NCBI GenBank assembly: GCA_963971285.1
Contig: OZ020260.1
Span: 14,480,798-14,544,797 of the forward strand
Source of the DNA: Astropecten irregularis
Taxonomy: Eukaryota > Echinodermata > Asteroidea > Paxillosida > Astropectinidae
Direction of reading: 5' to 3'
Length of the DNA stretch: 64,000 bases
Below are positions 1-64,000 of the stretch, piece by piece. The notes under the pieces were generated by a model. The model did no database searches. It saw only the letters and a list, made by a program, of their open reading frames with translations, and had not been told where the DNA came from. The number at the start of each line of letters is the position of its first letter. Positions within the stretch are counted from its first letter, which is position 1. The position numbers and the translations under genes were made by a program.

Positions 1-215
1 GCAAGATGCTTTGTCACATGGCCCCTCTTCACCCAGGTGTAAATGGGTACCTGTGAGGGGAAAGATGGCTCTGTGTGCCTTACAGCAGCCGGAGCTGTAT
101 ACTCCCCAGGGAGTTGAGATGCTTTCAGGAATGATAATGTAGCCCAATGACCAGGGGATAATGATAAAACATGCCTTTGAATGGCATGCTAGATACTGGT
201 GTGGTATAAGGTTGA
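1..215 (+). repeat. Dispersed SINE-like repeat, copy 1
   Basis: Matches, in opposite orientation, the block at 11255-11545. Shared landmarks are CACCCAGGTGTAAATGGGTA, a stretch ending CAGGGAGTTGAGAT, and AATGACCAGGG. It lies in the intron upstream of the first coding exon of the MIF-like gene. The left end runs off the window. No coding potential is seen. Confidence 0.7.
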
Positions 216-290
216 CTTTTAGTGAAAATACTTTTGATAATGATACTTACTTGTGTGTAATATTTTCAATTCTTACTTATTATCCCGCAG

Positions 291-422
291 AAGTTTCAGG
301 ACAACAGCAGCATCATGCCGATACTTGACATACAAACCACCATGAGCCCAGATGCCTTCCCGGCCGATTTCAGCCAGAAATTAACAGCGGTGGCAGCCAC
401 CATTTTCAAACTATCACAAAAT
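291..422 (+). CDS. MIF-like exon with start codon (coding from 315)
   Basis: The acceptor is at 289-290, followed by a 24-nt 5' UTR piece and ATG at 315. The donor GTAAGC starts at 423. It encodes residues 1-36, including Pro2, and ends in phase 0. Confidence 0.85.
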
Positions 423-1832
423 GTAAGCACTAATTGCTCAAACAATGCAACAGTGTATTTAGTCTAATTATTTTTAGCAGAACTACCCTTAAAGGTACAG
501 TACTGGATTGGTAACATACCCAAACAGAAATGTTCACAGATGTATGTATAGCTAGAAACATGTAGAAACATACCGTTAAAATATTTCCCCCTGAAATGCT
601 GTATTTATCCAGAAATTAGTCAAACAAAGACCGAAAACAGTTTTGATCTTAGGGTGAGATGAAAACCATTCTTTATGTTTTATAAGAAAAGTTGAGTCGG
701 GTTTTCGCTATTTTCTCGTGACTGAGATGGCCTATTGAGCTCAAATTTTCACAAGTTCATCATTTCATGTACTTGCTGGATCAGACAAAGTGTGAGTTTT
801 GTTCTGTGACCTTTACCAACCATGTATTGTACCTTTAATCAGTTAATACTCTCCCTCATACTTGGGCGAAGTTGATATAACCATTAGATTTGAGAAAGAA
901 AATTTCTTTATGAAAGACTTAGGAGGGCCTGACATTTTGATCCCAGTAGAATCTTTCTCAAATGCTAAATCCAAGCGTTGTATATTATAGGTCATTATTT
1001 TGGTTGATGAGCAGTTTGCAACAGTTTATTATTTGTATTGATTCTTGTTGCTAGGTGATGATAGTTAGGCTCGCCACGGATCAGAAGCTCTACATTGGGG
1101 GTGGTGAACCAGAGCTGGTCTTTCTCATGAAGGTTTATAACGGCGATGACTTCCAAGACCGGGAAGAGAATCTTGACAAAATCAAGAAGTTCTTCAACTT
1201 CTTGACGCAGGAAATGACCATCCCTGAAAAGAGGTATGTATCTATATAAGATTTCAATTACGTAGATGTCAGAGACATTACGAGAAGTGCGAGCAACATA
1301 GAAGTGCGAAAGTATGAACGAAATAGAAGTACGAACAATTCTTACATGGTGTTTCCATGCACAAACTGATCCACGTAGAACTAGAGATTGTTTGTTTGTC
1401 GTTCAGATGGCTAGCTGTTTTGCAATGTTCCCTTCTTACTTCCAGTACCTGTGGCCAATTTCATAGAGCTGCTTAAGCACCAAAACTTGCTTAAGTACCA
1501 GAAACCTTAGTAAATACAATCAGTATGGCCGCCAAAACTCCTTGTGAATGTTATGCTCAGCAAACAATGGCTGAATACAAGTCAAAAGCAGTAAACATCA
1601 CATGGAAATTAGGTTGGTAATCCTGTTTGATCAATGAAAACTTTTCATGCGTATAGTAAATGCCAGTTTTCTTCCATAGTTTTTTATTTCTTGTATTATC
1701 TTATTTCACCTCAGCATACGTGTTATTCTCATCAATATTCCTGCTACTCAAATCGGCCTCCCACCTGGTAAACTGCTCAAGGATGTCCGTGAGGAACTCC
1801 GAAAGGCCCAATTAGAAGAACAGCGTAAATAG
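315..1832 (+). CDS. MIF/D-dopachrome tautomerase family protein (three coding exons)
   Basis: CDS join: 315-422, 1055-1233, 1715-1832, giving 134 aa. Family members are small trimeric tautomerases and cytokines that use the amino-terminal proline exposed after Met removal. Seen here: start MPILDI, with catalytic-type Pro2; Lys32 close to the MIF active-site lysine; the GGGEPE segment (residues 51-56) matching the family GG-SEP loop; and the helix FFNFLTQEM (82-90). The introns fall after codon 36 (phase 0) and inside codon 96 (phase 2), the same places and phases as I recall for human MIF and DDT. The CxxC of vertebrate MIF is absent (ELVF in its place). A lysine/glutamate-rich C-terminal tail of about 20 residues makes it longer than the usual 115-118 aa. 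A TTATCCCGCAG acceptor before 291 implies an upstream 5' UTR exon. MIF-like versus DDT-like cannot be settled by eye. Confidence 0.88.
489..838. repeat. TTAA-flanked MITE (copy 1 of 4), in intron 1 of the MIF-like gene
   Basis: A roughly 350-bp non-coding element with TTAA at both ends and inverted termini (TTAAAGGTACAGTA at the left, TGTACCTTTAA at the right). It is homologous to 21957-22331, 26325-26699 and 39917-40271. TTAA ends are typical of piggyBac-type target duplications, so a piggyBac-derived MITE is likely. Confidence 0.8.
870..985 (-). repeat. Dispersed 'AGGAGGGCCTGAC' repeat arm
   Basis: Member of a family whose core reads GCCTTTGAGAAAGATCCTGC (opposite strand), with a GATCCT/AGGATC hairpin and the CAGGCCCTCCTAACTC box. 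This copy is degenerate. A related piece (GGTCATTATTTTGGTTGATG) follows to about 1045. Confidence 0.65.
1055..1233 (+). CDS. MIF-like exon 2
   Basis: The acceptor TTGTTGCTAG ends at 1054 and the donor GTATGT starts at 1234. It encodes residues 37-95 plus two bases of codon 96. It carries the central strand, the GGGEPE loop and the second helix. Confidence 0.88.
1453..1655. repeat. 'AGCTGCTTAAGCAC' MITE fragment, intron 2 of the MIF-like gene
   Basis: Begins GCCAATTTCATAGAGCTGCT and contains the family landmarks TGGAAATTAGGTTGGTAATC and TTTTCATGC. Family copies also occur at about 10735-10930, 30238-30360, 35872-36412, 38798-38960, 42525-42762, 53190-53432 and 54292-54525. The right terminus is not recognisable here. 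Confidence 0.65.
1715..1832 (+). CDS. MIF-like exon 3 with stop
   Basis: The acceptor CACCTCAG ends at 1714 and the TAG stop is at 1830-1832. It completes codon 96 and encodes strand VILINIPATQIG and then a charged tail rich in K, E, R and Q. No AATAAA is seen before the satellite array; a weak CATAAA lies near 1871. Confidence 0.87.
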
Positions 1833-1899
1833 ATAAGAATGGCACAGCCTTCTACTTCAGAATGTGGAAAACATAAAGACAATTTAAAATCATTTATCT

Positions 1900-4800
1900 T
1901 TGTGTACCAATATTGCTGGTTTAATACTTGAAAGTTGTTCGTTTTACTTGTTGACATCCGTTAGAGAAAACTAGAGAAAAGGTCACTTTTTTGCTAAAAT
2001 TGATAACTGAAATTCTTGCAATTTTTGTAAATGTTTGCACCATTTTTTTTTTAACATATCTTGAAATCAATTTCATTGCCTTCTAAGACAAATATATTGC
2101 TGTTTTTATGCTTGAAAGTTGTTCCTTTCATCCATTAGGGCACCCTGGATCAATAAGAGAAAAAGTCAATTTTGGGCCAAAATTAACAAAAACGACAAGG
2201 GGTACGTACCCCTTGCCATTTTGTTCAAATTTCACAATTTTTTTACAAGTCTTGAAATCAATTCCCCTGCATTCTAAGACACAAATATTGCAGTTTTTAT
2301 GCTTCAAAGTTGTTCCTTCCATCCATTAGGGCATCCTGGATCGATAAAAGAAAAAGTCAATTTTGGGCAAAAATTGACGAAAACGACAAGGGGTACCCCT
2401 TGCCATTTTGTTCAAATTTCACCATTTTTTGACATGTCTTGAAATCAATTCCCCCGCCTTCTAAGACACTAATATTGCTGTTTTTATGCTTGAAAGTTGT
2501 TCCTTTCATCCATTAGGGCACCCTGGATCAATAAGAGAAAAAGTCAATTTTGGGCCAAAATTTACGAAAACGACAAGGGGTACCCCTTGCCATTTTGTTC
2601 AAATTTCACCATTTTTTGACATGTCTTGAATTCAATTCCCCTGCCTTCTAAAACACCAATATTGCTGTTTTTATGCTTAAAAGTTGTTTCTTTCACGTAT
2701 TAGGGCATTCTCGATCAGTTAGAGAAAAAGTCAATTTTTGGCCAAAATTGACAAAAACGACAAGGGGTACGTACCCCTTGCCATTTTGTTGAAATTTCAC
2801 AATTTTTTGACATGTCTTGAAATCAATTCCATTGCCTCCTAAGACACCAATATTGCGGTTTTTATACTTTAAAGTTGTTTCTTTTGCGTATTAGGGCATT
2901 CTCGATCAGTTAGAGAAAAGGTCAATTTTTGGCCAAAATTGACAAAAACGACAAGGGGTACCTCTTGCCATTTTGTTCAAATTTCACCATTTTTTGACAT
3001 GTCTTGAAATCAATTCCCCCGCCTTCTAAGACACAAATATTGCTGTTTTTATGCTTGAAAGTTGTTCCTTTCATCCATTAGGGCATCCTGGATCGATAAG
3101 AGAAAAAGTCAATTTTGGGCCAAAATTGACGAAAACGACAAGGGGTACCCCTTGCCATTTTGTTGAAATTTCACCATTTTTTAACATGTCTTGAAATCAA
3201 TTCCATTGCCTCCTAAGACACCAATATTGCGGTTTTTATACTTTAAAGTTGTTTCTTTCGCGTATTAGGGCAGAGAAAAGGACAAAAACGACAAGGGGTA
3301 CCCCTTGCCATTTTGTTCAAATTTCACCATTTTTTAACATGTCTTGAAATCAATTCCATTGCCTCCTAAGACATCAATATTGCTGTTTTAATGCTTAAAA
3401 GTTGTTTCTTTCGCGTATTAGGGCATTCTCGATCAGTAAGAGAAAAAGTCAATTTTTGGCCAAAATTGACAAAAACGACAAGGGGTACCCCTTGCCATTT
3501 TGTTGAAATTTCACCATTTTTTAACATGTCTTGAAATCAATTCCATTGCCTCCTAAGTCACCAATATTGCTGTTTTTTTACTTGAAAGTTGTTTCTTTCA
3601 CGTATTAGGGCATTCTCGATCAGTTAGAGAAAAAGTCAATTTTTGGCCAAAATTGACAAAAACGACAAGGGGTACCCCTTGCCATTTTGTTGAAATTTCA
3701 CCATTTTTTGACATGTCTTGAAATCAATTCCATTGCCTCCTAAGACACCAATATTGCGGTTTTTATACTTTAAAGTTGTTTCTTTTGCGTATTAGGGCAT
3801 TCTCGATCAGTTAGAGAAAAAGTCAATTTTGGGCCAAAATTGACAAAAACGACAAGGGACCCCTTGCCATTTTGTTCAAATTTCACCATTTTTTGACATG
3901 TCTTGAAATCAATTCCCCTGCCTTCTAAAACACCAATATTGCAGTTTTAATGCTTCAAAGTTGTTCCTTTCATCCATTAGGGCATCCTGGATCGATAAGA
4001 GAAAAAGTCAATTTTGGGCCAAAATTGACAAAAACGACAAGGGGTACCCCTTGCCATTTTGTTGAAATTTCACAATTTTTTGACATGTCTTGAAATCAAT
4101 TCCATTGCCTCCTAAGACACCAATATTGCGGTTTTTATACTTTAAAGTTGTTTCTTTTGCGTATTAGGGCATTCTCGATCAGTTAGAGAAAAGGTAAATT
4201 TTTGGCCAAAATTGACAAAAACGACAAGGGGTACCCCTTGCCATTTTGTTCAAATTTCACCATTTTTTGACATGTCTTGAAATCAATTCCCCCGCCTTCT
4301 AAGACACCAATATTGCTGTTTTTATGCTTGAAAGTTGTTCCTTTCATCCATTAGGGCATCCTGGATCGATAAGAGAAAAAGTCAATTTTGGGCCAAAATT
4401 GACGAAAACGACAAGGGGTTCCCCTTGCCATTTTGTTCAAATTTCACCATTTTTTGACATGTCTTGAAATCAATTCCCCCGCCTCCTAAGACACCAATAT
4501 TGCTGTTTTTATGCTTGAAAGATGTTCCTTTCATCCATTAGGGCATCCTGGATCGATAAGAGAAAAAGTCAATTTTGGGCCAAAATTGACGAAAACGACA
4601 AGGGGTACCCCTTGCCATTTTGTTGAAATTTCACCATTTTTTAACATGTCTTGAAATCAATTCCATTGCCTCCTAAGACATCAATATTGCTGTTTTTATG
4701 CTTAAAAGTTGTTTCTTCGCGTATTAGGGCATTCTCGATCAGTAAGAGAAAAAGTCAATTTTGGGCCAAAATTGACAAAAACGACAAGGGGTACCCCTTG

Positions 4801-6840
4801 CCATTTTGTTCAAATTTCACCATTTTTTGACATGTCTTGAAATCAATTCCCCTGCCTTCTAAAACACCAATATTGCAGTTTTAATGCTTCAAAGTTGTTC
4901 CTTTCATCCATTAGGGCATCCTGGATCGATAAGAGAAAAAGTCAATTTTGGGCCAAAATTGACAAAAACGACAAGGGGTACCCCTTGCCATTTTGTTCAA
5001 ATTTCACCATTTTTTAACATGTCTTGAAATCAATTCCATTGCCTCCTAAGACATCAATATTGTTGTTTTAATGCTTAAAAGTTGTTTCTTTCGCGTATTA
5101 GGGCATTCTCGATCAGTTAGAGAAAAAGTCAATTTTTGGCCAAAATTGACAAAAACGACAAGGGGTACCCCTTGCCATTTTGTTGAAATTTCACCATTTT
5201 TTAACATGTCTTGAAATCAATTCCATTGCCTCCTTAGACACCAATATTGCTGTTTTTTTACTTGAAAGTTGTTTCTTTCACGTATTAGGGCATTCTCGAT
5301 CAGTTAGAGAAAAAGTCAATTTTTGGCCAAAATTGACAAAAACGACAAGGGGTACCCCTTGCCATTTTGTTCAAATTTCACCATTTTTTGACATGTCTTG
5401 AAATCAATTCCCCCGCCTTCTAAGACACCAATATTGCAGTTTTAATGCTTGAAAGTTGTTCCTTTCATCCATTAGGGCATCCTGGATCGATAAGAGAAAA
5501 AGTCAATTTTGGGCCAAAATTGACGAAAACGACAAGGGGTACCCCTTGCCATTTTGTTCAAATTTCACCATTGTTTGACATGTCTTGAAATCAATTCCAT
5601 TGCCTCCTAAGACACCAATATTGCGGTTTTTATACTTTAAAGTTGTTTCTTTCGCGTATTAGGGCAGAGAAAAGGACAAAAACGACAAGGGGTACCCCTT
5701 GCCATTTTGTTCAAATTTCACCATTTTTTGACATGTCTTGAAATCAATTCCCCCGCCTTTTAAGACACCAATATTGCTGTTTTTATGCTTGAAAGATGTT
5801 CCTTTCATCCATTAGGGCATCCTGGATCGATAAGAGAAAAAGTCAATTTTGGGCCAAAATTGACGAAAACGACAAGGGGTACCCCTTGCCATTTTGTTGA
5901 AATTTCACCATTTTTTAACATGTCTTGAAATCAATTCCATTGCCTCCTAAGACATCAATATTGCTGTTTTTATGCTTAAAAGTTGTTTCTTCGCGTATTA
6001 GGGCATTCTCGATCAGTAAGAGAAAAAGTCAATTTTTGGCCAAAATTGACAAAAACGACAAGGGGTACCCCTTGCCATTTTGTTCAAATTTCACCATTTT
6101 TTGACATGTCTTGAAATCAATTCCCCCGCCTTCTAAGACACCAATATTGCTGTTTTTATGCTTGAAAGTTGTTCCCTTCATCCATTAGGGCATCCTGGAT
6201 CGATAAGAGAAAAAGTCAATTTTGGGCCAAAATTGACGAAAACGACAAGGGGTACCCCTTGCCATTTTGTTCAAATTTCACAATTTTTTGACATGTCTTG
6301 AAATCAATTCCATTGCCTCCTAAGACACAAATATTGCGGTTTTTATACTTTAAAGTTGTTTCTTTCGCGTATTAGGGCATTCTCGATCAGTTAGAGAAAA
6401 GGTCAATTTTTGGCCAAAATTGACAAAAACGACAAGGGGTACGTACCCCTTGCCATTTCGTCAAATTTCACCATTTTTTGACATGTCTTGAAATCAATTC
6501 CCCCTCCTTCTAAGACACCAATATTGCTGTTTTTATGCTTGAAAGTTGTTCCTTTCATCCATTAGGGCATCCTGGATCGATAAGAGAAAAAGTCAATTTT
6601 GGGCCAAAATTGACAAAAACGACAAGGGGTACCCCTTGCCATTTTGTTCAAATTTCACCATTTTTTGACATGTCTTGAAATCAATTCCCCCGCCTTCTAA
6701 GACACCAATATTGCTGTTTTTATGCTTGAAAGTTGTTCCTTTCATCCATTAGGGCATCCTGGATCGATAAGAGAAAAAGTCAATTTTGGGCCAAAATTGA
6801 CGAAAACGACAAGGGGTACCCCTTGCTGTTTTTTCAATTT
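1900..6840. repeat. 187-bp satellite array (type I), about 26 copies
   Basis: Counting the box AAGGGGTACCCCTT gives 26 hits from 2197 to 6811, spaced almost always 186-187 bp; two gaps are 153 bp. Each unit holds two adjacent palindromes: TCAATTTTGG paired with CCAAAATTGA, and CAAGGGGTACCCCTTG. Two subtypes intermix: one with CATCCATTAGGGCATCCTGG, the other with CGTATTAGGGCATTCTCG. The first copies (about 1900-2100) are divergent. The array starts about 70 bp after the MIF-like stop codon. Short open frames in it are repeat artefacts. Confidence 0.95.
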
Positions 6841-7119
6841 TTGATGAAAAAACCAAATGTTCTGAAATGGAATTATTTCTCGTCGCAGAGATGAAATACA
6901 CCTGTTTTCCCATTATAAATGGTTTTTAATAGTAATAAACTTCATGTTCTACATTTTGTATGGTTATTATCAATAAACACGGAGATTATTCATAAAAACG
7001 GTTTCATCAAGAATATAATGATTGTCTTTGATAGTTTGTTGTTGTTTGTGCATTAAACTGCTAATAGTTCTCTATGAGAGTATCTCTTATAAACTTGAAT
7101 GATATGCTTACCTTATATT
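6841..7119 (+). other. Non-repetitive AT-rich spacer between satellite and minisatellite
   Basis: No gene is seen. It contains two AATAAA hexamers on the + strand (6934-6939 and 6972-6977), the first such hexamers after the MIF-like stop codon. They could end a very long MIF-like transcript that reads through the satellite, but this is inference. Confidence 0.5.
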
Positions 7120-7525
7120 GGGGGAACTACTCCAAACTGGGGGAACTACTGGGGGAACTACTCCAAACTGGGGGAACTACCGGGGGAACTACTCCAAACT
7201 GGGGGAACTACTGGGAGAACTACTCCAAACTGGGGGAACTACCGGGGGAACTACTGGGGGAACTACTAGGGGGCACTACTCCAAACTGGGGGAACTACCG
7301 GGGGAACTACTAGGGGAACTACTAGGGGAACTACTAGGGGAACTACCGGGGGAACTACCGGGGGAACTACTAGGGGGCACTACTCCAAACTGGGGGAACT
7401 ACCGGGGGAACTACTAGGGGAACTACTGGGGGAACTACTAGGGGAACTACTGGGGGAACTACTGGGGAACTACTAGGGGGCACTACTGGGGGAACTACTG
7501 GGGGAACTACCGGGGGAACTACTTA
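7120..7525 (+). repeat. G-rich minisatellite, 12-19 bp unit (GGGGGAACTACT with optional CCAAACT)
   Basis: About 30 tandem units of GGGGGAACTAC(T/C), some carrying the 7-bp insert CCAAACT and some reading GGGGGCACTACT. Runs of four to five G are separated by 7-nt loops, so the + strand fits the G-quadruplex pattern many times over. Open frames here (repeating GELL) are a consequence of the 12-bp unit and not evidence of a protein. Confidence 0.95.
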
Positions 7526-9062
7526 AGGGGAAAAAGTCAATTTTGGGGCAGAAATGGCAAAAACGACAAGGGGTACCCCTTGCCATTTTGTCAAGTTTCG
7601 ATGAAAAATCAAATGTTTTGAAATGGATTAAATTCTCCCCACAGATGACAAATAGACCTGTTTTTAAGCTAAGAATGTTCTAAGGCACCTATTTGGAAGA
7701 TTCAGATCACTTTGGGAAAAAGTCAATTTTGGGGCGAAAACGACAAGGGGTACCCCTTGCCGTTTTTTCAATCGGGATGATAATTCAAATGTTCTAAAAT
7801 GGATTTAATTCTCCCCGCAAATGAGAAATAGACCTGTTTTTCAGCTAAGAATGTTCTAAGCCACCTATTTGGAAAATTCGGACCACTTTGGGAAAATGTC
7901 AATTTTGGGGCAAAAATGGCAAAAATGAACAGGGGTACCCCTTGCCGTTTTTTCAATTTTGGATGATAATTCAAATGTTCTGAAATGGATTCAATTCTCC
8001 CCGCAGATAACAAATAGACCTGTTCTTAAGCATAGAATGTTCTAAGGCACCTATTTGGAAGATTCAGACCACTTTGGGAAAAAGTCAATTTTGGGGCAAA
8101 AATGGCAAAAATGACAAGGGGTACCCCTTGCCGTTTTTTCAATTTTGGATGATAATTCAAATGTTCTGAAATGGATTCAATTCTCCCCGCAGATGACAAA
8201 TAGACCTGTTTTTTAGCTAAGAACGTTCTAAGGCACCTATTTGGAAGATTCAGACCATTTGGGGAAAAAGTCAATTTTGGGGCAAAAATGGCAAAAACGA
8301 CAAGGGGTACCCCTTGCCATTTTTTCAATTTTGGATGAAAAATCAAATGTTCTGAAATGGATTCAATTCTCCCCGCAAATGAGAAATAGACCTGTTGTTC
8401 AGCTAAGAATGCTCTAAGCCACCTATTTGGAAGATTCGGACCACTTTGGGAAAATGTCAATTTTGGGGCAAAAATGGCAAAAACGACAAGGGGTACCCCT
8501 TGCCGTTTTTTCAATTTTGGATGATAATTCAAATGTTCTGAAATGGATTCAATTCTCCCCGCAGATGACAAATAGACCTGTTCTTAAGCAAAGAATGTTC
8601 TAAGGCACCTATTTGGAAGATTCAGACCACTTTGGGAAAAAGTCAATTTTGGGGCAAAAATTGCAAAAATGACAAGGGGTACCCCTTGCCGTTTTTTCAA
8701 TTTTGGATGAAAAATCAAATGTTCTGAAATGAATTCAATTCTCCCCACAGATGACAAATATACCTGTTTTTCAGCTAAGAATGTTCTAAGGCACCTATTT
8801 GGAAGATTCAGACCACTTTGGGAAAAAGTCAATTTTGGGGCAAAAATGGCAAAAATGACAAGGGTTGCCGTTTTTTCAATTTTGGATGAAAATTTAAATG
8901 TTCTGAAATGGTTTCAATTCTCCCCGCAGATGAAAAATAGACCTGTTTTTAAGCTAAGAATGTTCTAAGGCACCTATTTGGAAGATTCAGACCACTTTGG
9001 GAAAATGTAAATTTTGGGGCAAAAATGGCAAAAACGACAAGGGGTACCCCTTGCCGTTTTGG
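7526..9062. repeat. 186-bp satellite array (type II), about 9 copies
   Basis: The palindromic box recurs at about 7568, 7745, 7930, 8116, 8302, 8488, 8674, 8860 and 9039, a spacing near 186 bp. The units share roughly 60 bp with type I (AAAAAGTCAATTTTGG through the palindrome). Elsewhere they differ, carrying TTCAATTCTCCCCGCAGATG and GGCACCTATTTGGAAGATTC. Because 186 is divisible by three, the - strand stays open over three units (8026-8571, 181 codons). I regard that as incidental. Confidence 0.93.
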
Positions 9063-9310
9063 CCGATTTTCACCATTTTTTAACATGTCTTAAAAATCAA
9101 TTCCCCCACCTTCTAAGACACCAATATTGCTGTTTTTATGCATGAAAGTTGTTCCTTTCATCCATTAGGGCACCCTTGATCAATAAGAGAAAAAGTCAAT
9201 TTTTGGCCAAAATTTGTAAAATTTTTGTAAAATTTCACAATTTTTTTATGTCTAGAAATCAATTCCACTGCCTTCTAAGACACCAATATTGCTGTTTTTA
9301 TGCTTGGATA
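9063..9310. repeat. Terminal divergent type I satellite copies
   Basis: The sequence returns to type I landmarks (CACCATTTTTTAACATGTCT, CTTCTAAGACACCAATATTG, CATCCATTAGGGCACCC). Type II and the minisatellite are therefore embedded within a type I domain. Confidence 0.85.
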
Positions 9311-10583
9311 TTTCATTATTTATTTACTTTTCCATATTGATAATGAAATAAATTCTGTTAAAAATAAATTTACATGGATGATCCTTTTAAGTGATTAATA
9401 TTAAAAAATAAAACAGCAGAATCAACAGACAAGGAGAGTATGTCTATGTCTTTCTTAATTTGCAATTGTTCTGTAATATCTACTTATCTATGTCAATCCC
9501 GTCACCTCATAGGTCGAAACAGAATAATGAACAAATTATTTTGCAGAAATATGAAATTAACCTGATTGTTCAAAGATTATAACAGAAAAAAAACCACTTT
9601 GCTGTAGTTTACATGGTATAGAATAAGCTAAAAAAAATTGAAGTCATAATTATTGTTGGTGATATAAAAACGAGTGTTCACACATAGCATACAAGGGCAT
9701 CTTAAAGGCACCATTCAAAATTTGATTCTATGAAATGATATTCCACCCAGGAAAAGAGAAAAACTGTAAAAACAATCAAATCATACCGCTTGTGAACGTG
9801 ATTGACCAAGGCTTTCGTGGTCACCTGATTAAAAGGCGTCATCCAATTGGTCAATGCACACAGTTTGATTGACAGGCCGGAAGGGTCCATTACCTTCCAA
9901 AGATCATACAATTGATTAGATCCTACAAATTAACCAACACCAGAAATTTGTGACTTAATGCAATAAAATCATGGTTCTGGGATGGCTAAAAATATATCAT
10001 TTCGGAATAAATACTGTATAATTGGTAAAATCTTTGACTAAATTTTGAGGATAATATGAATAAATTGATATCAGGTGCATAGAAAAATTCCTTACGTATT
10101 GAATACTACCACCACCTCAAGTGTTTAATAACATTTTGCATAAAAAAATCCATAATTTAGAGTGGCGAGTCTAACATATAATGTAATATCCTACACAGAG
10201 TTAGATTATAAGGGTCACACACGAAGATACTGATAATAGTGTACGACCTGAAAGTTGACAAGGCAAAAACTGGTGGGCTTTAATGTCAATGACGGCAAAA
10301 CAGGGAATATCTACGCACCTCTGCATTTCTTAAAGAGGTGCATGGTGTCCCTCCTTAGTTCAGGTTTGTGTTTCTGGACTCTACGGCGCCCGATTCGTGA
10401 ATTGGATGGATGAATCTACAAGGTGATGGAGTGCCTTGATGATGTGCCTTTTAGGCTCAAGGCTTCAGTGACCAGGTCTTGGCCGTTAAACGGCCTTCAA
10501 GCTTGAGGGTAGAAAGCCTTCAGCCTTGAGAGATCAAAGTTCCTTGCAGGTCGTCATCGTAGCCACTTCTTGAAGTTTCCTTC
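9311..10583. other. Intergenic region and KYAT3 3' UTR
   Basis: AT-rich sequence between the satellite domain and the KYAT3 stop codon. Nothing else is recognisable. An ATTAAA on the - strand (TTTAAT at 10279-10284), about 300 nt after the stop, is a possible KYAT3 polyadenylation signal. No conserved protein or RNA gene is seen. Confidence 0.5.
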
Positions 10584-10643
10584 TTAACGAGACTCCTTAA
10601 ACTTACGTAGATTCTCAGCTGCCTTCTCTAAGGTACTGTCCTC
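10584..10643 (-). CDS. KYAT3: KYAT3 exon 14 with stop
   Basis: Encodes [19 protein letters not shown] then TAA (10586-10584). It corresponds to the last helix of the family. Confidence 0.9.
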   Translation of the reverse strand, partial: EDSTLEKAAENLRKFKESR

Positions 10644-13600
10644 CTGTAAATAGCAAGAAGATATCAAGCAGTAGTCAGTCTCAGTAAACTTAACCTCTGT
10701 GTAGTAGTGCCTGGATGGACTTAAGTCCTTGGGCCAATGTCATGGTGCTGCTAAGCACACAAATTTGCTTAGCACAAAAATGTCTTGCCCAATAAAACAA
10801 ACCACGGTTAAAAATGTCATTTGATATTCATGGTAAGTGAACAACAGCCAAAGAACAATCACAAGCGATACACAATACAACAGGGTTGTTAACCCTGTTT
10901 TTTATTAAAAGACAGAAATGTTATGCTTTGCAAACCCAACCTTTATCAGACAAGAAATTGCCCCGGGGTCGATTTCACCAAACTCATCATAACTTACTAT
11001 CAATTGTAGGACTTATGATTGCATTGCAGCCCTACGTAGGATAGGTCCTCCTACGATGGGTTATCCTTCATAACTCGAATTAAAATCGTAGGGCTTTGTG
11101 AAATCGACCCCAGAATGCCTCTGGCAGTTTGACTAGATAAAGGACTTTTATCTTTACCTTGATGAAGCAGAAACGTATGTACTTTTCTCCGATTGCTTTG
11201 TGCTCATCGCAGTAAAAGGCACTACAGGGGATCGTTGCAACACCCTTCAAAATCAAACATTCAAAGACTTTATAATAATAATAATAATAAAGGCATTCAT
11301 ATAGCATTCTTACACAAGTAGTATCACAATGCTTTACACAATTATTATCCCTGGTCATTGGGGCCATTATTAACATTCCTGAAACAATCTCAACTCCCTG
11401 GAGAGTATACAGCCCGCAGCTGCCTGCAGAGTTAACAAAGTCTAATAAAAAAACAAAGCCATCACTACCCTCACAGGTACCCATTTACACCTGGGTGAAG
11501 AGGAGCAATAATGTGACAAAGCGTCTTGCCCAAGGACACAAGCACCACTAGCCCATGGCTGATTCCTAGGATCATAGTTAAGGCCCTCCATTTCAACTAC
11601 AACGAGTATTTACTTCAGGGTATAGTTGGTAATTAGTCTAGAGTACTTTACTTGAGGTAGAAAGATGAATCTACACTTACCAGATGATTGACTATCCATC
11701 GTACCATCTTGTAGTCCCTCGCACCACCACCAGACTCTGACAAATCAACATCTGAAAACAGATAAGACATCATAAATGTGATAACATTGCCTAAGCTTGA
11801 ATCAGAATCAAGTATTACTCATGGCCGAGGGTAAGATTATTCTTCTTCGGTTATAAGCTCAATCAGATGGACAATCTTCTGCCTGTGAGAAGAGAATTAA
11901 ACATTTTCCAAGTAACTTTGAAAATGTTTGATTCTTTAAGTTAATAACTTGAAGTTAACTTCTAAACGTGACGCAATTTGATGCTGTTAGATCTACATTC
12001 CAGTTGACATCAAACTTCTACCTTTATCAGGAGATTATGTAAAGGGAATAGGGAAAAGTATTCTTCAGAAGCTTATTTCACTCAAAACAAAAAACTTTTG
12101 ATAAACTTTTGCCTGCATATTAAATTTGATCTTTTTTAATTTCATTTATGTTTTGCTTAGAGTTAGGAGGGCCTGACATGTTTCGATCCTAGCAGGATCT
12201 TTAATGAAGGCTAAATGACAAGAGGACAAGAACATGCAAGTAAAGTTACACATAAACGGACGAGAGGATCGGGACAAAGGGGTGGGGGGTTATGGAGGGT
12301 GGGGTAGGCAGTTGTGGTTAGGCAAGGAGAGGTCTGGGGTAGGCAATACAAGTAATACATTTTATATTTTGCAAGAATTTCAATATTTTTCTCTGTAACC
12401 TTGACCTGCATTAATCTTGAGACTCAATCCAGTGATGTGTATTTTAATTGTATACAAATAAAACAAATAAAACAATGCTTGTGGGTAAATATAACGGGTA
12501 CGTACCTATGTGAGAGATGTTGGCCAGCATGTAGTAGCTACCCTGTGGTATGATTGGAGACAGGCCAATCTCTCGTAGTAGCTGGGCGAGCTTGTCTCGT
12601 TTGGTTTCTAGCACCTTAGAGAGATCTGTCAAGTAGCATTCTGGCTGATCTAGCCTAGATAGCTCCAGTTCTATGGTTATGGCTAAGGCTTCCTGTGGGT
12701 TTCAATGAGAGGTTGAGGATGGTCATGGGTTATGGATAAGGCTTCCTGTGGGTTTCAATGGGAGGTTCAGGATGGTCATGGTTATGGCTAAGGCTTCCTG
12801 TGGGTTTCAATGAGAGGTTGAGGATGGTCATGGTTATGGCTAAGGCTTCCTGTGGGTTTCAATGAGAGGTTGAGGATGGTCATGGTTATGGCTAAGGCTT
12901 CCTGTGGGTTTCAATGAGAGGTTGAGGATGGTCATGGTTATGGCTAAGGCTTCCTGTGGGTTTCAATGAGAGGTTCAGGATGGTCATGGTTATGGATAAG
13001 GCTTCCTGTGGGTTTCAATGAGAGGTTGAGGATGGTCATGGTTATGGCTAAGGCTTCCTGTGGGTTTCAATGAGAGGTTCAGGATGGTCATGGTTATGGC
13101 TAAGGCTTCCTGTGGGTTTCAATGAGAGGTTCAGGATGGTCATGGTTATGGCTAAGGCTTCCTGTGGGTTTCAATGAGAGGTTCAGGATGGTCATGGTTA
13201 TGGCTAAGGCTTCCTGTGATTTTCAATGAAGGGTTGAGGATGGTCATGAATTTGAGACGGAACTGGCAAGCCGTTGAAGAGAGGAATAGATGTATATTAC
13301 AATCAATACATCTCACAGTTGACAAGTCAAAGCATCTTTTTATACAGTACATCGTTAGTGATTTAATGACATATGTATGCAAGTCTATGTCAATAATTAC
13401 AAGTCAGATACAACATGTGCACACATATGATTAGACAATTTATGTGGAGACATCAAATAAGAGCCTGTTTGTTTCAACATGCGATCGTTGATCTTGCAAA
13501 TCAACGTCCCATGCAGGATACGCTCAAATGGGATTCGGAGCAGCTTTTGCGCGCAGGATCACTGATCCCGTGCCTGAAACAAATAGGTCTTAAAACACTC

Positions 13601-16600
13601 TTAGCGAGAAGAAATGGACGTTTTGGACAGTGTGCTCTGGTCATCTTCAGGATGGCTCATTTTCACTCCTGAGGACGGCAAGAGTTTATGTCTTCATGTT
13701 TCAGCAATGATCTTCTTGCAAGTAAGCAAAGAAGCACTGTTTGCTCGTAAGTGGGGATACACAATTGGCCCCTAGTGTTATTGGTGATGTTTAATACAAA
13801 CACTCTTCAAGAGCAGAAACCAACTGACCTGTAAGGGTGTGGGGTTTGTGTAGGTGCAATTTTGACTGATCAGTCTCATATGTTGCATCAAATGATCTGG
13901 TGCGATAGTCCATCCCATCTAAAAGCAATAAAATACAACCAAAACAGATACGGAATCACAAATTAAAATTAGTTAGCTGCCAAGGCAACTGCCTCGGGGA
14001 GTCGAAACTAAATCAACAAGCGACAAAAACAAAATCAGCCAGGTTTAATAGTTGATGTACATATTTTCATTTCCTCCGTCAGTCAGGATGATCACCAATA
14101 AATCATTACCCTGGTGTCCATTGACGAAGCATATTATTCATATCATTTATACCATTGAGTAATTGGCAATTTGTTTTAGAAACCAACGATCAATCCCATC
14201 ATCAGCCAAAAATAAAATTACCTCAAATTTATGAACAAAGAAAATTAAGGTAGGACTTAAAGACTAACTGGGAGAAAAACTACATAAGCTTTCGTAGTAA
14301 CAACTACTTCATCAGATGTTAATAAAAAATTATAATTTATAAACTGCTTGGAAAAAGCCTTTGAGAAAGATCCTGCTAGGATCGAAGTGCATCAGCCCCT
14401 CCTAACTCCAAGCATGAATAAAGTTGCTAGTCTGCACATACAGAGCCCTAGACGTTTGCATGAACAGTATACTAACCTTGAACCCAGTTGCACTGAAAAT
14501 TTTTCCAGCGCTGCACACAGTGTACGTCCTATCCCACATATCAGGTAGAGTAGCTGCTCGTCATCGATCATAGGAACAAAAAAAAGACACGTTCCGTCAT
14601 CATCAGACAGAAATTAAGATAGGAGATATAAAGGAAGGCGTGAATGCAACGCTAGAATGATATATTGGAGGCATTGTCTGATCCATGCGGAAAATAAGGC
14701 TGCATCGGAGCGTGAGAAAGGAAGAAGTGACAGACTGCCGTGACGACAGAGACTGGAATTCTCTTTCCATCTGCCTTGTTGTACGTTACTGCTAATGTAG
14801 CATCATTGGCTACTGTTACAAGTACAGATAGAACATATACGCATGCGCCAATGCTTGAGTTTAAACCCTTACAGTGCCATACAATGTATGTACACTTGGC
14901 TTCCATATCCCACACGCTATGACTATACACTTGCCATAGCTTCAAAACAATATACTTCAAATTCAGCTGACTTGAATAACCTCAGATTGTACTATGTGGG
15001 TCATCAAAAAAATAATCAATTGAACAAATCAATTTAATTGAATAAACCCAATGAACTTCATAAAATGAATAAATTAGAATAAAACAGAATAAACTGGAAT
15101 GATAGAAATAAATGTCAACTTGGAAATTAATGCGAATGAAAGTATTTCCCTGAAAAAGTTTGTGTAAGAAAATTGACTGGAGTGGGATTCGAACCTGTGA
15201 CCTCTGGAATACCGTACTGGAGGTTGCAGGTTGGAATCGCACTTCAGTCAATATCTATGTTCACCTTTCAATTTCTTCAGTCAGTTTCCTTTGTGGTTTT
15301 TCGGATAAAATTTAGATACTGCTAGGACCGTAATGTCAGGCCCTCCTAACTCTCAGCATTTTGCATATTTCAGGTCATTATTTTGGTTGATGAGCAGTTT
15401 GCAGAAGTTTATTACTTATATTGAAACTTTATCTGAAATAGATAAAGAAGCAATTATGTCCTTCCAAAACTCATCAACTTTTAAGTATCTCCTGTCATAA
15501 AGCCTTTTCCCACTAGAGTGCTCATCCCCGGGGCAAACTCACCCCAGAGCCACCCCGGGGTGAAAATTTCAACCCTGGTCCCGAGCAGGGTTGAACTAAC
15601 CCCGGAGATAAGGCAATCTCGGGGGTGGCTCGGAGGTGACGGAGGGGTGAACATTTCAAATGGGAATCGTGGCTTATTTTCACCCCCGCGTCACCCCGGG
15701 GCCACCTCCGAGATTGGTCAAGTGGGAAAAGGCCAAATATTCCTCTTCCATACTTACCCATTCTGACATGCTTATGGCCTTTATACACCATGTATTCATA
15801 TACCTCATCACTGATGCACAGAGTGTCGTGCTTCTTACATAGGTCAGCTATCATCTCAAGCTCTTTCAACTTGAAAACCTGAAACAAAAATACCAAAACA
15901 ACCACTCTCAAATCACTACAGGGAAACCTGGCAGAAAGTTAATAAGAAACTGGTTTATAGGATCCTGCTCGCCGGTAAACCAGTTTATACTGTTAACACT
16001 GGTTAACTAACATTAAACTAGTTATAACTTGGAAAAATGAATGACTGATGGAGAAAAGCCTAGAGATGAAAACTAGACTGGTAACCCTGTCCAACTTTGT
16101 GATTTAACATTTAACATTTATTACTTTTCTAAAGCGCCATTTCTATAATAAATATTCAGCAATGCTGTTCAATTCAAACATAAAATTATAATAATAATTA
16201 CACAATTATACGAAATTACAGTAAAATATAAAAAAAGAACAATTAATAATACACAAAGTTACAGTGTAAAATCAATATTTTACATTTACATGGGTTTATC
16301 AACTTTGAACTAAATTGTTTGGCATGTTGAAACCTGATTGCTGGTTAAAATGATTAACTAACTGGTTAGCGCCTGAAAACCAGATTAGATTAGTTATGTT
16401 TAGATTAACTGGTAAAAAACCGAATACCCAGCAGATGAAAATAGACTGGTGAGCCTGTCCAGCCTAGTTACTGTTTCAATTACCTTGCCGAGTGGATTGT
16501 TAGGTGTGTTGATGACTATAGCTTTGGTCTTCTCGTTGAAAAGTCCGGCCAACTCCTCAGGGTCCAGCTCAAATTCATCCGCAGACTTGGGGCTGTCGCT

Positions 16601-19226
16601 TTTCTGAGGAAATGGGCAAAATTGCGGCAGAACATTAGTCACCGTGGAAACAAAACATCATTTGATAACTGAAGAAGCTTGGTTTGACAACAAAGGGAGT
16701 ATACTAACAGGTTTCAGTGCAATGAATCTGGGCGTTCCTCTGGCTAACTTCACCATCGGCTCATAGCAATCAAAGAACGGTTCAATGATAATCACCTATG
16801 GGACAAGTAGAAGAGAACTGAGGTTATACCAATTTTAAAAGCTAGGCAGAAAAAGTCAAAATAGGGACTAGGAGGCAGCCTTTTGAAAATTGATGCATAA
16901 GGGGCGGAGCAACAGTCCAAACTGGGGGGGGGGGGTTAGGGGTTGGGAGGTATGGGAGGAGTAGGAAAAGTTATATGTTCAAAACAGGAGAAAATACAAT
17001 TGTGGATTTAAGTTTTTGCCAGTTGGCTAGAAAAAAACCTCCCCTCCCCCCGGATGGGAAAGCAAGCTGGGCTGACAATTTGAAGTTTCAAAAACCTCTC
17101 ATAAGGCCTTAACGAAACCAGGCTTGAGTCTAGGCTTGGGACTTATTTCGCTACCACCATTTCACAGGCCCACAAAACAAAATGAAAAGATTGGGCCACA
17201 TGATAAAGCCAAAGAAAGGCTCCAGCTTCGCCATGTATCCCAAGCCCTTCATTTCATTTCGAGCACAACATGACGGCAGCGAAAAAAAATCCCAAGCCTA
17301 GCCTCAAGCCCAATTTTGTAAACGCCAAACCCCAAATTCTTGCTATCTATCACACAATCCTCAGCTACTAAAGAGGATGGCTACGACTAGCCCTGAGCCG
17401 AGTAAAACTGACATCACAACTTAGTCTCTCCGATGAATGTCTGCAAGCATCCAAGTTTATTTCAATTTCAACAATGTTTAATAGTCTGGTACCTCGTCTC
17501 CCGGGCTGACAATACTCATGAAGATGGTGAAGAGAGACTGGTAGGCACCGACTGTAACTAGAATCTCCTGCATAGCGTTGATTTCTCTGCTCATGTGTCG
17601 GCTATACAGCGCTGCTATGGCATTCACTAGTCTTGGATGACCCTGTCCAGGACAAATAATATACAAGGAAAACGTCAAGCACAGACCTTTATCTTGTCAG
17701 ACATTGGGGGTTTATGAAACAGAGGCTCAAGCTCAGGCTCCGTCATCGATATGCTGAAAATGGTTTTTCATTGAAGCTGAAGCTCTGTTTTCCTTTTCAA
17801 ACCAGAGAATCTACTTCTGAAGCAAAGCTTATAGTCTCTATTTTGATAAAAAAACAGTTATTTTAGAATGGATTCATGAAATAGAGCTGGAGCCTGATCC
17901 TCCGTTAAGTAAACCCCCGTAGTATGATGGCATTTGTATTTCACTCCATTTAGCCTTTGAGAAAGATCCTGCGAAGATCGAAACATCGGGCCCTCCTAAC
18001 TCTAAGCATTCTATTTTTGATAAATTGATGGAAAATGAAATATGAGTATTAAAGAAAGAGCTAAAATTGTCCTTGATACTTACTGGTCCTCTGGTATACT
18101 GGAAGATAAGAGGGTCGGAGCTGGAAGCGACATCGATGAGGGCTTTACGGACGTGATCCGGAGCTGCAAAATCAGGAAAACCCTGTACGCAAGAGAAGAC
18201 GTTTTGGTATGGTCAGTAACTATGGCAACCTCAGACCAAGAATGGATTTCACCCAGCGACGGTAAGTGTAGAGGGTTAGGACTAAATAATAAATACTAAC
18301 TTACCTGACCCAAATTGATAGCCTTGGTGTCCGCTGCCAGTTTAACAAACTCCGACCTGTAGGACAAAACCAAACCCCAAAACATCAACGAGCTATCAAC
18401 GATTTGTGACAAACTTTAGTCAGATGAACACTTAGTTAAATAAGATAAAAGTATTGAATTTTGCAGACTGAGGAACACCAGAGAGGCCGAGAAAAAATTG
18501 AAACCTTGTGGCACAGGAAAGAAGCAAAGCACAATTCTCAGTACTCACACAGACCAAAGCTGGAATCGAACCCAGGCCACATTAATGAGAGGTGAGTGCC
18601 TGGTGCACACACCACTCATGCCAATTCTGATCAAGTTATAGTTCCACACACACATTCAACCACTTAGAGCTATGGAATAAGGGGTCGATTTCATGAAGCC
18701 CTATGATCGATCGTAACTTGAGATGCGAAGGATAACCCATCGTATCCTACATAGAGCTGCAATGTATCATAAGTCCTATGATTGATAGTAAGTTACGATG
18801 AGTTTAGTGAAATTGACCAAGGATCACAAAGTTTCCACCTTAATACCCCATAACAGGTTGATACTTACCATACACTTGTCTTCTGGCCATCTAACCTCTT
18901 TGCTGGTCCATGGGATGTCATCTTGGTCTGAAAAAAAATGAGAATTTTATTCTGATTTATTCTTAGTGGGTGGCACTTAAAAAGACTAAAGTTAATTCAT
19001 ATGCAAATTCTTATTTGTTATCTAATTTTAATTCCTCATTCATTTATAAATTTTATGCTGAAATGACTAGGGTCCATACCGTTGATTTGCTTGAGTTGTG
19101 ACGACGTTGGTCCTGGGTACCGGTAGTACGGGTAAATACACAAGCCTGAATCGCTGGACGTAGGTTACTGACGTGAGAAGCTCTGGGGGACAAGTGGGTG
19201 ATTGCTGGTCGAAGACTGCACAACAT
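10584..19226 (-). CDS. KYAT3: Kynurenine aminotransferase / cysteine-S-conjugate beta-lyase (14 coding exons)
   Basis: PLP-dependent fold-type I aminotransferase that converts kynurenine to kynurenic acid. CDS in transcript order: 19226-19080, 18927-18869, 18356-18305, 18182-18084, 17642-17493, 16795-16709, 16603-16484, 15878-15758, 14553-14477, 13918-13829, 12692-12506, 11751-11681, 11244-11158, 10643-10584. All phases join, giving 468 aa. Residues 1-49 are Arg/Ser/Thr-rich with almost no acid, fitting a mitochondrial presequence. Landmarks: NLGQGFPDF (83-91), TVGAYQSLF (149-157), [10 protein letters not shown] with Asn234, SDEVY with Asp262 and Tyr265, SAGK with PLP-lysine Lys296, PECY, and YIRFCF with substrate-carboxylate Arg444. 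It resembles human KYAT3 more than KYAT1. Odd points: the usual SAGKTFSxTGWK reads [12 protein letters not shown], and exon 11 begins inside a minisatellite. Confidence 0.93.
10735..10930. repeat. 'GCTTAGCAC' MITE, in the last KYAT3 intron
   Basis: Shares TTTGATATTCATGGTAAGTG, GAACAACAGCCAAAGAACAA and CTGCTAAGCAC with the copies at 38798-38960, 42525-42762 and 54292-54525. Non-coding. Confidence 0.75.
10965..11111. repeat. GGGGTCGATTTCAC palindromic MITE, copy 1
   Basis: About 147 bp, with inverted ends GGGGTCGATTTCAC and GTGAAATCGACCCC. The interior is also inverted (CCTACG on the left, CGTAGG on the right). Homologues lie at 18681-18818, 54735-54873 and 59591-59718. Confidence 0.9.
11158..11244 (-). 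CDS. KYAT3: KYAT3 exon 13
   Basis: Encodes [16 protein letters not shown] through YIRFCFIK; Arg444 is the expected alpha-carboxylate-binding residue. The acceptor TTTGATTTTGAAG lies close to a SINE-like insertion that ends in an ATT-type tail. Confidence 0.92.
11255..11545 (-). repeat. Dispersed SINE-like repeat, copy 2
   Basis: Inverted copy of the element at 1-215. It ends in an ATA/ATT microsatellite (11272-11289), as SINE tails do, only about 30 bp upstream of the exon 13 acceptor in the transcribed direction. Confidence 0.75.
11681..11751 (-). CDS. KYAT3: KYAT3 exon 12
   Basis: Completes Asp397 and encodes [20 protein letters not shown] then NHL, matching the family (Y/F)DxxFVKWM region. 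Donor GTAAGT. Confidence 0.88.
12150..12207 (-). repeat. Dispersed 'AGGAGGGCCTGAC' repeat arm
   Basis: Reads TTAGGAGGGCCTGACATGTT and then CGATCCTAGCAGGATCTTTA; the GATCCT/AGGATC hairpin is intact. Located in the KYAT3 intron after exon 11. Confidence 0.75.
12506..12692 (-). CDS. KYAT3: KYAT3 exon 11 (acceptor lies in a minisatellite)
   Basis: Begins [10 protein letters not shown], then DQPECY, and ends [11 protein letters not shown] in phase 1. The acceptor AAACCCACAG and the first 18 or so exon bases form the last unit of an 11-copy 52-bp tandem repeat (12660-13250). Only the exon-proximal acceptor keeps the reading frame open. Confidence 0.92.
12660..13250 (-). repeat. 52-bp minisatellite made of a 3' splice site plus exon start, 11 copies
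   Basis: GGTTATGG(C/A)TAAGG recurs at 12675, 12728, 12780, 12832, 12884, 12936, 12988, 13040, 13092, 13144 and 13196: a period of 52, with one interval of 53. On the coding strand each unit contains TTGAAACCCACAG and then GAAGCCTTAGCCATAACCAT, that is, the exon 11 acceptor plus its first codons. The intron-side copy is the most degenerate. Confidence 0.96.
13829..13918 (-). CDS. KYAT3: KYAT3 exon 10
   Basis: 30 codons, [14 protein letters not shown] through TNPTPLQ, matching the family GWxxGPxHLIKHL and ATPLQ segments. The donor is GTCAGT. Confidence 0.92.
14354..14412 (+). repeat. Dispersed 'GCCTTTGAGAAAGATCCTGC' repeat arm
   Basis: Reads GCCTTTGAGAAAGATCCTGC then TAGGATCGAA, followed by CCCTCCTAACTCCAAGCAT. 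A typical arm of the family, in the intron between KYAT3 exons 9 and 8. Confidence 0.8.
14477..14553 (-). CDS. KYAT3: KYAT3 exon 9 (PLP lysine)
   Basis: Encodes [13 protein letters not shown] then [12 protein letters not shown]; Lys296 forms the Schiff base. Phase and homology fix the acceptor at GACGAGCAG, although its pyrimidine tract is poor. The donor is GTTAGT. Confidence 0.9.
15174..15250 (-). repeat. tRNA-like SINE fragment
   Basis: On the - strand a perfect B box, GGTTCGAATCC, follows an anticodon-arm-like stretch. No A box and no complete cloverleaf is seen, so this is a tRNA-derived repeat and not a tRNA gene. Confidence 0.55.
15315..15425 (+). repeat. Dispersed 'CAGGCCCTCCTAACTC' repeat, degenerate
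   Basis: Contains GTCAGGCCCTCCTAACTCTC, then TTTCAGGTCATTATTTTGGT and GAGCAGTTTGCAGAAGTTTA. It shows the longer body that follows the hairpin in complete copies. Confidence 0.7.
15499..15734. repeat. GC-rich foldback element
   Basis: Inverted ends AAAGCCTTTTCCCACT and AGTGGGAAAAGGCC. The interior is rich in CCCCGGGG-type inverted segments and far more GC-rich than its surroundings. It lies just downstream of KYAT3 exon 8, inside the intron. Confidence 0.75.
15758..15878 (-). CDS. KYAT3: KYAT3 exon 8
   Basis: Begins [20 protein letters not shown] and contains [12 protein letters not shown], with the Asp262 and Tyr265 PLP contacts. Ends in phase 1. Confidence 0.94.
16484..16603 (-). CDS. KYAT3: KYAT3 exon 7
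   Basis: 40 codons ending in [13 protein letters not shown]; Asn234 should bind the PLP 3'-oxygen. The acceptor is CATTTCCTCAG and the donor GTAATT. Confidence 0.94.
16709..16795 (-). CDS. KYAT3: KYAT3 exon 6
   Basis: Encodes [20 protein letters not shown] and on to FIALKP. The [10 protein letters not shown] signature is typical of KYAT1 and KYAT3. The donor is GTTAGT, slightly non-consensus. Confidence 0.93.
17493..17642 (-). CDS. KYAT3: KYAT3 exon 5
   Basis: 50 codons beginning [15 protein letters not shown] and ending IVSPGDE. It includes [12 protein letters not shown], whose Tyr153 corresponds to the family's cofactor-stacking aromatic residue. Confidence 0.93.
17706..17918. repeat. 'GCTCCGGCTC' foldback repeat, copy 1
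   Basis: Shares GCTGAAGCTCTGTTTTC, AACCAGAGAATCTACTTC and TATTTTAGAATGGATTCA with 41550-41813 and 57951-58185. The left arm (GAGGCTCAAGCTC) pairs with the right arm (GAGCTGGAGCCT). Confidence 0.75.
17950..18012 (+). repeat. Dispersed 'GCCTTTGAGAAAGATCCTGC' repeat arm
   Basis: GCCTTTGAGAAAGATCCTGC then GAAGATCGAAACATC and GGCCCTCCTAACTCTAAGCA. In the intron after KYAT3 exon 4. Confidence 0.8.
18084..18182 (-). CDS. KYAT3: KYAT3 exon 4
   Basis: Encodes [20 protein letters not shown] and continues to IFQYTRGP, matching the family N-terminal lobe. 33 codons, phase 0 at both ends, donor GTAAGT. Confidence 0.92.
18305..18356 (-). CDS. KYAT3: KYAT3 exon 3
   Basis: Encodes [18 protein letters not shown]. 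The NLGQ motif leads into the substrate-binding GFPDF of exon 4. The acceptor is TTGTCCTACAG and the donor GTAAGT. Confidence 0.92.
18540..18625 (-). repeat. tRNA-derived SINE fragment
   Basis: The - strand carries GGGTTCGATTCC (B box), preceded by GGCATGAGTGGTGTG (A-box-like). It is followed by an unrelated 3' body. Located in the KYAT3 intron between exons 2 and 3. Confidence 0.55.
18681..18818. repeat. GGGGTCGATTTCA palindromic MITE, copy 2
   Basis: Same family as 10965-11111. It begins GGGGTCGATTTCATGAAGCC and ends GTGAAATTGACC. In the intron between KYAT3 exons 2 and 3. Confidence 0.88.
18869..18927 (-). CDS. KYAT3: KYAT3 exon 2
   Basis: Flanked by a TTTTTTTTCAG acceptor and a GTAAGT donor. 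It encodes [19 protein letters not shown] plus two bases of Trp69. The in-frame Met52 at the start of the conserved domain could serve as a cytosolic start. Confidence 0.88.
19080..19226 (-). CDS. KYAT3: KYAT3 exon 1 (mitochondrial presequence)
   Basis: ATG at 19226-19224; donor GTATGG follows 19080. It encodes 49 residues ([17 protein letters not shown]...) with eight arginines and no glutamate, as in matrix-targeting peptides. A TTTTTCCCATAG acceptor just upstream of the ATG suggests that a separate non-coding first exon precedes it. Phase 0. Confidence 0.82.
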
Positions 19227-19844
19227 TTCTCCTATGGGAAAAATTAGACTCATTTATAAGACCTTTTAGGTGATATGGATTGCCAATTTTGAAGGCCTCC
19301 GAGTGCATTTCATGGCTCTGTTTACGAGGCGGTACTGTAAGCGTAGAATTGGCACTTGCAAGAAGAATATTCTGTGCTTTATACAAGATTCTATTTCATG
19401 GAATTTTCAGATGTGTACGTACACAGTTTGTGTAACTATGGAGGCCTTCCTCCATGGTGTAAACAAGGACAATTCCTACTTGCTTCGTGATTGGATTAGT
19501 GATAGGTTGCAGTTCGAACTCCTTCTCTTCCTAGCTCCATGCCTAACAGTTAACGATAGAGCAATTGAATTAGGGCCTAACATGGTTAGGCCTACTGAAT
19601 ACTTTACCTTTTTGAATTGCACATATCTACAGTCTTGAAACCTCATGGGGGTAATGTGCCTAACCATGCCACGGCCCAAATGCCCAAATGGAATAACTTT
19701 GCATACAAAATCATAACTTCATCATGCACAGTTTGCAGATCGTGCACAAACTACAAAGTGAAACTGAAAGTAAATGGGGGAAATCTCGATTTTAGTTCGT
19801 AATATTAGCAACATTTTTAGAAGATAAAATTCTACCAATCTCAC

Positions 19845-20125
19845 CTATAGATGCAGCTGGTTTATATCCTTTAAGTTAACGCACAGATATGAGCCTCCTG
19901 CACAAACTACGAATGTTTCGAGGTAACACATAATCCTACAGCGATCTCACGCTACTTTATGAGTAGGCGGCCATTTTGAGTAAACTCGAACGTGACTGTC
20001 AATTTGTACACTACACTGAGCGACTGTAAGTGGGACACCGATAGCTGCACAGTCAAGTGCAATGTTTTAGATTAATACAAACACAGTGCCCATTCACTGC
20101 GTGCTTATCATACCGGAAGTTAATG
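19845..20125 (-). promoter_or_regulatory. KYAT3: Candidate KYAT3 non-coding first exon and promoter
   Basis: On the - strand CTATAG/GTGAGA (donor after 19845) could end a 5' UTR exon that splices to the acceptor before the start-codon exon. Upstream in the transcribed sense lie GCGGCCATTTTG (YY1-like, 19967-19978) and CCGGAAGT (ETS-type, 20113-20120), both common near TATA-less metazoan promoters. Position and motifs are seen; promoter function is inferred. Confidence 0.4.
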
Positions 20126-20329
20126 AGCAACTTACAATAATGTCAAAATGTAATAAAAGGGGCGGGGCACGTAGGGCTTCATGTTTGATTATTTCATTAA
20201 TTTTTCAAGTTCAGTTTTCCATGACTGATCCCTCTCAATGACACTCTAATCTCTTGAGTTAAAGATTAACCCCATCGCCCATCGTGCCAAAATTGCATTA
20301 AAAATCTGAGGATTCAAGATTCAGATCTT

Positions 20330-20440
20330 AAGATCTGTAATGTATTGCCAAATTTCAAGCTGATTAAATGTCGAACCCGCAACCCCCGAAATAGCCTACC
20401 AGTGTTCTACCAACTGATATATCCAGCTCTATGATGGCAG
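20330..20440 (-). repeat. tRNA-derived SINE
   Basis: The - strand reads GCTGGATATATCAGTTGGTA (A-box-like D arm) and, about 45 nt later, GCGGGTTCGACA (B box). The acceptor-stem pairing of a real tRNA is not evident. Confidence 0.6.
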
Positions 20441-21065
20441 TGCCCCAAATTGTCACTTACCTTCGACAAGTTGCACATCTTAATCTACACTAAATCCATT
20501 CACTTACATCTTGAATCAAAAATTCCACTTGTGAAACACAAAAGGACAAAATAAACTTTCAGGACAAAACTATTTTCATTTTTAAAATCAGTGAGATCCC
20601 TTTTATTTGTGTTTAACCAAACTTGAGGTATGGATTATGGCAAAAGCTACATTCAATAAATCTGTTGCCAAAATACAACCCTCATACATTTACATTTAGC
20701 ATCCATACCTATAATTTCGGAGGTGTTTGGAGACTTCAAGTTCAGTATCAACACCAACATATACACATTTCTGTTCACAAGATATAACCATACTGTAAGT
20801 CCCCTGTCCTTAACTTCAAGGTTAAAAACACTGGCATCAATTTACAATGATGTGCATCTTATCTGTTTGTTTAACTCCTTACACTAATAACATGCACACA
20901 AGTTTGGTGTGAAAATTGCATCCTTAATTACACTCAATCAGAAATGTCTAATGAAATGTGGAATATGGTGAGGACTTAGTTCCAATTACTCGAAAGAACA
21001 GAGACCGTCAACAAACCAGTCTGAATTGATGACAGTTATCCGTGAAAATGTCGAATCTGGATTAG

Positions 21066-21209
21066 ATTTCACCAAACACTAAGATTACCATTAAGATGGT
21101 TTGTCTACCTCCATGGTATCACCATAGTGATTTGTATTGTGACATCATTGCTTAGCAATTAGGATTAATTTATGCTTAAGATCAATCTTAGTGCTTAGTG
21201 AAATCAGCC
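21066..21209. repeat. GATTTCAC(A/C)AAACACTAAGATT MITE, copy 1
   Basis: Inverted ends GATTTCACCAAACACTAAGA and TCTTAGTGCTTAGTGAAATC; centre CACCATAGTGATTTG. Homologues at 42374-42510 and 63448-63588. Confidence 0.85.
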
Positions 21210-21956
21210 CAGACACCCTGCCTTTTCTACAACCCAACCTACATTCACAGTTACCCCATATCTACCCCTGTTATCTGACGTTGTTTGTGCACCTGAAACT
21301 GCTGTGGTTAGAATCCACCTGATTCACATAAGGACATATATATTACACACACTAATCAATTATCATCTGGAGAACAGGTCCAGATTTTATGACTCTGCTT
21401 AGCACGAGAGTTTCCTGCTTACTAGTGACCATCAATCCTGTATGGCTGTAAGCTTGGAAAGATATCAAGTAAGCACGTAACTTCAGAATCTGGTTGGAAT
21501 CTGGCATTTAAGCAAGTGCAGGTTAACATTCCTTGCTTAAAATTATAAATACTTGCCAATGATGTTTCCAACTTGAAGAGTTTGAACTTGATTTCTTACT
21601 CAGTGTAAGCAGTTCCATAAAACAGGACGTCTCTCAGATGTAACCCCCACCCCTCCCCATTGTAATAATCCTTCCAAAAATAATATTAATACCATAAAGA
21701 TATTTACAATTTTTTTCCTGTACATACATATAAAATAGGAGCCAAAATCACAGCACTTGCACTAAAAAAGAGAAAAAAATTCACAATCACATAATCACAC
21801 CGTTTGATTTTTTTTTTTTTAACAATTTCAGTCAACATGGTCAATATACATGTAGGAGGTATATATACAAGTGTAGAAACTTGGTTTTAGGTGTTTTTTA
21901 ATAATCCCTTTTTCGGTCAATAGTCTTTACTTTTGAATACATTCAATTCTTAGGAC

Positions 21957-22331
21957 TTAAAGGGAGGGTACAGAATTGGTAAGACAAAATACACTTCATG
22001 ATCACAGATTCACATAAAACTTACACAGTATAATGGTGATGATAGGAGAAAACATCCCATGAAATGTTTTTGTCTGAAATGCCATATTTGTTGAAAAATA
22101 AAGGAAACTATTTTCCGATTGGAATAAATCGCTTAGAAGCGTTTTATTCATTCGTTGAAATGTGTACAGTTCTCTGTACGCGGGTTTTCACTATTTTCTC
22201 GAGACCCAGATGGCTGATTGATCTCAAACTTCAACAGGTCTGTCAGTTAAGGTATACGATGGATTACATATTGTGTTTTCACTGTCAACAATGGTTTTGT
22301 TGCAAAAACCAGTTCAGTACCATCCCTTTAA
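21957..22331. repeat. TTAA-flanked MITE, copy 2
   Basis: About 375 bp with TTAA at both ends. It shares TTTTCACTATTTTCTCGAGA and GATGGCTGATTGATCTCAAA with the copies at 489-838 and 39917-40271. Confidence 0.85.
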
Positions 22332-24352
22332 CCATACTGAGTCTGACGATGACTGGCTTGATATATACATGGTTTAACTCTTTCAATCTGCTGTCTTCCT
22401 AACTTCCTTCCTTAATCTGTCAGATTTATACAACATATTATAGGATTATCATGAGATTATCCCACAATATCCCAAAATCCATCTTGTCTGGCTTCCAGTT
22501 CCCACAACTTCCTACTAAATTTTGTTGCAATAATCATTTTTAACCCCAAATACTGACTTCTGTCAACTTCCAAAAGAAAAAGTTCATTTTTCAACTTATT
22601 TCCTTAATTCATTTGGGAGCAAATCAAATATGTAGGTATTAAATCACAAGTGTATAATTAATGTTTCTAAAGTTTCAACTTGTGACTCAGGTGGAACAAA
22701 AATCAATTAATCAATGAATAAATTAAAATCTCAGCCTTATGACACAACTAAAACTAAGTATGACCTATAGTCATGTGATATGTTATGTTACCATGGTTAT
22801 GAGTGCTCAAAAATTGGTTCAGTGGACAGAATTTGAGTGATTTGTTTTTCAACTCCAAATTCCTAAATCTTGTTTTTCTGTGTAGGTGTTGCAACTTTGA
22901 TATTGTTAAAGCAAATCTTTCTGCTATAATTGTTGTTGAAAATTTCTTTCAGTGAAGCAGGGGTGATCAAATGTTCTCATTTGTAATGTTTCACTCCACA
23001 AATAGATTGAGCGACAGACAAATATTGAACTATGTTAAACTTAGAAGACTTAGAAGCGTGACTAAAAATAAAGATTGTTCTTCATTATCTATCTTCTTGA
23101 AGTCATAAATGTACACGGTTTGCATAGATCATCTAAAGATATCATCTATCTCAACTGTTGATGCTATGTCTACGGTGACTTTGACTGGTTTTTGATCCAG
23201 GATTCATAGTGAAATAACAGCGGAATCGGGTATTTTGGCCCTTTTACTCATATTCAAGGTGATATGTGGAATTCAATGACACTAAACTATTCTAAGTCCA
23301 GAACCAACCCAAATCCTATGACCTCAGATGGAAAAAGGTTTGTTTGGACCAGACATTATAAACCTAATATGAACAGAGTACAAAGTAGCCCAGCCCGACC
23401 GAAGACCATAAAAAAATGCATCATAGGGAGGCCGTACAATGCTGGGCTTTGGTAGTTTCAGGAATGTTCCTGGGCAGAATAAGGAATTTAATCTTTTGAG
23501 AGTTCTTGAGAACACCCATTTTACCCTACACATTAAATAAAACCAATAAAAACATGGTTAAAACTTACAATCATTTAAGTAAGATGAGTAAAAGAAAAAA
23601 GAAACGTTTTTGTCTCAATAACTGCTGTAGATAAATAAAACCTTGGAAGAGTTTTTGAATGAATTAAGTTTTTCAAGGACTACTACACAGGTGCATATGG
23701 TTCCTATATTTATGGTGAATACTTCTATTTTAAAAAACAAATGATTTCATTTAATCCTATATAAACCATTAAAATGAACCTACCAATGTCACTTCTTCCA
23801 ATTCTTAGGAACTTAACTATCATACAAAAGTTGAAAGTGTACAAAATAAGTTAAAACTTTGTAAATTTGAGAGCTGACACGATGCCACTCAAAAACACAA
23901 AGGAAACTTCACTTTAACATGGAAAAGGTTTCAAAATGACATGGTTATATCTACAAAAAAGAAAATGCTGTTGGGCCTGGAAATTTCAAAGCCTGGACCA
24001 TGTCCTGGCGATCCCACATGGTCTTCTTCCTTGGACATTTTTGATGCCCAAACCCTAGATGAAGATTTCGGCATTTACACAGTAAATATTGACCATGTCC
24101 CTTTCCAGGACTGCTTTTCTGGCTTCATATTCACAGAAAACTGCAGCATGGAAGGCAAACCAAGAATGACAGTCATAGAATACCTTTAGAAGTCGTCTTC
24201 AGAAAAAAAAATACTGAAAAGACAAAGGAATCAGTAAAAAAAAGGCAGGGTATGCCAGCTGTAACATTGACTTTTTAACCCCAAAAATTATTCTTTGCCA
24301 CAGAAATTCCAGCCCCAATGTTGACACAGATCCCTATCAAAGAACGGAATAT

Positions 24353-24413
24353 AGCCTTTGAGAAAGATCCTGCTAGAATTGAAACACGTCAGGCCCTCCT
24401 AACTTTATAAAGC
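24353..24413 (+). repeat. Dispersed 'GCCTTTGAGAAAGATCCTGC' repeat arm
   Basis: GCCTTTGAGAAAGATCCTGC, then TAGAATTGAAACACGTCAGG and CCCTCCTAACTTT. Just downstream of the GPSM2 transcript end. Confidence 0.8.
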
Positions 24414-24510
24414 ATTTGTTAAAAAATCCAGTGTGCATTTGGAGAGGCACTCTTCTCTTCCCAGCGTTTTAGTCAGAAGAGATCCACCCACCTCTATCAT
24501 ATTCCTTGTC

Positions 24511-24516
24511 TTTATT
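24511..24516 (-). terminator. GPSM2: Candidate GPSM2 polyadenylation signal AATAAA
   Basis: TTTATT on the + strand is AATAAA on the transcribed strand, 443 nt after the GPSM2 stop codon. It is the first canonical hexamer in the 3' flank. Use is inferred. Confidence 0.5.
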
Positions 24517-24650
24517 ATATACACATACAGATATAATACATCCTTGTGTCAATGAGTAATATACAAAGCCACTTCATGATGACGTGGACATTGCAAGAGC
24601 ATTGACGCGTGAAGGTTGTGCTGTTACACAATGATGCGTGTGAACGATAC

Positions 24651-24805
24651 ACACAAATAGTGCCCTCTCGTGATGCATTCAGGAGAACACACCTGTTCTC
24701 TCAAACACACGAGGGCGCCCTGCTATTTAGCAACAAATAGCGCCCTCTTGTGATGCATTTAGAGAACACACCTGTCCTCTCTCTATCACACATTGGGTCG
24801 CCCTG
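24651..24805. repeat. Two-copy tandem repeat in the GPSM2 3' UTR
   Basis: ACAAATAG(T/C)GCCCTCT(C/T)GTGATGCATT, followed by GAGAACACACCTGT, occurs at about 24651 and again at about 24731. The first unit also contains the inverted sequence GAGGGCGCCCTGCTAT, so it can fold. Related GAGGGCGCTATT pieces occur near 37222 and 51762. Confidence 0.8.
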
Positions 24806-24958
24806 TTAAGCAGACAACAGCCACTCCGGACTTCTTCCATGTGAAGGTGGTGCGTTGAGAGAAAAACAAAAACTTGCAGCAGACAGACCACATAAATTGC
24901 GTCTATAGTCCCTGCTTGGTGTGTGTGTGATGGGGGCAACATCACGACTGGCCCCGCC

Positions 24959-25114
24959 CTACTTCGGTGGATCTTTAGGGCCTTTCTCCGCCCGCTGTGC
25001 GTCCATCCGTTTAGACTGGACCCTCTGGATCAAGGCAAAGAAGTCTTCGTCCGGGACAGTGGGTGCGGGTTGCAAGACCGGCGGCTCGCTCCGCTGGTCG
25101 TTGATCCTTGAACC
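24959..25114 (-). CDS. GPSM2: GPSM2 exon N (rest of GoLoco 3, GoLoco 4, stop)
   Basis: Encodes GSRINDQR, then TVPDEDFFALIQRVQSKRMD and AQRAEKGPKDPPK; TAG at 24961-24959. GoLoco 4 has Ala where most copies have Asp or Glu before QR. Confidence 0.94.
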   Translation of the reverse strand, partial: GSRINDQRSEPPVLQPAPTVPDEDFFALIQRVQSKRMDAQRAEKGPKDPPK

Positions 25115-28100
25115 CTGTTTTTACAAACACACAAAAAGAAGGCCAAAATTGTAAAAGCTCAGCACATTTCACGATGAATATTCAAAAATGAAGCAATGCA
25201 TCAAATATTATCATTATTATTACATTGTAGTATGATACTGGATTCAAATTAACCTGCTGACCAAAGCTAGCTTGGTGGTCTAGTGGTATGACATCTGCAC
25301 TAGTAAGCAGGAGGGCATGGGTTCCAATCCCACCTGAATCAGTGAGTAATTTTTTTTCAAGTGAACTCAATACACCGAGTATGCAGTGTCTTGTGTAAGG
25401 CAAGCCCAATTTGCATAATTCATGAGCCATTATGCAGCCGCAGGTTGACTTATACAAAAATAAATTGAGTTTTGTGAAAATGACATGCAGCTACATACAG
25501 CACATCACCCATATTACACTCAACAGAACCATTATTCATTCACAGGGCCTACATCAGAATGGTTAAAATATGTACAATTTCTCCAGACAAATGAATCTGA
25601 AAGAATATTTGAATCATATCATTTACATGTATCAGACGTGTGAGTCGCCCATAAAAATCGTAATTATGTACGATACTTGAATTCAAAATATGTACATGTA
25701 TAGTGAGAATTTGTAGCCTCTTTCTTAGGATAAATTTACTTCAGTTTATTTCTGTAACAACCATATCAAATTCAATTTAATGCATGGCTGCCTTCAATTT
25801 TGCTTATCAAATTGAAATTTTAAATGACATAATTTCAAATTGTCTGCATTAGTTATTTACAATCACCTGCACCAACCAGCATAATGACAGTGTGTTTCCT
25901 ACCCGTATTAAAACAAACAGCTTCATATTTTTCCAATTAAAAACCTTATAATTGCAAATTTATTAATTACCATTTCATTTTATGGTGTAGGTACTTCAAA
26001 TGCACGCATCGCCTTTCCAGATTTGATTGGAATATTTGAAAAAAACTTATGTATGGGTTAGGGTTGTATGCATTACGAATCAACTTTAGGGATTTGGCCG
26101 CTTCGTGGCAAAAACCAACAAGTAAACAAAATAATAAAAAACTCAGGGCTGTGATTGTACTGGCACAAAGAATTCTGAAAACATGGTAAAAAATCCTGAA
26201 AATCACATATCTCCTATACTTTTGTGCTGGAAAAGTGACAAAAAAATTCCTGAAATCAGGGTTCTTCCCGACAAATCACGCCCCTGCTAACTGGGAATAA
26301 TTCTGGAAAAATAAAATCATACGTTTAAAGGGCATGTACAATATTGGTGAAGGTGACAGAGCAGCTGCATGCTGCTCATAATTTGATTTGTCATGGAATA
26401 AAAACAAACCTGTGAAATCTTCAGCTCAATTGATCATTGGAAACAGTAGAAAACAACGAAAAACCGTTGTTTTGTTACACAAAATTGTGTGGGAATAGCT
26501 GTCTCATTTTTTATCTTGCCAAGATAAAAAATGTTTTGGTGTTTTGTTTTACTCTTTTCAGGATAAATACAGCATTTCAGGCAGAATAATTTCCATAGTA
26601 TGTCTCAACCATTACCGTCTTTAAATTATACCATGTAAGTTATTCGTAAATCTGTGAAGATTCAGTTTTGGTTTGTTACCAATATTGTATGCCCTTTAAT
26701 AAGCAGTTAAAAAAACTGTTTCTGTGAAACATAAACACACTTATACAACCAAATGTATCTCCATTTAGTTGTTATTCAATCGAGATTAATCCCTCCTTTG
26801 TTTTTTTTGGAAGAGAAAGAGGATTTATTTTGAACTGTGCTAATGACGCCTTGACTGAATGCCATGCTTTACAAATACATTCATACAAAATCAATCCAAA
26901 GTTACAAATCCGTTCAAATGGGAGCAATTCATCCAAAATATTTGATTCCGTTTTATAGTGATTTTACCCTCCATTAGGCACAATTTTCTATTAAGGGGGA
27001 GGGGGGCGGTTTCAGAAACAAGAAATCTTTAAAAGCCCACTCAATCATTTCCATTTCTTCCAGTGTAATAATCTTTGATTCATTTCCTTTGCCCGTATTG
27101 AATTTCCTCAAGGAACCAGATCGGCGGAAATGAAACATAAATTGGGCGGTGAGAAACAACAACCATTGGAGCAATAGGAGTCTTGTTTCTGGGTAAATAT
27201 CTTCAAGGGAAGATGGTCATAATTGATTGCTGGGGTTTGGGAAGTCATTTATCTATTTTTTTTTTTTTTTTTTTGCATATGAAGGCCTCAGATGCAAAAT
27301 GAATATTCACGAAGCATTGATAGTGTCACACCAATTTTGCATATATGCAAATCTGGATGCAAATATTTGCCAATAAGAATGACCTCATCTAGCATCTCAT
27401 TACCATAGGAAGAAAATTAAATTGCAAATTGATTGGTTGTTTTTATGTAAATGAGTTATCTTACCTGGCATCTCATCAGCATATCAAAGAAGTCGTCATC
27501 GGGTACTCCCTGGCCGCCCTTGTGAAGGAGCTGGCCTAGAACGCCCTCGTTAGTCGTCTTGAGGCCGGGGAGGTTACAAATGCTGGAACGTTGCTCGTTC
27601 AGACGGCTTCTCTGGAAACTGGCAATCTGGTTCATAAGCTCCTCTTTCATGGGATAATCTGGATTAAAGGAGATAAAGCAAAGAGATTAGGAGGAGTTAG
27701 GCCTATCAGATGAAAGTCAATCTGTGTTTCTGCCTGGTCCAACTGCCTTGCCGAAGACTTATCTAAACCCCTGTCCAAAACAAGTCCAGTGTGGACAGGG
27801 CTTAACTGTCATCAGCAGCTGATTTCATATGAAGAAATCGAATTCAACAGTGACTTCATCGACGCAACATGGAGGCAACAAACCGATCAGAACTACATGT
27901 AGAGCAACAGCATCTTACAGAGACATGTAGGGAAACAGCTCCTCACAGTCTCTCACTGATGCACTGAACAAACTATCCCTGTGCTGCAATGCTCATAGAG
28001 AGTCCTATAGCATAATGTCCAACACACACACACCTACATACACACCTAGTTCTGAAGCTCCATAATGGCAAGCAGTACAGCTGATGTAAATCAAATCTCA

Positions 28101-31100
28101 CCTTCCCTTCCCCACAACGATGCGAACAGAGAACTGCTTATTCCGCACATTGAATTCAATTCCATTTAAATTCAATTGAATGTCACTCTTTAAAATTACC
28201 TTGCTCCGTGCGAATTCACCGGACGCTGCAATATACACAAAATCCAGGCATATTTTGCCGACTGATTCCCATACGAATCTACAGAAGGAACCAGAACTCC
28301 CTTCACTGGCAATATCTCATTTTATATACATGTAGACTACTCTGACGACTGACGAACGGTTCGGCAAAGGCCGAAACTGAAGTATTTGTAAAAAAGCTAC
28401 GTCAATGGTTTGAAAAGCCCCAGGAGTGGGGGCGGAGACAGAGGGGATGATAGTGGGAAAGACATCCCAAAATAACTGTTGTCTATTCTTGAAGTAGGGA
28501 TAAATGCAGATTTCTCTACTGACGAGACACTTCAAGGAACAGGAGGGAAAATAAAAATCAAGCTATAAATTCTTCAGCGCGGCCCACGCCGCTGGGCCAG
28601 GTCTTTGCCCCGATGTTTAATTTTACAATCAGTCTCGGAGTGTTTACCTACTTCTGCTGTTGGATTTTTAGTCCCCCCTCTCTTCAAACCAACGCTGACG
28701 GTATAATCTTGCTGAATGTCAGGAAAGACGTACGATTTGCCCCCTGATGGCTGGCTTGCTTGCGCCAATGGTACAAAATAGTAAGATCCGGTATATATAC
28801 GTAGACGGTAGACTACATGTCGGTGTGAGTCTCATGGTCTAGATACAAACTCTTATATGAGGTGGCTGTGCAGGTGTTCCCTTCCACCCACGATAAAAAA
28901 TTATGTTTCTAAGAAAATGCTCTCGGCCAAACATGAAAAATAAAAAATTAATCTCTGACAAATAAAGAAACAGCCAAACAAAAGAAAAACAGACATATAA
29001 ACAAAAATATCCCAAGTTGGAAACGAAGAGACATACAAACAAACAATCAGCGCACAAACAACTACCCAAATACACAACGTTCTCAACGTTTTGCCTTTGA
29101 GAAAGATCCTGTTAAGATCGAAACGCGTCAGGCCCTCCTAACTTTAAGCATTAAATACACAACGTGACAGACTACAATAAACAAACAACCAAACAGTCTG
29201 CCAAACTAGCTGGACAAACAAACAAGCAAGCTGAACAAACAATCAGACAGACTAACAAACACAACAACAGACAAACACCCAGAGTAACAGACAAAAAACA
29301 AAAAAACAAAAAAACTATGATGCACAAAGAGATTTCATTTCAAATATCAAAATGTGAAAGGTACATTCATGAATCCATTATCAAAAGTACAAGTGAATGG
29401 AACATGTTTAAGCCAGTGCAACATTGCAGCCAGCAATAATCATACATCATCTTAATAGCCCAATGGCCCACATACATATCATTGGAAATAATCAAAAATG
29501 CAATCCGGCGCAATTGAACAAGGAACAGCGCATGACGTTACGTAGTCTACGATGATTGCCAGGTTATTTACGTATACACAATAGATATGAGCAATTGGTT
29601 TGGCTGTCGTGGGTTGTCACCCCTCCCCACCCAGGGGGGACGTAGAGGCACAGACTACTCATTGGTACCATAATACGTCATCTTGCAATGTCCTACGATG
29701 TAGGCTCAAATGCTCTCCTATGCACCTGCACAAACCACACCCGAGGCAGAGCCCGACCAGCACAGCTAGTGCTACAATTTAATTGCATGCACGCATGCAT
29801 GCGCGTATATACACACGCATGAACGAGTCTGGATTCATTGCCTTGCAAATGTGTCTCATGTTGTAGAATAATGAGCTGGACCCAGGGAGAAAGGAACAAA
29901 CCTTTCCTCGGGTTCAAAGCTGTTAATCAAAACCTGGTTCAATAATGGAAACGAGGTTTTGAAAGCAATCTTCACAGGAACTTTATTTATTCATTTATTT
30001 GCTTGGGGTTAGGAGGGCCTGATGTTTCAGGTCATTATTGTGGCTGATGAGCAGTTTGTAGCAATACTCGTATTGATTATCTATTTATTTATTTATTATT
30101 TTCTTCTTTTTCTCCCCCCCCCCCCCCCAAAAAAAAAAAAATTATCTTGTCCTGCCATTACAGAATGAATTTTCTCGCTCTGTCCTTTTTCCTAAAAAAA
30201 AACCCTTATTCTCCAACTTCAACCCTCTTCCCACTAAATGTGCTTAAGCATGAAAAGTCTTCCTTGATCAAACAGGATTACCAACCAAATTTTCATGTGA
30301 TGTTAACTGCTTTTGACTTGTATTTGGCCATTGTTTGCTGAGCATAACATTCACAAGGAGTTGTTGCTGGCTGGCATAATATGGCAAGGTGTCATTGGAC
30401 TGATTGAAGGAATGACCCACGTTTACACCAAGACAAGTTCAAGTCTTCAGTACTGCGTTAAGATAAATCAGACACAAGAAAGCACAAATAGCATCCAGTT
30501 CATATTGGAAACGAAGTGACCACAGTTATAGAATTTCATCGCTAATTGTCTCTCTCATTTGTTTTGGAATGAAATTAGCCCAGTGGAAGAAAACAAAAAT
30601 TGTGGGTCAAGGAAAAATTTGTGACTGAACCGGGAAAATGGGCCACGGTAACAAATTTTTGCATAGCACTGGCCGCAAGTGCTGTGAACATAAGCATATG
30701 GTGGATGCTGAATTACATCAACGAGATGTTACTTAAGGGAACGTATCGTAGTTAGTTACTCCTATAACTAAGACATTGATTGGCTGATAATTCACTCCGC
30801 TGTTTGACGGACGCGAGGTTGCAGAGGTTCATTCTTTAAAGCTACAATGTATGTATTTCATTAACAATATCAATAATCACTGTGTACGAAGAGTGCATGT
30901 AGGTCGATGCTTATCGTAATTAATGATTAATTAATCAATCGTCGTCGTGGTTACAGGCTCATGAGAGACTTGATGGCTCGCTTAGTGTTGCTACTGGGTT
31001 TCACCTAACGGATTACCCAAATAATCGACTCCATCCAACGGCTACTTGTGCAAAGTCTAAGGCTGCATCCCAATCTGTTGTCTAGAGCTAGGTCTAGGTC

Positions 31101-34100
31101 TTCGCTCCATTGGAAATACACAGAGACACCAAGACAATAGACTTAGCCGTAGCTCTGGAAGCCTGTTTCAGACATGGCATAAGACTCTAAGTATGAAGGC
31201 AAATGGCAAATCTTAAAGGAAATTAGGAATACTTCTGCTAAAAAAGAGGAATCACAGAGCAAACTACATAGGAATACATGTGTGTACATTTCCAAGCCAA
31301 CAATCGGAAACTGTTGCCAAGAGCTTGTAAAAAGTGAAAAAAAAATTACCAAAAAAAGAGGAATGATTCCTCCCAAATAGGAATGGTGGACAGCTATGGA
31401 GTCTTAACTCGTCAGGCAGGAGTTACACTGTATGTGATGAATCGGGTACAAACAGATTAATGTTTATAATGTCAAACTTATAATTGGCTAAGATGATTGA
31501 AGTTTGGAACGTTTCAACATATCACACTTTGTGTAATTACTAAAACACTGTCAGAATGATCTCACACAGACATGACAGAGGTCTAAATTCTACACGCTGA
31601 GGCTGAATAATCAAATAAGACAAGACAAATGGCGTATCTCATGTATCCAGGGACCCTACTACAGTTTCTATGCTCCCTCAATGCGATCCACATTACACAG
31701 CATTGCTCAATGAACACCCTGGATAAAAGCATGCTACCCTTATTGGAATAAATAAAAAATGTCTGACGGAACGACGACAAACCCAAGGTGATGGTGAAGA
31801 TGCATTTAATTCCTATTCAAGCTAATTACTTATAAAATAACCTTCCGGTTGATGTTTCTTTCTCTGCTCTAGCTGGCAGGAAATTTAATTGACTGTTTTA
31901 GCGGCACAATAAAATTGCCTCCAGATAGAACAAACAGCGTACAATTTAATAAATGACTGTACATACATGTAATTTACCCTGCCGTGTCGCAGCACACAAC
32001 AGACAGATGTACATGTAATAAATAAACAATTTAATTCACTGCATGGCAGAATACAAGAAATTAAATCTACGCATACAGAGGGCATGTAGAGCACTCCCGC
32101 TCTGAAACTAGCCTAACACTTTTCCAATTTCAATTCAAGTTCAGCCTTTGAGAAAGATCCTGCTAGGATCGAAACACATCAGGCCCTCCTAACTCCAAGC
32201 ACCTTTCCAATCGGTTCAAAATTAATACATGTACGTATAACACCTATGAAGAAAATGATACTGCGCCTTATCGATAAAAAATTGATGTAAAAGCTGAAAA
32301 CCATCACCACAAAAAAATCAATCGATGAAAATAAAGTCAAATAAATACGGATACAAAACAATCATGTAAGTACATGGACTGTCAAACAAACAGAATTAAT
32401 TACAGTGATCTTCCTTACCAGAGCTTCTGACTCACAATTTGCCACCCAAACCAGAAAAATAAACTGAAGAGGAAAAAAGCCTGAGCACTACAAATTCCCT
32501 GTGATGCCGTCAGCTAACTGCAGATGCACGCTACACATAAATTCCACTCGTCTCGTTAACTCAATTCAGGGAGTCGTAGAAAAAAGTGCTCTGTCAATGG
32601 TCGCATCGTAAAAAATGCAGCTGACAATTTCTGCTGGTATGCCTATCCTTCAACAGAATGAATCGTGGATGCAGCTCAGGCTCAGGGCTCGGCGGTGATG
32701 TACACGTGTATAACGCTCGACTCACGGTTAATCCTCTAAATACGGATTGTTTTTCAGCACGGACCGGCGGCGATCTTCATTATGAGTCAAGTCTGATTGC
32801 CCTTTTGCCCCGGTGATATTCAGGACGTCAGCGATACATGGCTCCTTGCTTCTCCGCTTTCAAACAGCCAGCTGGAGATGTGAGTGGAAGCTCAATGCCT
32901 GACCGGAGACTTGCCACTTGAATTTTCAGCGGGCTAGGTATTAGGCCTAAGGTGATGAAAGGACACAAAACTCATCGTGGCCGGAGAAAATTTGTTTTCA
33001 AAAGACTGAAAGAAAGGAAGGAAACAATTTAAAAATAAAAATGGAGGACACTAGCCAACCTTGAGAACAAAAGCAAAAGAAGGACATACATACACATTTA
33101 CCTGGTTCACTCCACTATCTCGAGTCCAAATAAATATACCAGCAGCAATAAGAACAGACTGAAATTCTTTCAGTGAAAAAAAGAAGAAGAAAATCAATGA
33201 CGGCCACGTTGATGACAGTACTTCTGAAGAAGACTCCCTCGTAGATCGATCATCAACTCTCTACCACATGGACTTGACCAAGTCCCTCTCTAAGGAACAG
33301 TCATAGAATCAGTTTACATACAATGTATGGGCAAGATGTATGAGGTTAGCCTGTCAGTGAGAATGATGCCGACGGCACTCACAAGGAGATCCTCTCCATT
33401 TTTTTTATCTTCTCCCAAGGTGAGGCGTTCACTGAAAAGTTCACCTGTGATGAAGAGGCCCTATTTTCCTTGAGTTGTCTATGCTACTAGAACTGCTTCC
33501 CTATCAAAATAATAATTCCTTCGTTGTGCGACCGCATCCAGCCCGGTTATTATCTTCATTCCTTCACCCCTTTCCCCTGACATTCAAGTTGGCTGGCTGG
33601 TTTGCCTTAAGGTACAAGAGTCCGTGCCAAATCTCGGCATCGTGACTGACAACGGGCCGGGCCAGGAGTGAAAATGAAAATTGAAATGCGGGGAATATCT
33701 TCACAGAAGGGGGTCAACATTGTCCAGCATAAATTCTTCCATTTCAGAACGGAAAAAATTATTGAATTATTGAACTTGGTCTCGAATCTCATTTGAGTGG
33801 ACATGTAGAGGGTTAGGAAACCCAGCCACAATGTGAAATGGACAGACGGTGACGAAATGAAAATTGGCAAATGACGTCAATCCGGGTGCAATTGCCCCAC
33901 AGGGATTACACTATAGTCCACAGCATTCTCTATGGAACTATTTTGTCAATATCTCCCATTGACAATAAAAGAAACTGGCAGATCTAATCTTTGCAAAGAT
34001 TTCAACCCTCGTTCTTCTCTCTCTTATTTTTTTTGTTTCTTATAATTTATCTTTTTTTACATTACAAATAGGCCACTAAAATTAATCATCAGTATGGCAG

Positions 34101-37100
34101 CCATATATTACCAAGTGATTACAATATTTGAAACCTTAATTAAAAATATTCCATCCGAGAATTAATTACTAAGTGTCTTTTGGGATCGTAAAAATACATT
34201 TTCACAGGAAAAATTGGGCGATGCAAGTTTAGTGGCCCCAAGTCATCAAGATCCTCTCATACATATTGCTTTTATTTCATGCATTTTTTTAGCGAACAAT
34301 TTATGTTTAGCAATTCAAAAGCATCTGTACGTGCATCTGAGGAAAAACATTAGCCGTAATTATATTCATGCCTATTAGTCAGACTAGCAGTATGTACATG
34401 TATCTACTGGCAATTATGAGGATTTTCATATTCATGTGGACTCCTCTCTCTGTAGTGTCCCTAAGGTAATATACAGTTCTGTGGTTGCATAGTCCACACG
34501 TAAATATTCCACGTAGCCGCGCTATAACTTGAAAACTTGTCCCAATTTCTTTGAAAACTAATGTGAGAATAATCTTCAGACTGAGTCTTTGAAGCTAATA
34601 ATACCAAAGACAACGAAATTCTGTTAAAATGTGAATTTATAGTCGTGAGGAGAAAAGGCAGCTTTGAAGTAAACATGATCTTGTACATGAAGGCTTGCAG
34701 CTCCACAGTAAAGCTCCGGCAAAGGAATATAAACCCGACAGATATGTGCGACAGATGCTTATTTCATCAAGTTATCCGAGTAGTTTCAAATCCCGATGGA
34801 CAGCAAAGTGATTGAAGAGGAAAAAATAAGACAGAAAATTTAATGATTCCAGCTCCGACAAACTGTAAAGAAAAACAAATTCTCTTTCGTTTTTTTCTGT
34901 ATTTTCGTTTTCTTTGAAGAGCACTGCATGTCTATTTTGAGGTTAAAGTGTCTGTAATTTAAAAGAGACCAGAGAAAGGTTGAGGGTGAATGTGGCACAG
35001 TACGGAGGAAAAATCAATCACTCATGGAGGTAATAAAGGACAAGACATCTCATGGGATTCTCTCATCAATTCTATTCCTCCGTTCCTACCTCTTGGCATA
35101 GTGTGACCTACTGATGGGCTTACTCCCGCTACCATTTCAAGGTCTGACGTCGTTGCTTGGGAGGGACACACATTACCTCACTACGTAACCCGGGCAGACC
35201 AGACCAGAGACTATTATGCAAAGACATCATGGATTCTGTCTTCTTGTCTTACTTCCCAAATAAACCTCTTAAAGGAAAGAGACTTTACTCTGATAGTACT
35301 TGTTTGCAAATAATGTATGCAGTGATTCAGAATAAACATGAGTTATCGTACCTGCTCAAAGCATGCAAAGGTCGTCTGTCTTGAACGTTAAAAATTAAAT
35401 CTCTCTTTTGGATGAGAAGAACTTTCCTAAATGGACAATTCATTGAGATTCACAGGATTACTGACCATTTCAGGTCCAGTTTCACTCACAAATCTGAACA
35501 TGTGAACTTATAAAAAAAAATAATAATTAGCCTTCGATCAAGATCCTGCTTGGATCAGGCCCTCCTAACTCCAAGCGAAAAAATAACAAACTTGTCCCTT
35601 TAAGAACGAAGTCCCTGCTCGGAGGCCAGACACATCTTGATAAATTGATATGTGGCACTAATTATTAACCAAGCACTGATAGGGACTGGTAATCAGTCAC
35701 TGGTAAACACGATTTCAATTGAGAGAGTTATCTAGATGATGAATGGAAAGACGATTTAATGATGTTGCTGGCTGCCCATTCATTTCCTCTGATTAAAACT
35801 GACAAAAATAAGCGCAATGGGTCATATAACCAGGGTAAGTATTATACAACTGGTTATTTATTAAAATTGGGCCCAATTTCATAGAGATGTTCCCAATTTC
35901 ATGGAATCCGTTACGGCCTAAGTTGAATTTTGTGCTTACGGGTACTGCTACGCGTGAAATCTATTTCATGGAATCCATAGGGGCCTAAGCAAGATTTTCG
36001 CTTAGCGAAGAATTTCTAGGTTATCCGAGATTATTTTCTACTAACGCACTACCATATGCATTCTGCAGAAAAACCTTGATTACCATTACCAAAAAGAAAA
36101 CTCTCCCGTGAAATACGCTAACCGTAACAAAAAAGTCTGCTAACGTTCATGACGGTAACAGATTCCATGAAATTGGTTATTAAGCATGAAAAGTCTTCCT
36201 TGATCAAACAGGATTACCAACCAAATTTTCATGTGATATTTAATGCTTTTGACTTGTATTCAGCCATTGGTTGCTGAGCATAACATTCACAAGGAGTTTT
36301 GACTGGCATACTGATAGTTTTTACCAAGGCTTTTGGTGCTTACATGGTAAGCACATTTTGGTGCTTAAGTAGCTCTTTGAATTGCATTTTGAAAATAGTT
36401 CTATGAAATTGACCCCTGGTCTGGATTCAGGATTCAGGAAGATTCCTGGCCAAAATGGACAACATATATAGGGCTTACAGGTATGTACATGTATCATGTA
36501 CATGTCTGTCAATACAACATGCACATCATCAGTTCATCACACAATATTGCATCAATCTAGTGAAACAACTGCTTCACACATACGGTGCCGATTTGAATAA
36601 AATAACAGCATTAGAATATGCATAAATGCCTTCAAAATGTCACGAAATGCATAAAAACTGCACACATCATCATGCCCCGAGACTACATGAATAAATGCAA
36701 CATTCTAAAAGGTCATAAATCTACTGCTCGCTAGTCATAAAAAAACTGGATACAAAATGCAAGAGCTGCAGTGCCTACATACACGTACCATCAACATTTA
36801 ATAACCGGAATATTAAAAAAAAATATGCATGAAACATAAAAACTAGACTCTCATAAAACTGATATGTGCATGTACTTGACATTGAACAGATATTCAAATG
36901 GTAGAATGCATGCTAACACTAATTGTTGCGTTTTAAAAATTATTTTCATTTTACATTCTTTTTATTTATCCTTTAAAAAAATGTATTTATTTGTTTGTAT
37001 GTGAGAACATTTTGAAATCAAATTCTACAAGTTGAGCTAGCAGCATACATGTAATCTTTCCCTCACAATTTAAAACTGCCGTTATTTCGCACCAAGTAAC

Positions 37101-40100
37101 ACTGCCTGCATGAGGCGCTGTATTGTCTTCTTGTTTAGTATGAGAAAAACAAAATTGACCAAAGAACTATAAAAAAAAAAAACCAGCCTGCTTCATGTAC
37201 AGTTGGTTCATTATGTCAACAGAGGGCGCTATTGCATATCTTTGGAGGGACACACTGCCATTCCTTGTGTTGGGTCATGGTAGGGTGAATGGTCAATGTA
37301 CGTCATAGCCAATAAATTTGGGCATGGTCCAACTGTCAAGCGGATGGCCTTCTTTAAAAGTGTTATAACAAGCTGATGCATCGACACCAGTTGGTCTCAC
37401 TTGAAACATTCTAAAATGTTCGCTCATTCTAGCATCATTAAAATTTTTACACTGAGCCAGTAAACCCCCAGATAAGAGCTGAACAGTAACAATGACATGA
37501 GCCTAGGTGGGAACTTGAAAGGAAAGTGAGTTAAAGACGGCCACTCGGGCAGGGAAATATGCTTCTCAAGAGCTTATATATTGGGTCACCTCGATGCCTC
37601 TGGGATAAAGCTAGATAAACTGACAAAGAGAGATAGCATGTAGTTCAACAAACACCTCATTGGTGGTGCCACGATAAGAAGAATTGACAAAGAGACAAGT
37701 AAAGGTCTTTTCACACAACGCTATTAAACAAAAAAACTCTGAACCATCTAGAAATTCTCTCATGGTTGCGAAATCTTACAAAAGTGTCATCATGTGAAAG
37801 GACACCAATGCTTGAGAGTGACCGACGTCCCTGGTGAATCCTTGAGAGATTTTGACAGAGGTCCAGACCCATGACAGAATTTCATTCATTCATTCATTTA
37901 TTGGTCCAATAGGAATTTTTCCAATAGGAAATTTCTCAATGGTTGAGAGTTTTTTTTAGCGTCATGTGAAAAGGCCTTAAGCCTGACTATCTCGTGGAAG
38001 CTAATCAGCTTACAACTGGCCTAGATCAAGGAGTGTTTAGCTTACCTCTATCCTCGCCTGATTCCCTCTCTCTCTGTTTGTCTTGCATCCTGTTGAAGGA
38101 ACATCTCTGCTCATCCATCCTCTTGCCCTGGAAGCGACTCAGCACATCAAAGAAGCTGTCATCATCGTCCATGATCTCTGGAGATGCCCTCTGGAGAGAA
38201 AAGGTCAAGATGAGATCAGGGTGGGGTTTTAGAGGAGGCAGGCTTTTCCAGGTATTGGGAATGTACCCTTCTGGGAGGAAGCATGACTGATTGGTAATGT
38301 CAGTAATAAGCCTGTGCCCGCACTGGACTTTTTTGGGCAAAGTTACCGTATGCTGGGTACTTAACCCAATTTAAGTCCAGTGTGGACGTCTTGGGAAGTC
38401 TTCCTCTCAGTTACTTTTCCCGACCCGCGCGGGTATTTCTACTGGCCAACTTCTGCCCAGGAAGAATTCCAGAGACACTTTTCCCGATACGAAAAGTCCA
38501 GTGCGGATAGTGCGAGTCGGGTACCCGCATGAGCCAAGTATTGACAGCTCGGTAATTCTTCCGCACGTGCACGGTTAAGTTACCCGAGTCGAAAGTCCAA
38601 GTGCGGACACCGGTAATATTTGCCCATTTTTCATTTATCTATCGGCTCGGTGAACTTCCCCGGCGAAAAAAGTCCAGTGCGGACAGAGCTTTACTCGTAT
38701 GACGCACAGCTAATGTGAGTCATGTTCAAGTGAGATTCTAATAAAAGGTTTGTATACAGCTGGTGCTTCTCTCAATGTAATAACTAATCAGTTTTGCCAC
38801 CTTATAGAGCTGCTTAGCACAAAAATTCGCTAAGCATTACATTAACAACCAAATTTCCATGTGTTGTGTATCACTTGCAAATGTTATTTGGCTGTTGTTC
38901 ACTGACCATGAATATCAAATCGAATTTTCAGAATAAAACTAAAACAGACATTCAGTTTATTGTCGTACATTAGAACAAAATACTATTGAATTCATACAAG
39001 TAATAAACAATACAAGTAATAAACTGCTGCAAACTGCTCATCAGCCAAAATAATGACCTGAAATTTGTAAAATGCTTGGAGTTATGAGGGCCTGACGCAT
39101 TTCGATCCTAGCAGGATCTTTATCGAAAGCTATTTTTTTTTTTTAGCCTTTGAGAAAGATCCTGCTAGGATGGAAGCATGTCAGGCCCTCCTAACTCCAA
39201 GCATTTTACAATGAATTGAGTGAAGACAGAAATATGGTATGCTCACTTTGTGCAGACAGTCAACCAGATGACAACACAGAACATCTTTACAATAATTCCT
39301 ACAATCAGACCGACTGTCCCCCATCCTTCATCAAAATCACTCTGGAACAAGTGAAGAGATTCAACCAGAACACCCAGGACACGGCTTAATACTGAGCTTC
39401 TATCAGGCTGTATGTATAGCTCATTGCATTCTATCCCATATACAATATACATGGAGTGTATTTATGCAGTATTGTACATGATTATTCTAGCCAATAGTGC
39501 ATGTTATTGTCTCCACTCATGCGTAACGGCAACAGGTGTAGTCTACTATCCATTTCCATTCTCTCTCTTGTCTAAATCGAGCTGGAACATTTTTTTATAG
39601 CATCAATATCAACAGCTGTCACATTGCTATTTTTTTTTATAATATAAGCATGATGTCTGGAATGTATGGGACAAACAAGCTGCCTTCAGGTTCAATGAGT
39701 CTGGCTACCAACCTGTTGAGGGGATACTTGGATGTTAACATTCTCTGTCTTGAGGCAGGCTGCTGAGTCTCCGCTACTGGAGCTGTTACTGGACGTGTTG
39801 GAGCTCTTGCGGCTCAGCTTCTCCTTGTTGCTACCTTTCCTCTTGAATTTGGCTCCGGCGGCCGGCTTGGGCTTGCCGTTGGCTGCGGCGCCCTCTGTGT
39901 TCTGTCGGAGATTAGTTTAAAGGTATAATACATGATTGGTAAAGGTCACAGAGCAGCACTCACACTTTGTCTGATCCAGCATGTACTTGAAATAATACAC
40001 CAGTGAAAACTCAATCTGACATCTGAGTCACGAGAAAATAGCGAAAACCCATCTCAATTTTTCTTATAAAACATAAAGAATGGTTTTGATCTTACCCCGA

Positions 40101-43100
40101 GATCAAAACTGTTTTCGGTCTTTGTTTTACTACCGGATAAATACAGCATTTCAGGCAGAAATATTTTAACGGTATGTTTCTACCAGCACCATCTTCATAC
40201 ACTAAAAGTTATAAGTAAATCTGTGAAGATTTCTATTTAAGTATGTTACCAATCCTGTACTGTACCTTTAACAGACTTTGTGACATACTGCCTAGAGGCA
40301 AGGGCATTGATTTATAGGGGGCGGAGGGAAAGGGGCAAGGAGGGGGGTGGTGTTTGGAAAGGTAAGCATACCTTATCTGGTGTCATGGCAACCAGTTGCA
40401 TTCGCTCCATGCTTTGCCGGCGTTGCCTGTTGAGTTCTAGCAAGAAAAAAAGAGAAGATACACTATTGAATAGAATACAACTACTGCAGGTTAAGCAGAG
40501 TGATAGTAAAGTGATACATGGAAATAGAACATGCCATGAACCATCTAGGAGGTCTGGCTTGACTATAGCACTGAGGGAGGCTAGTTTTACTAGCACTGCA
40601 GAAGCAATGTTAAGTGTTTTCAAACTATTTCATGGACAAAAAAGGGGCTAGTTTTAATGTATGACTAAAGGAGGCTAGTTTTACTATACTATTTGAAGCA
40701 GGAGTTATAGCTAATGTGACTATTAAGGGGTGATAATTGTAATTTTTTACACAAAGGGACTAGTTTGTTGTGCCAATAAATCATATAAGAGCAGTTTCAT
40801 TACCTTTTTCCTTCAGAGTCTTTTTGTTAGCGTTCTGTAGGAGGCCATCTTGACTAGATACAAGAGAGAGAGAAATGCAAAACAATATTTAATTGAAACT
40901 GCACAGAATATCCTGATTTTAATACATAACGAGCTACTCAATGTAGCATACTGCTTGTGAGTCATGCTAAGATGTGGGTTTTTGCTTAGCAGGGAATATG
41001 TGAGGCTTATCCAGTTTTGCTAAGCAAATTAAGTTCATAAGTTAATATATTTAATGTATAGTCAACAAGCACATTTATGCTTTAATAGCACCACCATCAA
41101 ATTTGACCTTAGTTATTGCAAGGAGATTTGTTTTCTTCACTGCATCATTGATACAGGCACACTGTCACCTTGACAATAAATATGTCATTAATACAACGGA
41201 AACAATAAACCATTACCGCCGGCCGACAATATTTCAAAACTCATTTCTGAACCTAATTTATAACTGGAGCTCTTATTACGACCACGGTGACAGCTATTTA
41301 CATTTCATTATAAATGTTCAGTTCAGCAATTAGTGTAGCTATCCTGAAAGGTTTTCATCATCTCTGGCTGGCATGCAACAGGGAGGGTAAACAGTTGATT
41401 GCAGGGACGTCACGACGTGAGCAAACCAAGCTGAATTATGAGGACAGAGTCGGGCAGGTCGGTGCATGTTGGCCGTCTAATCCCAGACGGCCTGGCTAGT
41501 GATTATAACACAGTGGAGAGTTACCTACATGGGTATCTTATGACCATTAGGGGCCTTTTCCAAACCTCGGCTCTGGCTTCGTCTCTGTCATCCATATGTT
41601 GAAAATAATAGGTTGTGGTTTTTCATTGAAGCTGAAGCTAATTTCTTTTTTGACCAGAGAATCTACTTTCGAACCGCAGCCAAAAGCCTCTATTTTGATA
41701 CCCGTTATTTTAGTATGGATTCACGGAATGGAGCCCGAGCCCAAGCCCGAGCCCAAGCCCGAGCCCGAGCCCGAGCCGGAGCTGGAGCCTGAGCTGAGGT
41801 TTGGCAAAGCCCCAAGGAGTAATACCTTACAGAATCCCTCATATTGAGCCGTGTTAGCCCTGGGGTCATAGGATAGTGTCTTCTTTTCATACCTGCAAGG
41901 GTCTTTGTCCAGTCCCAGGACTGTCCGCAAGTCAGCCAGGTTCATTTGGGCCGTTAGCTCACCGGTTTTATCTCCAACCTACAGCCAATGTGAACAACAC
42001 AAAAACATGAATACAAAATGGGAAAAAAAAGGTACAAAAGAAGCGGAAATGAAATAAGCTCTCTTTTGAATAAAAATATAAAAGAAGAAAAGGGAAGAAA
42101 AAGAATTCAGTGCCCAGGGGGAAATTGTAGTAATTTTCCAAAGAAGGTAAAAAAAGACCTGATTTATTATTCTGTTTCTGAGGGATTTGTAATGAAATGA
42201 TGGGAAGGATCCGGTTACAAGGATTTAGATGACGGCGCTTGGTGCATAATGAAGACTGATCCTACTGAATACAGGATGGGGGTTTGTACCAGCATCGTAG
42301 GATGTCTTCTGGAGGTGGGTTTGGTCAAGCAATGTTCCCTGATTTGATGGTAATTATAAATTGATTTCTCCAGACGATTTCACAAAACACTGAAGATCAA
42401 TCTTCACTTTGTGTTGTGAATATTACCATAGTGATTTGTGTTGTGACATCATTCTTTGCTTAGCAATTACGACTGATTCATGATTAATATTAGAGCTTGG
42501 TGAAATCGTCTACTGCAAATTGCCAATTTCACAGCCCTGCTTAGCACACAAATTTGCTAACCATTAAATTTCTGTCTTAATAAAAACAGGATTAACAAAC
42601 AAATTTCCATGTGTTGTGTATCACTTGTGATTGTTCTTTGGCTGTTGTTTGCTGACCATGATTATCAAATGACATTTCTAATAATGGTTTGTTTTATTGA
42701 GTCTGATATTTTGTGCTAAGCATTTTTTTGTGTGCTTAACAGGTCCATGAAATTGGCCCCAGTACATTCAAATGACTACAATATTTTCAATAATATTATT
42801 TTTCTCTAGCCTATGAGGAAGAGAATATCCTCTCTCCTCAGCTTTTCTGTTTGTTCATTTCCAGCAGACAAACAGCTTACAACATCCATTTTTTTTTATT
42901 AATTGGAAAAAAAAGGAAACAGAAACGAAAGCTTCATTTTAAGCAACAGAAGGGACGAATAATAAAAACAAAACTCCAGGCAATGGTGTTTGTTCAAGCT
43001 ACCTTCACTGCATGTTATTGACATTCCATTCCGCTCTGTGTTTTTGTAACAAATTCTTTCCCACAAGCAGCCAAAAACAATATGTAGGTTTTTTTCCTTT

Positions 43101-46100
43101 TGAAGACAAGGAATTCTTTCCGAGTTCAAACCAAAAGAGCATTTACTTTATCAGTGTGTGCTACATGTAGCTCGGTTTGAAAAAAATGTTTATGTTCATG
43201 TTTTGATTTTTAAATTTCAAAGTGGTTGAAAAATGTTCAATTCCATTGTCTATAACATTGCATAGCCATTTATTAAAGTGGCTATGCAATGTAAAACTTG
43301 GAAAAATGTGTGGAAAATATCAGTTTTGGGACAAATAAATAGCAAGAGTTTATTTTGGTTTAAATCTAGTAGTAAGTGAAAGTTGTCTGGTTTCATATTT
43401 GCCAGTGAAAATCCTAAGAAAGTTCGGATACGGGTGATAGATTATTTAACAAACAAAAAAACAAAAACAATAGTGCACCTTCATGGAAATCAGTACAAAA
43501 CAGAAAGATTTGCCGCTTCAAGTTAAGAAACTCAACAAGAGGACCTTTTTTCACCTTAAGAACGGTCTGCAAGTCTAATCCTAGTCATTATGGTAAGCTT
43601 CTAAAGCTTATGCACGTCCGTAGGATTATAACTGCCGGCTAAGCAGCACTTAATGGCATGGAAATCCCTCATAAGACGCTATTTACCATGAACATGATGA
43701 AATACGTTAAAGAGCCAACAATGAAATAAAAGGGAGAAAAAAACAATCTCAAGCGACAGATTTTGCTCTGTTGGCGTCCAAACAGATTCATCTTTTGAAT
43801 AAAGTATGATTGATTTGCAAACATACACAAATTTGTTTCATGTTTTTATTTTTTTTTGTTAGCCATGTTTGTATCAATCCTTCCGACTCCTTTCGGGAAT
43901 TTGAAAGTTAATCAGAAAGCATTGAGTTGGCAGAGGTCATTTGTGAGTGGCTTACTGCTCAGAGCACAAACAAACGAATGGAGAAGGCAACACAAAGTCA
44001 ACTTGACGGCACGGGAGTCTTAAAAATCTGTCTAAGAAACAAATAGTCCTTGTGAAAGGGTACATGTTTTACATCAGTGAACAAAAAACACACAAATTGT
44101 ATTCAGATGTTGACAGGAGAGAGCTGGAAAGCTTTACAGGGCATTTTAAGGTGTAGTTTGGGGGGAGATTTGGTCAAGTGTAGTCTCTGGGCACCTGAAG
44201 GTAGAAGGAGGGTTGGACGGCCAAAAACAACCTGGCAAAGGACTGTGGAGAAGGAAAGGAAGGGCCTAGGATGGAATTCTTGGAGGGAAGCCAAAGCTGT
44301 AGCCGTAGGGCTGACTGGAGGAAGAAACGTGCAGCCTTATGGGCCAGTGGGCCCGAAGAGGATAGGTAGGTAAGGTAAAGCAGTCTCTGGATTCGCCCGG
44401 GCTCCTAGACAAGCAGGGAATATCAAGGCCATGTTAAACAAGGCAATTTTTACAAGCAACTTGGAGGCAACCAACGACACCACATAAAAGGAAAGTTCCA
44501 GTAGTACTTGGGTCATTCTTCTGACAGTTTCTCACTATCTCCTAAACTGATATCAAGACTTCAAGATGAATGTTATTTCTTCTTGGAGATTGCCTGGAAC
44601 TGGTTGCCTGTAAGTTGCCTCGTTAGACATGGGACCTAGGAATGTAATCTTATACCATACCTCTCTGGATATCTGTAAGTGCAGGGTTGCATAGTGCAAT
44701 GCCTTGTCATGATTCTGGAGTGCTGTATGAGCATTGCCTAGACTCCAGCATGCTCGACCCTCACCAACCCTGTAGGTAGAATCAAACAAGACACAATCAC
44801 AAGATTTTAGTTTTCACTAAAACGTGAGATTTGTCTTCCTTTTTTGTAATGGTTACAGTCAACAGAGAGTCTGTTTAAACAGCTGGGATGACTTTCTTGC
44901 AATGCCGAGGGACCTGAATGTAAGATCACGGGGTACGTACCTGTCCTTGAGCTTCTGTGCAATCCGATGGTGTCTCTCATGGTACTCCACGGCCGTCTCG
45001 TAGTCTCTTAGAAGAGTGAAGGTGTTTCCCAAACTGTAGCACGCCTGGGCCTCGATAGCAATATCCCCTAACCGCCGAGCAATATGTAAGGTTTTCCTTA
45101 AGGAAAAATACAACAACAAAGATCAAACGAAATTCATTTACCCTGAAACCGACCTTGTAAACAGCACAGCATATTTGATCGTGCTTGGACTAATTAGGCA
45201 GTCCATCATGCACAGGATTGAAAGGGTCAATATTCATGGGCCGAGTGCACCATTGTGTTGGTGCCTCCACTCAATTCTGGATGACCGCTCATGCAGTGCC
45301 AATGTCAACACAGATGCAAATCAATTGACCGATATTATTACGGCGCCTTGGCCAGGCAGCCTTGAGCTGAAGGTAAGATGGAACGGACCCTGTATGTGTT
45401 TGCACACAAGGGTATAGCTTCTCAGATTCTCTAGGATTATATACTGTAGAATGTCTACAGAATGGCATGTACTGTACATGTACATCAGGGCTGTGATTGT
45501 ACTTGCATAAAAAACCCTGAAAACATAGCCCCCAAAAACTGAAAATAATACATTTCCTATACTTTTGTACGGGCAAAATGAGGCCAAAAAACCTGAAATT
45601 GGTTATTTCCTGAAAAATCACATCCCTGGTACATGTGCCTCTGCATATTCATTCTATATAATGAGGTGAATCCAGTTTGTGTTGTGATAGGTCTGGCTGT
45701 CAGTCAAGAATCCTAAACCTCACCCCTTGGTTTAAGACAATTTGGACTGACCCTTCTAACGAGCTAAAATGCCAGTTGACACAAAAGACCCTTTTAACCC
45801 TGTGTCATCTCCGTGGCAATGGGAGAAAGTTTTGTTGTTGTGGATAGGACACTGATATCACCATGTGTCTGTTGCTATTTCAGATGAAGTGTGCTGTTTA
45901 CATTTAGTTCCCCGAGAAAATAATGTTGGGAGTGTACATGTACTTGTATTTACGTCGCTAACCTACCGTGGATTCACTAGCTCAAAGGAGTGCAGTAAAT
46001 TGCTTTTGTGTTCTGCAAAGGCTGTAACATTATTACAGCATCTGCATGTATTAAATGAATCTGAGGTTCTTAGCTTCATGGGTAAGCGAGGGCCTACCGA

Positions 46101-49100
46101 CGGAATCTCAAACATCAGGCTTTGAATGGACTCCCTAAGGCCAGACAGTCAGATACATTAAGGATAAAAACACTCAAGCCCTCACTTGTAATAGTCGGCG
46201 GCCGTCTCAAAGTCTCCCATGAACACACAGGCATTGCCAAGGTTACTGTAGGCCCTTCTCTCGGCGGCTTTGTCTCCAAACTCCTTCGCGATGGAAAGTC
46301 TCTGTAACAAAAAGATAGACAGTAGGTACTGTCAAAACACTGCACGTATCTCACACGTGTATCATACATACATGTAGAGCCATTCAACAATCTACATCTA
46401 GCAAGTTTGGTAACAGTTTGTGTGTTGTACAGGGAGCATCAGCGGACTTGTACTAGTTTCATTTTACATAATCATGATGAAAGTATGAGCTCAGTGAAGT
46501 GGGATATAATCTGATATTTTGCTTATAAAGGCACGTTATAAGCACTTTATATCTTGAGCGGCTTTGACAGTGATGTTTGATTCATAGCGATGGGGATTTA
46601 AAGAATGTACGGTTCTCCTTGTTACTTATCTCTTCAAGATTGCCAGGGTAGGCTGTATGTGGGGAGATTAAGGAAAGCAGAGGGGATGTACAATTGATGT
46701 AAATGGTATTTTACTTGGTTGTACTGTGACCCCGTTCCGTTCAATATGTCATATGTATTTTATCCCTTGGAATGGGACTTGGTATGGTGTATTTATGCAT
46801 TCAGAGTTCAGACTTGGAGCAAGTTGAGCCAGTAATCTCATATACCCATTATGTAAAGTTGGCTGCTAATACACACCACATGTATTTATTGTACTGTCCC
46901 AACTCCTTCTAAATCCTACAACATCATATACTGATGCTTGAGATCTACATGTACATGTACATGTGTAAGATGGTTCGATTCAAGGATGCTGCTTGGTCAG
47001 TGTAAAAACAATAATCAACTTTCAGCGAAAAAATACAACAATCAACTTGCTATTTGAAAATGTACATGTACCTCAAAAGTGAATAACATTTTCTCCATTT
47101 CTTCTTTTTTCTTTACCCTTGACATGCTTGAAGCAATTGTGGGTGAGATTACATGTATCTCATCCCAATGGATCTATATTATTGTCTGAGAGCTGACCTG
47201 AATAATACAATCTCACAATGGACAGCCAATGCAAGAAGTAATACAATGGATCATGAGAATGGAGTGTAGCACAGACCCAGTTCTGTAACAATGCGCAATT
47301 CTAGTCATATTAGACAAGTAGAAATTGTCTCAGTTACATGTATAGGAGTCAAAGATCTAGATACAGTTTATATTTGAATTTCATTGAGCATATTTTAAAG
47401 CTATGGCTTTTAAGAAAATTGCGCCTCTTCTTTTTTTCTTTGGATTTTTTTTCCTATACCAAAATACTGACATTCAAATTAATAACTTTAATGCACCAAG
47501 TTCTGGGAAAATGTTAATTGCTTACATTAATAAAAATGTCCAAAAATACATAGCATAATCAAAGCAAGCTCAAATATTGAATCAATAATTTATCTTTTCC
47601 TTTCTTTTTCATTAATTTACAAAAGATTGTGCCACATTGCAGATAGCCTGTTGTGTATTTTTTTCTAGCAAGCTGAAATGTTGAGATGCGCTGTGTAAAT
47701 GAGACCCCTCCCCCCCCCTCCCCCCTCCTAAAATAAATCCACAGGGTGAAACGGTCAGCATATAATGTTACTCCAACGTGAATCACATCCAGGCCTCTTG
47801 CCGACCGACCGTGAAAGCCTCGAGTCTGGACACTAAACTGACACAGTGCCGGCGACGACAACGACTAGCAGAGAACGGAGGATCTGCAAATCCCTATACG
47901 TAGACAACAACACAGCACAAGCCTATTAAACAAACACAGGGTGGAGCCCTGTACAATAGCATGCAATGGGTCTGTATGCTACAACACTGCAATATTACAT
48001 CACACGCACCCAAACACGGCCACAAAAGGCTGTCTAATATTTTTTCTCTCTATTTTTTCCTCCTCAATTCTTTTTACTTTTCATTTTGTGTAAAACTTCA
48101 ACATCTCCGTTAAGCCCATGTCATCGTTTCCATGGTGATACGGCCTAATTGGATAAAAAACGCCAATGACGATAACAAAAATAAAACGCAAAATCCAGAA
48201 AGATCCTTGAGCTGGCTGGCAATGTCTTCTACCGACTTTTTTTTTTTGTGCGAGCGCTAAATTGAATTTCGTCAAGCATGACATATTTTTGTATTTTTTT
48301 TTCTCTCTACAATCTGACAGTGCTAAGTCAGCTAGACGTATTATGTTAATATATATCTATAACACTGTGAAACAGTCAAGCTTATTTTCTGACAAATAGT
48401 GGAAACACTCAACAAGGATTTGACAGAAAATCTGACAAAAAGAAATTATTGACCCACTATGTCCAAAATTAAAGAAAATTGTTCCTGTTTTTTCATTTTG
48501 TGTCCTTTTTTGTGCTTCGTAGAGCACCTTGTATAAAATAAATGATTAGTATCAATGTGTGTAAAATCAGATAAGCAGTAATTTCCATATTGCCATACAA
48601 GATTTCCAATCATTTCCAAACATGACAAGTCAGTATGAGTAAGGTATTAGACTTTTCCACTGAGAACAGCAGTGAAAAGACACACAAAATACATCGCTGC
48701 ATCAGGCACTTATCAATGAGTCTTGCAGAAATCACTGATCAACAGCAAAAATGCCCCAAAAATATTATCCCTGTCTCTATAAAAACACGGACTCATAAGA
48801 ACTTGATTTGGAAATCAACAACAACCACACCTGTTTTCAACTGCTTAATTGGACTAATCAGTGGAATGCACCTGTATACATTTGAGACTTTGAGGTACAC
48901 TTTACTGTACCTCATGTACAGTGTATGTATAGTAACAAATAAGCCCAACCTGATGAACCAACCGACCGTACCGACCTACACTGTACACATCATGCATAAG
49001 TACAAGCAGTGAACAGAGACAATATATTTTATGTGTACAATGCACTGGTCTACCTCATAGAATGACTCACTGTCATGATTATGCAATGCAGTTGAACTTT

Positions 49101-52100
49101 CTAAATGGATACATACTTTCTAAATTCTTGACATTGTAGACGACTATAATTTCGGATGTACATGTACATGTAAAACCATTCATAATTATCATTTCCCATT
49201 AATTAACTAGATTTTACATGTGATGATGTGAGAATAGAAACAACTACTGAATTGAAATGAATTTCAATTCAATTCACATTGATGTAACAGCCTATGTGTG
49301 AGGATGGACATTGAAGTTTTCATAAAATGTGTGTACACAGATAAACTGATTGCTTGTGTACACACCACTGACTAGTGTGCAAACAAAGCCAGTAACTGCC
49401 TGTACATGTACAAACAGGCAAACATGGCAAATATAATAACGATATCAAGAACACAGCCTTGACAAGAGTGATACATTATATGGGCCATTCCACCAGGCTG
49501 GCACGACTCAGGCAAGACTTTAAGGCGTCCCCTTGTATTAAGTAGTAGGGGTTTCAGACTACCGTGGACTTTACCCGGGTAAATTATTACCTGGGTAGTT
49601 GTCTCTTCCCCCGAGAAGAAATCACAAGAATTGGTTTCACACTACAAAATCAAACCCCGCAATTCAGATTGTAAACAAGCTTCGGTGCATACCCAAGAAA
49701 TTAGCAAATGCAGAATTGTCTGACGGTCATCTTTAACCCTGAGTAATGCTGTGAGAGTCGAGTCCGGTCTTGGACTCGGATGGAGTCGGGCTCGGACTCA
49801 GACTCGGATGTGTTGACTCGGTCTCGGTCTCAGACTCGGTTGGACTGGACTTGGTCTCGGACTGACCGGACTTGGACACAGCACTGACCCTGAGATTAGG
49901 TTAACCCACCTTGTGAATAGGGTTAGTAATTACCCGGGTTAAATGGGTTTTGAAGCAGTTAACTCAGCGATTTTCTAAACCCCTGAGAAGTGTAGTGTGA
50001 ACACTCAGTTACCCAGGTAATCTCAGGGTTAAATTCATCATTAATCTTGAGATAACCCAGTAACAACATACAGTGGAACGCCGGTATAACGAACATGCTG
50101 GAACTCACAAATATTGTACGTTATAGGTCGTTCATTCGTTTTAAAGAACCATATTGAGCATGTGTTGTACACAAAAATTGGGAGCCAAGGATGATGTTTG
50201 GTATAGTGGGGTTCGTTATAGTGGCGTTCCACTGTGGTGTGAAACCCATACAGGTAATACAGTGCCATTCTTTGTCATTGTATGAAATTGCAATTCATTT
50301 TAACAGAACAAAACCAAAATTGACAATTTCATTTCAATTAAGTAGGAGTGGTAGTATATAACATGTGATTAAACATGACATGCATGTACATGTACCTCTT
50401 TATGGAATCCGATCGCCGTCTCAAAGTTGCCCAGGAGGTAATGGGTGTTGCCAAGGTTACCGCATGCTCTGCCCTGGGCGGCCTTGTCTCCCAGCGACTT
50501 GACAATAGCAAGATTCATCCTGTCATTGAGAGGACGGACAAACAAAAAATTGGTCTTGGAGTGAAAGGCTGATCCCTCTTGAGCTTGTGTCGTGATGCTG
50601 TGACCGTGCTCACACTAAGAATGCCGACTTTTTCATTCTCTCAATTCAAATCGTATTTATTACACTGTGTAGGATGGTTGGTATGACGTACATAACTTCA
50701 AAAGGCAAAATTGGCACACTTGGAACATTTCAACATTTTGCATAAAAAAAACCCAAAGAAAGTCTGCCGAGCAATTTCCTCGCACACACACAATTACAAA
50801 CTCCATGATTGAATGAACAATCAACTCCCACAAAGGAAAACAAGAAAGAAATTAATAACTTTCAGAGCGAAATTGGAAAATGTTTCTCACTATTCAACTC
50901 AAAGTGAATTATAATGTGTGGCTGTTATGTGCTCAAACATCCATTTCAAAAGAAAGGACGTTTGACATCATTTATTGAACGGTGGGCAGTAGTGTAGCAT
51001 TTAATTAGAGAGAAGTTCTATTGTGATTTAATACAAAATTAAAACAAATAAAGAAATTAACAGGAAAAGTTACGAGCTTATGTCTGCCTTTTGACAACTC
51101 TGTTTTCAGGCCTTTCCACACGACACGAGAAAAAACTCTCAACCTTTGAGAATTTCTCTCATAGGTCTGGACCTCGGTCAAAATCTCTCAAGGATTCACC
51201 AGGGACGTCGGTCACTCTCAAGCAATTGGTGTCCACTCACACGATGACACTTTTGCAAGATTTTGCAACCATGAGAGAATTTCTCAATGGTTGAGAAGTT
51301 TTTTAGCGTCGTGTGAAAAAACCTTTAGTTTTCTGTTTTTCCTGAATTATTTCAGAAGTAGTAAACAGAGTTCCAATTTCTAGTTATGACCATAGACCCT
51401 AATAGGATCAAAGTTGTATAATTTGTGAAACCGAATGTACGTCTGTCGGCACAGCATGAGCTCTACATAATTACCCAGGTCTGTACAAGACCGGAGGGTC
51501 ATGCTAATGTAAGACAGCAAAGTGTTTGTCTACCGATGTGAGGACTTACTCATAGAACTCCACAGCTTTCTTGAGGCAAGCGATGACCTCCTCAGGGAAG
51601 TCTCCTGGATCCTGGTGACCGGCTCGGCCAGCGTGCTTTCCCTTAGCGTGGTAGACATTGCCCAGGTTGTATAGCGCCCTGCCTTCACCAATCTGAAATG
51701 CACAAGTGGAAAAAATAGCCAGTTAATGTACAAGATATGAAATGTAGACGACAAGAAAGGAGGGCGCTATTTGTGGTAGAGATTGACGCATCATTGTCAA
51801 TGTAGCGAATACATGCCGCATTGTGTTGACAAATTCTCTCAACTGACAGGGGGCGGGGCCCAATAATAAAATGTGGGAGGAACTGGATTGGGAATTTCCT
51901 TAGCCCGCCCTATCCACTCTTTCCTCTACAATATCTTAGTAAGCAAAAAATCATTAGTAATATAAACTACACATAAGCACAACTGAACTTTCTTCTACAA
52001 TCCATTCAATAGAATCACATACTGTAAGCACATAATTTCTGCTTACTGTAAGCATCAATTCCACGCTTACAGCTTACGGAGCCATGACATTGGGTTCAGG

Positions 52101-55100
52101 TGACATTTGAGACACTTCTACTACTAAAGGAATCCGTCATGGCTTTTATGTCAGCCTCTTACATGTTACAAACTTAAATTTATCAAGCGAGACATTACCA
52201 ATCCATAGCAAATTTGAACTTTAGAAAAATAGAAGAGGAACTTAAAATCCTCACCTTGACTTGTGCAAATTTGTTTAAAAATTCAGATAATGGGCGGAGA
52301 GAATCACAATAAGCTATTGCTTTGAAGAAAAGCACTATAAAAATGGTACATGAATATGTACTCACAGTGGTCTATACCTATGAAAATCTGAATAATAGAA
52401 ACTTTTTTAAATTGTTCAAATTGCTGAAGATTCTTTGAGAAAACACACTTAGCTGCATTTACAGGAAGAAGATTTCTATGAATAACAGCATTCATATTCA
52501 GCCTAAGTGCTCCTCTTTCAGTGCACACACAAATTATGTGAAGGGTGAACTTTAAGGCATAAATGGATGGTGTATCGATCGTTGAAATGTAAAAAAGAAA
52601 ACACAGTGGCTCTTGGTTCAGGTTTAGAGACAATTTAGACATTTGGCGACCCAGACGGAGTGAGTTTGTCTGTGTATCTTTAACAGTGCCTCTATTCTGA
52701 TCCTGGGGTGAAAAGCAGAGTTGAATAATATGCGCATAAGGACGAGGTAAAGGGGAATTATTCAACGAGTGTAATTTAGCGTTATCATAACTTCACACTC
52801 TGTGACGATTGTACACGTACATACACTGTATGGCATTACTACTATCTAAAGGTCAATAGCACTTCAGGATTGTACAAGACAAATACTCCGAGTTATTTGT
52901 ACTTGTAGTTTAGACAGAAGGAATTCTCCACAAGGTTCCTTTGTTTTCCACCGTTTTTCCATGTTTTGACATGTACATTAGCTGGTGGAATGTTTGATTC
53001 AAACTTTGACGTAGACAGAGAGAACATGACGTCAATGATGGGTAGAACCAGGCAACTTTGATGTCAAGAATCCTTATTTCTGAGAGCACTTGTAACTTGC
53101 CGTTGAATGTGTTGAAGTGCTCCGTACGTACACAGCATGCGTACATTGAATTTCACCATACTCTCGTCATAATTGGTCAGTAAAGACCTGGGGCCAATTT
53201 TATAGAGCTGCTTAGAACATTTTTTTTTTGCTAAGCACTAAAAGTCTTCCTTGAACAAACAGGAGTACCAACCAAATTTGTGTGTGTTGCTGATTGCTTT
53301 TGACATGTATTCGACCATTTGCTGAGCATAACACTTACAAGGAGTTTTGGCTGGCATACTGATTTTATTTACCAAGGTGTTTGGTGCTAAGCAAATTTTG
53401 GTGCTTAAGCAGCTCTATGAAATCACCCCCTGGAGCTGTGCTGAGTGAGACTCAAAGACGGCATTCTGTTGCAAACCACATACACAGAGCACATCCAGGG
53501 TCTGGTAGCTGGTTATTTTCTCTGATAATAAACTGCGTGAATGACGCCGCTGGAATCGGTTTATTATTATTGCCATGTGTTGTCAATTTATCTAAGCATA
53601 GAGATAATATAATAATGATACCGTATGCATGCTTAACAATGAAATATCCATGCTATACATAATTATGTACATGTACACCATGCAGGGAAGATTGTAAACA
53701 ATACTGAAATTATTTTAAAACAATTTGAAAAAAATAAATGGTAAGATTTCTTTTGCCAGTTCTTGATTATTAGAGTTGTGAGTTTGTTGTGTACAGAGTT
53801 GTAAAGGGAATATTAGGAGAAATCATTTATTTAGGAATCAGTTTTCTTTCAGTTCAGGTAAATACTTCTGTCATTGAACAATACTGCATTCTGAATGTTA
53901 GCTGAAATAAAAATTATCAAAATGTGTCAACTATAAAATGGATGATTCGGTCTCGACACTGTAAGTGAAAACAAACATGAATGTTGTGCATGGTGCACTG
54001 CACATGTGTAAAATGATGCACAGTGTATGGTTTGTGCATCTTCAGGCTGTCAGGCATGTATTGTACTATGTAGACGGTACAACACATTGAATATGCTGCA
54101 TGATTGCTGCAATGCATTATTTATGCTAGGCACACAAGAGAACCTGTAGTTTTAATACATGCACACTGCTACATCTGAAGTCCTTCTCACATGAAAGTAC
54201 ACGTTTCAATTGTAAATTCTCAAATTCTTCAAGCTTTCATGGCCAGAGTATAAGCAATGCATTACACATTGCAGTCTGCACCATAAGTACAGGAGCCAAT
54301 TTCATGGAGCTGTTAAGCACAACAAAATTGCTTAGCACAAAATGTCTCGCTCAATAATACAGACCACCATTAAAAATTCCTTTTGATATTCATGGTCAGC
54401 GAACAACAGCCAAAGAACAATCACAAGTGATGCACAACACATGGAAATTTGGTTGTTAATCCTGTTTTTTATAAAGATTTCATAGTTAGCAAATTGTTGT
54501 GCTAAGCAGGGATGTGAAATTGGCCTTTATACAGTAGATCTACATGAACTGTGATGATCTATGGACACTGTATACAATTTATGGGTCCAGTCAACATGCA
54601 TTTTGCATAGAATCAGAGCTATGAGCCATGCAGTTACAATTATGCCTGGGCTCGGACCCACACAAGATTCGAGCATACATGTACATGTACATGTAGGCCT
54701 ACGTGCACGTACATTACTGTAAAGTATCAGATATGGGGTCGATTTCACGAAGCCCTACGATTGATGGTAACTCGAGTTACGAAGGATAACCCATCGTATC
54801 CTACATTGAGCTGCAATGCATCATAAGTCCTACGATTGATAAAAAGTTACGATGAGTTTGGTGAAATCGACCCATGGACACAATTTATCTCCCTTTACTC
54901 CTTTAGACACACCCATGTTTGTTTTACATACCTTATGCAGACTGTCCTTTGTTTTCATATTCTGACCAAATGGACATCTTTAAACCATTGTTATTTGAAC
55001 CGTACCCATTTTTTCATGATGAAATTTGGACTACCGAATATCCCTTGAATGATAAACTTCAAATTTAGACAGATAAAGACACATTGAAAATGTATCCTTT

Positions 55101-58100
55101 TGGCCTATTCGTTAACATGGAAACATTATGTGGACGTGTGCCGAGTCCACATAACGTCTTGGGATCCTGCATTATGTGGACGTCCTTTGACGTGAAGTCC
55201 ACAGTGTGTATGCTACGTCTGTGCACGTACGCACGCGTACACTCTAAATAATAACATGTACGAGTCTACAGGCAACTCATTTTCAATGGAATTTGAATAA
55301 TGTCTGTCTTCCATGCCTGAAGTAATATAACTGTCTGTCCAGCAGGCCCAGACCACTCCATAATAAGAGTAGGTAGGCCAATCAGCAACGGAAAGGAGAT
55401 GATCTCGGCAAGGATAAAGATCGTGTTATTGACGAAGCCCTGAGGCCTAAATCTGCAGAGCTGCTTATGCAACATCATGGTATTAATGAAAAGTGACGTG
55501 TGCCCATTCTGTATGGCATTGTGTCGTCGTAAGTCCAAACACAACAAATCCATGGAAAATGTACGAAATCATGATCCTCATTTATATGTATGGAACTTAA
55601 CAAATCAAATGTTTTAATCCTTTAAGAGAAAGTCTTTATAAATGGTTTGCCAGATTGAAGACTGAAGTAGTGAAATATATTTCATATCATGCCAGTTTTT
55701 TATCACTTTAGTAGCAGCTTTTTATTTCTTATCATATTCTGAAAAAAGGAAATGTTTTGCGACAGGCCTACTGCAAAGCTCTTTCAAAGAGCTTAGAGTA
55801 TTACACAAACTATTATGTTCTTATGAAATTATGTTCAAATAGTAAAACAATCAAATAGGCAAATAGTAAAGTAATGGTTTGGCAAATATTCCATGATGGA
55901 CAAACAACATCAGCTGGGCAATTCTCCCTAATTACGGGCAGATTTACTCTCCCGAATTACCACAAAAACCTTCCAGTAATTGAAAATCCCTGCTGCTTTA
56001 CAGTGGATGACAAAAACATGATCAAATAAACACAATTCCCACCAGACACTCATTTATTTCTTTACTGAGAGAAAAGCTGGCAAAGGACGGGGCGAAGATG
56101 AGAATCTCCGCAAGGACAGAGAACGGCGGGTGGGGGGAGGGGGGGGGGGGGGAGTCAGAGAAGGGGAGAGAGAGGGGAAGGGGGTTCTGGCTTCCTGCAT
56201 GTCATCCTGCCAGCCTGCTGCATCTCAGTACAGCGTATGTGTAGGCCTACACCTTGGCCCGAGTCCCAAGTCGATAACTGGCCAGAGGTGTTAGAATGTT
56301 GAATGAACGGCCCGACAGGCGGCGTCTGGTTGATAAATGAAGAGGATCCAGCAACGGAGCATGTGCATGCATTCTAAAGGAGCAAGTTGGGCATGAAAGC
56401 TAGCCAGAGGAAGGTACAGGGAAACTAGGAAAGATTTGCAGTTGCTATTAAATATGCACAACATTAGGACAAACACAGAGACTGAGAGTTAATAAGGTAC
56501 GGTGTATCTTCAAATCTCTGGTATTTTTGTTTAGGTTAAATTGCAGTATTGTGCGCCCAGAAATTTGGACAAATTATTTGTGGCTTGAAAAGTGGAATGC
56601 ACTGTTTTCTGTGACATTTATCCCTCAATACAAGTAATAAACTGCAGCAAACTGGTTATCACCCAAAAATGACCTGAAATATATAAATGTCTTGGAGGAG
56701 GGCCTGACACATTTCGATTCTAGCAGGATCTTTCTCAAAGGCAAAAGAGAAAGCCTTTGAGAATGATCTTGCACGGATCAAAATGCGTCAGGCCCTCCTA
56801 ACTCCAAGACATTTATCCCTCGATAAGTTCTCTTTGGATATTGAGTACAGTTCATAAGAGAACAGGTGGTAAAGGGATGCTGATGGTACAAGGACAACAT
56901 CAGTAAACAAGTTTACATGTAAGTTACACGTACAGGTACATTATTCCCTGACTTGATGGGATGGCAAAGCACTGAGCCTGCTTAGTCCTGTACACCTGAT
57001 TAACAATCTCAAGAACTCAAGATCCTAATAACATTTGAAACGAGGCCATAAATTAACATCATCCTGAACTTCCTGTACAAAAGCTGACTGGATAATTACA
57101 ATTTAGTCCGATCCCATAGGGAACTATCAGGTTCCGGAGTTTTCCAAGGAAAGAGCTTCGGCTTCAATTTCAATTAAGTAGCTCTATAGATAGTAGCCAG
57201 TTTGTGAAGCCGACAATGTTCAGACGGACAACTTCTGCAAATGGCAATACGCGTGTATCTAACACAGCATCTGGAAATCCCATTGCAGAAAACTGTACAT
57301 GAACACTACTTAGCAATGCTATGCAGACTTGCCAAACCAACCACAAACAAATTTAATTGGTTCTTCTTGCCTTTTTGGTTTATTAACAACCTGTGTTTGT
57401 CCAGCAAAAGTTTTGCCGTGCTTACAAGTGCGAGTAAATTAGAATGATAAGAAATTAGCCTCTGGTTTGTACAAACCTACTTGGTACATGCATGTATGTG
57501 TGTATGAAGTGTACATATAATATGTAGACGTTGACATGTTGTAAACACCGTGGATGTTTTGGCTCCCAGGCAAGCCAGGAGCTTGATATATATATCAGTG
57601 CACTTATCTACACACAACGGCTTCTAAGACATGTCAGCTCAAGTGTAAAGTAAACGCACCTCACTTACTCGCCTGCATGCATACTGTATACATGTAAGTG
57701 GATGTTTTTGATAACTTATAGACAAAAAATACAAGAAACATTCAAGAAACAAGAAAGGCTTTGAGGACACAGACGCATCATTAAGATTGTTCACTTAGGA
57801 GAGAACTAGAGAGTTGCATTTTACTTTATGATACATGTATATCCTGGAGGAGAATGCCAAAAACAAGACAATTTTACTGACGACTGAATCGTGGCGTATT
57901 TGTGCAATTTCTCTGTTTCTAGGGATGGATAGCTCAGATGGCAGAGAACTGGGGCCTTTCTCAAACCTTGGCTCCGGCTCAGGCTCCGGCTTCGTCTCTG
58001 TAATCCATATGCTGAAAATATAGCTTGTGGTTTTTCGTTGAAGCTGAAGCTCTGTTTTCTTTTTCAAACCAGAGAATCTACTTCCGAACCGCAGCCAAAA

Positions 58101-61100
58101 GTCTCTATTTTGGTACCCGTTATTTTAAAATGGATTCACGTTCCGGAGCCAGAGCCTGAGCCGGAGCTGAACTTTGAGAAAGGCCGCTGGTACAGTTACA
58201 GAGACCTGTACATGTATCAGTTTGGAGTCCCAATGTGGCGGAACGTTTCTTTTACTTGTCTCCACAATAGTTTCATTAGGGCAAATGTGACAATGGAAAA
58301 TGTGCATTTGTATTACTTAGGGGAAGCAATCTATCAAATTCAATACAATACATGAATGAGGCCCACATGTATCAAGAATGCATGGTTTATGCATGCACTA
58401 AGTGAATCTGTCATGACAGTGTAAAGTGAACAAGAACTTGAGGAATAAACACTGCATTGCCCTCCACGACGGCTCTGTACATGTACATGCCACGGAGCCT
58501 GTTCTGGATCACATTTGAGCGACTCTAGTTGTTTTCCCCCTAGTGGACACGGATGCCTTCTTAACGCATCACAAACCCAGCCAATCACTTAGAGAGGTTG
58601 GGCCCATTAAATGGACGTCCATTAAAGCTGCACGTGAAGTCAGTCCCACGCACTCCATTACCATATTTGTTATCTGCTCTTCTGTATAGGTCAGTTTAAT
58701 ACTATGCGTTAATGTGGACCCTAGGGGTCTACAGCATATGGCATGAAGGAAGGTAAGGCACCACCATGAAATATGACTCTTTTTATTTTTATTTTTGGGG
58801 TCAGTAGGAGGGGAGATTAAAGTGTTACTGTCAAGTCGACGTTTCAAACAGTACATACTGTTCATCTTCAAGGAGAAAGAGGGAAACACTAGGTTAAAGT
58901 TCTGAGCATATGAGAGAGCGCTGGAATGGAATGACTTGACCCAAGGGTCTGGGATTAAAGACAGAATCCAGTGAGAATTTTCCTTTCATTTCAACAAAAT
59001 TAAACTCAGAAGGATTCTTTATAATAATGACGTTTTATACATTACGATTGTAATGGGTTTAATCCATTTAGAGTTCTTCAAATGGCCAACCAATGCAGTG
59101 CAGCTTGCTAGCTATCGCAGGTAACTGGTAACAGAGTAATTTAGCAGAACCAGTGACACTTGCAGTAAGGTTTTTTTCCCCCAATAATTATGCCGAGTCT
59201 TCTCCTTCATCTAATAGCCAAAGCAATTTTCCTTCCTTCAGATCAGCATCTTACAGGTACCTGGGTCCTTCTGAAAATGAAATGAAATCTTGAATGTTAT
59301 GACAGTGTTTTTACCTTGTCTTTAAGCTCCCTGGATATATCAAGGTGTCGTTGGCAGCACACGATGGCCTCGTCAAACTTTCCCAACACCTTAAGCGTGT
59401 TCCCAAGGTTACCACTTGCCTTGGCCTCCCCGATCTGATCTCCCAACGTGCTGGGTAATGAGAGAAAACAAACAAATAAACAAATAAATAAGTAAACATA
59501 AACAAAATGGCAATATATGGGAGGTCTTGAGCAAGGGTCTAGACTGTAGACAGCGGGATAAGAGGCAATGGGGTAGGGACAAGGAGGCCAGGGGTCGATT
59601 TCAGGAAGCATTGAGATCAATCGCCTCGAGTTACGAAGGATAACCCATCATAGGGCTGCAATGCATCATAAGTCCTACGATTGATAGTAAGTTACGACGA
59701 GTTTGGTGAAATTGACCCATGTTCTTATAGGTCCAAACCGCTAGCCGAACATCATCCATTCAACAAGCAATAACATTTTACTATTCTCTCAAACACTGAG
59801 CATACACTTGTCATTAATAATGCATTGTTCTAAAGACTGAGTAAATCAATGTTTTGTGCACAGATGAATTTAAATTTAAAATAAACTAAATTCAAATTCA
59901 ATGGGAATTACTGTAAATGTACAAGTATTTGTACAGTATGTGTGGTATAAATGTACATATGTACATGTACCAGTACTTCTATTGACAAAACCACAGAGAT
60001 TCAACAAAAAACTCTCAAACAAATAATACACAGATAGGCCCGATATGTAGATGTCAAGGCAGATGGTAATCCTTATTAACCTTGCAATACATCTTACCAA
60101 ATGTCCAAACCGATATAAACACTATAACCCTCAGCCTTAATATCACAGTATTTCTTGTCTTATTAAGAGCAAATTGGAAGCAGTATAATAAAATACCCCA
60201 GCCATTATCCCTACATTCTTGACACAGAGTCAGCATCAGATTGTGCCATAAATAACCTCATAGACTCTACACTGTGCATTAAATATAAAGGCTGTGGAGT
60301 GTATTTTTTTAAAGGTCCCAAACCCGACCAGTTATAGATCACTCGGTCGCTATAAATGTCAGAAATTATGAATCCAGCCATTGAAACACAAACGGTGAAG
60401 GACTGTGTGTAATGGGGATCAGTATCAAACTATTGTGAGCTTCAAAGCAAAAAGTTGAAAGAGAAAAATAATTTCTACTCGTTTTAAATTTAAAGCTCAA
60501 AATTGAATATGTATGATACTCAATCTAAAAAGGATCTAGGCCTACAAAAGAAAAAAAAGAAATGACAATATAAGTCATTGAAGAAATTTTGTAAAATTGC
60601 CCAGTTCTAAGCAATACATTGTATGTTTTTAAGCTAGAAGCCTACATGTACAATGCAAGTTGCTCAAATGCATGCATGTACCATATTGAATGATTGAAAA
60701 AAGTGATTCAATGGCGAACATTAACATAAATTGTTTTATTGATGATGCAATATTGTATTTGATGGTAACAATTCTATGAAATGACTCAAAACCTGTCAGA
60801 CTCGCCTCATTCTCTGTGAGTAAATGAAACATGCAGGTAGCCATGCATGAACCAACTTGCACTATTCACAGATCAAGCCATCACCATGGATACCAAATTA
60901 ATAATTTATTAAAATGTGCAGTCGCCCAACGAAAAACACACTTTAATTAATTTAATTACCCATACTTCCAATTGATGATAAATACAAATCAATCAATTTT
61001 AGCAAGCTAATCAAGCAATTAGTGTCTTTCTTGAGGGGGGAGGGGAAAGGGGCGGGGCCTTCTAATTACATGTACAGTGTAATAAGCCCACTGTGCAGGC

Positions 61101-63851
61101 TTCACATTTAGATAACCCTGGCAACATAAACAAAACCTGCAATTTTACCGAGCTTGGCGATAACCTCCTAACAGCCTTACGTGAAGCTATCACAAACATT
61201 CCCAGGATTGCCGAGACCCGGAATGAAAACATTTTCTGGGAAACGTTTCTTTCCTATGACAACAGAGCACCGTGCTCTAATAACTAGCTAGGTTTGACTC
61301 TGTCTTACAAATAAATATCCTTGTACTCAACAAGAAATTTAAGAAAGGGATAAACTGTGCACTTTCTTTTCTTTCATTGGAATACAAATCAAACACTTTT
61401 AACCAAAACGCCCAAAAAGATTTTAAAAAATAAAAATTTTAAGTGAACTTCCGTCCTTTCTGAAAGTAGAAAAATGAAGAGCAAATACGCTAGAAATGTC
61501 AACTTGAGCTACATTCACGCTGCGAACTTAACACAATTTTGTTTTTTAAATCGATTTGGGATCATGAAAATGGTCATGCAGGAATGCTTGCAGATTGTGG
61601 GTTGAATACTGTACATATTACGTGTATAAATCTCCTGGGGCTGAAACCTACAGTATGTGGACATTGCGAACTCTCAAAGAGTCTGTTAAACCTCAATGCA
61701 CAGTAAGTACATGTAGGTCGAACAACAGGGAGAAAAAGGATATTGTGTGAAATTTGCAATGCTTGCCAATGACCCTGTGTACTTTGTACAGTACAACCTA
61801 CCCCTTCCATACAGTATGTAGATGCTCCACTAAAATAATGATAAGATGCTTCAAATTGACCATGCATCATTGTTAGTTTCTCATCCCAATAGAGTTTTTC
61901 CTCCCAATTCCACTAGGTTCAGAGGTTTCCCTCAATGATGCAGGTACTGTACATTGTACATGGACCATCTATTTTTCATTATTTGCAATTTTCTTTTTTC
62001 CCCCTCCAAATTACAGAGAGCAAAAATCATCAATTATGTCAAACGAGTCGTTAGGCTTCATAACGGATGCATGTAATTACATGTACAACTTAGTTAAATA
62101 ATGAAGATAACAGGCCGTGAATAGAAACGGTCTGACATGCACCTATAAATCTTGACCCCAGACCTACCGGAGTGAAAATTTTCAAAATAAAGTACGAATT
62201 TCCTTAGATGAACGGAATTGACTGACGAGACAAGAGAAGATAGAGATTGAGTTCGAAAAAAACAAAACAGCTTTGGTCCCGCGGGAAATCGCAGCGTCTC
62301 TAAAGATCGTGGGTGGGATTGCTTGATCGCATTTACCAGCTGGATGCTCATGGGTTGACAGTAGTCACCTTGTGGATTATGCACGGTTTGTAGAGAAGTC
62401 CCATGACTATACAGCCATATAGCCCAGGCCTTTACACAATCAAAATATTCTGAAATCTCTCAGTGAATACTATGTACCCTATGCCCACTCCTACTCCTAG
62501 TATAGGGACAGTAATACATGAAGGAAATGAAAAGCTCTGCAATATTGGACGTCATCATGTCTGATCTGTCTCCATGGACAACATCGGTGAGGACAGATGG
62601 GGTGGGGGAGGATGCCCCAGGGGAAGGGATAAAGGGTGGAGGGGGGGAGCCCAGGAGGTTCTACAGAGACTACTGTTCCTGAACCCAGTTTATAAACATG
62701 AATACGTACTGACTGTCTCCTATGGCAGGAGAATGTGTGGGCAGAACAACGTCCGGTCAGCATAGTCAGGGGATTACGGCATGTCAATGTGTGGGAAAGG
62801 GCCTATACACCTGTACATACGTGCGCAGGACCGCAGGACCGCAGGTACATGTACGCCTCAAGATTGCACAATTTCATATTGACAATCAAGGACATACTGC
62901 ACATACACATGTAAAGCTTACTTGGTTCAAACTGGCAATTCTAATCGAGCTACAAAAGCATACAATATACTGTACTGCATACATTTTGTTTACAAAAACC
63001 TGCGGGAACTCAAGCCACAACAGCAGATGGGCTGCCTAGGGGACGGAGACCCAGGGGAGGGGAGAAGGGTGGGGTGGTGAAGTCCATACTGTACAGTACA
63101 GATGAGTTTTACAAACTCAATAGACCGATCCGACGGCACGATATACTGTCCGCCATTACTGCAGTGTCCCTGCCTGCCTATTGTCCGGCAACAAAGAATT
63201 CACCCTCTGCCACACACTATAATTGCAGGGTGTACGTCCTATGATTAGGGGACGTACACCCTGCAATAAAGTGCAGCAGACGTAAATTCTTTCTTTGCCG
63301 GACAACATATGGGCAGGGACACTGCAGTAATGGTGGGTGTTTCCTACCTCCGTGGTCGCGCTGTCGGATCGGTGTATAGGGTTTTATCATGTGTAGTACA
63401 GTAAGTATCAAATAAAAATTACGATCAAGCAATTAAACAATAGTGGGCTGGATTTCACAAAACACTAAGATTAATCAAGATGAGTTGCCAGTATCACCAT
63501 AGTGATTTGCATTGTGACATCACACTTTGCTCAGCAATTTAAGATGGACCCTTCATTTAAGATTCTTAGTGCTTTGTGAAATGGACCCCACAAATGATAC
63601 AATCAAACAGGTAGAGAGAACTGAACTTACCATGCAAGCGTCAGGTCATGCCTATGGTACTCCAGGGCCCGCGTGTAATCTTGCAGATAGAAATAAGCAT
63701 TTCCCAGCTGACTGTATATGGCGCTTAGGGTTCGTAGATCATCGGTACCCACCTCTACTGCTGCTTCAAAGTACTGGACACCTGCCTTGCAGTTACCAGC
63801 TTTACACATTCTTTCGCCCTCAAGGGCAAGCTCCATGCAAGAAGCATCCAT
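24959..63851 (-). CDS. GPSM2: G-protein-signalling modulator LGN/Pins/AGS3 (TPR-GoLoco scaffold), 14 coding exons
   Basis: Adaptor that links cortical GDP-bound G-alpha-i/o to NuMA/Mud and Inscuteable and orients the mitotic spindle. CDS in transcript order: 63851-63631, 59450-59315, 51692-51550, 50519-50396, 46301-46186, 45096-44941, 44769-44661, 41978-41893, 40853-40804, 40436-40372, 39901-39713, 38190-38046, 27658-27465, 25114-24959. Every junction keeps phase, giving 629 aa from the first visible Met. Residues 1-360 are TPR repeats (AIYSQLGNAYFYL, KASGNLGNTLKVLG, ALYNLGNVYHAKGK, ACYSLGNTFTLL). Residues 364-465 form a basic/serine-rich linker with RRQSMERMQL, like the vertebrate RRHSMENMEL. 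Four GoLoco motifs follow: 473-494, 517-537 (degenerate), 567-586 and 600-619, each ending in QR. A good acceptor directly before the first Met suggests that a few N-terminal residues lie in an exon outside the window. Human LGN is 684 aa. Confidence 0.96.
25265..25450 (+). repeat. tRNA-derived SINE
   Basis: TGGTGGTCTAGTGGTATGAC (A box) and GGGTTCCAATCCCACC (B box, one mismatch) lie about 35 nt apart, as in a tRNA. An unrelated 3' body follows. It sits in the last GPSM2 intron, antisense to it. Confidence 0.65.
26144..26286. repeat. CAGGG...CCCTG MITE, copy 1
   Basis: 143 bp. The left end CAGGGCTGTGATT pairs with the right end AATCACGCCCCTG. It shares TGATTGTACT and CCTATACTTTTGT with 45486-45628. 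CAGGG ends resemble hAT elements; target duplications are not clear. Confidence 0.75.
26325..26699. repeat. TTAA-flanked MITE, copy 3
   Basis: TTAAAGGGCATGTACAATAT at the left and ATATTGTATGCCCTTTAA at the right; TTAA at both ends. It has the best preserved termini of the four copies. In GPSM2 intron 13. Confidence 0.88.
27465..27658 (-). CDS. GPSM2: GPSM2 exon M (GoLoco 2 and first half of GoLoco 3)
   Basis: Encodes KEELMNQIASFQRSRLNEQR, SSICNLPGLK, and then VPDDDFFDMLMRCQ. GoLoco 2 keeps the QR but replaces the double Phe with Leu-Met. The intron splits GoLoco 3 immediately after its Gln. Confidence 0.95.
29091..29152 (+). repeat. Dispersed 'GCCTTTGAGAAAGATCCTG' repeat arm
   Basis: GCCTTTGAGAAAGATCCTG, then TTAAGATCGAAACGCGTCAG and GCCCTCCTAACTTTAAGCAT. 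Confidence 0.8.
30003..30085 (-). repeat. Dispersed 'AGGAGGGCCTGA' repeat, partial
   Basis: GGGGTTAGGAGGGCCTGATG, then TTTCAGGTCATTATTGTGGC and GATGAGCAGTTTG. The hairpin part is missing. Confidence 0.7.
32141..32203 (+). repeat. Dispersed 'GCCTTTGAGAAAGATCCTGC' repeat arm
   Basis: GCCTTTGAGAAAGATCCTGC, then TAGGATCGAAACACATCAGG and CCCTCCTAACTCCAAGCA; near-consensus. Confidence 0.85.
35529..35575 (+). repeat. Dispersed hairpin repeat, truncated
   Basis: GCCTTCGATCAAGATCCTGC, then TTGGATCAGGCCCTCCTAAC. The segment between the hairpin and the CAGGCCC box has been deleted. Confidence 0.7.
35872..36412. repeat. Nested MITE pair
   Basis: Outer element: GGGCCCAATTTCATAGAGAT at the left and TTCTATGAAATTGACCCC at the right, of the GCTTAAGCAC family. 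Inner element (35889-36178): CAATTTCATGGAATCCGTTA at the left and GTAACAGATTCCATGAAATT at the right. The inner copy interrupts the outer just after its left end. Confidence 0.75.
37701..37978. repeat. TTTTCACAC foldback element, copy 1
   Basis: Ends AAAGGTCTTTTCACACAACG and CGTCATGTGAAAAGGCCTT. The interior has paired AATTCTCTCATGGTTG and CAATGGTTGAGAG. Homologous to 51108-51326. An ATTC microsatellite (about 37885-37900) has expanded inside this copy. Confidence 0.8.
38046..38190 (-). CDS. GPSM2: GPSM2 exon L (GoLoco 1)
   Basis: Encodes SPEIMDDDDSFFDVLSRFQG then KRMDEQRCSF: a consensus GoLoco with the final Gln-Arg needed for G-alpha-GDP binding. It ends in phase 1, donor GTAAGC. Confidence 0.95.
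38311..38693. repeat. AGTCCAGTG(C/T)GGAC foldback element
   Basis: Left GTGCCCGCACTGGACTTTTT and right AAAAAAGTCCAGTGCGGACA are inverted. Internal AGTCCAGTG(T/C)GGA boxes recur three more times, near 38372, 38488 and 38597. A solo piece sits at 27769-27802. Confidence 0.75.
38798..38960. repeat. 'AGCTGCTTAGCAC' MITE fragment
   Basis: TATAGAGCTGCTTAGCACAA, then CCAAATTTCCATGTGTTGTG and TGACCATGAATATCAAAT. The right end is missing. Confidence 0.7.
38985..39205. repeat. Inverted dimer of the 'GCCTTTGAGAAAGATCCTGC' repeat
   Basis: The left arm (antisense: GGGCCTGACGCATTTCGATC, then CTAGCAGGATCTTT) and right arm (GCCTTTGAGAAAGATCCTGC, then CAGGCCCTCCTAACTC) face each other across about 14 T. The left outer part carries CAAGTAATAAACTGCTGCAA and CTCATCAGCC. 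Confidence 0.85.
39713..39901 (-). CDS. GPSM2: GPSM2 exon K (low-complexity linker)
   Basis: 63 codons rich in Lys, Ala, Pro and Ser, including KRKGSNKEKLSRKSSNTSSN, ending VSPQQ. GC-rich relative to its surroundings. The linker sequence is not conserved, so support rests on splice sites, phase and an open frame. Confidence 0.85.
39917..40271. repeat. TTAA-flanked MITE, copy 4
   Basis: About 355 bp. TTAAAGGTATAATACATGAT at the left and CCTGTACTGTACCTTTAA at the right. Sits between GPSM2 exons K and J, 16 bp from exon K. Confidence 0.85.
40372..40436 (-). CDS. GPSM2: GPSM2 exon J (RRQSMERM linker motif)
   Basis: Encodes ELNRQRRQSMERMQLVAMTP then DK. It corresponds to vertebrate GRRHSMENMELMKLTPEK. 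Confidence 0.93.
40804..40853 (-). CDS. GPSM2: GPSM2 exon I (linker)
   Basis: A 50-nt exon encoding SQDGLLQNANKKTLKEK. Homology is weak, but acceptor, donor (GTAATG) and phase all fit between exons H and J. Confidence 0.8.
41550..41813. repeat. 'GCTCCGGCTC' foldback repeat, copy 2, with GAGCCC expansion
   Basis: GGGGCCTTTTCCAAACCTCG at the left, TTTGGCAAAGCCCC at the right. The right arm has expanded into a GAGCCC/AAGCCC hexamer run (about 41730-41780), which produces spurious Glu-Pro-rich open frames. Confidence 0.8.
41893..41978 (-). CDS. GPSM2: GPSM2 exon H (end of TPR domain)
   Basis: Encodes VGDKTGELTAQMNLADLRTV then LGLDKDPC, matching human GDKSGELTARLNLSDLQMVL. Donor GTATGA. Confidence 0.94.
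42374..42510. repeat. GATTTCACAAAACACT MITE, copy 2
   Basis: Inverted ends GATTTCACAAAACACTGAAG and GCTTGGTGAAATC; centre CACCATAGTGATTTG-like (TTACCATAGTGATTTGTG). Same family as 21066-21209. Confidence 0.8.
42525..42762. repeat. 'CTGCTTAGCACA' MITE, near complete
   Basis: Left GCCAATTTCACAGCCCTGCT, right CTTAACAGGTCCATGAAATT then GGCCCC; interior shared with 54292-54525 and 10735-10930. Confidence 0.8.
42763..44070 (-). other. GPSM2 intron sequence, nothing recognisable
   Basis: AT-rich intronic DNA between a MITE and the LINE remnant. I see only short homopolymer and A-rich tracts. Confidence 0.5.
44077..44373 (+). pseudogene. Non-LTR retrotransposon remnant (C-terminal end of ORF2-type polyprotein)
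   Basis: The + strand frame ends in GRRRVGRPKTTWQRTVEKER then KGLGWNSWREAKAVA. The G-R-[RK]-x-G-R-P-x-x-T-W-x-R-x-[VL]-E motif followed by a GW-containing stretch is typical of the extreme C-terminus of LINE reverse transcriptases. No reverse transcriptase core or endonuclease domain lies nearby, so this is a 5'-truncated dead fragment, antisense inside a GPSM2 intron. Confidence 0.7.
44661..44769 (-). CDS. GPSM2: GPSM2 exon G (TPR)
   Basis: Encodes VGEGRACWSLGNAHTALQNH then DKALHYATLHLQISRE. The GEGRACWSLGNA motif is shared with vertebrate LGN. Confidence 0.95.
44941..45096 (-). CDS. GPSM2: GPSM2 exon F (TPR)
   Basis: Encodes KTLHIARRLGDIAIEAQACY, SLGNTFTLLRDYETAVEYHE and RHHRIAQKLKD. The donor is GTACGT. 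Confidence 0.95.
45486..45628. repeat. CAGGG...CCCTG MITE, copy 2
   Basis: 143 bp, the same length as copy 1 at 26144-26286. CAGGGCTGTGATTGTACTTG at the left, AAATCACATCCCTG at the right. Confidence 0.8.
46186..46301 (-). CDS. GPSM2: GPSM2 exon E (TPR)
   Basis: Encodes RLSIAKEFGDKAAERRAYSN then LGNACVFMGDFETAADYY. The acceptor is TTTTTGTTACAG and the donor GTGAGG. Confidence 0.95.
49745..49880. repeat. CTCGGACTCGG minisatellite
   Basis: Imperfect repeats of six to twelve bases built on GACTCGG and TCTCGGTC. Located inside the foldback at 49547-50247. Confidence 0.8.
50071..50234. repeat. CAGTGGAACGCC MITE (nested)
   Basis: 164 bp with perfect 12-bp inverted ends CAGTGGAACGCC and GGCGTTCCACTG, continued by GGTATAACGAAC paired with GTTCGTTATAGTG. 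The ends resemble those of pogo/Tigger-type Tc1-mariner derivatives, a low-certainty assignment. Confidence 0.85.
50396..50519 (-). CDS. GPSM2: GPSM2 exon D (TPR)
   Basis: Encodes MNLAIVKSLGDKAAQGRACG, then NLGNTHYLLGNFETAIGFHK and E. The LGNTHYLLGNF signature is diagnostic for LGN/AGS3. Confidence 0.95.
51108..51326. repeat. TTTTCACAC foldback element, copy 2
   Basis: AGGCCTTTCCACACGACACG at the left, GCGTCGTGTGAAAAAACCTT at the right. Opposite orientation to 37701-37978 and without the ATTC expansion. Confidence 0.82.
51550..51692 (-). CDS. GPSM2: GPSM2 exon C (TPR3-4)
   Basis: Encodes IGEGRALYNLGNVYHAKGK, then GDFPEEVIACLKKAVEFYE. It contains the LGN-specific insert rich in Gly, Pro and Asp between the helices of a TPR. 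Confidence 0.95.
53190..53432. repeat. 'AGCTGCTTAAGCAC' MITE, full length
   Basis: GGGGCCAATTTTATAGAGCT at the left, CTTAAGCAGCTCTATGAAAT then CACCCC at the right. The most complete copy of the family in the window. Confidence 0.85.
54292..54525. repeat. 'AGCTGTTAAGCAC' MITE, full length
   Basis: GAGCCAATTTCATGGAGCTG at the left, TGTGCTAAGCAGGGATGTGA then AATTGGC at the right; interior GAACAACAGCCAAAGAACAA. Confidence 0.85.
54735..54873. repeat. GGGGTCGATTTCAC palindromic MITE, copy 3
   Basis: GGGGTCGATTTCACGAAGCC at the left, GTTTGGTGAAATCGACCC at the right; close to copies 10965-11111 and 59591-59718. Confidence 0.92.
56615..56815. repeat. Second inverted dimer of the 'GCCTTTGAGAAAGATC' repeat
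   Basis: The left arm GGGCCTGACACATTTCGATT, then CTAGCAGGATCTTTCTCAAA, faces the right arm GCCTTTGAGAATGATCTTGC, then CAGGCCCTCCTAACTC, across about 15 bp. Flanked on the left by CAAGTAATAAACTGCAGCAA. Confidence 0.85.
57951..58185. repeat. 'GCTCCGGCTC' foldback repeat, copy 3
   Basis: GGGGCCTTTCTCAAACCTTG, then GGCTCCGGCTCAGGCTCCGG; right end GAGCCTGAGCCGGAGCTGAA, then CTTTGAGAAAGGCC. A tRNA-like A-box sequence (GGATAGCTCAGATGGCAGAG) abuts it at 57925-57944. Confidence 0.85.
59315..59450 (-). CDS. GPSM2: GPSM2 exon B (TPR2-3)
   Basis: Encodes TLGDQIGEAKASGNLGNTLK through QRHLDISRELKDK; nearly identical to vertebrate LGN. The acceptor is ATTACCCAG and the donor GTAAAA. Confidence 0.95.
59591..59718. 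repeat. GGGGTCGATTTCA palindromic MITE, copy 4
   Basis: GGGGTCGATTTCAGGAAGCA at the left, GTTTGGTGAAATTGACCC at the right; slightly shorter interior. Located 140 bp from GPSM2 exon B. Confidence 0.9.
59719..63122 (-). other. GPSM2 intron 1 sequence
   Basis: Mostly unique AT-rich DNA with TACATG-type runs, G/A-rich tracts (for example 61035-61060 and 62585-62660) and a short CGCAGGACCG tandem (about 62823-62843). No gene or assigned repeat is seen. Confidence 0.5.
63123..63374. repeat. Large foldback with a perfect central palindrome
   Basis: Outer arms pair over CCGATCCGAC(G/A)GC, CCATTACTGCAGTGTCCCTG and TTGTCCGGCAA. The centre holds a perfect 18-bp inverted repeat (ATTGCAGGGTGTACGTCC, 63222-63239 versus 63250-63267) with a 10-nt loop. 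Confidence 0.9.
63448..63588. repeat. GATTTCACAAAACACTAAGATT MITE, copy 3
   Basis: GGATTTCACAAAACACTAAG at the left, CTTAGTGCTTTGTGAAAT at the right; CACCATAGTGATTTGCATTG inside. Lies only 43 bp from the GPSM2 exon A donor. Confidence 0.88.
63631..63851 (-). CDS. GPSM2: GPSM2 exon A (TPR1)
   Basis: MDASCMELALEGERMCKAGN through YTRALEYHRHDLTLA. It aligns with human residues starting at MEASCLELALEGERL. TCCTATCTCAG immediately upstream looks like an acceptor, so this Met may be internal. Donor GTAAGT. Confidence 0.95.
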
Positions 63852-63964
63852 CTGAGATAGGAATAATCAAGAAATCAAGAAATCATAATTAAGATCTAGG
63901 AAGAAATTATCAACTCATTGCTTTTTAATCATCATACACACTGTATGTGAGTAAAGAAAATTGA

Positions 63965-64000
63965 GTGAAGCAGGATTCGAACAAGAGACCGCAGTTTACA
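63965..64000 (-). repeat. tRNA-like SINE edge
   Basis: The - strand contains TGTTCGAATCCTGCTTCACT, a B-box-like motif, truncated by the window end. Similar to the fragment at 15174-15250. Confidence 0.4.

Follow-up and report, generated by a model that had tools for sequence, protein, structure and literature searches.

In a predicted KYAT3-like gene of Astropecten irregularis, a minisatellite of eleven units lies across the 3' splice site of exon 11, so that ten additional copies of the acceptor and of the first exonic bases stand upstream of the exon. We consider it likely, with good confidence, that this is a recently homogenised and tolerated array of the mirage type, without a dedicated function, in which the decoy acceptors are passive and the exon-proximal acceptor is the one paired with exon 10. 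The array would be a by-product of repeat instability, and it is probably tolerated as such. 'Mirage' is a name for boundary-spanning repeats that was coined for the Adh3 gene of amphioxus, a cephalochordate (PMC3087553).

The gene surrounding the array was modelled by hand from the sequence alone, within a window of 64,000 nucleotides (the whole stretch of DNA that was analysed). All 13 predicted introns are of the GT-AG type. Residues 51–467 of the 468-residue predicted product matched solved kynurenine aminotransferases, with bit scores of 495 to 1yiy (kynurenine aminotransferase), 474 to 2zjg (transaminase 3) and 432 to 3fvs (transaminase 1), and the first 50 residues had no homologue match. 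These results point to a KYAT3-like kynurenine aminotransferase, with the putative orthology to KYAT3 resting on the bit scores of the structure matches. NCBIfam returned 72 families matching the product, the best 25 of the 72 all being of aminotransferase type and below their cut-offs, and these matches add nothing beyond those to the solved structures. In the predicted model exon 11 opens with EALA in phase 0, directly after the TPLQ of exon 10, and its start at 12692 agrees with that proposed in the first-pass annotation. The features discussed below are as follows, with a slash marking splice sites and array edges in short motifs.

10584..19226, minus strand: KYAT3-like gene model, hand-built, with 14 coding exons and 469 codons including the stop.
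13829..13918, minus strand: KYAT3-like exon 10, ending ...TPLQ in phase 0, with the donor CAG/GTCAGT.
12693..13828, minus strand: intron 10, measuring 1136 nt as far as the proximal acceptor and 615 nt as far as the 5'-most copy.
12506..12692, minus strand: KYAT3-like exon 11, 187 nt, its true acceptor lying at 12692/12693; the last unit reaches 20 bases into this exon.
12673..13248, minus strand: minisatellite array, 11 units of the 3' end of intron 10 plus the first 20 bases of exon 11.
12693..13213, minus strand: ten extra exon-start copies, each of which yields a premature stop if spliced to.
12728..12780, minus strand: 53-bp unit adjoining the true exon's unit, with an extra C, a T-to-C change in the pyrimidine tract and TTATCC for TTAGCC.
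13197..13248, minus strand: 5'-edge unit, 4 of 52 positions off the majority, the most diverged by substitution.

TRF reported the array at 12673–13248 with a period of 52, 11.1 copies, 96% matches and a score of 1059; the span given earlier was 12660–13250. The units run head-to-tail on the minus strand across the exon 11 boundary, each reading CATGACC...CACAG/GAAGCCTTAGCCATAAC, that is, 35 bases of intron end including the acceptor, followed by the first exonic bases. The acceptor CACAG/GAAGCC is present in 11 of 11 units, in agreement with the eleven tandem copies first noted, and has no occurrence outside the array on either strand of the whole window. The first exonic bases of the copies lie at 13213, 13161, 13109, 13057, 13005, 12953, 12901, 12849, 12797, 12745 and 12692. 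A unit length of 52 bp, as proposed, holds for nine of the ten spacings, but the spacing beside the exon is 53 bp owing to one extra C, and the 34-base string that had been quoted recurs letter for letter in 8 of the 11 units but not in the 5'-most unit or in those starting at 13040 and 12780. As in a mirage, the tandem unit spans an exon-intron boundary, each copy having an intron end, an AG and first exonic bases, and the splice signals are repeated, here in every unit. The dinucleotide GT is absent from all 576 bases of the array, which therefore offers acceptors but no standard donor, and hence no internal exon that would end at one.

No other ungapped copy of the unit with 22 or fewer mismatches of 52 was found on either strand of the window. 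We also considered whether similar arrays occur at the other splice sites of the KYAT3-like gene and rejected this for 25 of 25 sites: a same-strand search of the 2 kb around each, allowing up to 6 mismatches of 30, gave no ungapped copy, and with both strands included the closest local copy had at least 11 mismatches of 30, which lies within the range of random places in the gene. An array of RNA hairpins was likewise rejected, since a 611-nt fold of the array RNA showed no structure beyond that of shuffled sequences (z of +1.35; 19 of 20 shuffles were as stable or more so).

Repeats of other kinds are also present in the window. Satellite arrays with a unit of approximately 187 bp occupy 2047–6841 and 7528–9060, just downstream of the KYAT3-like gene; TRF read 6 to 13 copies per block, some of them as dimers of 377/378 bp, and the arrays contain palindromic stretches of the GACAAGGGGTACCCCTTG type. 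Between two blocks of this satellite, at 7119–7532, lies a G-rich array whose 12-bp units resemble ACTGGGGGAACT and show higher-order periods of 62 and 104 bp (TRF), and a hexamer array of GAGCCC was reported at 41731–41794 (TRF; 10.7 copies, 86% matches). A dispersed motif of the form GAGTTAGGAGGG...AGCAGGATCT, seen by eye in the KYAT3 introns at about 18000, 15350, 14410 and 12190, and once inverted, is perhaps a fragment of a mobile element. A weak Rfam tRNA match at 25269–25341 on the plus strand (30.9 bits, where the gathering score is 29; E of 0.018) perhaps represents a tRNA-derived SINE. In a search for neighbouring genes, Pfam matched none of ten stop-free fragments; the ten were drawn from 362 of at least 50 amino acids, a set without any fragment whose start falls in the satellite stretch or in the minus-strand KYAT3 stretch.

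Whichever of the ten upstream acceptors exon 10 were spliced to, a premature stop would follow after 20 to 39 codons, which bears out the earlier description of an amplified 3' splice site plus first exon codons, with decoys that would all cause premature termination. From the nearest upstream acceptor the stop is a TAG in the real exon, a frame prediction that held on translation; the second terminates at TGA, the third and eighth at TAA, and the fourth to seventh, ninth and tenth (six acceptors) at a TAG within the repeat. All of these stops fall at least 177 nt ahead of the exon 11/12 junction. By the usual rule a stop lying more than 50–55 nt before a junction leads to nonsense-mediated decay (NMD), and decay of the decoy products would therefore be expected. 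However abundant, the stops are the usual outcome of a unit of this length and composition: when the 52-bp unit was shuffled, 91% of 2000 shuffles gave stops from 10 of 10 decoys, as did 56–57% of shuffled units of 51 or 54 bp, lengths divisible by three. The stops are consequently not evidence of a tuner or of design.

The local sequence also does not distinguish the true acceptor from its copies. Decoys 12901, 12849 and 12797 show no difference from the true site anywhere between -36 and +20, so that the choice must rest on the exon beyond +20, on the intron upstream of -36, or on position. Acceptor strength was rejected as a discriminator. Under a crude matrix derived from the gene's 12 remaining acceptors, the true acceptor scored -1.06, with only 2 of those 12 lower; 8 of 10 decoys scored exactly the same, those at 13213 and 12745 scored lower, and among the 57 AGs of intron 10 that were scored (true site included) ten outside the array scored higher. 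Pyrimidines occupy 11 of the 17 positions from -20 to -4 at the true site, compared with 7 to 14 in the 12 other acceptors, and T occupies 4 of 17, compared with 4 to 13; because the T count is at the bottom of the range, the pyrimidine tract is regarded as weak and C-rich. A candidate branch point, CATGACC, was read by eye in every unit, about 30 nt 5' of the AG. That the choice is not accounted for by the site's own sequence counts against our preferred explanation. We infer that exon definition selects the proximal copy, since it is the sole copy close to the body of the exon and to its 5' splice site, and that the exon-proximal acceptor would be used almost always.

If the choice among eleven near-identical sites depends on position or outside sequence, leakage may rise with copy number, and the output of KYAT3 could track the length of the array; we hold this to be rather improbable. 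A more specific proposal, made in the first-pass annotation, is that of a length-dependent tuner, in which the decoys capture some of the splicing, their products are degraded by NMD, and the number of copies determines how much KYAT3 is made; the present analysis gave it no support, and we regard it as unlikely. The ten premature stops and the three decoys that match the true site would suit such a role, and there is a partial precedent in people, where a VNTR in intron 18 of ABCA7 begins with a splice donor and has a 25-bp unit that is not a multiple of three. According to PMC5954066, its length is inversely related to expression and strongly tied to increased skipping of exon 19. Both are minisatellites that include a splice site, and the retained unit of ABCA7 likewise shifts the frame, but ABCA7 repeats a donor where the present array repeats an acceptor, and it is for ABCA7 that a length effect has been shown (PMC5954066). 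The same paper gives the isoform retaining a single unit as constant at about 2% across VNTR lengths, which argues against a tuner, as do the shuffles, the lack of RNA structure above that of shuffles, and the accounts of amphioxus mirages, which are reported not to interfere with splicing (PMC3087553, PMC3902484).

We judge the array tolerated and passive because shuffled units give the same stops, its RNA has no distinctive structure, it contains no standard donor, and published mirages are said to leave splicing regular. In PMC3087553 and PMC3902484, amphioxus mirages are described in Adh3, in the globins BflGb6 and BflGb9, in TnC and in PGBD5. Units are of 10–72 bp in Adh3, and of 150–160 bp in BflGb6, two haplotypes of which carry 6 and 3 repeat units (PMC3087553). 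That source holds that many mirage units contain signals that might serve as cryptic sites, and that the Adh3 data together with the authors' RT-PCR suggest that regular splicing is undisturbed; in PMC3902484, no aberrant mRNAs are reported for the Adh and TnC mirages, and a predicted exon inside one array is unconfirmed by RNA. The array described here has the same geometry as that of BflGb6, repeating the 3' end of an intron and the 5' part of an exon (PMC3087553). It differs from the amphioxus mirages in having 11 copies of 52–53 bp and in residing in another gene, and whereas RT-PCR exists for amphioxus, the present case is known from its DNA.

Comparison of the units indicates that turnover has been recent. 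From 5' to 3' they differ from the majority at 4, 1, 1, 1, 1, 1, 0, 0, 0, 3 and 0 positions. The unit that runs into the true exon matches, along all of its 52 bp, those starting at 12936, 12884 and 12832, which implies recent turnover that included the working copy, and four further units (13196, 13144, 13092 and 12988) are identical to each other. Either this turnover passed through the working splice site, or the working site was itself a recent source. The 5'-most unit carries AAAATC in place of AAACCC, and its divergence resembles that at the edges of an amphioxus globin mirage (PMC3087553). The two groups of four identical units and the diverged 5' edge would suit the concerted evolution, with divergence at the edge, expected of a mirage. 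At the other edge the last unit is undiverged, and the penultimate unit, starting at 12780, has 3 of 52 positions changed plus the extra C, a pattern at odds with a simple rule of diverged edges. Units starting at 13040 and 12780 share TTATCC in place of TTAGCC. Overwriting of exon codons by the array was rejected, as no clear change shows in the part of the predicted protein that the repeat encodes: of the 3 invariant columns within these seven codons, 1 differs (F to I, codon 7), against a background of 18 of 61 columns invariant in three homologues, among 140 aligned columns.

The copy number is that of one assembled sequence and was taken at face value. It is conceivable, though distinctly unlikely in our view, that an assembly error inflated or collapsed the array, leaving its presence right and its copy number wrong. 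Copy numbers of lancelet PGBD5 mirages differ between assembly versions (2 vs 7 and 3 vs 6; PMC3902484), and an aberrant assembly was recorded for an amphioxus globin gene (PMC3087553), but the ordered variants seen here, namely the two TTATCC units, a mixture of CTG and CTC, the diverged edge unit and the 1-bp insertion, are unlike simple stutter.

For the tolerated array that we favour, we can postulate the following history. A stretch of about 52 bp across the boundary of intron 10 and exon 11 would have been tandemly duplicated, perhaps at a CAT trinucleotide, and the duplicated unit would next have been amplified and homogenised through unequal exchange or slippage, with all sequence 5' of the last copy becoming intron. 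CAT is found at both edges of the array (AAATT/CATGACC in the intron and ATAAC/CATAGAA in the exon), which perhaps reflects duplication at microhomology, three shared bases being weak evidence. Exon 10 would still be joined to the exon-proximal acceptor, most likely by exon definition, as this gives the shortest exon; the ten other acceptors would be passive and seldom used, any products would be cleared by NMD, and the array would be tolerated without acquiring a dedicated function.

For internal tandem repeats located at exon-intron boundaries within human segmental duplications, 27 intron modifications are described (PMC2812944); these repeats too include minisatellites across a splice boundary and can alter introns, but they concern recently duplicated primate genes with transcripts, whereas here the gene is a conserved metabolic one known from sequence. 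In potato, an RdRp gene acquired an intron when a stretch containing an acceptor was tandemly duplicated (PMC4974935); the duplication likewise crosses an intron-exon boundary, but it made a new intron and none can be read in the present array. That the array is a nascent intron or exon, from which a new intron or a displaced exon start could arise, is nevertheless very improbable: the amphioxus globin paper proposes such a role for mirages (PMC3087553), and the potato (PMC4974935) and human (PMC2812944) cases show that new introns can form in this way, but we rate it lower because the array lacks donors, so that, a rare GC donor aside, none of its units could close an exon, and all upstream starts run into a stop.

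The array is of a known kind and opens no new kind of system; it adds to the amphioxus, human and potato examples a case in which a 3' splice site is present in eleven copies in a conserved metabolic gene. Boundary-spanning arrays can mislead gene predictors, and they have been proposed as seeds of intron gain. Because the local sequence is constant and the position varies, they also offer natural test pieces for the choice of acceptor.
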